A stretch of 41,679 bases of DNA, taken from a virus. The stretch lies in IMG/VR virus record IMGVR_UViG_3300045283_000101, positions 1 through 41,679 of that record. One strand, given 5' to 3'. The notes beneath the pieces are model-generated. The model was not told the DNA's origin, made no database searches, and saw only the letters and a program-made list of their open reading frames with translations. The translations under genes and the position numbers were made by a program. Each line of letters opens with the position of its first letter. The first letter of the stretch is position 1. Below are positions 1 through 41,679 of this stretch, piece by piece.

Positions 1-254
1 TGCCGCCAGCCGTGAACGTGCGCAGCGACGAGCCGTGGCGGAACACGATCCGCTTCCCCTGGATCCCTGTCCGCTTCTCCGGCCGCAACGCCGACGGCAA
101 CTCGTCGACCATCTGCTCCGTCATCCCGTGCAGGTACTGCGACGACTCGTCCAGGTGCGCACCGGTCACACCGCGGAACGTACGCGTCACGCACGCCGCA
201 TGCGCAAACCTGCCTTGGATCAGCGTCGAGACGCCCATCCGCCGGCTCTTCAAC
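1..254. repeat. Left copy of the 254-bp terminal redundancy
   Basis: These 254 bases are repeated at 41426-41679 in the same orientation. The only difference is g at 128 versus a at 41553, a silent His codon change inside terL. The simplest reading is that a circular or circularly permuted genome was assembled past its own start, giving a unique length of 41,425 bp. A true fixed terminal repeat lying inside terL is less likely. Confidence 0.95.
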
Positions 255-415
255 ACGATCATCCGAACCGGCCGACCGAGATTCCTACGCTCCTCGATGC
301 GAGCGTGGAGGCGACGCTGGACACGGTTCAGGTGCAGCGGGATCAGCTTCGCCGTCGTCCGATCCTCGATCTTCAACCGAGGGTGATACCGGCTCCACAC
401 GAGCTCGCTCTGCAC
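1..415 (-). CDS. terL: Terminase large subunit, N-terminal part (continues from the right end)
   Basis: This is the upstream piece of the gene that ends at 40158. Joined across the 254-bp overlap, the frame is continuous and gives about 560 residues from a GTG at 415. A stop lies in frame a short way upstream and no other ATG, GTG or TTG is available before this GTG. The GGAG next to it is very close, so initiation may depend on re-initiation after terS, whose stop is 32 nt away. This part carries the N-terminal arm and the ATPase P-loop-like segment (residues about 55-64, K-S-R-R-M-G-V-S-T). TerL cuts concatemeric DNA and drives it into the prohead through the portal. Confidence 0.9.
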   Translation of the reverse strand, partial: MQSELVWSRYHPRLKIEDRTTAKLIPLHLNRVQRRLHARIEERRNLGRPVRMIVLKSRRMGVSTLIQGRFAHAACVTRTFRGVTGAHLDESSQYLHGMTEQMVDELPSALRPEKRTGIQGKRIVFRHGSSLRTFTAGG

Positions 416-447
416 CTCCGCAACCGATCGATCCAGGAGCGTGGTGG

Positions 448-849
448 CTACGTGACCACCTCGGCATCCTCAACCGATTCAACCGGCAGCGCATCGGCGA
501 ACAGCACCTCATTCAGCGACAACGCACCGGAGTGCTCAACGCGGACGTTCTCACGGTACTTCTCCGGGCGAAGCGCCTTCAGAAGGAAGATCAGCAGCGT
601 GTCCGATGTTTCCTCGGCACGCTGAATCGCTACCCGCTCGAGACGATCAGCCGCCGCTTCACGAGCCTCCTCGAACGCGGCAGCGAACTCCGGATCGTTC
701 TTCTCGACCTGGTACACGGTGGAACGAGCAACGCCGGCCGCTGTTGCTGCGTGCGTAACGGTGCCGAGTTCCTCGTACGCCTTCAGGAACCGAGGCTGCC
801 ACGTTTCTTTCAGCAGTCTATCCGTCCGGGTTTGAACCGTTCCACTCAT
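448..849 (-). CDS. terS: Terminase small subunit (HTH DNA-binding)
   Basis: The product is 133 aa. An N-terminal helix-turn-helix segment (residues about 20-50, with AATAAGVARSTVYQ) is followed by a charged helix and the LLKALRPEKYRE motif near residues 85-100. That layout is typical of phBC6A51-like small terminases, which recognise packaging sites and assemble with TerL. The ATG at 849 overlaps the stop of the preceding gene as ATGA, and terL follows 32 nt downstream. The longer frame running back to 1137 is not favoured because it would engulf the preceding gene. The family call rests on motif and position. Confidence 0.85.
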   Translation of the reverse strand: MSGTVQTRTDRLLKETWQPRFLKAYEELGTVTHAATAAGVARSTVYQVEKNDPEFAAAFEEAREAAADRLERVAIQRAEETSDTLLIFLLKALRPEKYRENVRVEHSGALSLNEVLFADALPVESVEDAEVVT

Positions 850-1001
850 CCTGTGTTTCGCTTGGCTAGCTGGGCTTTGCAGATCCGGATCGCGGTCACC
901 TTGTCCTTGCCTTTGGCTTGCACGGCGAGGATGCAGCGTTCCATCCAGGCGTCGTTTTTGCGGGTGTCGCCGCCTTGGGTTTTTTGGATGCCGTAGGGCA
1001 T
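846..1001 (-). CDS. Small conserved phage protein upstream of terS
   Basis: This 51-aa protein begins MPYGIQKTQGGDT and contains the stretch MERCILAVQAKGKDK-x-AIRICKAQ. The pattern is familiar from short proteins encoded near phage terminase or head genes, with a basic patch, one Cys on each side of a GKDK turn and an AIxICK tail. Its function is not known. I chose the ATG at 1001 because third-position GC is high from there and lower upstream. A TTG at 1076 that overlaps the previous stop is the alternative and would add 25 residues. Its stop overlaps the terS start. Confidence 0.65.
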   Translation of the reverse strand: MPYGIQKTQGGDTRKNDAWMERCILAVQAKGKDKVTAIRICKAQLAKRNTG

Positions 1002-1072
1002 AGGACGTGGAAGCCACCCCGTGTCCGAAGACAGGAGTGGCGGGAACATTGTTGCACGCCGAGCGGATGGAT

Positions 1073-1360
1073 TCAATGCTTCGGTCGTCGGCAGATCGGG
1101 CAGGTGCAGTCGTCGGAGTGGATGCCGGCGCCGTCACGCATCGGATCGGTGCCTTGCATCGTGCCCGTGATTCCGCCGATGAATGGGAAGAACGGGCAGC
1201 CTCGAGCGTGGCTGGTGTCCGCTGCGGTGTACCAGAGGTTTGAGCCTGGCGTTGGCTTGGCGATGGGTGCGGTGGATTCTCGGAGGGCGCGGGCGACGTT
1301 GCGGTTGGCGTTCGCTTCGAGGGTGTGCTGGCGGAATCGGGCTAGGAGATGCTCGCTCAT
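1073..1360 (-). CDS. Hypothetical protein with C-terminal CxCxxC
   Basis: The 95-aa product starts at an ATG (1360) overlapping the previous stop as ATGA. The N-terminal half is helical and charged. The C-terminus has a Gly/Phe/Pro stretch (GCPFFPFIGGITG) and then DDCTCPICRR, a possible half zinc knuckle. No family is recognised. It lies in the short-gene run between the ATPase and the terminase, so an early or middle role in regulation or packaging is possible but unproven. Confidence 0.6.
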   Translation of the reverse strand: MSEHLLARFRQHTLEANANRNVARALRESTAPIAKPTPGSNLWYTAADTSHARGCPFFPFIGGITGTMQGTDPMRDGAGIHSDDCTCPICRRPKH

Positions 1361-1581
1361 CGTTTCCACCAAGGCTTCTTCGTGGTGTGCTGTTTCGGAG
1401 GGTGCGTTTCGGTGTAGAGCAGTGCGATTCCGCAGCCCGGACACGTCTTGAGTTTTCCGTGGTGGTAGCAGTAGTCCCTGGCGCGCTGGAACGGCTCGGG
1501 GTCGGGGTCGAGATACGCGGCCTCGAGGCTGGTGTCGTGGAGCGAGCGCTGGCTGCACTCGGTGACCTTTTGATCCTTCAT
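1357..1581 (-). CDS. Small zinc-ribbon-like hypothetical protein
   Basis: This 74-aa protein has the motif TCPGCGIALLY and ends in a basic Lys/Trp-rich tail (TTKKPWWKR). A further Cys and two His lie upstream (YCYHH), so a small zinc-binding fold is plausible. A strong ribosome site, GAAGGAG, sits a few bases before the ATG at 1581. The start overlaps the stop of the sigma-like gene and the end overlaps the next start, so it is translationally coupled on both sides. Function unknown. Confidence 0.65.
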   Translation of the reverse strand: MKDQKVTECSQRSLHDTSLEAAYLDPDPEPFQRARDYCYHHGKLKTCPGCGIALLYTETHPPKQHTTKKPWWKR

Positions 1582-1781
1582 GCTGATTCTCCTTCGAGGA
1601 ACACGCGGACTTGTTCGAACGCGCGCTGCGAATCCCTAAGCGCAGCCGACTCGCTCAGCCCGACGAGCATTCCGACGTCTCGCCACTTCATGAGCTCGGT
1701 GTAGCGGAGCTGCACGATCACGCGTTGTCGTTCGGTGCAGGTCGCGGCGAGGGCGCGGTTGAAGTCGTCGATGGTGATCAT
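1578..1781 (-). CDS. Sigma-region-4-like HTH protein, possible late-gene regulator
   Basis: The 67-aa product begins MITIDDFNRALAATCTERQR and continues VIVQLRYTELMKWRDVGMLVGLSESAALRDSQRAF. The layout of an ERQRxIVxLRY helix followed by a helix-turn-helix resembles sigma-70 region 4 and the ArpU/RinA-type late activators found just before terminase genes in many temperate phages. It probably binds DNA and may switch on the packaging/structural operon that begins a few genes downstream. The function is inference. The start overlaps the ATPase stop as ATGA. Confidence 0.7.
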   Translation of the reverse strand: MITIDDFNRALAATCTERQRVIVQLRYTELMKWRDVGMLVGLSESAALRDSQRAFEQVRVFLEGESA

Positions 1782-3067
1782 GGTGCCGGCGCCTCGAGGT
1801 ATTTGCAGGCGCATGCGTCTCCCTGGGCGCAGGGTTCGCAGCAGTAGGCGCCGCCGTTCGCGAGGTACGGGTCGAGGGAGTGGGTGGCCTTGCAGATCGG
1901 GCACGGCCGGGGCAGTTCGATCAGCGACGGCTGCGAGCCATTGGGACTCAGCAGGGAAGCGGAAGCACTTGTTTCTGGATTTTGCGCCGCAAGTGCTTCC
2001 CGCTCCCTTCCCTTACGGGAAGGGGAAGCACTTACATTAACCGCTTCTTGGAAGCGGTTAGGAAGCGCTTCTTCGGGGTCGAATTCGAACAGCATGACGT
2101 GGTGGATCTCGGTCCCGCCTCCGCGTCGTCCAACTGCTTCGGACTCGCTTGCGTAGCCTTCTCGGAGGAGCGCGTCGATGGCGAGGAAGATGCCCTTCGT
2201 GGAGCCCGTGACGTGCTCGGAGATCATCCGTTTCGATGCCGGCGGGTTCGCTGACAGGTAAACGCTTACGCGATTCATCAACGTTGTGGGCCGGAAGTTT
2301 CCTTCGGCGTCGTGGTCGGCTGCGGGGTCGTACAGCGTCCAGTTGTGGACGGGATCACCGTCGGGGTTGAGGGTGAACGTGCCGAGGGTGGGCCTGTTCA
2401 GGTGGCCTGGTCGGTCCTTCAGGACGGTGACTCGGCAGCTGCCGGCGCGGTTTCTCGAGAAGGGGCTGATCGCTTCGACTCGGAGGTGGACTTCGTGGAC
2501 TCCGACCTTGCGTTCGGAGCCGATCGCGTACGCGCGTCCGTTGGGATCCTTGGTGACGTGGTCGAGGGTGCAGGTGGCGGCTCCGCTTGCTCTGAGGGGT
2601 GCGAGGACGCGGCGACTCCACGCTTCGATGTCGGCGCCGCTATTCGGGTCGTAGCCGTGGATGGAGAGGGATCCGATCATGCTGTCGATCACGACCAGGC
2701 TGGCGTCTTCGACGAGCTCGGCGATCTGCAGTTCGGCGTGCTGGACGGGCTCGTCGGGTTCGATGTACCGGAACCGGTTGATGGCGCGGTCCGGGATGTT
2801 GAACAGGCGGAGTCGTTCGAGGATTGCTGCGGGTCCGTTTTCGTGGTCGATGTAGACGACGACGCCTCCTTGTTTGAGGACGTCGCGGCTGTAGGAGAGC
2901 GCGACCATGCTTTTGCCGGATTCGGGTGCGCCGCTGAGGAGGTGCCTGGTGTTGGCGTAGAGGGCGCCGGCGATGGTGGGTGGTGGGAGCGGGTTGAGTT
3001 CGCGTTCGAGGAGGCTGATGGGGCGCCACGAGTCGCCGATGGTGGTGTCGATCTCGTAGGCGCTCAC
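1778..3067 (-). CDS. RecA/RepA-like AAA ATPase with C-terminal zinc finger
   Basis: The 429-aa product has a P-loop GAPESGKS at residues 46-53 and a Walker B LVVIDS at about 124-129, as in AAA_25/RepA-type DNA ATPases or phage helicases. A winged-helix-like segment follows (about residues 260-320). The C-terminus holds eight Cys including CPIC, CCEPC and CAC, probably a zinc-binding module. The Ser/Gly-rich linker before it looks flexible. The protein probably loads or unwinds DNA for phage replication or recombination, working with the neighbouring VRR-NUC nuclease. The start at 3067 overlaps the upstream stop. Confidence 0.8.
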   Translation of the reverse strand: MSAYEIDTTIGDSWRPISLLERELNPLPPPTIAGALYANTRHLLSGAPESGKSMVALSYSRDVLKQGGVVVYIDHENGPAAILERLRLFNIPDRAINRFRYIEPDEPVQHAELQIAELVEDASLVVIDSMIGSLSIHGYDPNSGADIEAWSRRVLAPLRASGAATCTLDHVTKDPNGRAYAIGSERKVGVHEVHLRVEAISPFSRNRAGSCRVTVLKDRPGHLNRPTLGTFTLNPDGDPVHNWTLYDPAADHDAEGNFRPTTLMNRVSVYLSANPPASKRMISEHVTGSTKGIFLAIDALLREGYASESEAVGRRGGGTEIHHVMLFEFDPEEALPNRFQEAVNVSASPSRKGREREALAAQNPETSASASLLSPNGSQPSLIELPRPCPICKATHSLDPYLANGGAYCCEPCAQGDACACKYLEAPAP

Positions 3068-3261
3068 GGTGGGCCTAGTTCGGCGAGGTATTCGTGGAGG
3101 ATTTGTTCCGCGATGGCGAGGTTATGCATCGCGAGGAACCGGAGTGGCCGCGGCGTAGATTCGTGCTGCTCGAGCCTTGAGAGGCCGGCGTGGAGTTGGC
3201 GGAGCGCGTCGCGGATCACGATCGTCGCGTCGGGTGGTTGCCACGCTTCGCTGCTGTTCAT
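3064..3261 (-). CDS. Small helical hypothetical protein
   Basis: The 65-aa product starts at the ATG (3261) that overlaps the VRR-NUC stop and ends in overlap with the ATPase start. It is mostly alpha-helical, with the segment AIVIRDALRQLHAGLSRLEQHE-like in the middle and IAEQILHEYLAEL at the end, and no cysteines. It resembles no family I recognise. Its place between nuclease and ATPase suggests an accessory factor in DNA metabolism. Confidence 0.55.
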   Translation of the reverse strand: MNSSEAWQPPDATIVIRDALRQLHAGLSRLEQHESTPRPLRFLAMHNLAIAEQILHEYLAELGPP

Positions 3262-3602
3262 GGCGGTTCCGCGACGTTCGGCACCGTGCGGTGCTGGGTG
3301 AGTTCCGCGACAATCTCGAGCCAGTCCGATGGCTTCCAAACATGGACGTCGACGCCGGCTGCGCGGAGCTGCGCGATCACCCGCCGCTGATCAAGCGACA
3401 AATAGCCGCGTTCGGCTTTCAGTTCCGCGAAGAAGCTGCGGCCGTGCCCCCAAAAATGCAGATCTGGGTACCCGGGATGGCTGCCGCGAGAATCCCGCGT
3501 GTGGTAGGCGTGCCAATGGTTCAGGCGCGCGAGGTCGAGGACCTGCGCTTGGAAGGCCTTCTCGGTTTGCTGCGGAAGCCGCTGCTTCACGACGCTGACC
3601 AT
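3258..3602 (-). CDS. VRR-NUC domain endonuclease
   Basis: This 114-aa protein is close to the usual size of a stand-alone VRR-NUC nuclease. It shows the PD-(D/E)xK core: SHPGYPDLHF with Asp47, then FFAELK with Glu60 and Lys62, then DQRRVIAQLRAAG with Gln72, followed by the V-x-V-W strand. Such proteins cleave branched or single-strand-containing DNA such as Holliday junctions. I chose the ATG at 3602; it overlaps the preceding gene by 16 nt. With the adjacent ATPase it forms a small DNA-processing unit. Confidence 0.85.
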   Translation of the reverse strand: MVSVVKQRLPQQTEKAFQAQVLDLARLNHWHAYHTRDSRGSHPGYPDLHFWGHGRSFFAELKAERGYLSLDQRRVIAQLRAAGVDVHVWKPSDWLEIVAELTQHRTVPNVAEPP

Positions 3603-3835
3603 GTGAGGTGCTGGATGCCTTCGAGCGCCGCAAGTGCGGCCTGCTCGATCGTTTCGCCGTCTCCGAGGTACCGCTCGCCGTCGTCGATATCGTCGTCGTC
3701 TGCTTTCCAGACGCCCGTCTTCACGATCACGCACCAGTGGCCGGCGAGATGCGGCGGTGCTGAGAGGCGTTCAAAGCGGATGCCGTCGAATTGATGTACC
3801 TCGCACCACGACGTCAGCCTGTCGATGGCGCTCAT
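3587..3835 (-). CDS. Hypothetical protein with acidic strand-rich fold
   Basis: The 82-aa product begins MSAIDRLTSWCEVHQF and contains WCVIVKTGVWKADDDDIDDGERYLGDGETIEQAALAALE (here only described as a motif run: two strands, an acidic DDDD loop, then a helix). The EQAALAALEGI helix recalls small phage proteins of unknown role. Start and end overlap the neighbouring genes, so it belongs to the same translationally coupled array. No function can be given. Confidence 0.6.
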   Translation of the reverse strand: MSAIDRLTSWCEVHQFDGIRFERLSAPPHLAGHWCVIVKTGVWKADDDDIDDGERYLGDGETIEQAALAALEGIQHLTWSAS

Positions 3836-3996
3836 GCGGGCTCCTTTCGCTGCTTGTCGATCTCGTCGAGACCAGGAAACAACGGCCCCTCATACGCCCG
3901 ATAGGAGCCGTCTGGGTGGAGCCATGCACGACGCTCGCCGAGCGGCTTATCCGGCCGTTGCGGGGCGGGCTGGAACAGTTGAAGCTGCTCAATCAC
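3832..3996 (-). CDS. Short hypothetical protein downstream of the methyltransferase
   Basis: The 54-aa product starts at a GTG (3996) that overlaps the methyltransferase stop as GTGA and is preceded by GGAG about ten bases upstream. A longer frame from 4092 would overlap the methyltransferase by 100 nt and is not preferred. The sequence has the repeated QLQLFQPAPQRP opening and a YRAYEGPLFPGLDEID core, common in tiny phage proteins of unknown function. Confidence 0.55.
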   Translation of the reverse strand: MIEQLQLFQPAPQRPDKPLGERRAWLHPDGSYRAYEGPLFPGLDEIDKQRKEPA

Positions 3997-4604
3997 GCCG
4001 CGGCGCTCCGGAGGTGCTGCATCAGCGCGGCTCCGATGAAAGAGGTGTACGCCGGCGGGATTGCCTGGCGGGCTTCGACGCTGGTCATCCACGAGCAGCC
4101 GAGCGCGTCCGCATAGGCGCGTTCGCCCTTGTGCTCGAACGCGAGATCACCCTGGCGGTGGTGGCAGGGGTTGACGAGGATCGATAGCGGCCAGTTCGTC
4201 TCGAAGTACCGGTGCCGGCGAACAGGTAGGCTGAACATCGAGCCGCACAGGCGGACCGGGTTACGGAGCAGGCGGCGCGCGTCGGGGACGTTCTCGATCA
4301 CGTACGGCAACCCCGCCGCCTCGAGCAGGGCGCGTGTCGGGCCGATCAGGCCCGGATGCTTCGACCGGTCACCACGCCACGCGGTCGAGCCGGCGTACGC
4401 CTGGCAGGGTGGGCTGGCGTGGATCGCGTCGAAGTCGCCGAGGTCGCCTGCGAGGTACTCGAGCGCGTCGCCCTGCACGAAGTCGAACGGGTAGCGTGGC
4501 TGGGAGTGGAGGTCGACGCCGACGACGTCGAACCCGGCACGGTGATATCCCATCGCGCAGCCGCCGGCGCCGCAGAAAACGTCCAGCAGGAGCGGCCTCG
4601 TCAT
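3993..4604 (-). CDS. C5-cytosine DNA methyltransferase (short phage type)
   Basis: The 203-aa product has the ordered motifs of C5-MTases: FCGAGG (10-15, SAM binding), SPPCQ (64-68, catalytic Cys67), ENV (104-106), RHRYFE (130-135) and a C-terminal motif X helix. At about 200 aa it lacks a large target-recognition domain, as in many phage-encoded solitary enzymes. It would methylate cytosines in phage DNA, probably protecting it from host restriction. No restriction endonuclease pairs with it. There is no gene for 262 nt upstream, so it may start its own transcript. Confidence 0.92.
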   Translation of the reverse strand: MTRPLLLDVFCGAGGCAMGYHRAGFDVVGVDLHSQPRYPFDFVQGDALEYLAGDLGDFDAIHASPPCQAYAGSTAWRGDRSKHPGLIGPTRALLEAAGLPYVIENVPDARRLLRNPVRLCGSMFSLPVRRHRYFETNWPLSILVNPCHHRQGDLAFEHKGERAYADALGCSWMTSVEARQAIPPAYTSFIGAALMQHLRSAAA

Positions 4605-4866
4605 GCGGGATCTCGGATGATCTGCGACGCGGGACTGCCCGTCGCGGTAGACGATCCTGCAAAGATCAGGCGCGCATATCGGCTACACCGACGCCACCTG
4701 TGCGGACTAAGAATGGCTGCAAATGGCGGTTTCTGGCTGCTTGTCGCGGTTCCCGTTCGTATCCCACTATCCGCATGGTTGAGCCACGGGTGGCCGTTTC
4801 GGGGGTGGCGGTATAAGATATGCGCACGATGCGTAGTCACGCAGACGACTCCAAGGCGCGGTGTTT
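4605..4866. other. Largest gene-free gap in the early region
   Basis: This 262-nt interval separates the methyltransferase start from the stop of the gene at 4867-5217. It holds one copy of an 83-nt repeat (4771-4853). The open frame that spans it on the - strand (4601-4870) lacks the third-position GC bias of its neighbours and is largely a translation of the repeat, so I do not call it a gene. No clear -35/-10 pair for the methyltransferase was found. Confidence 0.6.
4771..4853. repeat. 83-nt repeat, copy 1
   Basis: The outer parts match 5507-5589 exactly: 16 nt at the left (4771-4786) and 30 nt at the right (4824-4853). The 37 nt between them are the same length in both copies but diverged, except for a conserved GGTnTAAGAT. 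The right block encodes, on the - strand, the end of an ...ESSA-stop protein terminus seen again at 5573 and 5885. Here that terminus follows the stop of a different gene, so it looks like a remnant. Confidence 0.85.
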
Positions 4867-5217
4867 TCACTCTGAGCCTTCCGGAGCAGCGACGTCCAAG
4901 GAACGGCCAACCTGATCAGCCGAAACCACCAGCACGGGGACGGCGGGCGGGCTGGAAGACTCGTCCCACGCCGGTATCGCGACGTTGCCGGGGGCCGTGA
5001 AGGCGGGCCACACGTCGTATCCGCATGCGCGGATGAATTCGGCGAACTCGGCGAGGGGCCGCTCGCGGAACGCCGCGAACACGGCGTTCACGAGCCCGCG
5101 GTAATAGTCGCCGCCGCTCAACTGGTCGTACGCTTCGGTGTCGAGTCCCTGGTTTTGGTCGTACTTCAGGATCGCGTGGGCGACGGCCGCTACGGCGTCG
5201 AATTTCTCTTCATCCAT
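4867..5217 (-). CDS. Hypothetical protein, paralogue of the 7687-8010 product
   Basis: The 116-aa product starts at an ATG (5217) embedded in the last codons of the previous gene. It has an N-terminal helix (AVAAVAHAILK), a middle RPLAEFAEFIRACGYDV segment and a Ser/Pro/Val-rich tail. The same order appears in the product at 7687-8010 (ARDAIAHVA and then LPLADLAVLLRDAGYDV), so the two are probably divergent copies. Function unknown. Having two such genes, one in each early cluster, suggests duplication followed by separation. Confidence 0.65.
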   Translation of the reverse strand: MDEEKFDAVAAVAHAILKYDQNQGLDTEAYDQLSGGDYYRGLVNAVFAAFRERPLAEFAEFIRACGYDVWPAFTAPGNVAIPAWDESSSPPAVPVLVVSADQVGRSLDVAAPEGSE

Positions 5218-5425
5218 CGTTCCCGTCCGGTTCGTCGAGGAAATGGTCGAGGAACTCAACCCGGGTGACCAGGTCGACCTGCTTCCACTTGTCGTTGGTG
5301 ACATCCCGCACTTCTAACGCCCCGACCTCGTTCATCCTCACATTGGTTGCGAGGTGGTCGACCGTGGATCCATCGGCCATTGTGAGGCGGAAGATCGTCT
5401 TGGGCATGCGGTACTTGTCATCCAT
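5210..5425 (-). CDS. Small SH3-like/beta-strand hypothetical protein
   Basis: The 71-aa product begins MDDKYRMPKTIFRLTMADGS and alternates short strands (TVDHLATNV, ALEVRDVT, WKQVDLVTRVEFLDHF), the look of a small beta-barrel. I chose the ATG at 5425 because a GAGAGGGA ribosome site lies just upstream. A farther ATG at 5512 falls in the repeat and its extra codons have poor bias. The ribosome site is part of a hairpin. No family recognised. Confidence 0.65.
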   Translation of the reverse strand: MDDKYRMPKTIFRLTMADGSTVDHLATNVRMNEVGALEVRDVTNDKWKQVDLVTRVEFLDHFLDEPDGNDG

Positions 5426-5434
5426 CGTTTTTCG

Positions 5435-5452
5435 TCCCTCTCTGGCGAGGGA
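5435..5452 (-). promoter_or_regulatory. Hairpin that could mask the ribosome site of the 5210-5425 gene
   Basis: On the - strand the leader reads TCCCTC-GCCAGA-GAGGGA, a perfect 6-bp stem with a 6-nt loop. The right arm is the Shine-Dalgarno-like GAGGGA that lies a few bases before the ATG at 5425. Folding would reduce initiation, so this may be a simple translational control element. Only the inverted repeat is seen; the effect is inferred. Confidence 0.45.
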
Positions 5453-5506
5453 GTCATTATCCGTGCGCGTCACGACGCATCTCCCACTCCACATGCTCGA
5501 GCGCTT

Positions 5507-5589
5507 CCGCATGGTTGAGCCAAACTAGACGGGTGTAGCGGGGTCGGTGTAAGATCGGTGCACGATGCGTAGTCACGCAGACGACTCCA
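5507..5589. repeat. 83-nt repeat, copy 2
   Basis: This matches 4771-4853 with exact 16-nt and 30-nt outer blocks, the same 37-nt spacing and a conserved GGTnTAAGAT. Here the right block overlaps the 3' end of the 5573-5803 gene and encodes its final ESSA and stop. TAAGAT fits the TAnnnT pattern of a -10 box reading rightward, and an ATG lies nine bases beyond it in both copies, but no -35 is convincing. Confidence 0.85.
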
Positions 5590-5803
5590 CATATCGCACC
5601 GAAGCCGTTTTCTGCATCCAGTCGACGTCCACTTCGACGAGGCCTGCCCATTCAGCGGTGAATGGCGGGTCAACGATCGCGTCGTAGGGAGTCGCTGACC
5701 CATGCGGCAACGGACCACCCCAAACGCCTCGGATCACTTCGCCCTTCGCGACGGAGAAGCGACGGCGGCTGGACGATCCGATTCCTTCCCAGAACTCTCT
5801 CAC
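5573..5803 (-). CDS. Hypothetical protein of the duplicated cassette
   Basis: The 76-aa product starts at a GTG (5803) preceded by AGGAGA at a good distance. It contains AKGEVIRGVWGGPLPHG and ends WMQKTASVRYVESSA. The last 17 bases of the gene (TCACGCAGACGACTCCA on the + strand) are identical to those of the gene at 5885-6190 and to a remnant at 4837, although the proteins are otherwise unrelated. That pattern points to replacement of a gene body between conserved ends. Function unknown. Confidence 0.6.
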   Translation of the reverse strand: MREFWEGIGSSSRRRFSVAKGEVIRGVWGGPLPHGSATPYDAIVDPPFTAEWAGLVEVDVDWMQKTASVRYVESSA

Positions 5804-5809
5804 GGGGTC

Positions 5810-5852
5810 TCCTGATGGCGGTCTTTATCGTCCGCACCGAACGCCGCCCCGG
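5810..5852. repeat. Direct repeat of the integrase 5' end, copy 1
   Basis: These 43 nt match 6200-6242 at 41 of 43 positions. The block covers the integrase start codon context and the codons for MAVFIVRTERRPG. On the - strand it also supplies the ribosome-binding site (AGGAGA here, AGGAGG in copy 2) of the divergent gene beginning at 5803 or 6190. It is therefore a double-sided start module duplicated on both sides of the 5885-6190 gene. Confidence 0.9.
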
Positions 5853-5871
5853 ATACCCGTACTGGACGTGA
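5815..5871 (+). pseudogene. Truncated duplicate of the integrase N-terminus
   Basis: An ATG at 5815 opens an 18-codon frame, MAVFIVRTERRPGYPYWT-stop. Its first 13 residues are identical to those of the integrase that starts at 6205. After the shared block the sequence diverges and stops. It is best read as the stub of an integrase gene displaced when the neighbouring - strand gene was inserted or duplicated. It could still be translated as a short peptide, but nothing shows this. Confidence 0.75.
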
Positions 5872-5884
5872 TACCGGCGCGCGC

Positions 5885-6190
5885 TCACGCAGACGACTCC
5901 AAAGCGCGGCTTGCGATGCCCACGGCCGACGCCAGCCGTCGCACGCCCTCTCGGCCTATTGCGTCGGTCTTCGGCGGGTCGCGCCAGAGCAGCACGATCT
6001 CGCGGAGCGCGGTTTCTAGTTCATCGATGCGGGCCTGATGGTCCGGGATCGCTGCGACGGACGCGCGCAGGTCGCGAACCTCGGCTTCGAGTTCGACGAT
6101 CCGATCCGCCGCGGCGCTGAGGGTCGCGTAGGTGGGTCCTTCGTGACGATAGTTGGGCAGAAGGGCGCGGATGGCGTCCTGGACGATCAT
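5885..6190 (-). CDS. Coiled-coil hypothetical protein, first gene left of the integrase
   Basis: The 101-aa product has a long heptad-like helix (residues about 25-65, with ADRIVELEAEVRDLR and then ARIDELETALREIV), so it is probably a dimer. It starts at an ATG (6190) with AGGAGG seven bases upstream. The integrase start on the other strand is only 14 nt away, so there is no room for a promoter between the two genes. Its 3' end shares 17 bases with two other places in this region. No catalytic motif is visible. Confidence 0.65.
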   Translation of the reverse strand: MIVQDAIRALLPNYRHEGPTYATLSAAADRIVELEAEVRDLRASVAAIPDHQARIDELETALREIVLLWRDPPKTDAIGREGVRRLASAVGIASRALESSA

Positions 6191-6199
6191 TGCGAGGCC

Positions 6200-6242
6200 T
6201 CCTGATGGCGGTGTTTATCGTCCGCACCGAACGACGCCCCGG
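6200..6242. repeat. Direct repeat of the integrase 5' end, copy 2
   Basis: This copy includes the functional integrase start. The two mismatches to 5810-5852 are at 6213 and 6234. The unequal halves beyond the repeat, with full integrase here and an early stop in copy 1, show which copy is intact. Confidence 0.9.
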
Positions 6243-7215
6243 CATCATCCGATTCGTGGTCAGGTGGCAGCAGACAAGTCTCCACCGCCAGGTGCATCTC
6301 GGCAGCTTCAAAACAAAGACGGAGGCAGAACTCAGGAAGCAGTGGGCGGAGCGCGAGCTCGCCGCCGGCCGCACCCCGGATCGGACGGTGATCGGTGGCG
6401 CGACGCATCGCCGCCTCGTGCGAGACGTGGTGAGCGAGTGGTTGGAGACGCGGCGTGCGGATATGCGGCCTGCGAGCCTCGAGTCGATCACCGACCGGAC
6501 ACGCCCCGTCGTCGACCTGCTCGGGCATCTCGACGCGTCCGAGGTCAGCCCGCGTGACGTTCAGACGATGATCCTCGCGTTGAAGGATCGTGGCGAGGCG
6601 AATCGCACCATCCGTGGCCGGGTAAGCGTGCTGCGGATGGTGCTCGACTATGCCGGCATCGACCCGAACCCCGTCGACGCACGCAGCGTCAAGAAGCCGC
6701 CGAGTACCGGGAAGCGCGTCACGATCCCGACACCCGACGAAGAAGACCTGATCCTGTCCAGGCTGAACGCGGAGCATCGTGCGATCGTCGAATTCATCGG
6801 CGCCACGGGACTCAGGATCAGCGAGGCGGTGAACCTGTCGTGGAGCGACGTCGACCTCGAGCATGAAGCGATCCGCGTGCAGGCGTCCAAGACGGAGGCG
6901 GGTGAACGATGGGTGCAGAGCGAACCCGACGCACCGTTCACCCTCCCTGAGCGGCCCGAGGGTGCGCAGGATTGGCAACGCGTGTTCCCCGTTGCGAGTC
7001 GCGGCGCTGTCGGACAGGGCATCCTCCGCGCCTGCCGCGGAAAGCAATGCGACGAGGCGACGCGGACGTTCGGTCCCCACTCTTGGCGACATCTCCACGC
7101 GAGCCGGTGTTTGCGGAACGGGATGGACGTCGTCCGCGTCGCAGCTCGCCTCGGCCACTCCAACCCACAAATCACGTTGCGGGTTTATGCGCACATCTTG
7201 GTCCCGAGGCGTTAG
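6205..7215 (+). CDS. int: Tyrosine site-specific integrase
   Basis: The 336-aa product carries an arm-type N-terminal domain (1-60), a core-binding SAM-like domain (about 70-150) and a catalytic domain with the expected residues: Arg204 (GLRISEA), a probable Lys229, His292 and Arg295 (HSWRH), His318 (LGHSN) and nucleophile Tyr328 (RVYAH). It would integrate the phage into the host chromosome, so the phage is temperate. I chose ATG 6205 because GAGG lies seven bases upstream; a TTG at 6190 is the alternative. The stop overlaps the stop of the convergent gene. An excisionase-like gene lies 280 nt away. Confidence 0.96.
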   Translation: MAVFIVRTERRPGIIRFVVRWQQTSLHRQVHLGSFKTKTEAELRKQWAERELAAGRTPDRTVIGGATHRRLVRDVVSEWLETRRADMRPASLESITDRTRPVVDLLGHLDASEVSPRDVQTMILALKDRGEANRTIRGRVSVLRMVLDYAGIDPNPVDARSVKKPPSTGKRVTIPTPDEEDLILSRLNAEHRAIVEFIGATGLRISEAVNLSWSDVDLEHEAIRVQASKTEAGERWVQSEPDAPFTLPERPEGAQDWQRVFPVASRGAVGQGILRACRGKQCDEATRTFGPHSWRHLHASRCLRNGMDVVRVAARLGHSNPQITLRVYAHILVPRR

Positions 7216-7499
7216 CACGACGGCTCCGCGAACGCGAACACCGGCACTACCTCGCCGCCCATATCGACGTGGACGGTGCAGATGTCGAACAGGCCGAACG
7301 CGGCCCAGTCGCACCCGCCCAGGCTTCGATCGACGCGGCCGATACACTCCTGCACGGCGCGCTGAGGGTCGACGCCGGCACGCTGGAAGTCGGCAGGAGA
7401 CGCCGCATTGCCGCAATTCGGGCAGACGAACCGACAGTCGAGCTTGCCGCGCACAGCCATGTCGGACTGCCAGTCGGCAAGCGGGGTACTGACGGTCAT
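7212..7499 (-). CDS. VVA0879-like phage protein with zinc ribbon
   Basis: The 95-aa product has FVCPNCGNAASPADF, then a conserved-looking segment VQECIGRVDRSLGGCDWAAF ending GLFDICTVHVD. This arrangement of a CxxC, a GVDP turn, ECIGR and GCDWAAFGLF matches small proteins annotated as VVA0879 family in many phages, whose function is unknown. Four Cys in two pairs could bind a metal. The ATG at 7499 overlaps the excisionase stop as ATGA. It is the last gene of the 11385-7212 operon. Confidence 0.7.
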   Translation of the reverse strand: MTVSTPLADWQSDMAVRGKLDCRFVCPNCGNAASPADFQRAGVDPQRAVQECIGRVDRSLGGCDWAAFGLFDICTVHVDMGGEVVPVFAFAEPSC

Positions 7500-7690
7500 G
7501 TCTGCCTCGTTGTCGTTCCGAGGCCGAGCGCTCGCTCGAAATCCGAGCGCCTGACGAACACGCGCCGCACACCAGGCGGCTTCACCACGTCGCACTGCCG
7601 CATAATCCGCATGACGGTCGACTTCGGCAGGCCGGTCTCTTCGCAGGCCATGCGTACATCGATGAGGGGAGGGATGACGCGCTTCGTCAC
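7496..7690 (-). CDS. xis: Excisionase-like MerR-type HTH protein
   Basis: This 64-aa protein is a single winged-helix/HTH_17 domain: LIDVRMACEETGLPKSTVMR followed by a VRRVFVRRSDFERAL wing. Size, basic charge and position 280 nt from the integrase fit a directionality factor that bends attachment-site DNA and favours excision. It is expressed from the early operon, away from the integrase, as expected if excision belongs to induction. A plain transcription regulator is the alternative. Confidence 0.72.
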   Translation of the reverse strand: MTKRVIPPLIDVRMACEETGLPKSTVMRIMRQCDVVKPPGVRRVFVRRSDFERALGLGTTTRQT

Positions 7691-8010
7691 GACCCATCCT
7701 TCGCGGCGACCACCGTGAGCGCGGGGAACTCGTGGCCGTCGAGTGGTTCGCTAAGAGACGCGAATCCCACGTCCTCGGCTTCCAGTTCAGTCGGACTCGC
7801 GGAGTAAACGACGGACTCGATCACGTCGTATCCGGCGTCGCGGAGGAGGACGGCGAGATCAGCGAGCGGCAAGTCGCGGAGCCATCCGAGGATCGCTTCG
7901 GCGATGTAGTCCTCCGCACCAGCAGCCCGATCTGACTTCAGCCACTCCTCACGAGCCAGAAACGCAACGTGGGCGATGGCGTCGCGGGCGGTAGGCGGGT
8001 CGCCGGTCAC
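7687..8010 (-). CDS. Hypothetical protein, paralogue of the 4867-5217 product
   Basis: The 107-aa product shares the order helix, (L/R)PLA(D/E)xAxxxRxxGYDV and acidic/valine-rich tail with the 116-aa protein at 4867-5217. The match is clearest in LPLADLAVLLRDAGYDV (about residues 50-66). The start overlaps the preceding stop as ATGA and the end overlaps the excisionase start. No known domain recognised. Confidence 0.65.
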   Translation of the reverse strand: MTGDPPTARDAIAHVAFLAREEWLKSDRAAGAEDYIAEAILGWLRDLPLADLAVLLRDAGYDVIESVVYSASPTELEAEDVGFASLSEPLDGHEFPALTVVAAKDGS

Positions 8011-8216
8011 GATGCGTCTCGTGGTGTGCGTTCCCGGCGGAGATTCCCGATCACGTCATCCAGGATCCGCACGGAATCCTCGAGGTCGATCGCGTGCTGC
8101 CGATCATGCTGATCAGTGCCGCGCCGGCGATAATAAAAGGCTTGCTGGTCGCACCAGTCGCGGAGCGTGGCGAGTTGCGCGACCTGCTCGTCTTTGCTGG
8201 TCATCTTGAGCGTCAC
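8007..8216 (-). CDS. Small hypothetical helical protein
   Basis: The 69-aa product starts at a GTG (8216) that overlaps the previous stop as GTGA; an ATG four codons later is the alternative. It is polar and helical (TLRDWCDQQAFYYRRRGTD, then DLEDSVRILDDVIGNLRRE). It has one Cys and a basic middle, so nucleic-acid contact is possible. No family recognised. Confidence 0.55.
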   Translation of the reverse strand: MTLKMTSKDEQVAQLATLRDWCDQQAFYYRRRGTDQHDRQHAIDLEDSVRILDDVIGNLRRERTPRDAS

Positions 8217-8314
8217 GGCCAAACCCTTCCTAGAACGATGCCGACCAGCACCCCGGCGACGAACACGGCGTAGATGCTGATCCACAACCCATCAACAGCG
8301 TCACGCAGCTTCAT
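8213..8314 (-). CDS. 33-aa single-pass membrane peptide
   Basis: The product MKLRDAVDGLWISIYAVFVA-GVLVGIVLGRVWP has one hydrophobic segment (about residues 11-29) after a short charged head. It starts at an ATG (8314) overlapping the previous stop and ends in overlap with the next start. The reading frame is supported by the overlaps and by G/C-rich third positions. The role is unknown; small membrane peptides in early phage operons often alter host membrane processes or exclusion. Confidence 0.5.
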   Translation of the reverse strand: MKLRDAVDGLWISIYAVFVAGVLVGIVLGRVWP

Positions 8315-8436
8315 GACGGCGCCTCGTCGAGCATCTTCTTGATCGCGGCGCGTTCGTCGCGGATGCCGCGAACGACGTAGCCGGCCAGGAACCACGTCAC
8401 CATCAGGATCGTGTCCCACGCCAGGTTCAGCATCAT
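8311..8436 (-). CDS. 41-aa membrane peptide
   Basis: The product begins MMLNLAWDTILMVTWFLAGY and ends in a charged tail (RDERAAIKKMLDEAPS). One transmembrane segment covers about residues 3-22. I chose the ATG at 8436 because it overlaps the exonuclease stop as ATGA and has GGTGGG just upstream. A start at 8511 would add a second hydrophobic segment (66 aa) but overlap the exonuclease by 79 nt. Together with the 33-aa gene it forms a pair of tiny membrane proteins. Confidence 0.5.
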   Translation of the reverse strand: MMLNLAWDTILMVTWFLAGYVVRGIRDERAAIKKMLDEAPS

Positions 8437-9302
8437 GCTTCCCACCACGAACACGACGGCCGGTACGAGCAGTACGAGCACGCCCAGGGATGCGCCAACG
8501 CGCCAGGCCACGGATCATCCGGCCCATACAACGCATAGAACGACGCCAGCTGGTTCGCGAGCTGCACCACGTACGCGTCGATCATCCGGCTCGCCGCCTG
8601 CCACAACACCAGGTAAGGATCCGTCAACGGCGTGAACACCGCCGGCCGCTGCGTCTTCGCGCTCACGTGCCACTCGAGCGGCTTACAGAGCTCCGCGCTA
8701 TAGATACGTCCCTGCACCACCCAATCCGGCTTCGGCTTCGACTCGCGCCGCTTGCTGGTCTTCCGCTCGATCACCTTCTGCTGCGTCACCACATCGACGT
8801 ACCCGATCACCGGTACCGGTACTCCGGCGACGCGACGCTCGAACTTGTGCTCCACCGCCACCGGGCTGATGCTCGGACTGACCTGCTCGTGATACACCTT
8901 CACAAGCGCCGCAGCCTTCGTCTTCAAATCGCCGGGCTTGTCGTCGTCCCAGTCGACTTCCGATGATCCGCCGCACTCATCGATCGCAGCCGTCCACGCA
9001 TCCGAGAAGAAGTCGAGCGTGTCCGAACTCGACGGGAGTCTGCCGCTGAGGAGCTTTTGTTCGAGGCCCCACCCGACGGCCTTGTGATCGGCGGCGCCCC
9101 AGACCAGTGCGCCGGCTGGGCGACTCTTCTCGCCCTTCAGGTAGCGGCGCCGAAACTGCTCCGGACACCGGTCAAGCATCCCCAGGCTCGTCGCGCTGAG
9201 ATGCTTGATGACCGTTGGCCACGCTGCTGCGTCGACACCTCGCAGCGGCGGACGCATCGCATCCTCGAGCGTGATGATCACCGGCTTTGCGGCAACAGCC
9301 AT
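8433..9302 (-). CDS. Cas4/RecB-like PD-(D/E)xK exonuclease with Fe-S cysteines
   Basis: The 289-aa product has the nuclease core GYVDVV (Asp170) and VIERKTSK (Glu179, Lys181), plus an upstream CPEQFRRRYLKG segment (Cys46) and a C-terminal CSYC-x5-C (275, 278, 284). Four such cysteines form an iron-sulphur clamp in Cas4, AddB and related phage exonucleases. It would resect DNA ends for phage recombination or replication, with the SSB-like protein encoded just upstream. The ATG at 9302 follows a GGAGG; a GTG at 9305 is the alternative. It is not part of a CRISPR locus. Confidence 0.85.
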   Translation of the reverse strand: MAVAAKPVIITLEDAMRPPLRGVDAAAWPTVIKHLSATSLGMLDRCPEQFRRRYLKGEKSRPAGALVWGAADHKAVGWGLEQKLLSGRLPSSSDTLDFFSDAWTAAIDECGGSSEVDWDDDKPGDLKTKAAALVKVYHEQVSPSISPVAVEHKFERRVAGVPVPVIGYVDVVTQQKVIERKTSKRRESKPKPDWVVQGRIYSAELCKPLEWHVSAKTQRPAVFTPLTDPYLVLWQAASRMIDAYVVQLANQLASFYALYGPDDPWPGALAHPWACSYCSYRPSCSWWEA

Positions 9303-9469
9303 CACGCCTCCACATCATCGTCGGCGTCGGCCTGTACCGGATCATCGTCCACCTGATCCACGAACCGCTGCCAGCGCGCATCTTCGTAGCTGCAGCGCGC
9401 GGTCCGATCATCCTCCGCGCGCGAGTATTCCTGCTCCCACCGCCACTGATCCCAATCGATACGCATCAT
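9302..9469 (-). CDS. Small acidic Trp-rich hypothetical protein
   Basis: The 55-aa product begins MMRIDWDQWRWEQEYSRAED and ends in a run of Asp and Glu. It has five Trp within 55 residues. The start overlaps the HNH gene stop as ATGATG, and its TGA overlaps the exonuclease ATG. The acidic character would suit a nucleic-acid mimic or nuclease partner, but this is only a guess from composition. Confidence 0.55.
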   Translation of the reverse strand: MMRIDWDQWRWEQEYSRAEDDRTARCSYEDARWQRFVDQVDDDPVQADADDDVEA

Positions 9470-9840
9470 GCTGTGATCTCCTTGTGATGCTCGCGGACGT
9501 GGCACGACTGGCAAAGCCAGACGACGTCCAGCGGCTTCGTGTAGTCCTCGTGGTGCGCTTCGATGCGATCAGCCGATCCGCAGCGCGCACACGGATCGGG
9601 GGTAACTTTCCCTCTCCGGACGAGTTGCCTGATTTTCCTCCGCGCCGCGAACTTCATGCGGACGGCGGGTTCTTCGTATCGGCGCCGGTCGTACTCGCGG
9701 AGTTCGTCGCCGGCTTCCTGCCTGCGCTTCTTGACAGACGCCGCGGCGTAGCCAGGTCGAAGCGCATACCAGCTCCGCATGTAGATGCGGTGCTTGCATT
9801 TCGCGCACTCTCCGCACAGGCAGGAAGCCGGTCGTCCCAT
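9466..9840 (-). CDS. HNH-type endonuclease with N-terminal zinc cluster
   Basis: The 124-aa product has an N-terminal CLCGECAKC cluster, a basic helical middle and a C-terminal CARCGSADRIEAHHEDYTKP ... LCQSCHVREHHKE module. CxxC pairs with the HHEDY centre are typical of HNH nucleases annotated in many phage early operons. It may nick or cut DNA in recombination or act as a homing enzyme. The TGA of the SSB-like gene overlaps the ATG at 9840. Confidence 0.8.
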   Translation of the reverse strand: MGRPASCLCGECAKCKHRIYMRSWYALRPGYAAASVKKRRQEAGDELREYDRRRYEEPAVRMKFAARRKIRQLVRRGKVTPDPCARCGSADRIEAHHEDYTKPLDVVWLCQSCHVREHHKEITA

Positions 9841-10370
9841 CAGATGGTGACCCGGAACGTGTCGTCGTTGGCAAACGGAATGTCCCGATCGCTCTCGGGC
9901 TGCGGAGTCGCGTCGCCGTCGCCGTTCTGCGAGACTGGCTGCGGGTTCTCGTCGCGGACACCACGAATCTTGAAGTACGTGTGGCCCGACTTGGTCGGCA
10001 ACGCGTGCAGGAAGCACGGTCCGACGAAGCTGTTCTCCTCCACCGCGACGGCCTTCAGGATCTTCGCCATCTGATCCTTCCGGTCATCATTCGCACCGAA
10101 CGCGAGCGTCCACAACTCCGCGTTCTTCGCCCAGCCCGGCGCGGTCAGCGTGATCCTGGATCCGTCCTGCAGCGCGGTCGTCTTCCCGGGTGCGCCGAAC
10201 CGGATCACGTAGAACGTCTGCGGATCGAACTGGCCGGTCCGCTCGACGGTGCCGCCGACGATGAAGAACGGGTGCTGGTTCTCCACCAGCTCCTTCTTGC
10301 CGTCCGCGTCGATGAACGGCGGGAGGTCTCCTGCGCCGCCGTCGGCGCCGATGTCCTGGAGTGTGGTCAT
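9840..10370 (-). CDS. Putative single-stranded DNA-binding protein
   Basis: The 176-aa product has a strand-rich core (FFIVGGTVERTGQF, FYVIRFG, RITLTAPGW, HTYFKIRGVRD) consistent with an OB-fold, then a Pro/Gln/Asp-rich flexible tail containing ESDRDIPF. Bacterial SSBs carry an acidic tail ending in DIPF that recruits partners; here the motif is followed by another ten residues. Its place ahead of HNH and exonuclease genes fits a recombination set. The fold is inferred from the pattern and not proven. A duplicated leader sits in front of the start. Confidence 0.5.
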   Translation of the reverse strand: MTTLQDIGADGGAGDLPPFIDADGKKELVENQHPFFIVGGTVERTGQFDPQTFYVIRFGAPGKTTALQDGSRITLTAPGWAKNAELWTLAFGANDDRKDQMAKILKAVAVEENSFVGPCFLHALPTKSGHTYFKIRGVRDENPQPVSQNGDGDATPQPESDRDIPFANDDTFRVTI

Positions 10371-10399
10371 GGCCTTGGTGCCTCCTTGGCTTCGTGGCC
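10368..10399 (-). promoter_or_regulatory. Duplicated translation leader, copy before the SSB-like gene
   Basis: The 32 nt spanning the start codon and its upstream region match 10690-10722 except for a one-base gap. On the - strand it contains AAGGAGG, then ten bases, then ATG, flanked by GGCC on both sides. The copy gives the SSB-like gene its own strong ribosome site, unlike most genes here, which rely on overlap. Confidence 0.8.
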
Positions 10400-10407
10400 T
10401 AGTTGGG

Positions 10408-10692
10408 TTAGTAGTCGACGTGTTCGAGGTCTTCGAGCGTGAGAATCGTCAGGCGACGAACCACAGCCACGGTCGCGGTGGTGCGACGCAAGTCCGCCTG
10501 CGCGTCGTAGTTGCTGAGTCCCTCGGCCGCCACAACTGCGCTATCGAGTTTCCTGCCGGCAGTGGTGAGCTCGGCCATTACCTTCTTGAGCAACCGGTGC
10601 GCGTCGTTGATGGACGCGACGAGATCGGAGCGCGTGACGATGTCGGCTTCCTCGCCACGGATCCGGATCAGGTCTTCAGGGGTCAGAGTCAT
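10408..10692 (-). CDS. Helical hypothetical protein sharing a leader with the SSB-like gene
   Basis: The 94-aa product begins MTLTPEDLIRIRGEEADIVT and has a long central helix (ASINDAHRLLKKVMAELTTA) and a basic/valine C-terminal part. A GGAGG ribosome site lies ten bases upstream of the ATG at 10692, within the duplicated leader. No family is recognised. The shared leader suggests expression at a level similar to the SSB-like protein. Confidence 0.65.
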   Translation of the reverse strand: MTLTPEDLIRIRGEEADIVTRSDLVASINDAHRLLKKVMAELTTAGRKLDSAVVAAEGLSNYDAQADLRRTTATVAVVRRLTILTLEDLEHVDY

Positions 10693-10722
10693 GGCCTTGG
10701 TGCCTCCTTGGGCTTCGTGGCC
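10690..10722 (-). promoter_or_regulatory. Duplicated translation leader, copy before the 94-aa gene
   Basis: This is the partner of 10368-10399. It reads AAGGAGG, a ten-base spacer and ATG, and has one extra base in the upstream part. Confidence 0.8.
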
Positions 10723-10735
10723 GGTGATGGAGGTG

Positions 10736-10819
10736 CTAGCCGCCTACGTAGCGGGGTGCTGCTGTCAACAGGAACAGGGCGAGCATCAGCAACAGGTACA
10801 GCGCGAAGCGCAGTTGCAC
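10736..10819 (-). CDS. 27-aa membrane peptide
   Basis: A GTG at 10819 with GGAAGG upstream opens a 27-codon frame beginning MQLRFALYLLLMLALFLLTA and ending in APRYVGG. Almost every codon ends in G or C (CTG, CGC, TTC, GCG), a strong coding sign in this genome. It is a single hydrophobic helix. A competing 55-codon frame (10689-10856) overlaps both neighbours neatly but loses the third-position bias in exactly this stretch. Function unknown. Confidence 0.5.
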   Translation of the reverse strand: MQLRFALYLLLMLALFLLTAAPRYVGG

Positions 10820-10855
10820 GGATCAGCCTTCCGTCGGCGTCGATGAGCGTCGGCA

Positions 10856-11044
10856 TCAGGAGCGCCGAAGAGGTGAGGTGGGCGGCAGCGGGGCTGCTAG
10901 CCCGCGTCGCCAGGACGCGTGATCTCCCGATGCCCTCGGAAGGTCGCCGCCGCCCACCATTCTCCGGATCGCATCTGCCGCACCCGGCGGATACGTCCGG
11001 CCAGCCGTCGCGGCAAGCCGCGCCAGGCTGAAGGTTGTCGTCAT
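10856..11044 (-). CDS. Small basic hypothetical protein after the XRE regulator
   Basis: The 62-aa product starts at the ATG (11044) overlapping the regulator's stop. It begins MTTTFSLARLAATAGRTYPP and is Arg- and Pro-rich toward the end. Third-position GC is high through most of the frame. No domain recognised; a small DNA-contacting or unstructured protein is possible. Confidence 0.5.
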   Translation of the reverse strand: MTTTFSLARLAATAGRTYPPGAADAIRRMVGGGDLPRASGDHASWRRGLAAPLPPTSPLRRS

Positions 11045-11385
11045 ACCGCGCGTCGGCAGGCGCCGGCGTAGTCGGTGCTGACGATGTACTGACGCTTGCG
11101 CGCGGCCGTCGCGCGATGCTCCCCGTCGAGCTTCGCCAGCAGGCGAACGGCCTCGAGCACGACGGGGTGAGGCTCAGGGGAGGGCAGCGCCTCCGTGAAG
11201 AACTCGACCGGATGGCCGGTCGCGGCTGCGATCCGCTCGATGCTCTCGAGGTTCGGCGTCATCACGCCGCGTTCCCACTTGCTTGGAGTCAGGGCGCTGA
11301 CTCCGACCAGGCGCGCGAAGGCCTCCTGCGTGAGCCTCCCGCGAGCTGCTCGGACGCGCGTCCCGATCGTGTCGGTGCTCTGCAT
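11041..11385 (-). CDS. XRE-family HTH regulator at the head of the early operon
   Basis: The 114-aa product has a classic HTH at about residues 8-62 (VRAARGRLTQEAFARLVGVS, then SKWERGVMTPNLESIERIA) and a short C-terminal region, too small for a peptidase-type CI. It is read from a leaderless promoter that overlaps two operators, so it is probably autoregulated. As the first gene of the leftward early operon it could be the Cro-like protein, with the rightward gene at 11470 as the repressor. The roles may be reversed; the sequence does not settle it. Confidence 0.85.
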   Translation of the reverse strand: MQSTDTIGTRVRAARGRLTQEAFARLVGVSALTPSKWERGVMTPNLESIERIAAATGHPVEFFTEALPSPEPHPVVLEAVRLLAKLDGEHRATAARKRQYIVSTDYAGACRRAV

Positions 11386-11392
11386 GTAGTCA

Positions 11393-11402
11393 AGGCTAGT
11401 CG
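11393..11402. promoter_or_regulatory. Operator 1 (degenerate dyad)
   Basis: The sequence aggCTAGTCG retains the right half and centre of the CGACTAGTCG dyad. Its centre is at 11397/11398, 18 bp from operator 2, over the -10 box of the leftward promoter. Confidence 0.6.
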
Positions 11403-11410
11403 TTTAGCCG

Positions 11411-11420
11411 CGACTAGTCA
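11411..11420. promoter_or_regulatory. Operator 2 (near-perfect dyad)
   Basis: CGACTAGTCa matches nine of ten positions of the palindrome CGACTAGTCG. It overlaps the -35 box of the leftward promoter. Its centre is 35 bp from that of operator 3. Confidence 0.7.
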
Positions 11421-11444
11421 ACCATCAGCGACCATTGCGTGTCT

Positions 11445-11456
11445 GCGACTAGTCGC
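11445..11456. promoter_or_regulatory. Operator 3 (perfect 12-bp palindrome)
   Basis: GCGACTAGTCGC is a perfect 12-bp inverted repeat. It lies 13 bp before the GTG of the rightward XRE gene, where it could control that gene's promoter. I see no clear -35/-10 pair for rightward reading. Confidence 0.75.
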
Positions 11457-11469
11457 GCACCTTTCGGAG

Positions 11470-11814
11470 GTGGCCAGCACCCGCACGCCGACAGCGCTCG
11501 CGATCCGCGCCTACCGCGGCCGCAGCAAGCAGAAGGAAATCGCCGCCCGCGTCGGCGTCGACAGCCAGACGATCAGCCGGTGGGAACGCGGCATCAGCGA
11601 ACCCGGCCAGGAGAACCGCGAACGGCTACTCGAGCTCGGCGTCGAGTTGCCGGCTATCATCGAGCCGGCGGCGGAGATCGATCGTCTCGAGCGAATCGAG
11701 GCGACGCTGGAGCGGATCGAGCTCGCCGTCACCACGTTGCGCGATGAGCTACGCGAGCGACCTGCAAAAGGTCACGCAGGACGCGAACGAAGGCGTGCCA
11801 CCCGGAGCGGGTGA
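11470..11814 (+). CDS. Second XRE-family HTH regulator with C-terminal coiled coil
   Basis: The 114-aa product has an HTH (about residues 10-55: SKQKEIAARVGVDSQTISRW, then ERGISEPGQENRERLLEL) followed by a helical coil (EIDRLERIEATLERIELAV) that probably mediates dimers. It is the only gene in its direction here and ends seven bases before a convergent gene. A monocistronic regulator divergent from the early operon is the usual place for a lysogeny repressor. The start is a GTG at 11470; GGAG directly touches it, so a leaderless or near-leaderless message is likely. Confidence 0.82.
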   Translation: MASTRTPTALAIRAYRGRSKQKEIAARVGVDSQTISRWERGISEPGQENRERLLELGVELPAIIEPAAEIDRLERIEATLERIELAVTTLRDELRERPAKGHAGRERRRATRSG

Positions 11815-11821
11815 TGTACCG

Positions 11822-12001
11822 CTAGCCGCTCGTCTCGTCAGCCGCGAGGCGCAGTTCCGTGATCGTCTTCTTGACGCGCTCGTCGGAGCGTCGCGCGTCG
11901 CCTTCCGATGCGAGGCGACGCGCTTCTTCCAGATCGCTGGCCCACCGGGCGAGCATCACGATCGGAACGAGGACGCTCTTCTCCGTACCGCGGCGCGCCA
12001 C
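11822..12001 (-). CDS. Small helical hypothetical protein ending the late operon
   Basis: The 59-aa product (GTG start at 12001) begins MARRGTEKSVLVPIVMLARW and continues as a charged helix (ASDLEEARRLASEGDARRSD). Two earlier GTGs at 12010 and 12013 are alternatives that overlap the previous stop. It is the last leftward gene before the regulatory region and converges with the XRE gene. The hydrophobic N-terminus may touch the membrane. Function unknown. Confidence 0.5.
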   Translation of the reverse strand: MARRGTEKSVLVPIVMLARWASDLEEARRLASEGDARRSDERVKKTITELRLAADETSG

Positions 12002-12003
12002 GA

Positions 12004-12204
12004 CTACCACCACTCCGGCCAGACGAGGTGCAGGAACAGCACCACGATCAGGAACCCGAAGATGAGCCGCACGTACCAGCGGCCCTTCTCCCAACCCCGC
12101 ACGTTCTCGCTTATAGTCCGAGCCGCCCTGCGGCGTGCGAAGGCGCAGTCGAGCTCGAAGATCACCGGCGGCACGATCAGCAGCAGCCAGATCCAGTCGC
12201 TCAC
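12004..12204 (-). CDS. 66-aa two-segment membrane protein
   Basis: Starting at the GTG (12204) that overlaps the previous stop as GTGA, the product has hydrophobic segments at about residues 4-16 (IWLLLIVPPVIFEL) and 50-62 (LIFGFLIVVLFLHLV) around a basic loop. Its position after the endolysin and among other tiny membrane proteins suggests a holin, antiholin or other lysis-timing role, but no family is recognised. Confidence 0.6.
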   Translation of the reverse strand: MSDWIWLLLIVPPVIFELDCAFARRRAARTISENVRGWEKGRWYVRLIFGFLIVVLFLHLVWPEWW

Positions 12205-12272
12205 GCGCGTCGCAGAACCCACACGATCAGCACGACGATCAGCACGATCACGAGGATGCCGACGAGGCTCAT
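12201..12272 (-). CDS. 23-aa membrane peptide
   Basis: The product is MSLVGILVIVLIVVLIVWVL-RRA, an almost uninterrupted hydrophobic helix with a basic end. It is bounded by ATGA at the start and GTGA at the end, so both neighbours are coupled to it, and its codons keep the local bias. Such a peptide could insert in the membrane as a minimal holin or antiholin. It is too short to be certain. Confidence 0.5.
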   Translation of the reverse strand: MSLVGILVIVLIVVLIVWVLRRA

Positions 12273-12388
12273 CCGCGTCGGCCGTACGGGATCAGCAGCA
12301 GCAGCAGGATTAGCGCCAGCAAAATCAGCGCTACCACCTGGAACGTGTCTGCCGTCATCAGGACTGGAACGGTCATGGCGGTGATCAT
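12269..12388 (-). CDS. 39-aa membrane peptide
   Basis: An ATG at 12388 preceded by AAAGGA opens a 39-codon frame. Its C-terminal half is a leucine-rich helix (VVALILLALILLLLLIPY) ending in GRRG. The TGA overlaps the next ATG. It directly follows the endolysin gene, and together with the next two genes makes a cluster of three small membrane proteins. A holin-type role is possible. Confidence 0.6.
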   Translation of the reverse strand: MITAMTVPVLMTADTFQVVALILLALILLLLLIPYGRRG

Positions 12389-12427
12389 GGGTGATCCTTT
12401 CGTTGACGGGTTTCTGCGATTCGATTC

Positions 12428-13003
12428 CTACACGGCATACGCACGTGCTGATACCACCCTCCGGTAGCTCCAGGCGCGGATTTGCGGGCCGGCATCCTGG
12501 CCGTGCGAGATGACGACGTTCTTCAGCATCCACTTCTTGCCGACCTTCTCGACCACGATCCGCTGGTCGCGGAGACTCTTCAGGGTGCCGAGCTTCGCGT
12601 TCCAGATCAGATCTCCAACCCACAGCGCGACGTGCGTCGGTTCGCTGCCGGCGTCGGCGTAGAACACGAGCGTCCGGCCAGGCTTCCACAAGCCCGGGTG
12701 ATTGTCGCGGTGCTGGGCGCCGTGCTGGATCTGGGTGCCGGTATACCCGGCTTCCCAGCGGAGGTTGTTGACGACGTCGACGCCCGACACGCCGCGGATG
12801 TGGCGCCGTGCGGTCCAGAACACCCACGTAGTAAACGAACTGCAGTCGGCGTGGGGTGGCAGCTTCGGGTAGTCACGCACCTGATCGATGCCTGACCAGC
12901 GAGCCGCGGTCTGGGTGTAGTCGATCTCTGAGCGGCGCTCGACAGCACGCTTTGCGACCATCCGCGCATACTTGGCAACATCATTGGTGAGACGGTCAGT
13001 CAT
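12428..13003 (-). CDS. NlpC/P60-like endolysin
   Basis: The 191-aa product fits an NlpC/P60 cysteine peptidase: HADCSSFTTWVF with Cys54, EPTHVALWVGD with His124 and VVISHGQD with a third polar residue His167. These enzymes cleave peptide or amide bonds in peptidoglycan. The location next to a holin supports a lysis role. There is no signal peptide, so release would depend on the holin. The ATG at 13003 lies inside the last codons of the preceding gene. Confidence 0.78.
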   Translation of the reverse strand: MTDRLTNDVAKYARMVAKRAVERRSEIDYTQTAARWSGIDQVRDYPKLPPHADCSSFTTWVFWTARRHIRGVSGVDVVNNLRWEAGYTGTQIQHGAQHRDNHPGLWKPGRTLVFYADAGSEPTHVALWVGDLIWNAKLGTLKSLRDQRIVVEKVGKKWMLKNVVISHGQDAGPQIRAWSYRRVVSARAYAV

Positions 13004-13130
13004 CGTCCGTCTCCGGCCCGACGTCGTCGGCGGCGTCCGGATCACCCGGATCAGGCTGATCCTCCGGCGCTACGTCAACCGTCTTTCGTTCTGCGTCGCG
13101 ATCGTCGTGATCGCCCTGCTCGTCCGTCAT
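12996..13130 (-). CDS. 44-aa acidic peptide in the lysis cassette
   Basis: The product has about half its residues as Asp or Glu (MTDEQGDHDDRDAERKTVDV, then repeated PDPGD/DAADD). It lies between holin and endolysin with overlaps on both sides, including the ATGA at 13130. It is unlikely to fold alone. It might act as a linker, an inhibitor or merely a coupling frame. Confidence 0.5.
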   Translation of the reverse strand: MTDEQGDHDDRDAERKTVDVAPEDQPDPGDPDAADDVGPETDDD

Positions 13131-13315
13131 GGCGCTACTACCTCCTGGTCTTTTGCGGGAATCAGCCACGCCAACGCGAAGCTGCACACGGTTGAGATGG
13201 CGGCTCCGACTTCGGCTGGCACGTCGAGGCCAACCGGGCCGCTCAAGATCCACGCGATGATGATTCCGACGGCGCCACCTAACGCGCCGGCCTGCACCTT
13301 GCGCTGAACAGGCAT
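13127..13315 (-). CDS. Holin
   Basis: The 62-aa product has two hydrophobic segments: about 11-27 (GALGGAVGIIIAWILSG) and 38-53 (GAAISTVCSFALAWLIP), separated by a short polar turn and followed by a charged tail. Size, topology and place between muralytic genes fit a small class II holin. I chose ATG 13315, which overlaps the HNH stop as TGATG and has GGGAG eight bases upstream; a GTG at 13318 is the alternative. Confidence 0.75.
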   Translation of the reverse strand: MPVQRKVQAGALGGAVGIIIAWILSGPVGLDVPAEVGAAISTVCSFALAWLIPAKDQEVVAP

Positions 13316-13749
13316 CACTCGACTCCCTTCACTGAGACGCCGCAGCGCGGCGCGTGTTTTCGCTTGCCTGCTCGATGACGCTCGGCTTCGTCGGGGTCCA
13401 AGCGCCGCGCGATCACGCTGTGCGTCGTTCCGTATGACCTCGCGATCGACCTGAAGCTCTCACCTGCGTGGTGGCGGCGCTTGACGTCGTCGAGGTCGAG
13501 AGGGAAGAGCGGCATGCCGCCCTGTATCCGTCCGCGTACCGCGGCATCCCGCATGTTGTCGGCCTGGGTGCCGACGTGCAGATGGTCAGGATTCACGCAT
13601 GCGCGTACGTCGCACGAGTGACGTACGACCTCACCCGGCTCGAGCGACCGGCCGTTCGCCTGCTCCCATGCGATGCGGTGCGCGTATCGCTTCCCGAAAC
13701 GACCGTAACCGTGCTGCGCGATGGTGCCCGTCCAGAGGATGCAGGTCAC
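13315..13749 (-). CDS. HNH_3-type homing endonuclease
   Basis: The 144-aa product starts at a GTG (13749) overlapping the lytic enzyme's stop. It has the HNH_3 signature: GYGRFGKRYAHRIAWEQANG, then VVRHSCDVRACVNPDHLHVG and TQADNM. A C-terminal helix-turn-helix (GESFRSIARSYGTTHSVIAR) would give DNA specificity. The arrangement is that of free-standing homing endonucleases. It sits inside the lysis cassette and is probably a selfish insertion that has kept the operon's overlapping spacing. Confidence 0.88.
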   Translation of the reverse strand: MTCILWTGTIAQHGYGRFGKRYAHRIAWEQANGRSLEPGEVVRHSCDVRACVNPDHLHVGTQADNMRDAAVRGRIQGGMPLFPLDLDDVKRRHHAGESFRSIARSYGTTHSVIARRLDPDEAERHRAGKRKHAPRCGVSVKGVE

Positions 13750-14210
13750 TGGACACCAACGATCGAGGCGCAGGTCCACTCGTGGAAATCTCCATCCTGG
13801 AGTCGCAGGTACCGCATGCCGATCACGTTCCAGACGGGGTGGAAGACGCTGTGCCGCGAGATGCGGCGCGGCAGCCGCCGCCACGTCGACGGGAGGAACT
13901 GTCCGAGGCCGCTCGCGCTATACGGCGGCGTGACCTCCCACCGGTCCCACCCGGACTCGCACGTGATGATGCGGTCCGCTTCGCGGCCGAGGCGTGGCCG
14001 GCGGCGGAACACGACACGCGTGATGCAATGCAACTGGCCTTGGCCGTACATGCCTTTGTGGCCGATGTCGCACTTGAACGGGTTGCCGGCTGCGTGCCGG
14101 ACGAGCTGCCGGAACGTGAGATGCCGATGCGCGGCGGACGCGTTCGGGACCAATAAAAAGGCCGCTCCGAGAGCGGCCACTGCCGAGATGATTTGCGGGT
14201 GGTGTTTCAC
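13746..14210 (-). CDS. Secreted SLT/lysozyme-like muralytic enzyme
   Basis: The 154-aa product has an N-terminal signal peptide (residues about 1-26, hydrophobic core IISAVAALGAAFLL, cut after ASA). A later CESGWDRW motif with Glu85 as the likely catalyst is followed by YSASGLGQFLPSTW (about 97-110), typical of soluble lytic transglycosylase-like folds. The GTG start at 14210 overlaps the previous stop as GTGA and GGAAGG lies upstream. It would cleave glycan strands from outside the membrane. The secretion signal makes it holin-independent. Confidence 0.8.
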   Translation of the reverse strand: MKHHPQIISAVAALGAAFLLVPNASAAHRHLTFRQLVRHAAGNPFKCDIGHKGMYGQGQLHCITRVVFRRRPRLGREADRIITCESGWDRWEVTPPYSASGLGQFLPSTWRRLPRRISRHSVFHPVWNVIGMRYLRLQDGDFHEWTCASIVGVQ

Positions 14211-14410
14211 CACTGGAATACCTTCCTTTCGCAGGGTGAGCAGTACTTGTCGCGCGGGTGACGATCCGTCGCCATCACGCATCGGCACCGCTCACAGCGT
14301 CGATCAACCAGCCGCGAATCGGATGGTTCCGGCTGGTGGTAGAGGTCGCGTGGTGCGAGCATCTCGCCCGGAGCGGCGGCGAATGTCACGTTTCGGCGCG
14401 GGTGCGGCAT
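14207..14410 (-). CDS. Small zinc-ribbon hypothetical protein
   Basis: The 67-aa product has CERCRCVMATDRH and later YCSPCERKV, two CxxC pairs that would bind one zinc. It begins directly after the TAA of the preceding gene (14411-14413). The N-terminal part is basic. A DNA- or RNA-binding role is possible. No family recognised. Confidence 0.6.
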   Translation of the reverse strand: MPHPRRNVTFAAAPGEMLAPRDLYHQPEPSDSRLVDRRCERCRCVMATDRHPRDKYCSPCERKVFQW

Positions 14411-14977
14411 TTACTCGGCGTCGCCCGTCGCGTCGGTAAGGTCACGCTTCTGGTCGGCTTCCACGATGCGTTGCTGCACGAGACGGTCGGCGAGGATCGC
14501 GCGGAGGTCGTCGATCTTCGCCTCCATCGTCTCCACCTCCGCGAGTTCCTCCATGGTGGCGGCGGTGCCGGCCTCCTCGTGCAGCCGGATGATCTTCCGC
14601 TTCGACGACGCGAGTTCGATCGTGCGCTCCATCTCCCTAGTGCGTGACGCGGTCAGCTCCGAGTTCACGAGGACGTGGATTTGGTGCAGTTGCGACTGGG
14701 TAGCACGGTCGGCGCGTGCGGCGACGCGTGCGACCTCGTCGGTGCGAGCCATCAACTCCGCGGCTGCCTGATCGGCGTCCTGCTGCCGAACAAGCAACAG
14801 CTGCGCAGCAGTCGCGGCCGTGTCAGCGACTTCCTCCGCGCGAGCGGCGACGAGATCCTGCCGGGCGTAGTCCTGGCTGCGTTCCGCCGCTCGAGCCTTC
14901 AGCTGCATCCGGGTGACGATGATCTGCGACACCACGAACGCGGACACGATCAGCGCGACGACAGCGATCATCTCCAC
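14411..14977 (-). CDS. Membrane-anchored coiled-coil protein
   Basis: The 188-aa product begins with a single hydrophobic helix (about residues 4-21: IAVVALIVSAFVVSQIIV), followed by some 150 residues of charged, Ala-rich coiled coil (AARAEEVADTAATAAQLLLV, EVARVAARADRATQSQLHQI). The N-terminus would lie outside and the coil in the cytoplasm or envelope, depending on orientation. It might be a spanin-like or virion membrane protein. It shares this design with the next two upstream genes. Confidence 0.6.
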   Translation of the reverse strand: MEMIAVVALIVSAFVVSQIIVTRMQLKARAAERSQDYARQDLVAARAEEVADTAATAAQLLLVRQQDADQAAAELMARTDEVARVAARADRATQSQLHQIHVLVNSELTASRTREMERTIELASSKRKIIRLHEEAGTAATMEELAEVETMEAKIDDLRAILADRLVQQRIVEADQKRDLTDATGDAE

Positions 14978-14987
14978 AGCTGGCTCC

Positions 14988-15788
14988 TCACCCTGGCACG
15001 CACGTGAACGTCACCTGATCCTGCGTCGTGCACGTCAGCGTTGCGGGGAACACGGCGTCCGCTCCTGCCGGTCCCTGCGGACCTTGCGGGCCAGGATCAC
15101 CCTGCGGACCTTGCGGGCCGACGGCGCCATCCGCGCCTGGTGGCCCCTGTGCGCCGGTCGCGCCGACACCGCCGTTCGATCCGTTCGACCCGGCTGAGCC
15201 GGCATCGCCAGTGGCGCCTACGCCGCCGGGGGCACCCTGGGCGCCGGTCGCGCCGGTTTTGCCGCTGAGGCCCGGCAGCCCCGCGTTGCCGGGATTGCCG
15301 ACCGGTCCGGGAGTGCCCGCCCCGCCCGCTGCGCCGGGCCGCCCCGGCGCGCCGGGCTGCGCTCCGATGCACTTCGCCACCGACCGGCGGGTGCGGAGGG
15401 TGAGGCAGCGGATGATGGTGGCGTTCTTCTGCTGCGCCTCGACGCTCTGGATCTTCGCCGCGTTCGCACGCAGCTCCGCCTCGAGCGCCTGATCATTCGC
15501 CGACGCCGCCTGTGCCGACGCTCTGATCGCTCGAGCGGCTGCTTCGTCGGCTGCGGCGTGCGCGGTTCGCGACGCCTGGGCGGTGGTGCGGACGTTCAGG
15601 AGGATCGCGAGCGACCCGAGCACCAGCGCAAGGCCGAGCGCGATCCATTGCAGCATCTGCTCGTGATGGAGGCGTTCGGTTTGCTTGCCGGCGCCGACGA
15701 TCGCCTCGTGCGCGGAAGCCTCGACGGATTCCTGTCGCGCGGTGATCAGCTCCGTCGTGAGATCCTGCGTGTCTTCGCCGGGATCCAC
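14988..15788 (-). CDS. Membrane-anchored collagen-like protein
   Basis: The 266-aa product (GTG at 15788 overlapping the previous TAG) has a 45-residue polar head, a hydrophobic segment (about 46-65), an Ala-rich coiled coil (66-125) and about 100 residues of Gly-X-Y repeats (142-243, for example GAPGRPGAAG and GPQGPQGDPG). The end carries two Cys separated by ten residues. Collagen-like repeats in phages usually form trimeric stalks in fibres or adhesins. A membrane helix in front is unusual and could mean a displayed host-surface protein or a virion fibre inserted during entry. Confidence 0.7.
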   Translation of the reverse strand: MDPGEDTQDLTTELITARQESVEASAHEAIVGAGKQTERLHHEQMLQWIALGLALVLGSLAILLNVRTTAQASRTAHAAADEAAARAIRASAQAASANDQALEAELRANAAKIQSVEAQQKNATIIRCLTLRTRRSVAKCIGAQPGAPGRPGAAGGAGTPGPVGNPGNAGLPGLSGKTGATGAQGAPGGVGATGDAGSAGSNGSNGGVGATGAQGPPGADGAVGPQGPQGDPGPQGPQGPAGADAVFPATLTCTTQDQVTFTCVPG

Positions 15789-16105
15789 TATGCCTCTGCT
15801 TCTCGCTCCATGATCGCGTGAAGGCGCCGCACCTCGACGCGAAGACCGCCGATCTCTTTTCGTGCCAGCCGAAGTTCTTCGATCAGGATCGTGTTCTGCG
15901 AGAGCGCTGCGGCGGTATCCTGCCTGGCTCGCCGCAATGCCTCGCCGAGCTCGTCGTTCAGGAGCTTCATGTCGCCCAGCACCTGGGCTTGCTGGGTGAC
16001 GACCTTGCCGGCTTCGTCGCGGTTGTACCGCAAGGCGCCGAACACGATCCCACCCGTCCCTGCTAGCGCGATCAGCACCGACAGGATCACGGGGAGTGGA
16101 GTCAT
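15788..16105 (-). CDS. Membrane-anchored coiled-coil protein (second)
   Basis: The 105-aa product starts MTPLPVILSVLIALAGTGGI, with one hydrophobic helix at about residues 3-24, then a long coil (KLLNDELGEALRRARQDTAA, EIGGLRVEVRRLHAIMEREA). Its TAG overlaps the collagen-like gene's GTG. The same layout of short N-terminal helix plus cytoplasmic or periplasmic coil is seen in the genes at 14411 and 14988. Function unknown; a spanin or envelope-anchoring role is conceivable. Confidence 0.6.
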   Translation of the reverse strand: MTPLPVILSVLIALAGTGGIVFGALRYNRDEAGKVVTQQAQVLGDMKLLNDELGEALRRARQDTAAALSQNTILIEELRLARKEIGGLRVEVRRLHAIMEREAEA

Positions 16106-16215
16106 GGACCATTCACGTGCTCATCGAAGATCGATCAGGTAGATCAGCACCGCTTCGAACGCGGCGACGATCACGAAGATGCGGAGTATCGAGCTGATCG
16201 GTGTATGCTCGGAGG

Positions 16216-16347
16216 ATGAGCCAGCTTGCGGCGATCACCGGGATCTGCGCGATCCTAGGCGTGCTCGCACTTGACGAGGAGGGATGGGTGATGGCTACGC
16301 CGTGGATCGCATTCCTCATCTTCGGAACGCTCACCATCGTCACCTAG
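16216..16347 (+). CDS. Possible 43-aa membrane peptide on the + strand
   Basis: An ATG at 16216, directly preceded by GGAGG, opens a frame beginning MSQLAAITGICAILGVLALD and ending in IAFLIFGTLTIVT. It has two hydrophobic segments and high third-position GC. It opposes the late operon and the ribosome site is too close, so the call is weak. The - strand frame here (16113-16343) has poorer codon bias and I do not prefer it. Confidence 0.3.
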   Translation: MSQLAAITGICAILGVLALDEEGWVMATPWIAFLIFGTLTIVT

Positions 16348-17348
16348 CGAACATACTGGTACGGGCTCCCCGACTGAACGCCGAAATGCAGGTGCGCGAC
16401 ACCGTTCGCTGAACCCGAGTAGCCGATGATCTGGCCTCGCCTGACCCTGACGCCAGGCTTGATGCCACGTGCATAGCGGGATAGGTGAGCGTAGTACGAC
16501 GCCTGACCATGCCCATCAACCGTGAGGCGCAGCCCGGCGAACCGTCCGCCCTTGCCGAGGCTGCCGAACCTCGAGTCGATCACGCCATCCGTCGCAGCGA
16601 GGATCGGCGTGCCGATCGGCAAAGCGATGTCGACGGCGTTATCGGATTGCCAGTTCCCAAGCGTATGCGTGCCCTGATGCGGCGCTCCGATCAGCTTCCC
16701 GTGCTTCCCCGCCGGATACCCTCCCGCGCCCGGAACCATCCCACCAGGCGATGAAGGCATTGTCGGCATCGGTGTCGCGGTCGCCGGATCGAGCGTCGTC
16801 GTCGATGACGTTGCCATGCTGGGAAGGTTGATGCTCGGGATGTGGAACATCTTCGCGTTCTGGTCGATCATGTCCTGGATGAACGCCGGCGACGGGCCTG
16901 CCGGCTGCGTACTCGTGTCAGTCGGCATCGACGAGTCCGTCGGGGTGGACGTGTCCGGGGACGACAGCAGCGTTGGGGCGTGTCCGCCCTGCTGGTACCA
17001 CGCGTACGCGCGCGCGATCTCTCCGGAGGGATTCGCGGGACGCTCGAAGCGGGACACGATTGCGGAGATCAGGTCGTGTCCGGTTAGATGCTGGACGCCG
17101 AGGGCCCTGATCTGACGAGCCGCGAACGACGCGTTCCGGTACGCATCGAGGTACTGCCTGGCCTGGCTGGTGCTCATGTTGCCGAGCGCGCCACCCTGAT
17201 GCAGCTGGAACAACCCGAAGCTCGAACCCGAATCTCCAATCGATCCCGGATCGAGGCCACTCTCGGCGTTCGCGACGGCGGCGAGTGCTCGCCAGTCACG
17301 GATGCCGTATTGGCGAGCTGCGTGCTGGATCGCCTGGATCGCGTTCAC
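16344..17348 (-). CDS. Virion muralytic protein: SLT domain plus M23 peptidase
   Basis: The 334-aa product has an N-terminal lytic-transglycosylase-like domain (about 10-120: AVANAESGLDPGS with Glu29, then SSFGLFQLHQGG), a Ser/Thr/Pro-rich linker (about 125-215) and a C-terminal M23 fold with YAHLS (His288) and HLHFGV (His319, His321). The first M23 ligand, normally HxxxD, reads NAVD (Asn237, Asp240), so the metal site lacks one His. It probably opens peptidoglycan during entry. The GTG at 17348 overlaps the stop of the 1191-aa gene. Confidence 0.85.
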   Translation of the reverse strand: MNAIQAIQHAARQYGIRDWRALAAVANAESGLDPGSIGDSGSSFGLFQLHQGGALGNMSTSQARQYLDAYRNASFAARQIRALGVQHLTGHDLISAIVSRFERPANPSGEIARAYAWYQQGGHAPTLLSSPDTSTPTDSSMPTDTSTQPAGPSPAFIQDMIDQNAKMFHIPSINLPSMATSSTTTLDPATATPMPTMPSSPGGMVPGAGGYPAGKHGKLIGAPHQGTHTLGNWQSDNAVDIALPIGTPILAATDGVIDSRFGSLGKGGRFAGLRLTVDGHGQASYYAHLSRYARGIKPGVRVRRGQIIGYSGSANGVAHLHFGVQSGSPYQYVR

Positions 17349-20300
17349 GGTTGGTACACCGATCCACCCGGCGAGTACGAGGTTCCCGGCGTGTATGCCG
17401 AACCTCCCGGCGTGTACGTCGTCGAGGAGGGATCGCCGCCACCCTTCTTGATCTTCGCGTCGCGGAGCTGCTGTGCGTGGAACGGGCCGCTCATGCCGCG
17501 CACCTTGTTCGCCTTCTTCCGGATCTCCTTCGCGAGGTCAGGCGGCAACTGCTTGTTGTACTTCGGGTCGGCGAAGTGGAACAGCCATTGCGCGTTCGCG
17601 AGCGTCAGGTCCTCCTCGCGGATGTTCACACCCGTCAGATACGTCGCGAACTTCGCAAGCTGGCTCCGCTTCGGCTGCTTCAATCCGGTGGAGGTGTCCT
17701 TCGCCGTTCCAGTGAACGGCAACGCGTCCGCCGGCAGGCCCGTCGGGTCGGACAGCAGGTTCACGCCGGGGATGGTGCGCGCCTCCTGGTTGATCAGCGT
17801 CCGCAGCACCTTCGGGATGCTGGACGTCTGGATATCGATCGGGTTGCCGTTCGCGTCGTTCAGCGGGAACCCGGACGACAGGTCCTTCCCGAACGCGACG
17901 CTCGCCGCAGCACCAAGAAGCGGGTTCAAGTACGACACCATCCCGCTCAGCGTCGGATTGCCCTGATCGTTCAGGCTCAGGAACTCGCCCGGCGTACCGA
18001 GCGTATTGACGTTCCGCGTCGCGAGCATCTTCGCGAACTGGTGCGTCGACCCGTCCGCGACCTGGCGCTGTTCCGGGTCGAACGGCACCGCGCCCTTCAG
18101 GTACTGGGGGATCCCGCCCAGCTGTGCGATCTCCTGCATCCCGGAGCGACCCAGCGCCTGCAGGATCTCGTTTCGCACCGGATGCTTCAGCGGCAGCGTC
18201 ACCAGGCTCAGCTTCGTCGCGAACACGAGCCACTTGTAGAACGGCGCCGCCAGCCGCACGTTTGGGCGATTCTTGTTCCGCGAGTCGCTCAGGAAGTCGC
18301 GCACCACCTGCGCGGCCTTCGTGTTATCGCCGGCCTCGAGGTGCTTCATCACGTCATCCGTGACCCGCGCGAACGGCGTCCCGGCGGCGGCGCGCTTCGC
18401 GTCCGGCATCGCCTGGTGCAGGTACATCGCCTCGCGCTGCACGTCCTCCCACTTCTGGTTCGCCTTCACGATCGCGCGCGGACCGGCACTGACCACGCGG
18501 CGCACCGCGCGTCCTTCGACGCTATCGGCGACGCGCGACGCGAACCTGACAGCAGGATTGTTCGCGTTCGCTCCCAGCCGCTGGATCCTCGTCAGATCGT
18601 TGAACCAGCCTGCATCCTTCAAGCCGGCCGGAATCACACCTGAATAGTCACGACCCGGCATCCGCATGTTCGGAAGATGCGCGTCCGTGCCGAGCACGCG
18701 ACGACCCGACCCGGGGATCCGGCGACCGCTGACGGTACGCGCGTACGCGAGCGGGATCCGCGCGACACCACTCGGCGAGTCCGACATCCCGAGGATCGCC
18801 TGTGCCGGGTTCGACACGGCGTTCGCGGCCAGCCACGCCGGCCGGGCGAACAACGTCGCGTACCGCCACGCGTCCGTACCGGTCGATGCTGCCCTTGCAA
18901 CAGCGCCGCGTCGTGCTCCGTTGAACTCGCCGCGCAGCTGATTCGCGACGGTGTCGGGAATCACGAGGTACGACGCGCCATCGTTCGGGACGTGGCTGGT
19001 GCCGGGCTTCGCGAAGATGTTCTGCTCGAGCTGCGTGATCAGGTCAGCCTCGGACACGCCCTCGTTTTTCGAATGCAGTTCCTTCAGCGTCTGCGCGAGC
19101 GCCGGCCCAGACTGGTCCGGCTTCACGATCTTCCTGTCGCCCGCGAGACGGACCAACTGGCCTTCGTACGGCTCTCCGGGTTTCGGGACGCGGCCGTACT
19201 GGCCGAGCGTGCTGCGGATGTGGTTGTACATCTGCTCGACGTTCGATGCCTGCGCGATGCTGCCCTCGAGATGCGTCAGGTCCGGCTGCCACGTACCGCG
19301 ATGGAACAGCACCAGGTCGTTTTTCTTCGCTGACTTCGCGAGCTTCCGCTCCGGGTTCAATCCCTTGCGGACGAGGAAGTTCCCGAACTGGGGCGCGGTA
19401 TCGATGTGCGGCACGTACTGCGCCAGACCGGCAACCGGCGACGGCGCACCGAGCTTGTCGGACACGGCCTTCGTGACGATCCCGCGACGCGCAGCGATCT
19501 GCTCCTCCGGCACCTTCCCGATCTGGCTCATGATCCGCTCACGCGCCGTGAGCGGAACTTTCATCGCCTCCAGGTACGCGTCGACGCGTGGCGTCGGCGA
19601 GTCGCCCGTCTTCTTCGCGACCTTGTCCCAGATCTTGGCCTGCGCGGCTCGCTGCTTGTTCCACTTCGACGCGGGCTCGTCCTGCATCATCTGCCGGTAG
19701 AACCCGGCAAGACGACTCGGCGTCTCACCCTGTGCGTAGGCGAGGATCGCGCGTCGCTCCTCCTTCGTCATCCCGCGGCGGGCTTCCTGCAGGCCGCGCA
19801 GCATCGCGTCACGCACCAGGTACGTGTCCGCCTTCGACGTCGCCGCCTCGCGAATCGTCTGCTTCTTCAACCGGTACCGCGACACGCTTCCCGAGCGGCT
19901 CGTGACGCTTGACAATCCTCGTTGCGCTGCGCGGTCGATCAGGTTCGACGAGAGCGGGTTCTGCTCCGATGCGCGGATGATCTGCGGCGCCGCGCCCTCC
20001 ACCGTGTGAACACCCTTCAGCACCGTAGCCGCGCGTGGCGCTGTCGCGAATCCCTTCGCCGCCTTGCCGAGCAATCCCGCCCGGGCAGCCATCCCAGCCG
20101 AACCTCCAAGCAGCGTCTTTGCCGGCAGCAGCGCCGAGATCGTCCCGATCGGATCCTCCTCGAGCGCTCGCACCGGATCCGCCTTGATGTGCTTGTAGTA
20201 CGCGGCCAGGCCGTGGCCGAGCAGCTTCACTTCCGTCGGATCACCTTGCACGGCGTGGCCGAGCGCGCGCCCGGTCTGGAACCCGCCCACCGGAACGCCG

Positions 20301-20920
20301 ATCAGGTTCCTCGCAGCCGAGGAGGGAGCGTTCAGCGCGGCGTCGATCAGCCGCGGCTTGTGCTTCCCCATCGCGATCAGCAGCTCGGTGTCGGTCGCGT
20401 TCTTGCCGGGATCGTCGAGGCCCTTCTGCTTCAAGAGTTGGTGCAGCCGGTCGCGCTCTGACTGGTCGAGCATGTTGACACGCGGAACCTTGTCCAGGTT
20501 GGCGCCGTGCTGCTGCGCGTCGCGAAGCACGTTCTGCGCATTACGGAGAAACTCGGGAGCGATGTCGGATTGCGGGATCCCGGTATGCAGCAGATGGATT
20601 GTCGCGTTCGCACCGGCCAGTCCCGGCCGGCTCATCAGCGTGATCGCCTGCTTCGCCATCGACGCGCGATCCGACCCCGGATCATAAATCTGGCTGATCA
20701 GCGCATACGTCTGCGCGTCCGGCTTCTCGAGCCGCTGGCCATACACGTTGTGCGCCTGCACCACCGCGCGATGCTGGGTCGTCGCCTGCCGGAACGCCTG
20801 CTGATGCTGCCGCGTGAAACTGCCGCCTCGAGCAGTACGCGGCTGGGGTCGCGACTTCGCAGCCGGCTTTGGCTGCGGCATCGGCCGCGGCTTCAGATGC
20901 TCCTCAGCGAGACGCGCCAT
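17345..20920 (-). CDS. Very large virion protein, likely DNA-ejection protein
   Basis: The 1191-aa product is the largest in the genome. The N-terminal 40 residues are basic and Pro-rich. The rest is largely alpha-helical, with Gly/Ala-rich hydrophobic stretches (about 260-290 and 660-690) and a Tyr/Pro/Gly tail repeating TPGGSAYTPGTSYSPGGSVY. No nuclease, kinase or tape-measure motif is evident. In short-tailed phages this slot, before a muralytic protein and after the nozzle genes, holds internal virion proteins such as T7 gp16 that form the ejection channel. That role is inferred from position and size. Confidence 0.6.
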   Translation of the reverse strand: MARLAEEHLKPRPMPQPKPAAKSRPQPRTARGGSFTRQHQQAFRQATTQHRAVVQAHNVYGQRLEKPDAQTYALISQIYDPGSDRASMAKQAITLMSRPGLAGANATIHLLHTGIPQSDIAPEFLRNAQNVLRDAQQHGANLDKVPRVNMLDQSERDRLHQLLKQKGLDDPGKNATDTELLIAMGKHKPRLIDAALNAPSSAARNLIGVPVGGFQTGRALGHAVQGDPTEVKLLGHGLAAYYKHIKADPVRALEEDPIGTISALLPAKTLLGGSAGMAARAGLLGKAAKGFATAPRAATVLKGVHTVEGAAPQIIRASEQNPLSSNLIDRAAQRGLSSVTSRSGSVSRYRLKKQTIREAATSKADTYLVRDAMLRGLQEARRGMTKEERRAILAYAQGETPSRLAGFYRQMMQDEPASKWNKQRAAQAKIWDKVAKKTGDSPTPRVDAYLEAMKVPLTARERIMSQIGKVPEEQIAARRGIVTKAVSDKLGAPSPVAGLAQYVPHIDTAPQFGNFLVRKGLNPERKLAKSAKKNDLVLFHRGTWQPDLTHLEGSIAQASNVEQMYNHIRSTLGQYGRVPKPGEPYEGQLVRLAGDRKIVKPDQSGPALAQTLKELHSKNEGVSEADLITQLEQNIFAKPGTSHVPNDGASYLVIPDTVANQLRGEFNGARRGAVARAASTGTDAWRYATLFARPAWLAANAVSNPAQAILGMSDSPSGVARIPLAYARTVSGRRIPGSGRRVLGTDAHLPNMRMPGRDYSGVIPAGLKDAGWFNDLTRIQRLGANANNPAVRFASRVADSVEGRAVRRVVSAGPRAIVKANQKWEDVQREAMYLHQAMPDAKRAAAGTPFARVTDDVMKHLEAGDNTKAAQVVRDFLSDSRNKNRPNVRLAAPFYKWLVFATKLSLVTLPLKHPVRNEILQALGRSGMQEIAQLGGIPQYLKGAVPFDPEQRQVADGSTHQFAKMLATRNVNTLGTPGEFLSLNDQGNPTLSGMVSYLNPLLGAAASVAFGKDLSSGFPLNDANGNPIDIQTSSIPKVLRTLINQEARTIPGVNLLSDPTGLPADALPFTGTAKDTSTGLKQPKRSQLAKFATYLTGVNIREEDLTLANAQWLFHFADPKYNKQLPPDLAKEIRKKANKVRGMSGPFHAQQLRDAKIKKGGGDPSSTTYTPGGSAYTPGTSYSPGGSVYQP

Positions 20921-21997
20921 CTAGACCGCGCGCCCCGTATACGCACGCATGATCTGCTGTGCCTCCCGCATCGAGAAGCCAGCCCGCACGAGCAGGTTCC
21001 TAGCCCTGACGTACGCAGTCTGCGGATCCATCGCGGGAGCGTTCGCGCGATTCTCCTTCGTGCCTGTCAGCCACGTTCCGACCTTGGTACCGGTCAGGCC
21101 CTGCACGCCACTCGCGGTCATGTGCTGTACCGCCAGCGCGAGACCCGCCGGGCCGTTCGGCGCGATCACCGAAAACGCCGGGAACGTATTGCCGTTCTTG
21201 TCTGGCGGCGGCTGGAACGTGTACGTGAACCCGGTCCGCTTCGACACCGGCTGCGTCCAGCGTGTGTACGACGCCTGCGCGTCCTTGATCGTCTGCGCCC
21301 GCTGCTTCTTCGATGCGTTCTTCGACGCATTCGTCTGCCGGTTCGCATCCGCCGCGGCCCGCGTCGCCGCGTTCTGCTGCGCCACGCTGAGCTGTCCCGC
21401 CGCGATCTGATTGTCGAACGCCGTATTCTGCTGCGCCGCATGGAACTGGCTCGCCGCGAGGCTGTTATTGAAGTTCGCGACCGCGGCCTGCAACGCCGTA
21501 TCCTTCTCCTGCTTCAGATAATCGTTCGCCGCCGACTGCTGCTTCATCTTGATCGCACTCACCTGCTGCGCACGATCAAGGACATCATTCCGGCCGCGAG
21601 CAATCGCAGCGTTCTGACCACCCGCCAAAGCCTGCGCCATCGTCGCACCGAGCGCACTGACCAGACTCGACCCGCCAGGCGTCGCAGCCACCCCCGAACC
21701 GCCACCCGTCAACGCAGCCCGATTCGCCGCCGCCGACGCGTCCTGGAACGCCTTCTGGTACAACCCGCCACCGGCAGCGGCAACCTGCGTCTGGTTCCCC
21801 TGAATGCCCTTCAACGCATTGCCGAGCTGCGCCGCGCTGGTGGTGTAGAAACTCGACGACGGCAACGCTGCGACGGCAGCGTTCGCGTCCGACGCTGCTC
21901 GAGCGTTCGCCTGCGACGTGAGCCACTCGAGGCTATGCGTCCCGTACGGCTGGAACGGGTTATACGCGACCCGCTTGGGCTTCTTCTTCGTTGCCAT
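20921..21997 (-). CDS. Ala/Gln-rich internal virion protein
   Basis: The 358-aa product begins with a basic stretch (MATKKKPKRVAYNPFQPYGT) and contains long Ala/Gln/Asn-rich helices (about residues 80-230, e.g. QSAANDYLKQEKDTALQAAV). The C-terminal part is more globular (TQPVSKRTGFTYTFQPPPDK onward). Position between the nozzle and the 1191-aa gene matches small internal virion or ejection proteins of podoviruses. No specific domain recognised. Confidence 0.6.
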   Translation of the reverse strand: MATKKKPKRVAYNPFQPYGTHSLEWLTSQANARAASDANAAVAALPSSSFYTTSAAQLGNALKGIQGNQTQVAAAGGGLYQKAFQDASAAANRAALTGGGSGVAATPGGSSLVSALGATMAQALAGGQNAAIARGRNDVLDRAQQVSAIKMKQQSAANDYLKQEKDTALQAAVANFNNSLAASQFHAAQQNTAFDNQIAAGQLSVAQQNAATRAAADANRQTNASKNASKKQRAQTIKDAQASYTRWTQPVSKRTGFTYTFQPPPDKNGNTFPAFSVIAPNGPAGLALAVQHMTASGVQGLTGTKVGTWLTGTKENRANAPAMDPQTAYVRARNLLVRAGFSMREAQQIMRAYTGRAV

Positions 21998-21999
21998 GA

Positions 22000-22731
22000 C
22001 TATGGCCTCTGGTATCCGTGCGGGCCACCAGCCACACCGCGAGGCTGCGGCCTGGACTTCGGGCGGGGATGGTATTTGCGGCGCTTCGCGTCGATCTTGT
22101 CCTGCTTCAAGTGCGCCTGCGCCCTCGCGACGCGAGCCTTACGATCCGCTTCCCACTTCGTCGACGCCGCCGACTTCGCAGCTACAGCCTTGGCTGCGAC
22201 TGCTGCGGGCGAGCCGGGAGGCGCCGTCTTCAGATAGTCCGGGTAGAGGCTGGTGATCAGGTTCGACTCGTCCGTGTTCACACCGCTCAGTGCCGACTGG
22301 AATGCTTTCTGTGCGTCTGCGAGCTGCTTCTCGTACGCGGTGCCGGCATTCTGCTGGCCCTGCACCTGAGCACCCGAGAAGAGGAGTCCTCGGCTATTGG
22401 CGGAGTTCTGGATCGCCTGGCTATTGCCCGACAACGCGTTGGATAGGGCCTGGATGTGGCTGAACGGATTCTCTGCCGCGGTCGTCTGCCGATACCCGCC
22501 TTTCCCGTCCGGCACCCATCCGTACTGTGCGTAGATGCCGGAGCGTTGCGCGGCGAACTGCGGATTCTGCATCAGATAGCGCGGGTCCGTCTGATACCAC
22601 GCCTTGAACCTGTCCTGCGGCGTCGGCACCGGCGCAGGAGGCTTTGCGAGAACAGGAGGCTTTGGAAGCGGCGGAGGCTTCGGGGGAGGCTTAGGAAACG
22701 GAGGTGCCTTCACACTACTCACGACTGCCAC
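22000..22731 (-). CDS. Pro-rich N-terminus virion-associated protein
   Basis: The 243-aa product opens with a Pro/Lys-rich run (about residues 8-40, repeats of PKPP) and then NPQFAAQRSGIYAQYGWVPD, a Gln/Ser-rich helical core (about 75-140) and a basic, Pro-rich tail. It is probably a structural protein with flexible ends, encoded between tail genes. The run of Gln/Ala resembles that of the next gene, so the two may assemble together. Function not established. Confidence 0.55.
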   Translation of the reverse strand: MAVVSSVKAPPFPKPPPKPPPLPKPPVLAKPPAPVPTPQDRFKAWYQTDPRYLMQNPQFAAQRSGIYAQYGWVPDGKGGYRQTTAAENPFSHIQALSNALSGNSQAIQNSANSRGLLFSGAQVQGQQNAGTAYEKQLADAQKAFQSALSGVNTDESNLITSLYPDYLKTAPPGSPAAVAAKAVAAKSAASTKWEADRKARVARAQAHLKQDKIDAKRRKYHPRPKSRPQPRGVAGGPHGYQRP

Positions 22732-22740
22732 GATGCCTCC

Positions 22741-23268
22741 CTAAACATTCCGCACGAACCCCAGCAAACTGATGAACATCGATACCTGGCCGTTCGTGTT
22801 CCCAAGATCATTCTGCTGCGCAACGTTGAACACCGGCTCGTCGAAGAACGGCACGATCACCTGATCGATACCACCACCGCCGACCGCCGTGATCCTGGTC
22901 AAGAACACGGGATTCCCGGCGAACACCGACCCGGACGAGATCGAGAACAACTGATACGCGATGCCGGCACCAAGCGCGCTGATCGACGTCGAGACGGTGA
23001 TCAGGCACCCGGCCGCCCACGTCGGAACATCAACACTACTCCCGCCCGTGGCGGTGTTGTTCCGCAGGTTGACGGTATCCGTGAACGTCGCGGCAACGGT
23101 GAGCCGCGCCTGGATCACCGGGTATGCCGACACCCACGCGAACACGCTGCTCTTCGTCGACAACCCCGGAAACGCACGCCGCTCCGTATCGGTAGGACTC
23201 GTGCCCTGTGCGGCACCCGTCATCCCGATCGGCGCCAAACCCTGCCGACCACCATCATCAAGGATCAC
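22741..23268 (-). CDS. Beta-rich tail-associated protein
   Basis: The 175-aa product starts at a GTG (23268) that overlaps the stop of the nozzle-like gene as GTGA. It begins MILDDGGRQGLAPIGMTGAA and contains strand-rich segments (SVFAWVSAYPVIQARLTVAA, GNPVFLTRITAVGGGG) and the end VSMFISLLGFVRNV. It looks like a small virion surface or tail-tip protein. No family recognised. Confidence 0.55.
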   Translation of the reverse strand: MILDDGGRQGLAPIGMTGAAQGTSPTDTERRAFPGLSTKSSVFAWVSAYPVIQARLTVAATFTDTVNLRNNTATGGSSVDVPTWAAGCLITVSTSISALGAGIAYQLFSISSGSVFAGNPVFLTRITAVGGGGIDQVIVPFFDEPVFNVAQQNDLGNTNGQVSMFISLLGFVRNV

Positions 23269-25145
23269 GCGACACGCTCCACCCGCAACTGACGCGCAGC
23301 GATATCCACGTCGATCAGTTCGCACTCGTCCGGATTCTGGGTCTGCGTGATCGTCAACGCCATTGCACGCGAAAGCGTCGTCGTGTCGTAGCGTTTCGAC
23401 TGTGCGGACGTGGCGTTCGTGATGGTGCCGAGCGTCGCACCCGACTCCTCCCCATCAAGACCCGGCGTCGACGCAATCGTCACCGTCCCCGTGCTTCCCG
23501 GCATCCGCACCGTCACGCGCTCGTGCCGGAACTGCTTCAACCGGCTCGGCTCATCATTGTCGTACGTCTTCGTCTTCACCGTCATCGTCGGACCCGTCCC
23601 CGCAACATCCGTCGTCGCCGCCGAGCTCGGATTCGCGAGATAATCGATCCGCACCAGCTTCGTGGTGTTCGACGCAGTGCCGGGTTGGAACCTGGCCGCG
23701 AAGATGCGAGTGGTGTCCTGCGGGTCTTTGAAGCAATTCGTGATGTCGACGTTCTGGAACCTGGTCCACCGGAAACCATCCATGTTGCATACGAACACGC
23801 CGGCTGAGGTGGAGATGTAGTAGTGGTTCGACTGGATCATCCCGGAGCCGTACACGGTCGCGTTCGCGATAGTGTCGAGGAAGTAGTTTTGGATCCGGCC
23901 GATCATCGTGTTGATCAGGTTGCCGTTGTGGTACAGGTAGACGCCGTCCGGCGCCATCATCATCACGCCGCTCGGGGTGCGCACCGTCGCCTTGTCGCTG
24001 ATGCACGGAATCCGCTGATTCAACGGCCTCAGCTCGTACGTCAACCCGCCGCTGGTCGTCGTGTTCGTGTTCAACGTTCCCACGAGACGGCTGCAGATCG
24101 GCCGGCCGAGGATCAACAGCTCGCCGTCCGACACGGGTTCGACGCCCATCACGAGATCCATCCACGGAACATCCGCATAGTTCGACTCCGGATACCCGTA
24201 GTTGCTCATGAACAGATTCCCGTCCGCCAACGTATTCACCGTCGACGTCTCGGTCGGCAGCAGGCTCCAGATGATCCGGTTCTTCAGATGCTCGTACACG
24301 CCCGAGGAGCGTTCCCGGGTGACGCCGCCGAACACGACGCGGTTCTGCCACGACGCGCCGCACTCCGCGCCACGCCAGGCGGCGGTACCAACCGCGGGCG
24401 ACGCGAAGTCGAGGAATTGCTGCATCGAGTTCACCGTCGCACCACCCGTACCCGACGTGAAGGATCGCGTCGGAGCCGGCGACACGACGACGGACGTCGC
24501 GCCGATCGCGGTGATCTTCCCGATGTACTTATCCGTCGCGGCGTTCTTCTGAATGAAGATCGAGTCGCCGACCGTGTACGCCGCGGTGTCCGACGCAGAG
24601 AATCCGGTGATCGTCCTATCACCACTGGTGATCGTCAGTGCCGGCGTGGATGACCGCAATGTGTTCACTCCGCCGCTCATCGCAGCGAACATCCGGTAGA
24701 AGCTCGTTGATCCGGCCAAGGGTGACCGCATCGGCACGATCGCGTACCCGAAATGCTGGAACGGCCGGCCCAGCCCGTTGCCGCTGATGAGCGCATTCGC
24801 CCACGATGCGCTGGTGATCGCGAACGTGCCGGCGCCTGGTGTGAACGCTCCGGTGATCAGCTGCCCGGCGACGCCGTTCGATTCGTCGAGGACGTAGCCT
24901 CTCAGGATCTCGGTTTCCACGCTCGACTGGGCGAACGTCACGCACGACCCTGAGATCGTGCTGCCACTCGACAACGCGGTTACGGTCGATCCGCGCTTGT
25001 GGAGGGTGCCCTCCTCGCCTATAAAGCAATCCAACGCGTCCCAGACGGCGTTCTCCGGCAGCATGTGGCGGGGGACGTCCTGCACCATGCCGGCGGCGAA
25101 GTTGCCGTGATGCAGCCACGCACTCATCGTCGAGCGGCCGGCCAC
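23265..25145 (-). CDS. Tail nozzle/tubular protein B-like protein
   Basis: The 626-aa product begins MAGRSTMSAWLHHGNFAAGM and soon has the LPENAVWDALDCFIGEEGTL segment typical of the start of gp12/P22 gp10-like nozzle proteins (an acquired-sites sequence followed by a beta-propeller-like body). Later segments such as GVYLYHNGNLINTMIGRIQN and a long beta-rich C-terminus fit that fold. It would form the lower part of the short tail tube, next to the adaptor. The GTG at 25145 overlaps the adaptor stop; a Met at residue 7 is an alternative. Confidence 0.7.
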   Translation of the reverse strand: MAGRSTMSAWLHHGNFAAGMVQDVPRHMLPENAVWDALDCFIGEEGTLHKRGSTVTALSSGSTISGSCVTFAQSSVETEILRGYVLDESNGVAGQLITGAFTPGAGTFAITSASWANALISGNGLGRPFQHFGYAIVPMRSPLAGSTSFYRMFAAMSGGVNTLRSSTPALTITSGDRTITGFSASDTAAYTVGDSIFIQKNAATDKYIGKITAIGATSVVVSPAPTRSFTSGTGGATVNSMQQFLDFASPAVGTAAWRGAECGASWQNRVVFGGVTRERSSGVYEHLKNRIIWSLLPTETSTVNTLADGNLFMSNYGYPESNYADVPWMDLVMGVEPVSDGELLILGRPICSRLVGTLNTNTTTSGGLTYELRPLNQRIPCISDKATVRTPSGVMMMAPDGVYLYHNGNLINTMIGRIQNYFLDTIANATVYGSGMIQSNHYYISTSAGVFVCNMDGFRWTRFQNVDITNCFKDPQDTTRIFAARFQPGTASNTTKLVRIDYLANPSSAATTDVAGTGPTMTVKTKTYDNDEPSRLKQFRHERVTVRMPGSTGTVTIASTPGLDGEESGATLGTITNATSAQSKRYDTTTLSRAMALTITQTQNPDECELIDVDIAARQLRVERVA

Positions 25146-25837
25146 TACCGCATCCCCGAGAAGTAGGTTGACCGGTCATGGATCGGCTGGTTGGGACGAT
25201 TCGGATACCCGATGATCATCCCTCGCGCGGTGTTGCCCTGGCGTTGCATCATCCACATCTGGAACTGGCCGAGGAACCCCTCGTACTTCTGCCGGTACGT
25301 CTCCGCCAGATCCGGCGACTCCACCTCCGCCAGCCTCGAGGTGCCGTACGACGTGAGGAGACGCTCCTGCCACTGCGACGGAATCACGGACGGCACATCT
25401 CCGGCAGCGCTGAGCGCGGTAGGTGATGGGACGTAGAAGATCGTGATCGTGTCCCCCGCTGACGGAGCCGGCGCGATCTGCAGCGTGTCCGCACCCTGGA
25501 ACGCGTACGCCCGCGTGAACCCCGTCACCGCGGCACTGTTCAAATCCAGCACCTCGCGGAGCGATGCGGCGGGGACGATCGCGAAATTCGACGTCGCGCC
25601 CGACTGGATATACCGCAACTCGTTAATCGCAAGCACACCGGTCAGGGTGAAGTCGCTGGTGAGCGAGTACTTCGTCTGGTTCGCGACGAGGTTCTTGGTG
25701 GCGTTCGTCTCGCCGAGTGCCGCACGCGCGCACACGTCGATGTACCCGTCGTTGATGTAGACACCTGCGTTCGTCGCGTCGCTCGAGACGCTGAGTGCCT
25801 GGACGGCGGTTTTCAGGTCTCCGAAGGTGGTTGCCAT
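25145..25837 (-). CDS. Head-tail adaptor / tail tubular A-like protein
   Basis: The 230-aa product begins MATTFGDLKTAVQALSVSSD and then GVYINDGYIDVCARA, a helix pair typical of gp6/gp11-type adaptors. A beta domain follows (KYSLTSDFTLTGVLAINELR to TITIFYVPSP) and C-terminal helices (ETYRQKYEGFLGQFQMWMMQ). Such proteins form a dodecameric ring between portal and nozzle. Position before the nozzle-like gene supports this. It starts with ATG at 25837. Confidence 0.75.
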   Translation of the reverse strand: MATTFGDLKTAVQALSVSSDATNAGVYINDGYIDVCARAALGETNATKNLVANQTKYSLTSDFTLTGVLAINELRYIQSGATSNFAIVPAASLREVLDLNSAAVTGFTRAYAFQGADTLQIAPAPSAGDTITIFYVPSPTALSAAGDVPSVIPSQWQERLLTSYGTSRLAEVESPDLAETYRQKYEGFLGQFQMWMMQRQGNTARGMIIGYPNRPNQPIHDRSTYFSGMR

Positions 25838-26103
25838 TACGCCTTCTTCCTCGCCAAGTCGAACCGCGTCTCAGGACGGAACACTCCACACGTCTCATCG
25901 AGGGGACACGAGTCGCACGGTGGACCCTCATGACCGAATCCCGAGCACTTAGCACGCCCGAACCGTTGATCCGCGGTGTTCGTTGATCGGATGACGTTCC
26001 GCGCAGCCTTCTCGATGTTGTTCATGAGGTCGCCATCCTTCGTTCGGACGGTGTAGACCAGTGTCCCGTCAGGCTCGCGAAAGTGAGACGCAGCGGTCGC
26101 CAC
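25837..26103 (-). CDS. Small Cys-rich hypothetical protein
   Basis: The 88-aa product starts at a GTG (26103) directly after the previous stop. It has an N-terminal strand region and a cluster AKCSGFGHEGPPCDSCPLDE-TC, giving four Cys and a His that could bind zinc or an Fe-S centre, then a basic C-terminus. It lies between adaptor and Cys-rich 127-aa genes. No family recognised. Confidence 0.6.
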   Translation of the reverse strand: MATAASHFREPDGTLVYTVRTKDGDLMNNIEKAARNVIRSTNTADQRFGRAKCSGFGHEGPPCDSCPLDETCGVFRPETRFDLARKKA

Positions 26104-26487
26104 CTAGCGCTCCTCGATCGGGGGAATCTTCGGCAGCAACCCCTGATGCAGCGCCTGGAAGTACTCGGTCGACACCTCAGCGCCGCACACCGGACAACAC
26201 CCCTGCATCACGCGTTGCCGCCACGGCAAGACCTGGCCCGGCTTGTCGTACACCTCAGCGAACCGCTTCACGGAGCTCGCGCTGGGGCGTTCGGGGAATA
26301 CCTCCATGCATTCCGCGCACGCCGTGCCATCCGCGAGCCGCTTCAGCGTCTCGAATTGCTTCCGGTCATGCAGGATCCACCGGACCCCGCGCCGACCGGT
26401 CCGCTCCACCGTCTCGTCGTAACACTCCTCAACGGCGGCCAGGATCGGCTCCCGCCACTCTTCCCGCTGACGAATCGTGATCCTCAT
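26104..26487 (-). CDS. Zinc-finger-like hypothetical protein in the tail operon
   Basis: The 127-aa product has an acidic helical start (MRITIRQREEWREPILAAVE), then ACAECMEVFPERPSASSVKR and CCPVCGAEVSTEYFQALHQG: two CxxC pairs about 45 residues apart, likely one zinc site. The start overlaps the glycosyltransferase stop as ATGA. It could be a regulator or a folding partner. No known match from memory. Confidence 0.6.
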   Translation of the reverse strand: MRITIRQREEWREPILAAVEECYDETVERTGRRGVRWILHDRKQFETLKRLADGTACAECMEVFPERPSASSVKRFAEVYDKPGQVLPWRQRVMQGCCPVCGAEVSTEYFQALHQGLLPKIPPIEER

Positions 26488-28085
26488 GCTGCGACCCTCA
26501 TCCCTGCTCGCGTCCGGATCTCGCGAAGCGCCTTCCGGTACAGGTACGCCGTCTTCTGAGCAGTCCGGTTCGTGACGACATGCTTCCGCGCAGCCTGGGC
26601 GAGCTTCAGCCGGAGCGTGTCATCGACTATGAGCGTCTCGATCGCTTCCTCCCACTGCTCCGGCGTGTCCGCGAGCAGGCCGGTGCGGCCATGCTTGACG
26701 GTCGCGTACGGCTTCGCGTCGGATCCGATGAATGCCGCGCCGGCCATGCTCGACTCGAGCCACTTCAAGTCTGATTTGCCGCGCCCCATCTCGTGATTGC
26801 GGATCGGCGCGATCGAGATATCGAACGACGCCAGCAGTGCGCGGTACGCGGCGAGGCTGATCGTCTGCGGCTGCTGCACGTACTCGAAGTCCCACGACGC
26901 CGGCGCTGGGAAGTTCGTCACCAGCATCACCTCAACGTCGGGGTGCCGCTTCTTCACGCGCCGGAGTGCTTCTGCGACGATTGGCGCGTCCCGCTCATGC
27001 TGCCGCGAGGCTGCCCACCCGATCCGCAGCTTCCCATCACCCATCGGCTCACGCACCCTGCGCCAGTCAGCCTCCAGAATGCTGTTGCGGAGCAGGTAGA
27101 CGTGCGGGTTATAGTCGGCGTACAGCTCGGCCAGGTGCGGCGTTGCGCAGAACACGGCGGGACACCGCTGCACGAATTCGACGTGATCCGGCTGCTGGTC
27201 GTACCACTGGTTCCCGACCGCGCGAAGATTCGAGATGTACAGATCCGGCACGAGTTGTTCGGACACGTACGCGTCGTCGACGTCGCCGATCACGAGCACC
27301 TCATCCCCGAACCGGTTCAGCACGTCGAGCGCTTCGGAGGCTGGGTGCATCGCGATGATCGCGTCGCATCCGAAGTAGCCGTGCGGGATGTTCCCCGCCA
27401 CGATCCCCGGGAGCGGCTCCGCCGGCACGCTGCCGCGTACATACGCGACACCAGGGCTAGCGCTCGGCATGAACACGGCCTCCACTGGGTAGCGTTCCAG
27501 CCGGTCGCCGAGGATCTCCTTCAGCTGGTCTTCTTGCGAGAACGATTCGTCGCGCGCTGCGTGTTCGATCCGTTGCGTCAGGCTCTGCTGATGCTGCCGA
27601 TACCGGTACTCGGCGGGAAGGATCCGTTCGAACCGGTACCCGGCCTTCGCGATCCGGTTCATCAGGTCCCAGTCCTCGACGACCGCCATTCGCCAACCGC
27701 CAACGGCGCGGAGCACGCTGGTCTTTACGAGGAACACGCCGCACGTGTTCCGCCACTGGATGATGTGCCGCCCATAATGCGGCGGCTCGAACGTCTGTTC
27801 GCGATCACCGAACAGTTCCATCCTCGGGTAGACGCCGTCCGCGTCGCCGATCGCATCCTCCAGCATCTCCAGCATCCCCGGCCCGGCGACGTCATCCGCG
27901 CCGCACACGAACGTGTACGGCGTCGTGATCTCATCGAGCGCGACGTTCAGCGCGGCGTGCATCTCGCGCTTCCCGTTGTTCTTGGCGATGATGAACGGCG
28001 TGCCGTTCGGGAAGCTGTTCAGGCATTCGGTAAGCCACGCTTCGTTGCGGCCATCCCACGGGATCAGGATCGTGGACAGCGTCAC
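26484..28085 (-). CDS. Two-domain glycosyltransferase (GT2 + GT4-like)
   Basis: The 533-aa product combines two parts. Residues about 1-195 form a GT-A type 2 glycosyltransferase: opening STILIPWDGRNEAWL, a CGADDVAGPG metal/UDP motif near 61-70 and VVEDWDLMNRI near 136. Residues about 300-510 look like a GT-B (GT4) domain: KLRIGWAASRQHERD, EVMLVTN and KSDLKWLESSMAGAAFIGSD with the usual acidic loop. Both domains would transfer sugars, possibly in sequence. The GTG at 28085 overlaps the epimerase stop. It lies among structural genes, so virion glycosylation is an attractive inference. Confidence 0.82.
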   Translation of the reverse strand: MTLSTILIPWDGRNEAWLTECLNSFPNGTPFIIAKNNGKREMHAALNVALDEITTPYTFVCGADDVAGPGMLEMLEDAIGDADGVYPRMELFGDREQTFEPPHYGRHIIQWRNTCGVFLVKTSVLRAVGGWRMAVVEDWDLMNRIAKAGYRFERILPAEYRYRQHQQSLTQRIEHAARDESFSQEDQLKEILGDRLERYPVEAVFMPSASPGVAYVRGSVPAEPLPGIVAGNIPHGYFGCDAIIAMHPASEALDVLNRFGDEVLVIGDVDDAYVSEQLVPDLYISNLRAVGNQWYDQQPDHVEFVQRCPAVFCATPHLAELYADYNPHVYLLRNSILEADWRRVREPMGDGKLRIGWAASRQHERDAPIVAEALRRVKKRHPDVEVMLVTNFPAPASWDFEYVQQPQTISLAAYRALLASFDISIAPIRNHEMGRGKSDLKWLESSMAGAAFIGSDAKPYATVKHGRTGLLADTPEQWEEAIETLIVDDTLRLKLAQAARKHVVTNRTAQKTAYLYRKALREIRTRAGMRVAA

Positions 28086-28849
28086 GCGACGAGTACCTCG
28101 GCGTGCACGTCATGCGGCGACGTGATCTGATTGAACGAGCGGCCCGGCACCTTCACGATCGTCTCGTGTGGTGCATGCAACGGCTCCACCACACGATCAC
28201 CCCTGCGTCGTTCGACCAGGTGAATCGTGTCATCCGGGTCGACGTCGCGATCCCGGCACCACTTGCGCGCGACGTTCACCATGTGATGCGGCGCACCCGG
28301 ATTCGGTGCGTACCGGCCACTCTGAATCGACAACAGGTCCGCGAGGAACGTGATCGCGTCGGCGAGCGTGATGAAGTACCGGGTGCACGCGGCGACATCG
28401 ATCCGGCTCGTCTCCTCGAACTGCTTGTCCCACGCCTGGAACACGTTCCGGTTCGACTCGCGCACGTTGTACAGGCGTCCGACGACGCCGTGCGCATTCA
28501 GCACCATCCGCTCCGCAATCAGCTTCGACGCGCCGTACACCGTCTCCGGCACCGCCGCCTTGCACGTCGACGCGAGGATCACGCGACACCCGAGCGCCAA
28601 GGCGTTGCGGGTCCCTTCGATGTTGACGTGCTGCGTCGCGAACGGATGATCCTCGCCGCTCGGCGCGTGCTTGTCGGCCGCCAGGTGATACACGACGTCC
28701 GGCACGTACCCGATATCGATCGGGTACCTGACGTCTGCGAGCGGATTCATTCCTAGGTCGAAGCATTCAACACCATGACCCCGCGCTTCGAGCTCGCTGA
28801 TCAGGCTCGGTCCGAGACTTCCGGCGCCTCCGGTGACGAGGATCCTCAT
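28082..28849 (-). CDS. NAD-dependent sugar-nucleotide epimerase/dehydratase
   Basis: The 255-aa product begins MRILVTGGAGSLGPSLISEL, a Rossmann glycine motif (GGAGSLG, 7-13), and has the catalytic YGASK (Tyr105, Lys109) with an upstream ILASTC strand. It belongs to the extended SDR family and would modify a nucleotide sugar, for instance by epimerisation or dehydration. It is somewhat short of the usual 300-350 aa, so the C-terminal substrate domain is reduced. It is directly upstream of and coupled to the two-domain glycosyltransferase, which could use its product. Confidence 0.87.
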   Translation of the reverse strand: MRILVTGGAGSLGPSLISELEARGHGVECFDLGMNPLADVRYPIDIGYVPDVVYHLAADKHAPSGEDHPFATQHVNIEGTRNALALGCRVILASTCKAAVPETVYGASKLIAERMVLNAHGVVGRLYNVRESNRNVFQAWDKQFEETSRIDVAACTRYFITLADAITFLADLLSIQSGRYAPNPGAPHHMVNVARKWCRDRDVDPDDTIHLVERRRGDRVVEPLHAPHETIVKVPGRSFNQITSPHDVHAEVLVA

Positions 28850-29118
28850 GCGAACCGTCCAAACAGTTCATCGATTCCGGCGCAGATGATCTCGGCCTGA
28901 CGGAGAATCGAAAGTCCCTCGATGTAGGTATCACCGAGGAACTCGTGCTTCTTGGCAAACACCCAGTGGTCAACGACTGCTCGGTGGAACGCCGCCTTGT
29001 ACTGATCCGTCGAATAGTCCATCACGGTTCCCGAGTCTCGATCCTGCGGCGACTTCTCGTACTGCTCGAGGTAGTTGTTGAACCTCTCCTCGACGAACTT
29101 GTCGGCGTACCTCTTCAC
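28846..29118 (-). CDS. Helical hypothetical protein upstream of the epimerase
   Basis: The 90-aa product begins MKRYADKFVEERFNNYLEQY (GTG at 29118 overlapping the previous stop as GTGA) and has a DYSTDQYKAAFHRAVVDHWV core followed by YIEGLSILRQAEIICAGIDE. It is a compact helical protein with aromatic residues. Family unknown. It may be a structural accessory rather than an enzyme. Confidence 0.6.
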   Translation of the reverse strand: MKRYADKFVEERFNNYLEQYEKSPQDRDSGTVMDYSTDQYKAAFHRAVVDHWVFAKKHEFLGDTYIEGLSILRQAEIICAGIDELFGRFA

Positions 29119-29729
29119 GGGATCCGCACCGTCAACGCCGCATCCTCCGCAGCAACCTGCGCGGCCTCTTCCGTCTTCTTCTGCAACGCAGCGACCACCG
29201 ACTCGCGGTTCTGCATCGCCACCTCGTACTTCAACGCTTCGACGAGCACGCCGGCGTCCGCAGCGAACGGCGCGATCTTCGACGCATGCATCGAGTCGTA
29301 CGACGGCCACGGTGGCTTCAACGCCATCGGCTGCACAACCACGTAATCCTGGCCTTCGGGATGCTCGGTGAAGTGCTTGATGATCGTGTCCCTGACATCA
29401 CCCTCGTCGGCCCAGTCGGTGTCGTACACCGAGAAGGTGGGTCGCCACGCGGTATAGATCTGGCCGGCCATCGCGCCATCGCGCGTGTCCGGGTGCGCGC
29501 CCCACGCACTGGCACTGAACGGGTCGAGTGGGTCGCGGAGATCCCGCTTCGACCAGAACTGCATCGCGAACTCGATGTCGTACCCGACGAGGCCCGACTG
29601 GCGGAACTCGAGCCAGATCTGCGGCTTCACCACCTGGCGGCGCAGCACGCCGTTCTCGTCCTGGCCGATCTGCGCCACCTCGTTTCGTACCAGGTGGTTG
29701 TAGCGTGCTGATTTGCTGACGATGCGCAT
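29115..29729 (-). CDS. Hypothetical protein downstream of the capsid gene
   Basis: The 204-aa product starts MRIVSKSARYNHLVRNEVAQ at the ATG (29729) after the capsid terminator. It mixes strands and helices (QVVKPQIWLEFRQSGLVGYD, GQIYTAWRPTFSVYDTDW) and ends in a charged helix (SVVAALQKKTEEAAQVAAED). A location just after the major capsid gene suggests a head-completion or capsid-accessory protein, but I recognise no family. Confidence 0.6.
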   Translation of the reverse strand: MRIVSKSARYNHLVRNEVAQIGQDENGVLRRQVVKPQIWLEFRQSGLVGYDIEFAMQFWSKRDLRDPLDPFSASAWGAHPDTRDGAMAGQIYTAWRPTFSVYDTDWADEGDVRDTIIKHFTEHPEGQDYVVVQPMALKPPWPSYDSMHASKIAPFAADAGVLVEALKYEVAMQNRESVVAALQKKTEEAAQVAAEDAALTVRIP

Positions 29730-29756
29730 GAGTTTTCTGGCCTTTGATGGGTTGGC

Positions 29757-29790
29757 GAAGCCACCCCCAGCCGTGACTGGGGGTGGCTTC
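29757..29790 (-). terminator. Hairpin downstream of the major capsid gene
   Basis: A perfect 14-bp stem (GAAGCCACCCCCAG and its complement) with a 6-nt loop begins 11 nt after the capsid stop. The downstream side has no T-run, so it may be a leaky or factor-dependent terminator, or an mRNA-stabilising 3' end. Either would raise capsid mRNA over the following genes, which is common for a highly expressed head gene. Confidence 0.8.
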
Positions 29791-29800
29791 ATGGAGCCGA

Positions 29801-30982
29801 TCAGCTGTACGCCGTTACGGCCTTCAGGATGGCGTGGTTCTTCTCGTTGCCGACGAGCAGCGTCGCCTCGGTGAGGTACTCCGACTTGACGGAGTCCTCG
29901 TCGGGGGCCTGCCGGTTCTCGTACAGCTTCGTGTCGCGCGAGATGCCGTTCCCTTCGAGGGTGCACATGTACACGTCGGTCATGTCGACCAGGAACGCCC
30001 ACCCGCCGAACTGGGTGAGGTTGGTCGAGTAGTCGACCCATTCCCGCATGTTCACGACATCGACGACATCGCCGGCACCACTCTGGTACTGCTGGACGTG
30101 GACGCCCCACTTGGAGAGGTCCGGGCTCGGTGGTGCGAGCTTGCCCATCGGGAACGAGGACAGGCCGCTCATGATCAGCGGACTGCAGAACAGCACCTTG
30201 TTCCTCGATCCGAACCGGAACCCGGTGCGGAGGAACGTCTCAAACGCGGTCTGCGTGAGCGCGTTCGAGCCGGCCGACGTGATGTTGGTGACGATGAAGT
30301 CGGTCAGGCCGCCGGCGAACCCCTGTGGCTGGGTGCCGCCGGTGAACAGGTCACGCTGGCCCCAGAAGAACGTGTGCTCCCACGCGATCAGGTGCTCGAG
30401 CAGCTTCTTCTTCCGCTCCCGCTTCATGTCCGGCCCGCCGTACAGCTGCGAGGCTGCGAGGGTGTTGGTGGCGCCGAACGGGTGCCGCTGGATCTGGGTG
30501 TAGTTGAAGTTCGCGGTCAGCTTCGTCTGCTTGAGGGTGCCGATCGTGGCACCCTCCAGCGCCGCGTTGCCGACGTACACGACATCAACGCCCGACGCGG
30601 CGGTCGCGGCGTTGACGCCGCCGACGGAACGTGTCACGCCGGCGGTGTCCGTCGCCATCGCGGTGATCGCGACGTTCTCTCCGGTCGTTGCGATCCGCAG
30701 CACGTCGCCGACCCGGAAGTACTGGCCGGTACCGGCGGTCAGGCCGATCGTGGTGTCCGCCGACGCGGCGGTCGCGGCGAGCGCGGTGAGGCGCGGGATC
30801 AATTCGTCGGATAGCCATTCTTTCTTCTGGCTGAAGCACGTCTGCTTGTTGACGCGGTTCAGGAAGCGGGTGAACGGAGCGGCGTCATCCTCGAGCAGGT
30901 TGATGTAGTCGCTCATGTCGATCACGCGCTGGTTCGCGGTAATCGTGTTGTCGGACACGACTCCGGTAGCAATGGTTGCCAT
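29801..30982 (-). CDS. Major capsid protein (DUF5309/SU10-like)
   Basis: The 393-aa product starts MATIATGVVSDNTITANQRV. The remainder has the pattern of HK97-fold capsid proteins of the DUF5309 group: an N-terminal segment about the DMSDYINLLEDDAAPFTRFL helix, a core with KKEWLSDELIPRL, an ERKKKLLEHLIAWEHTFFWG segment and the C-terminal AFLVDMTDVYMCTLEGNGIS. It directly follows a scaffold-like gene and is followed by a strong hairpin. It forms the icosahedral shell. No prohead protease gene was recognised, so maturation may differ from HK97. Confidence 0.82.
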   Translation of the reverse strand: MATIATGVVSDNTITANQRVIDMSDYINLLEDDAAPFTRFLNRVNKQTCFSQKKEWLSDELIPRLTALAATAASADTTIGLTAGTGQYFRVGDVLRIATTGENVAITAMATDTAGVTRSVGGVNAATAASGVDVVYVGNAALEGATIGTLKQTKLTANFNYTQIQRHPFGATNTLAASQLYGGPDMKRERKKKLLEHLIAWEHTFFWGQRDLFTGGTQPQGFAGGLTDFIVTNITSAGSNALTQTAFETFLRTGFRFGSRNKVLFCSPLIMSGLSSFPMGKLAPPSPDLSKWGVHVQQYQSGAGDVVDVVNMREWVDYSTNLTQFGGWAFLVDMTDVYMCTLEGNGISRDTKLYENRQAPDEDSVKSEYLTEATLLVGNEKNHAILKAVTAYS

Positions 30983-31064
30983 CAGGTGGTTCCGTGAGCC
31001 TTTCTGGGATTCGTGTGGGTGATGGCGTTCGTTGCTAGGGCTCGAGCTGGCCTTGCGAGGTGTC

Positions 31065-32000
31065 CTAGCCCTGCCGGAACGTGCCGGCGGGGAACATGTC
31101 GACCGTCTCGTCGGGAGGCGGCTTCGCGACGCTTGATCGCGCCTGGGTGCGCGGCTTCTTCGCAGGTGTCTCCGACGCCTGGCCGGCGTCATTGGCTGCG
31201 AGCCGCATGTTGGTTTGCCACTCCTCCAAAGCGATCTGGCTCATCGCTGCCTGCAGGAGGCTGAACATCTTGTCCGGATCGGTCTGGTACGCCGGGTCCT
31301 GTGCGATCACGTTCTGCACGTTCGGTGTCTGGAGTCGCTCCATCACCTTCGGCAGGTACTCGGTCGCGTTCGGATACTCGTTCGCGAACCTGGCGATGGT
31401 GGCTTGCACCATCTGCTGCGTATGCGCCGACTGCAAGGGCTCGAGGTGCTGCGCATACGATGCTTCCATCTGTTCCGCCCTGGCGGCGATGATCGTCTCG
31501 ACGCGCCAATCGGTGGCTGCGACGGGATCCTGTGCCTGCCATAAGGCGAACAGCTGCGAGACGACCTGGGGTCCGCGATACCCGAACTCGTGCTGGTTCT
31601 CGGTCACCCACTCGATCACCTCCTGCGCCCGGGCAGGCTCCTGGATGATGATCTCCGCCAGTGGCTGTGCGTCATCGGCGCCGAGCACGGATCCCCAGAC
31701 GCCGAACGGATCCTCATCCTGCTGCTCCTGCTCCTCTTCGGGTGGTTGCTGGCGGGATTCGTGGAACTGGCGTTCGAGCTCCTTGTGCGCCTTCTCGGCA
31801 TCCTCGATCGTCTTGTACTTCCCGAAGATCAGCGGCGCCTCAGCAGCCGCATCCCCCTCCTCCTCCTCGCCATCCTCAGCACCCTCCTCGCCGGCGTCGG
31901 CGGTGTCGGGCGCCTCCTCCTCCTCTTCGGCGACGTCCGCTTCGTCCGTGTCGGGGTCTCTGAAGGTTCCTTCGGGGAACTGGTCAGCGATATCGGACAC
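31065..32000 (-). CDS. Scaffolding protein
   Basis: The 311-aa product starts at a GTG (32000) with AGGAGC six bases away. The first 60 residues are extremely acidic (runs of Glu), the middle is helical with QPPEEEQEQQDEDPFGVW and EWVTENQHEFGYRGPQVV, and the C-terminus is basic. This is typical of phage scaffolds, which direct capsid assembly and then leave. A FP(E/A)GTFR motif occurs at residue 8 and again near the end, which is unusual. Its position just before the capsid gene supports the call. Confidence 0.78.
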   Translation of the reverse strand: MSDIADQFPEGTFRDPDTDEADVAEEEEEAPDTADAGEEGAEDGEEEEGDAAAEAPLIFGKYKTIEDAEKAHKELERQFHESRQQPPEEEQEQQDEDPFGVWGSVLGADDAQPLAEIIIQEPARAQEVIEWVTENQHEFGYRGPQVVSQLFALWQAQDPVAATDWRVETIIAARAEQMEASYAQHLEPLQSAHTQQMVQATIARFANEYPNATEYLPKVMERLQTPNVQNVIAQDPAYQTDPDKMFSLLQAAMSQIALEEWQTNMRLAANDAGQASETPAKKPRTQARSSVAKPPPDETVDMFPAGTFRQG

Positions 32001-32009
32001 TTCTGGCTC

Positions 32010-32246
32010 CTAGTGTCGGCCGGTCACCGAAACTGGCCGCTTCGGCGTCGGGGTGGATGGTGCGATCAGGATCGTCTCGAGGCCGCGAATCTCGCTTGAC
32101 ACGCGCAGATACGCATCCCATGACAAGTCGCCGTGGATCAGCTGCCGGATCAGCGTGCCGCGTTTCGCTTCCAGGTGCTGCTCCAGCGCGTGCCATTCCG
32201 GCAGCATGTCGAGCCGGCTGATCAACAGCTGCAAGTCGTCATTCAT
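32010..32246 (-). CDS. Hypothetical protein before the scaffold gene
   Basis: The 78-aa product begins MNDDLQLLISRLDMLPEWHA (ATG at 32246, with a farther TTG at 32267) and has a helical region EQHLEAKRGTLIRQLIHGDL, then a Pro/Thr-rich tail. Such small helical proteins often precede scaffolds in phage head operons. No clear family. About 155 nt of weakly informative sequence separate it from the gene to its right. Confidence 0.5.
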   Translation of the reverse strand: MNDDLQLLISRLDMLPEWHALEQHLEAKRGTLIRQLIHGDLSWDAYLRVSSEIRGLETILIAPSTPTPKRPVSVTGRH

Positions 32247-32402
32247 CGCAGCATGTCCCACGGCCAAGGATCACTGATCGCCTTGGGCGTTTTCGGAGGC
32301 CAAGCGATGGTGGGGTGTGCCGCGCCGCCCGCTCCACGAGGGGAGGTGTGGTTGGCGCGGCCTGCCCATGCAAGCCATTGCCGACGGCCAGAGTCAACAT
32401 GG

Positions 32403-32642
32403 CTAGAGCAGTCCAAACATGACCAGCATCAACGCATCCTCTTCATCCGAAACGACCAGTTCCACCGGAGCCTCGACGACAGGCTTGACGGGGACACGCT
32501 TCTTCTCGGGAGGCGGGGGATGATGTTCATGGCGTTGCCGGTGTTCGCGGACCTGGTGGTCGGTGAGCGGGAACCAAGCCCCGCCACCCGTCACCTTGAC
32601 GCGTACCTTGACGCGTGGCCGGTACAGCAGCAGCAGGCTCAA
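32403..32642 (-). CDS. Hypothetical His/Pro-rich protein
   Basis: The 79-aa product begins at a TTG (32642) overlapping the methyltransferase stop as TTGA. It has a strand-like start (MSLLLLYRPRVKVRVKVTGG), a His/Pro-rich run (REHRQRHEHHPPPPEKKRVP) and a hydrophobic C-terminus (ALMLVMFGLL). The overlap and codon use support it only moderately. Function unknown. Confidence 0.45.
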   Translation of the reverse strand: MSLLLLYRPRVKVRVKVTGGGAWFPLTDHQVREHRQRHEHHPPPPEKKRVPVKPVVEAPVELVVSDEEDALMLVMFGLL

Positions 32643-33259
32643 CCATCAGCGCTCCCACCCGGCTTCGACGCAGTCAACGTGACGGACAAGTCACCGATCG
32701 CGTTCCAGTAGTGCTGCTTCGCGAATGCTTTCACCTCATCCGTGCGATGCTCGAACACCGCGCTGATGCCGCTCACGATGTTCGCGATCTTGAAATCACA
32801 CCTGACCGGGTAATGATCGAGGCCCTGCAGTTTCCGCCATCCGGCGTCGAGGTAGAACCATGTCGTCTCGTGGATGTACCGGGTATGCGTCGGATCCCAG
32901 AATGCGCGCTCGTTGATCGCGTACGGATGCTCCAACGTGACTTCGGCGCCGTCCGCGCAGATGCGGTGCACCTCGTCGAAGAACACGAAGAACCCGTCGC
33001 GGCCCTGGTACGCCGGCATGTAGTGCGGAATATGCTCAACGAGATGACTCGCATGCACATGACTGACGCTGTTATCAGCGAACGGCCACGGTTCGCCCGA
33101 GAACAAGTCGAATCGGGTGTCAGCGTCCGCGCCGGGAGCGTTGTCGACGCCGTGATACGAGTCGCGCTTCCGTTGTCCGCAGCCGAGGTCGAGCTTCAGG
33201 AGGTGGCCCTGGTCGGCGAGCGTCGACACGACCGGCTTCTTCCGCGCTCGAGTGGTCAC
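32639..33259 (-). CDS. Class I SAM-dependent methyltransferase
   Basis: The 206-aa product has motif I LDLGCGQRK (23-31), an Asp-containing loop (GVDNAPG), and the SHLVEHIPH helix typical of type 11/FkbM-like methyltransferases. The substrate is not evident. It is coupled to the GT-A glycosyltransferase upstream (GTG at 33259 overlaps that stop), so a sugar or glycan is a likely target. Confidence 0.82.
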   Translation of the reverse strand: MTTRARKKPVVSTLADQGHLLKLDLGCGQRKRDSYHGVDNAPGADADTRFDLFSGEPWPFADNSVSHVHASHLVEHIPHYMPAYQGRDGFFVFFDEVHRICADGAEVTLEHPYAINERAFWDPTHTRYIHETTWFYLDAGWRKLQGLDHYPVRCDFKIANIVSGISAVFEHRTDEVKAFAKQHYWNAIGDLSVTLTASKPGGSADG

Positions 33260-33978
33260 CAGACGACGCCTGTGGAGAAGTCGAGGTGTCCGACGCGGAC
33301 GTTGGTGTCGACGGCGATCCGCATCCCCGCTTCACGCATCGCCTTACACGCATACAGGTCCTGCGTCATCAGGCCCTTGCCTTCACTGCCGGTCAGGGTC
33401 TGGAAGATCGGCCGCTCGAGCCGCTTCAACGCGGAGATGCGGAACAGTGAGCAGCCCATCCCGATCCCGTTCGTCTCCTGCAGGCCGTGCTGATCAGGAT
33501 GGATCTGCTGCGGCTCGAAACTGACCGGAACACGTGCCGGATCACCGTAGATCATCGGAGCCCCCGCCTCGCCCTTCGTGAAGTAGAGGCTTCCAACCGC
33601 GTCGTACGGACCCTTCTCGATCGCCTCGACGAGCTTGATCAGCGCATCCGGCGGCACCAGGTTGTCGTGCTCGAGCGTGAGCAGGTACGACCACTCGTTG
33701 AGCTGCGAGTTGAAGATCACGTCGAGCGCGGCCTCGTATGCAGATCCGACTTCGGCTCGCTCGACCAGCATCCGGTACGCCGGCTGGTTCATTGGCGTCA
33801 GCAAGCTCCACCACGTCTCCACGATGCGAGGCTGGATTGGTCCGGTGACGGGTGCGACGATCACGGTTGACAGGTTCGCGTAGCCACGCTGCCGAGAGAG
33901 ACGCTTCTGCGTCTTCACGAGGTCACCGTTATGCGCGCCCGGGTCGTAGGCGAGGTGGATGATCGGCTGGTCCGACAT
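33256..33978 (-). CDS. GT-A family glycosyltransferase
   Basis: The 240-aa product has the compact layout of a GT2/GT-A enzyme: NLSTVIVAP strand, VERAEVGSAYEAALDVIFNS helix, LLTLEHDNLVPPDALI with EHDN as the metal/nucleotide motif (103-106), GMGCSLFR near 173 and a LDF-type end. It could add a sugar to a virion protein or carrier. It begins (ATG 33978) right after the stop of the head-fibre gene and is coupled to the methyltransferase. Confidence 0.82.
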   Translation of the reverse strand: MSDQPIIHLAYDPGAHNGDLVKTQKRLSRQRGYANLSTVIVAPVTGPIQPRIVETWWSLLTPMNQPAYRMLVERAEVGSAYEAALDVIFNSQLNEWSYLLTLEHDNLVPPDALIKLVEAIEKGPYDAVGSLYFTKGEAGAPMIYGDPARVPVSFEPQQIHPDQHGLQETNGIGMGCSLFRISALKRLERPIFQTLTGSEGKGLMTQDLYACKAMREAGMRIAVDTNVRVGHLDFSTGVVW

Positions 33979-35367
33979 CTAGGTGCTCATGATCGTGATG
34001 TTCGGCAGCAGCCACAACGAGAACGCGTTCGTGCCGCTGATCACGCTGGTGTGGATGCTGGACGGCACGACCAGCAGGTTCGTGGTTGTCGCGTTACTGG
34101 TGGTGGTGAACACGCCGAGGTACCGGAGTGGGCTGATCGCGACGCTCGTGCCGAACGCCTGATGGATGTTCGTTGCCGTGGTGCTGCCGATGTTCATGAA
34201 CGCGGCCGTATTCCACCCGCCGATACTCGCGCCGCTGGTGCGGTGCGTGTAGCCGTGCGCGATCCAGTAATCACCGGACGGGAGGCTGTTTGCTCCCGTC
34301 ATGAACGAGATCGGGTGCAAGCCGACGAAGTCGGCGGACACGGCGGCTCCAGACGCCTGCGTCGAGTTCGCGTTGCTATCGGTGCCCCACCACCACTTCG
34401 CGGTGTAGTTCGTCTGGCTGTTCTGCGACGCGACGACGTTGAAGATCATGCTCGACACCAGGCTGAGCGCGGTGTTCGCGTTCAGGGTGTAGATGCCGAG
34501 GTAGTGCGCGGCGCTGATACTTCCCGTGCCGGCTGAGATCGCGCCGCTGATGGCGCCACGGATCTGGTTGAACGTCACGTTCGGGTTGAGCACGTACGGC
34601 GCGATGTAGAAGTGCGCAGTCGTCTGCGTGGAACCACCGGTCGAGCCGGATGTGCCGCTGATCATCGAGCTGGTCGCGATCGGATTCGGGACCGCCGGCC
34701 ACATGCTGGCCGTATACCCCGACTGGGTCGCGGACACGGTGATCGTGGACGCTCCGGCACCCGTCGCCTGGCTCAGCGTCACCATCCCGGCACCCGCCAG
34801 CACCAGCCTCGAGCCGGTGTTCACGGTCGTATTGCCGGCCGTGTTCCCACCCGTCGACACGCCCGCGCTCAGCACGTCCTGCGTCTGCACCGTCTGCGTG
34901 GCAACGTTGATCGACAGGGTTCCACCGTTCGCATCCGTCGACTGACTGAGAGACACGGCGTTCGTGCCGACGAGCACCAGGCGGGTTCCCGTCACGCCAG
35001 TGGAACCAGCCGTGTTCCCAAGGCTGGATGCGCCTGCGGAGAAGGCTCCCGCACCGCCACCTGCGGCGCTCAGCGAGATGGTGTTCCCGTTCGCGTCCGT
35101 CGACTGGGACAGCGTCACGTTCTGCGAACCAACCAGCACCATCCTGGTCCCGCTCACGCCGGTCGAGCCGGCGGTGTTCCCGAGGTTCGAGACGCCGCCT
35201 GAGAACAGGCTCTGCGTCTGCACCGACTGGGCAGCCGCAGCGATGGTGATCGTCTGCGCGTTCGTGCCAACCGTCACGTTCGCACCGCCACTCAACACGA
35301 CGGTGCCAGTGCTGTAGAGGTTGTTCGATGCGGAGACGGCGCGAAGATCGAACTGCGTGAGCGGCAC
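33979..35367 (-). CDS. Repetitive head/tail-fibre-like protein
   Basis: The 462-aa product (GTG at 35367 overlapping the previous stop) has an N-terminal half of about three imperfect 45-55-residue repeats built on GNTAGSTGV-(S/T)GTR(M/L)VLVG and LSQSTDANG, each ending in a Thr/Ile/Ser strand. The C-terminal half is globular (from about residue 215) with many aromatic and Asn/Ser residues. Such repeats form beta-helical or trimeric spines in fibre proteins. Since it precedes the portal-proximal genes it may decorate the head or form a side fibre. Confidence 0.72.
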   Translation of the reverse strand: MPLTQFDLRAVSASNNLYSTGTVVLSGGANVTVGTNAQTITIAAAAQSVQTQSLFSGGVSNLGNTAGSTGVSGTRMVLVGSQNVTLSQSTDANGNTISLSAAGGGAGAFSAGASSLGNTAGSTGVTGTRLVLVGTNAVSLSQSTDANGGTLSINVATQTVQTQDVLSAGVSTGGNTAGNTTVNTGSRLVLAGAGMVTLSQATGAGASTITVSATQSGYTASMWPAVPNPIATSSMISGTSGSTGGSTQTTAHFYIAPYVLNPNVTFNQIRGAISGAISAGTGSISAAHYLGIYTLNANTALSLVSSMIFNVVASQNSQTNYTAKWWWGTDSNANSTQASGAAVSADFVGLHPISFMTGANSLPSGDYWIAHGYTHRTSGASIGGWNTAAFMNIGSTTATNIHQAFGTSVAISPLRYLGVFTTTSNATTTNLLVVPSSIHTSVISGTNAFSLWLLPNITIMST

Positions 35368-35813
35368 TACGGCGTCACCTCCGTGACACGCGCCGAGCCT
35401 GTCGCGCTCGCCCAGATCCCGTCTAGCTGGCCGGTATATCCGAACGGCACCTCGAAGTACCCATCCTGGTACAGCTTCACCGTGAAGCTCGTCGCGGATG
35501 CCGTCGCGCCGAGCTTCACGAACAGGAGGGCGGTCGAATCGTTGAACACCGCCGCTCCCACTCGCGACGTGTTCGACGCAAGCAGCGTCACGTTCGTCGC
35601 GGACGACGCGACGCTCGTGACCGTCGTCGTCGCGGCTCGAGGCGTCGGGTTGACGCGGAGACCGTTCGCGTCGCCGGCGATCGGCGTGGTGCCGTTCACG
35701 GTGCCGTCGACCAGCTTCACCCACTGCACCTGGCTGACCGGCTGGGTGCCGGCGACCGCGACCTCGTCGGACGCGACGGTGTAATCCACCAACGGTGGAT
35801 TCGAGACGGTCAC
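35367..35813 (-). CDS. Beta-rich virion decoration-like protein
   Basis: The 148-aa product (GTG at 35813) begins MTVSNPPLVDYTVASDEVAV and contains DANGLRVNPTPRAATT, VGAAVFNDSTALLFVKLG and the ending YFEVPFGYTGQLDGIWAS. Proteins with the same LLASN-(A/T)SR...IFNDSTA...EVP(F/Y)GYTG pattern are frequent near head genes of phages and are thought to be surface or decoration proteins. It is coupled to the fibre gene by a TAG/GTG overlap. Confidence 0.65.
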   Translation of the reverse strand: MTVSNPPLVDYTVASDEVAVAGTQPVSQVQWVKLVDGTVNGTTPIAGDANGLRVNPTPRAATTTVTSVASSATNVTLLASNTSRVGAAVFNDSTALLFVKLGATASATSFTVKLYQDGYFEVPFGYTGQLDGIWASATGSARVTEVTP

Positions 35814-35831
35814 GTTGTCGGCGATGGCTGG

Positions 35832-37880
35832 CTACCCGTCGACTTCGGCGCTGGTGATGTTGCCCTGCTTGTCGCGCTGGATCCGCATCTTCCGCTTCCC
35901 CTTCGCAGCAGGCGTGATCACGGGAGTCACGGTCACGTTCGGAGCGGCGACGTGCACGACCGGAGCAGGCACGGGACGGATATGCACCACCGGCGGATGC
36001 GATATCACCTGCGAATCAGGCACGTGGATCACCGGGTTGATGTGAATCTGCGGCTGCTGCGGCGGCGCGTACGGTTCGATCGCCTGGCCTTGACTGGGAT
36101 CCTGCGGCGGGCCCTGAGCGACGGCCTGTATCAACGCGGATGGATCAGGCGGCGCCTGACCATTCCCATTCGGTGCCGGCATCGGCATCCCAGGAGGCGC
36201 TCCAGGCTGCATCGGCGGAGCCACCCCCCAAGGAGCACCCGGCATCCCAGGAGGCACTGGCGGAGGCGGATCGTTCAGGTACGCCTCGCGATCATCCCCG
36301 TACGCCTCCGAGAAGTCCTCCACCAGCTCGCGGAAATTGATCTCACCCGGCATCAACGGCGCCAACCCCGCCAGCGTCTGCAGCTTGATCGTCGCCTCCA
36401 TCCTCCGCTGCTGCTGATTCATCGACTCCGACACATCAGCAACCTGGTACACGCACGTCGAGTTCGCGAGCTCGTACGGTTCGATCGTGTCCGGCTCGTA
36501 CTCACCACCACTCATGCTCATGATCAGTTCCGGCTTCGTCATCAACCGCTTGTTCAGCTCGATCTGCTGCTGACCAGCCCGATTCCTCGCATTCGCAAAC
36601 TGCGTCTTGAAGCTCATCAAGCGACGCTGCGCACCACTCTGCATCAGCGTGACCTCCGTCGCGGTCTGCTGATCAACGCTGCCGTCACCAGCCCCGCTGA
36701 CGTAGTCGACGGCGCCGGTGACGTCCTTCATGTCCTGCTTGATGCGATCCTCCGCGACCAGCACCGGCTCGATGATCGACGTGTTCGGCCGGTCCCACTG
36801 CGGAATCTGCCCCATATTGTCGACCGGGATACGCTGCGTGGGGAACCGATCTCCGAGGGCCTCCATGATCTCTGCGTTGGCGCCAGGGATGTACATGACG
36901 GAGTTCGCGAAAACCTCAGTGTTGTCGAGCCGCTGATTCATCAGCACCCACAACTCCGTCTGCTCATGCGCGATGAGCTCGCAGAGACTTTTCCCGACCA
37001 CGTGGCCGTCTCGTTCGATCGGCGTCGCGTACACGAATGGGATCAGGCCGTGCCCGAACGGGTTCCGCTCATCACGAATCACGACTTTCCGGTCCGCGAT
37101 CACCACCAACCGATCCTTCGTCCAGCGTTCGATGATCTCGATCGGCCCGGCGCGGAGTACCTCGTCGCGTTCCGCGCGGTCTTCGCCCGTGTTCACGTTC
37201 GGCGTCGCGACGGGCGTGTTCGGCGATGGTGGGATCTCGTCGACGTTCTGGTAGATCTTCTCTTCCTGCATCGCCATCAAGCTGGCCCGCGTTTCCCAGG
37301 TGCGGTAGTAGGTGGTGTCGATCTCTTCCGGACACGTCGCGTCGGGGTTCCACCAGAAGTCGCAGGCGTCGATCGGGATGAACGTCGGCTGGTCAAAGGA
37401 CAGCTCGGTGACCCAGACTGGGTCCTGTTCCTTCATCACGTTGCCCGGCGCGGCGGTAAACCTGCGATCTAGCACCTCGACCCATTCCTGTCGCCATCCG
37501 ACCTTCGCGATCGCGATGCCGCGCTTCAAGCCGCGACGCACGAACCGGGGCCACTTCTCCGCGAAGAAATCCTTATCCTCCTGCTTCGCGAGCAATAGCT
37601 CCCACTTGTCCGCCACGTGCTTGTCTTTCGGACTCAAGGGCTTGACGATCGGGTCGCTCGGCTCTTCCACGATCGCAGACACGACGGTCTCGATGAACTG
37701 CAACGCGAACGGTGGGTGCAGGTCGTGCCGCCACTTGGAGTCGGATGCTTTCAGGATCGCGTCGTAGACGTCGTCGAGTTGGCGGTACTTCTCGACGCGT
37801 TTCCGGTGCGGCTTTTCGGCTCGAGCGATTTCGCGTGCCAGGCTCAATGCGAGCCGGGTCTGTTCCGGGCTAAGCGCCAA
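35832..37880 (-). CDS. Portal protein
   Basis: The 682-aa product starts at a TTG (37880) with AGGA seven bases upstream, overlapping the ATP-grasp stop by 11 nt. It has the layout of large portal proteins: helical N-terminal region (SLAREIARAEKPHRKRVEKY), a mixed core with clip/stem-like segments (GLIPFVYATPIERDGHVVGK, SMFKTQFANARNRAGQQQ-type helix) and a Pro/Gln-rich C-terminus after about residue 530. It forms the dodecameric ring for DNA entry and exit. An ATG farther upstream at 37946 is the alternative but overlaps more. Confidence 0.82.
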   Translation of the reverse strand: MALSPEQTRLALSLAREIARAEKPHRKRVEKYRQLDDVYDAILKASDSKWRHDLHPPFALQFIETVVSAIVEEPSDPIVKPLSPKDKHVADKWELLLAKQEDKDFFAEKWPRFVRRGLKRGIAIAKVGWRQEWVEVLDRRFTAAPGNVMKEQDPVWVTELSFDQPTFIPIDACDFWWNPDATCPEEIDTTYYRTWETRASLMAMQEEKIYQNVDEIPPSPNTPVATPNVNTGEDRAERDEVLRAGPIEIIERWTKDRLVVIADRKVVIRDERNPFGHGLIPFVYATPIERDGHVVGKSLCELIAHEQTELWVLMNQRLDNTEVFANSVMYIPGANAEIMEALGDRFPTQRIPVDNMGQIPQWDRPNTSIIEPVLVAEDRIKQDMKDVTGAVDYVSGAGDGSVDQQTATEVTLMQSGAQRRLMSFKTQFANARNRAGQQQIELNKRLMTKPELIMSMSGGEYEPDTIEPYELANSTCVYQVADVSESMNQQQRRMEATIKLQTLAGLAPLMPGEINFRELVEDFSEAYGDDREAYLNDPPPPVPPGMPGAPWGVAPPMQPGAPPGMPMPAPNGNGQAPPDPSALIQAVAQGPPQDPSQGQAIEPYAPPQQPQIHINPVIHVPDSQVISHPPVVHIRPVPAPVVHVAAPNVTVTPVITPAAKGKRKMRIQRDKQGNITSAEVDG

Positions 37881-38907
37881 CGCGGGTCCTGGTGAGGAGT
37901 TTGTGGCCCATGTCCGGCTGCCGCACCCAGTACACCTCGTCGTCACGCTTCAAACGCCGTGACCCGATGAACGGAACAGGCTCACCATGATGCAGAGCGG
38001 CATAGACACCGACAAGGTTGAGGCCGGCTTCGGTATAGAAATTCTGCGTCGTGTTGAACCGGCCCGCATTGATCTCCGTCACCCGCGGCCGACCCAACGC
38101 ATCCTCCCGCATATCAACGTAGAACACGCCATGCGGCACCACATCGCACGCCTTGTTCACGATCCGCACCGCCGCCTCCGCCACGTCGAACACGTAATCG
38201 TCACTGACGAGCCGAGCAACCCGGGGAGACGATGACTGGCCGCTCGGTGTCCGCGTGTCGGCGTATTCGACGCGTTCCCGACAAGCAGCGGCGACGGGTT
38301 CGCCGCGCCACCAGACACCGGTATAGCTGACGTCGCGGCCTGGGAGGTACTCGGACAGCATGAAGCCATCCTGATCAACTCGACCTCGCCAGATCCCTGC
38401 CCAGGCGATCGCGTCATCGACGTTATCTACCAGCTTGGCAGCCAGCGACCCAGCACCGATACGAGCTCGCATCCATAGAGGACGCGCCCAACGATTCGGA
38501 TGAGTCGCAGACCCTTCGCCCCAGGAGAACGATGAAGGCGCCAAATCACCAAGCAACCCGGAGCAACGCAGCTTGTCCTGACAGGCAGCGACGACCTGGT
38601 ACGACGGCGTGAACACGAGCTGCTTGAAGTCGAACACGCTCTGGATCGCGAGGAACAACGCCTCCTCATCAGGCTGCGCATGAATCATCGAGACGTCGCA
38701 CTGCGCAGCCAGCAGTCCCAACTCTTCGCCATGATCCTGGTCGAGTGGCCGCGTCTCGAGCAGCACCCGCTCATCCGCAGTCGACAATTCGAGCAGCCAC
38801 GGGTTCACGTCGCACCCAAGCACCCACGCATCCGGGTATGCCGCGCGGAGGCTCTTGATGAAGTTCTCCGCCGCCGGCCCACCCGCACCCAGCACCATCA
38901 CGCGCAT
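37870..38907 (-). CDS. ATP-grasp enzyme of unknown substrate
   Basis: The 345-aa product begins MRVMVLGAGGPAAENFIKSL (Rossmann-like opening) and carries ATP-grasp features: KLVDNVDDAIAWAG, QDGFMLSEYLPGRDVSY, a DVVPHGVFYVDMREDALG strand pair and EINAGRFNTT near the end, resembling carbamoyl-phosphate synthase/ligase-type enzymes. Such proteins use ATP to join a carboxylate to an amine or thiol. Being between terminase-associated and portal genes is unusual, so it may modify a virion component. I chose the ATG at 38907; a GTG at 38916 is the alternative. Confidence 0.75.
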   Translation of the reverse strand: MRVMVLGAGGPAAENFIKSLRAAYPDAWVLGCDVNPWLLELSTADERVLLETRPLDQDHGEELGLLAAQCDVSMIHAQPDEEALFLAIQSVFDFKQLVFTPSYQVVAACQDKLRCSGLLGDLAPSSFSWGEGSATHPNRWARPLWMRARIGAGSLAAKLVDNVDDAIAWAGIWRGRVDQDGFMLSEYLPGRDVSYTGVWWRGEPVAAACRERVEYADTRTPSGQSSSPRVARLVSDDYVFDVAEAAVRIVNKACDVVPHGVFYVDMREDALGRPRVTEINAGRFNTTQNFYTEAGLNLVGVYAALHHGEPVPFIGSRRLKRDDEVYWVRQPDMGHKLLTRTRVGA

Positions 38908-38909
38908 CG

Positions 38910-39140
38910 CTACCACTTGTTGTTCCCGGACCCCTTATGCCCCGGAGCGGTCTGCACCACCGTCAGCGCAGCCACCTGACCAGCAGCATCCACCGCAGGC
39001 TGAATCGCCGTCGCCGACCCAGCCACCCGAATCTGGCTATTCCCATCCTTATAGACCTGGCCGGCCGTGATCGCCAGATCAGCGATCACGCTCGACGGGT
39101 AGTAGCCGAGCCCGGTGATCTGATCAGCAAGCGCCGTCAT
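38910..39140 (-). CDS. Small strand-rich head-operon protein
   Basis: The 76-aa product begins MTALADQITGLGYYPSSVIA with AGGAG seven bases upstream of its ATG (39140) and has ITAGQVYKDGNSQIRVAGSA and a Gln/Ala/Thr C-terminus with a basic end. It may be a small head-associated or connector protein. No family recognised. Confidence 0.6.
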   Translation of the reverse strand: MTALADQITGLGYYPSSVIADLAITAGQVYKDGNSQIRVAGSATAIQPAVDAAGQVAALTVVQTAPGHKGSGNNKW

Positions 39141-39150
39141 CAGCCGGCTC

Positions 39151-39333
39151 CTAGTTCGCCAGGTATGCGAGCTCGGGCGGCAGCGACACCTCATCACCCG
39201 ACTCGTTGTCGACGCACAAAAGCAACGACCCTTGATCGTCGCGGTAGATCGTGACGAGCGGCGTCTCCACCATCGTCGCACCCTTCGGCACGCTCGGCTT
39301 CCTCGACGACGCCGTCTTGGTCTTGTCAGCCAT
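39151..39333 (-). CDS. Small basic/acidic head-operon protein
   Basis: The 60-aa product starts MADKTKTASSRKPSVPKGAT, followed by a strand pair (PLVTIYRDDQGSLLLCVDNE) and a short hydrophobic end. Lengthwise it is only a minimal domain. Located between the Gln-rich protein and the portal-proximal genes. Function unknown. Confidence 0.55.
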   Translation of the reverse strand: MADKTKTASSRKPSVPKGATMVETPLVTIYRDDQGSLLLCVDNESGDEVSLPPELAYLAN

Positions 39334-39335
39334 GA

Positions 39336-39743
39336 CTAGCCTCCTCCGCTGTTCGCGATCGTCATCTGATCCTGCGAAGCCGCCTGATTCGGATCACCCA
39401 GCGTGTCCGGAGCCGCCGGCAACGCACCCTGCGTCAACGCCGCCTGACCAAGCGGATTCGCCATCTGCGCAACCTGCTGCGCAAGAATGCTCAACATCGA
39501 CTCGGCCTGATGCTGCTGCAACTGCTGCGCCTCAGCCGCCTGCTGCTGCTGCATCTGCAACACGATCGGCAACACCGCATCCGCCGGCGTCCCACCAGGA
39601 GGAGCTCCCGGAGGCATCGGAGCACCCGGAGCACCCATCATCGACGGGTCAGGAGGCGGCGCACCCGGAGCAGGCGGGCCCGGTGGAGCACCGCCGCCTT
39701 GGCCTCCTGCTGCTGCGAGTGCTGCCATCAATGCCGGATCCAT
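39336..39743 (-). CDS. Ala/Pro/Gln-rich head-operon protein
   Basis: The 135-aa product begins MDPALMAALAAAGGQGGGAP with Pro/Gly-rich repeats (residues about 18-55), a Gln-rich helix (VLQMQQQQAAEAQQLQQHQA, about 62-82), then a hydrophobic segment and a flexible end. It resembles disordered or coiled assembly proteins such as scaffold-like or internal head proteins. Composition only; no family. Confidence 0.55.
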   Translation of the reverse strand: MDPALMAALAAAGGQGGGAPPGPPAPGAPPPDPSMMGAPGAPMPPGAPPGGTPADAVLPIVLQMQQQQAAEAQQLQQHQAESMLSILAQQVAQMANPLGQAALTQGALPAAPDTLGDPNQAASQDQMTIANSGGG

Positions 39744-39766
39744 CCCTAGCCTCCCGTCAGCTCAGT

Positions 39767-39991
39767 TCAAATCTCAACGTGCTCCGTCACCAACGCCTGC
39801 AACGTGTCAAGCTCATAAGCTCGCATCTCCAGCGCGTCGCCGCCGGCAGCAATGAACTTCCGAAGTTCGCCAACCAGATCCGGATACACCGGGACATCTC
39901 GCCGGAGAATCCGATCTGCCTTCTTGGTGTTGCAGGTCTCCAAGCCACAGGCGAGATACCGAGTCAGCTGATCTGCGATGACGGGGTTCAA
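39767..39991 (-). CDS. Small helical protein after the terminase
   Basis: The 74-aa product begins at a TTG (39991) overlapping the stop of the 57-aa gene as TTGA. It has MNPVIADQLTRYLACGLETC, then a basic middle and a hydrophobic C-terminal helix (EMRAYELDTLQALVTEHVEI). Two Cys are close together. No family recognised. Confidence 0.5.
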   Translation of the reverse strand: MNPVIADQLTRYLACGLETCNTKKADRILRRDVPVYPDLVGELRKFIAAGGDALEMRAYELDTLQALVTEHVEI

Positions 39992-40161
39992 CTGGAGTCG
40001 TCCCTATCATCCTCAAGGACGTCGATACGATCGGCGGCCGCGAAGATCGTGTTGATCGCGCGTATCCAATCCTCGTCGGTTGGATCGGCCAGGCACATCA
40101 TCGCACTAGCAGCCGCCCTCAATTCCCGCGCTGTCAGATCAGCACTGTCGGTGAACGTCAT
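39988..40161 (-). CDS. 57-aa acidic protein overlapping the terminase end
   Basis: The ATG at 40161 overlaps the terminase stop as ATGA and the frame runs 57 codons to a TGA that overlaps the next TTG. The product begins MTFTDSADLTARELRAAASA and ends DVLEDDRDDSS, so it is acidic and helical. Coupling on both sides supports it even though it is short. Function unknown. Confidence 0.6.
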   Translation of the reverse strand: MTFTDSADLTARELRAAASAMMCLADPTDEDWIRAINTIFAAADRIDVLEDDRDDSS

Positions 40162-41679
40162 GCCGAGATCCTCGGAGCCCGCTCCGAAATCGAACCCGTA
40201 TTCCTCGCATACTCACGAAGCGCCGTCTTCCTCTGCGCCTTCACCCTCAGTGGCCGCTGCGCATGCTCACGCCAAACCTCCAGCGCGCCGGCATGCGACA
40301 TCACCCTGTCGTCATGCGTCCCGCTCTGCGCCGCCGGCTTGCCGTTGGCGTGCACGACGAACGTCCGCATCTCCCGCTTCAACCCGTCATCCTTCAACCG
40401 CTCCGGATGATCACGCAGCATGCTGCGAAGCGACGACAGCATCACGGGCCTCGTCGTCTCCGTCGTATCCCACCCGATCTCATCCGTCCACGCCTGCGTA
40501 TACGAATCCAGTTTCCGGTGCGTATACAGGTTCGGATACGTCAACGAGCGGTACAGCGTCGCGATCGTCGCAACGCCGTACCCTCCCGTGTTCTCGACCG
40601 CTATCAGCGCGGTCTTGTAGAGGTAGCCGAGTCGTGCGAGTTCGATGCCGTACAGGTCAGGATCGATCCGCGCGTGATACGCCGCGACCTGCTCACCCGT
40701 CTCGCGGTCGACGACGCTCGCTGCACAGTAGTCATCCTTCTTGCCGATCGGGCGTGCGTCGTGCGTGTCCAGGGTGACCTTGCCAGCCACGTCGCCGAAC
40801 ACGATGTACTCACGACCCGGCTGGGGAACCTGCCAGATCCGCAACGAACCCTGCTGATTTGGTTCGAAGCGGAGGCTGGAGCCGCCGCGGATCGGGTCAC
40901 CCTCGATGCTGCCGATCCTCGAGGCATCAGTGGGATGGAACCGCTCGAGCAGTTCATGCGGGAAGTACGGCCGGCCTGAGGTGAGGAATGCGACTTCGGG
41001 ACTGTCGGGATACTCCTGATCGAAGATCGCGGCATCCCCGCCGCAAAGGTTCTGTATCGCCCAGCGTCGCCACGCGAGTTGCGGAGCACCTACGCCCCTC
41101 GTGATGAGTGAAAGCTCGCGAGGCGTCCATTCAGGGGCCTTCCCGAGCATCTCACCGGTACGAGCAGCGTCGAGGGTGTAGTCGTCGAATTCGAACCACG
41201 GCGCGAAGAAAAACTCGTAATCACCCTGCTGGTTCATCGCCTGCTCGCACCGCTGATGGAACTCGTCGCCGATCCCGTTCGCGGTCGACTCGAGGAAGAT
41301 CCACGTGCTCGGAGCGTCAGGGATGATCTGCAGCAGCGCCGTCAGCGTCGACTTCGGATCAGGCCAGTACGCCACCTCGGAACCATGCAACGCGTTCGCG
41401 CCGGTCGCACGACCAACACCTTCCCTGCCGCCAGCCGTGAACGTGCGCAGCGACGAGCCGTGGCGGAACACGATCCGCTTCCCCTGGATCCCTGTCCGCT
41501 TCTCCGGCCGCAACGCCGACGGCAACTCGTCGACCATCTGCTCCGTCATCCCATGCAGGTACTGCGACGACTCGTCCAGGTGCGCACCGGTCACACCGCG
41601 GAACGTACGCGTCACGCACGCCGCATGCGCAAACCTGCCTTGGATCAGCGTCGAGACGCCCATCCGCCGGCTCTTCAAC
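40158..41679 (-). CDS. terL: Terminase large subunit, main part (start lies at 415)
   Basis: This is the C-terminal bulk of the 560-aa terminase; the N-terminal piece is at 1-415. In full-length numbering the P-loop-like KSRRMGVST is at about 56-64, Walker B HGSEVAYW at about 152-159, the coupling motif ESTANG at about 184-189, and nuclease acidic residues occur in VFGDVAGK (Asp350), AVENTGG (Glu416) and HDDR (about 510-511). These match Terminase_6/6C-type packaging enzymes. It pumps DNA with its ATPase and cuts it with its RNase H-like nuclease. Confidence 0.93.
   Translation of the reverse strand, partial: LKSRRMGVSTLIQGRFAHAACVTRTFRGVTGAHLDESSQYLHGMTEQMVDELPSALRPEKRTGIQGKRIVFRHGSSLRTFTAGGREGVGRATGANALHGSEVAYWPDPKSTLTALLQIIPDAPSTWIFLESTANGIGDEFHQRCEQAMNQQGDYEFFFAPWFEFDDYTLDAARTGEMLGKAPEWTPRELSLITRGVGAPQLAWRRWAIQNLCGGDAAIFDQEYPDSPEVAFLTSGRPYFPHELLERFHPTDASRIGSIEGDPIRGGSSLRFEPNQQGSLRIWQVPQPGREYIVFGDVAGKVTLDTHDARPIGKKDDYCAASVVDRETGEQVAAYHARIDPDLYGIELARLGYLYKTALIAVENTGGYGVATIATLYRSLTYPNLYTHRKLDSYTQAWTDEIGWDTTETTRPVMLSSLRSMLRDHPERLKDDGLKREMRTFVVHANGKPAAQSGTHDDRVMSHAGALEVWREHAQRPLRVKAQRKTALREYARNTGSISERAPRISA
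41426..41679. repeat. Right copy of the 254-bp terminal redundancy
   Basis: This is the same as 1-254 apart from a at 41553 versus g at 128. Removing either copy leaves a continuous terL frame, so the window holds one whole genome cut inside terL. Confidence 0.95.

Follow-up and report, generated by a model that had tools for sequence, protein, structure and literature searches.

A candidate lysis-lysogeny switch with CTAG-centred palindromes and a predicted leaderless early promoter in a probable actinobacteriophage

Two small divergent regulator genes and the short gap between them most probably form the lysis-lysogeny switch of an uncultured phage, in which one HTH protein, likeliest the rightward one, would repress a leftward leaderless early promoter through three palindromes, with the leftward protein in a Cro-like role. 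The region combines the features of a repressor/Cro-type system: a divergent HTH pair that shares one gap, repeated palindromes over a promoter, and an integrase in the same genome. It is very likely an ordinary kind of system, and what is new is the sequence of its putative binding sites. An earlier, sequence-only reading had described the operator set as previously unnamed. Consistent with this, a string search of the open-access literature for the operator returned, judging by title, no paper on a phage repressor.

We analyzed a stretch of 41,679 nucleotides, referred to here as the window, that makes up the viral record IMGVR_UViG_3300045283_000101. Its ends carry a 254-bp repeat (1-254 and 41426-41679, 99.6% identity, one mismatch), so the genome is probably circular or terminally redundant, with a length of about 41.4 kb. 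A DNA search against named phages gave no match. The phage is high-GC, and its host is probably an actinobacterium. A tyrosine integrase is encoded on the plus strand (6190-7215; phrog_1, E 9e-48; PF00589, 74.6 bits), which makes a lysogeny switch plausible, and the phage is probably temperate. We rejected an integrase-less reading that arose from the ORF at 6187-7572, as that ORF is an antisense frame of the true gene.

Two divergent HTH genes and their neighbors

The leftward regulator (11041-11385, minus strand, 114 residues) begins with an ATG at 11385 and heads a leftward operon. It belongs to the HTH_3 (XRE) family (PF01381, 31.6 bits against a Pfam cut-off of 23), and its closest solved relative is the DNA-binding domain of the P22 C2 repressor (E 4.5e-5). 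The rightward regulator (11470-11814, plus strand, also 114 residues) is a single gene that begins with a GTG at 11470 and matches the same Pfam family with 34 bits (cut-off 23). Both the sequence and the HTH_3 cut-off confirm the proposed pair of divergent XRE genes, and the 84 bp between them (11386-11469) constitute a shared intergenic control region. In a structure model of the rightward protein (mean pLDDT 73), a helix spanning residues 66-96 lies C-terminal to the HTH; the model of the leftward protein (pLDDT 53) was too poor for use. Neither 114-residue protein has a Pfam match to an S24 peptidase domain, which sets the pair apart from the lambda CI type. Because both proteins lack S24, lambda-type self-cleavage is unlikely and induction would take another route.

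To the left of the switch, the minus strand carries short ORFs and a PD-(D/E)XK recombination exonuclease (8433-9305; PF12705, E 2.6e-12) that is part of the leftward, presumably early operon. To the right, a holin and an NlpC/P60-like enzyme are encoded convergently with the rightward gene. With early-type genes on the minus strand on one side and convergent lysis genes on the other, the leftward promoter is likely an early one, and the rightward gene is left as the lone repressor candidate. Directly downstream of the leftward regulator, a possibly coding 62-codon ORF (10856-11044, minus) starts with an ATG that overlaps the regulator's stop (ATGA); its comparison with a sister phage showed no third-position excess of changes.

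Several other features of this genome caught our attention. An unlisted short ORF in the early operon (10736-10819, minus; VQLRFALYLLLMLALFLLTAAPRYVGG) resembles a single-span membrane peptide and is nearly identical in the sister phage. Also on the minus strand, the genes at 9840-10370 and 10408-10692 have near-identical leaders, GAAGCC(C)AAGGAGGCACCAAGGCC-ATGAC, at 10371-10395 and 10693-10717. The second gene of this pair is missing from the sister, which fits loss or gain between repeats. Glycosyltransferase and nucleotide-sugar epimerase genes (26484-28849 and 33256-33978) are found within the structural gene block.

Palindromes and a leftward promoter in the gap

Three predicted operators lie in the gap, all centred on CTAG, with centre spacings of 18 and 35 bp. 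Operator 1 (AGGCTAGTCG, 11393-11402) covers the -10 box of the leftward promoter and differs from CGACTAGTCG at two positions, while operator 2 (CGACTAGTCA, 11411-11420) covers most of the -35 box and differs at one. Operator 3 (11446-11455) is the perfect CGACTAGTCG and extends to a 12-bp perfect palindrome, GCGACTAGTCGC (11445-11456), whose end is 13 bp from the rightward GTG. These counts bear out the earlier description of three versions of one palindrome, one of them perfect. A possible fourth half-site, TTGACTAC (11386-11393, minus), sits in the spacer that separates the ATG from the -10 box, shares TTGACTA with operator 2, and is unchanged in the sister phage.

Candidates outside the gap were discarded. 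The next best weight-matrix hit, at 39331, was tried as a fourth operator and proved to be the stop/start overlap of two genes. Paired CGACTAGTC sites occur in nine viral contigs, all in unrelated settings and none with this regulator pair: they are low-GC repeats with different genes, one repeat array, and one probable coding site. Separately, a 153-kb viral contig contains, at 3906-3954 and around, an array of GACTAGTCG-like repeats that is apparently non-coding and unrelated to the switch. An Rfam search gave no match.

The leftward promoter, TTGACT-17-TAGCCT (11393-11421, minus), has its -35 box at 11421-11416 and its -10 box at 11398-11393. The pattern TTGAC-N17..19-TAnnnT occurs once on the two strands of the 41.7-kb window, where 0.3 occurrences are expected, or 0.05 if the pattern must end 5-9 nt before an ATG or GTG. 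The proposal of a leftward promoter with putative operators over both boxes is upheld, and the pattern is unique in the window. A stricter, E. coli-type scan found no promoter; it misses this one because TAGCCT is a poor -10 box by the E. coli consensus. The TAnnnT form of the -10 box is usual in actinobacteria, and TAGCCT fits it.

The -10 box ends 7 nt before the ATG at 11385, within the 6-8 nt that mark a leaderless start. No Shine-Dalgarno sequence was found before this ATG, no alternative ATG, GTG or TTG lies close to where the HTH domain begins, and the sister phage keeps the same arrangement. This is the geometry that had been read as a leaderless start, and we predict that the leftward mRNA probably begins at the ATG or no more than one or two nucleotides from it. 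A clear Shine-Dalgarno sequence is missing from most genes of the phage, and the lack of one before this ATG therefore counts for little. Leaderless messages are not a new feature of such switches, as the cI and cro mRNAs of PY54 are both leaderless, as mapped by RACE (PMC4488713), and lambda cI mRNA is cited there as leaderless. For the rightward gene, we found no consensus promoter and no TAnnnT -10 box within the gap, and a promoter of this kind would resemble those that need help.

Conservation in a sister phage and geometry in a remote relative

A search for relatives by terminase yielded one sister phage and one metagenome-assembled genome (MAG) contig, and no more. The sister (IMGVR_UViG_3300045282_000110, 41,004 bp) has both regulators. 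The leftward one is 97% identical, and the rightward one about 78% identical over residues 1-88, with changes at the three codon positions of 10/9/18, the third being highest. Around its recognition helix, the rightward protein is near-unchanged between the two phages (SQTISRWERG / SQTVSRWERG). The sister's rightward regulator also has about 23 additional residues in its C-terminal tail; its HTH and long helix align gap-free.

The gap of the sister has equal length and 17 changes, which fall on 2 of 36 operator positions and 15 of the 48 others (Fisher p=0.005; p=0.04 in the half outside the promoter alone). Operator 1 has no change, and operators 2 and 3 have one each. The promoter and the three sites are thereby preserved in the sister, and TTGAC-N17..19-TAnnnT is single in its genome too. 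Shared immunity would be predicted for the two phages.

The remote relative is JACDGR010000001.1, an Actinomycetota MAG contig of 43,119 bp with a 127-bp end repeat and a terminase that is 51% identical. It also encodes an integrase and an exonuclease. At the same map position, it has two small, divergent HTH-like genes with no recognizable kinship to the window's pair; the HTH matches of the leftward one are all weak, and the rightward one has no Pfam match. A search for the palindrome in relatives, as had been suggested, thus gave a divided answer: all three sites are present in the sister, while the gap of the MAG relative lacks the CTAG palindrome pair and has GTTGNCAAC instead. This palindrome, chosen post hoc like that of the window, has two copies in 43 kb (0.8 expected), both within the gap and 30 bp apart. 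One copy covers the -35 box of TTGACA-17-CATGAT, which ends 6 nt before the leftward gene's ATG, again the spacing of a leaderless start. The same geometry in other letters would be expected of an exchangeable immunity module, although this is one case, viewed post hoc.

Alternative readings, mechanism and known switches

It is very improbable that the palindromes arose by chance and that only the promoter and the genes are real. We chose the motif post hoc, after inspecting the sequence, and its loose form (up to two mismatches) shows no clear enrichment in the window, where 43 matches against 33 expected come close to chance, so that the motif by itself is no proof. However, just 11 of 20,000 random 84-mers contained a three-site family built on a perfect 10-bp palindrome, ACTAGT is confined in the window to operators 2 and 3 (11413 and 11448), and the sites are conserved in the sister. 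CTAG as such is scarce in the window, at 33 occurrences against 136 expected. We also regard it as improbable that the regulator module has no part in lysogeny and is an autoregulated early operon of the kind found in lytic phages with HTH genes. Virulent phages too have small HTH genes, the rightward protein has weak matches in 17-kb Microbacterium phages, and we found no prophage copy of this switch. Against these points stands the intact-looking tyrosine integrase, which is under purifying selection between the window phage and the sister (73 synonymous and 16 nonsynonymous codon changes) and has a counterpart in the MAG relative.

Which protein is the repressor is a separate matter, and the assignment is uncertain because it is the leftward protein that lies nearer to P22 C2. 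If the roles were reversed, the leftward protein would act as prophage repressor and control its own synthesis from the leaderless promoter, like lambda cI from PRM, with the rightward protein as its antagonist. The better conservation of the leftward protein in the sister would suit this arrangement, as would the leaderless lambda cI mRNA cited in PMC4488713. We nevertheless consider it unlikely, since the exonuclease and other early-type genes trail the leftward gene on the same strand and a lysogen would express them, whereas the rightward gene is solitary and convergent with the lysis genes. On gene arrangement, the rightward protein is the likelier repressor, though it is small and lacks both S24 and a consensus promoter.

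With the rightward protein as the likeliest repressor, the switch would work as follows. In a lysogen, the repressor would bind as a dimer to each of the three palindromes centred on CTAG, and occupation of operators 1 and 2, on the -10 and -35 boxes, would keep the leftward early promoter off. Upon infection or induction, this promoter would fire, and its mRNA would extend through the leftward HTH gene to the early genes, the exonuclease among them. As the first product of this transcript, the leftward protein would probably act as Cro, competing for the same family of sites and damping its own promoter. Operator 3, nearest to the rightward GTG, would be the obvious place to block repressor synthesis.

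The arrangement is reminiscent of lambdoid cI/cro systems, especially PY54, in that HTH genes diverge from a gap with palindromic operators and a promoter abuts the start codon. It differs in its 114-residue repressor candidate without a protease domain, in its three related sites at spacings of 18 and 35 bp, and in the phage itself, which is high-GC and probably actinobacterial. In the CI-Mor systems of TP901-1 and phi13, the consensus half-site is AGTTCAYR, compared to CGACTAG here, and a Mor-like function is a feature of those systems. TP901-1 also has an operator, OD, outside the gap, in contrast to the three sites here, which are all inside it. Cluster A mycobacteriophages likewise pair an actinobacteriophage immunity repressor with repeated sites, but their stoperators are many, asymmetric and spread over the genome (PMC9283540). 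The three near-palindromic sites described here are confined to a single gap.

Our findings leave the general picture of phage switches unaltered. They provide a compact, well-defined set of predicted operators for a group of uncultured phages, and a concrete case in which to test which member of a pair of tiny HTH proteins acts as repressor. We found these operators in only one other phage; that their sequence sets immunity specificity is thus a fair prediction, drawn from two genomes. The rule of a gap palindrome plus a unique promoter ending at the ATG might give the immunity types of related phages. We tentatively raise a broader possibility, on which we would not yet rely: that a family of actinobacterial podovirus-like temperate phages has a fixed switch geometry, which combines a leaderless early promoter, its -35 box in a palindromic operator and two small HTH proteins lacking a protease domain, and that unrelated regulator pairs, each with its own palindrome, have been exchanged into it. 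If this is true, the immunity types of such phages could be deduced from sequence.
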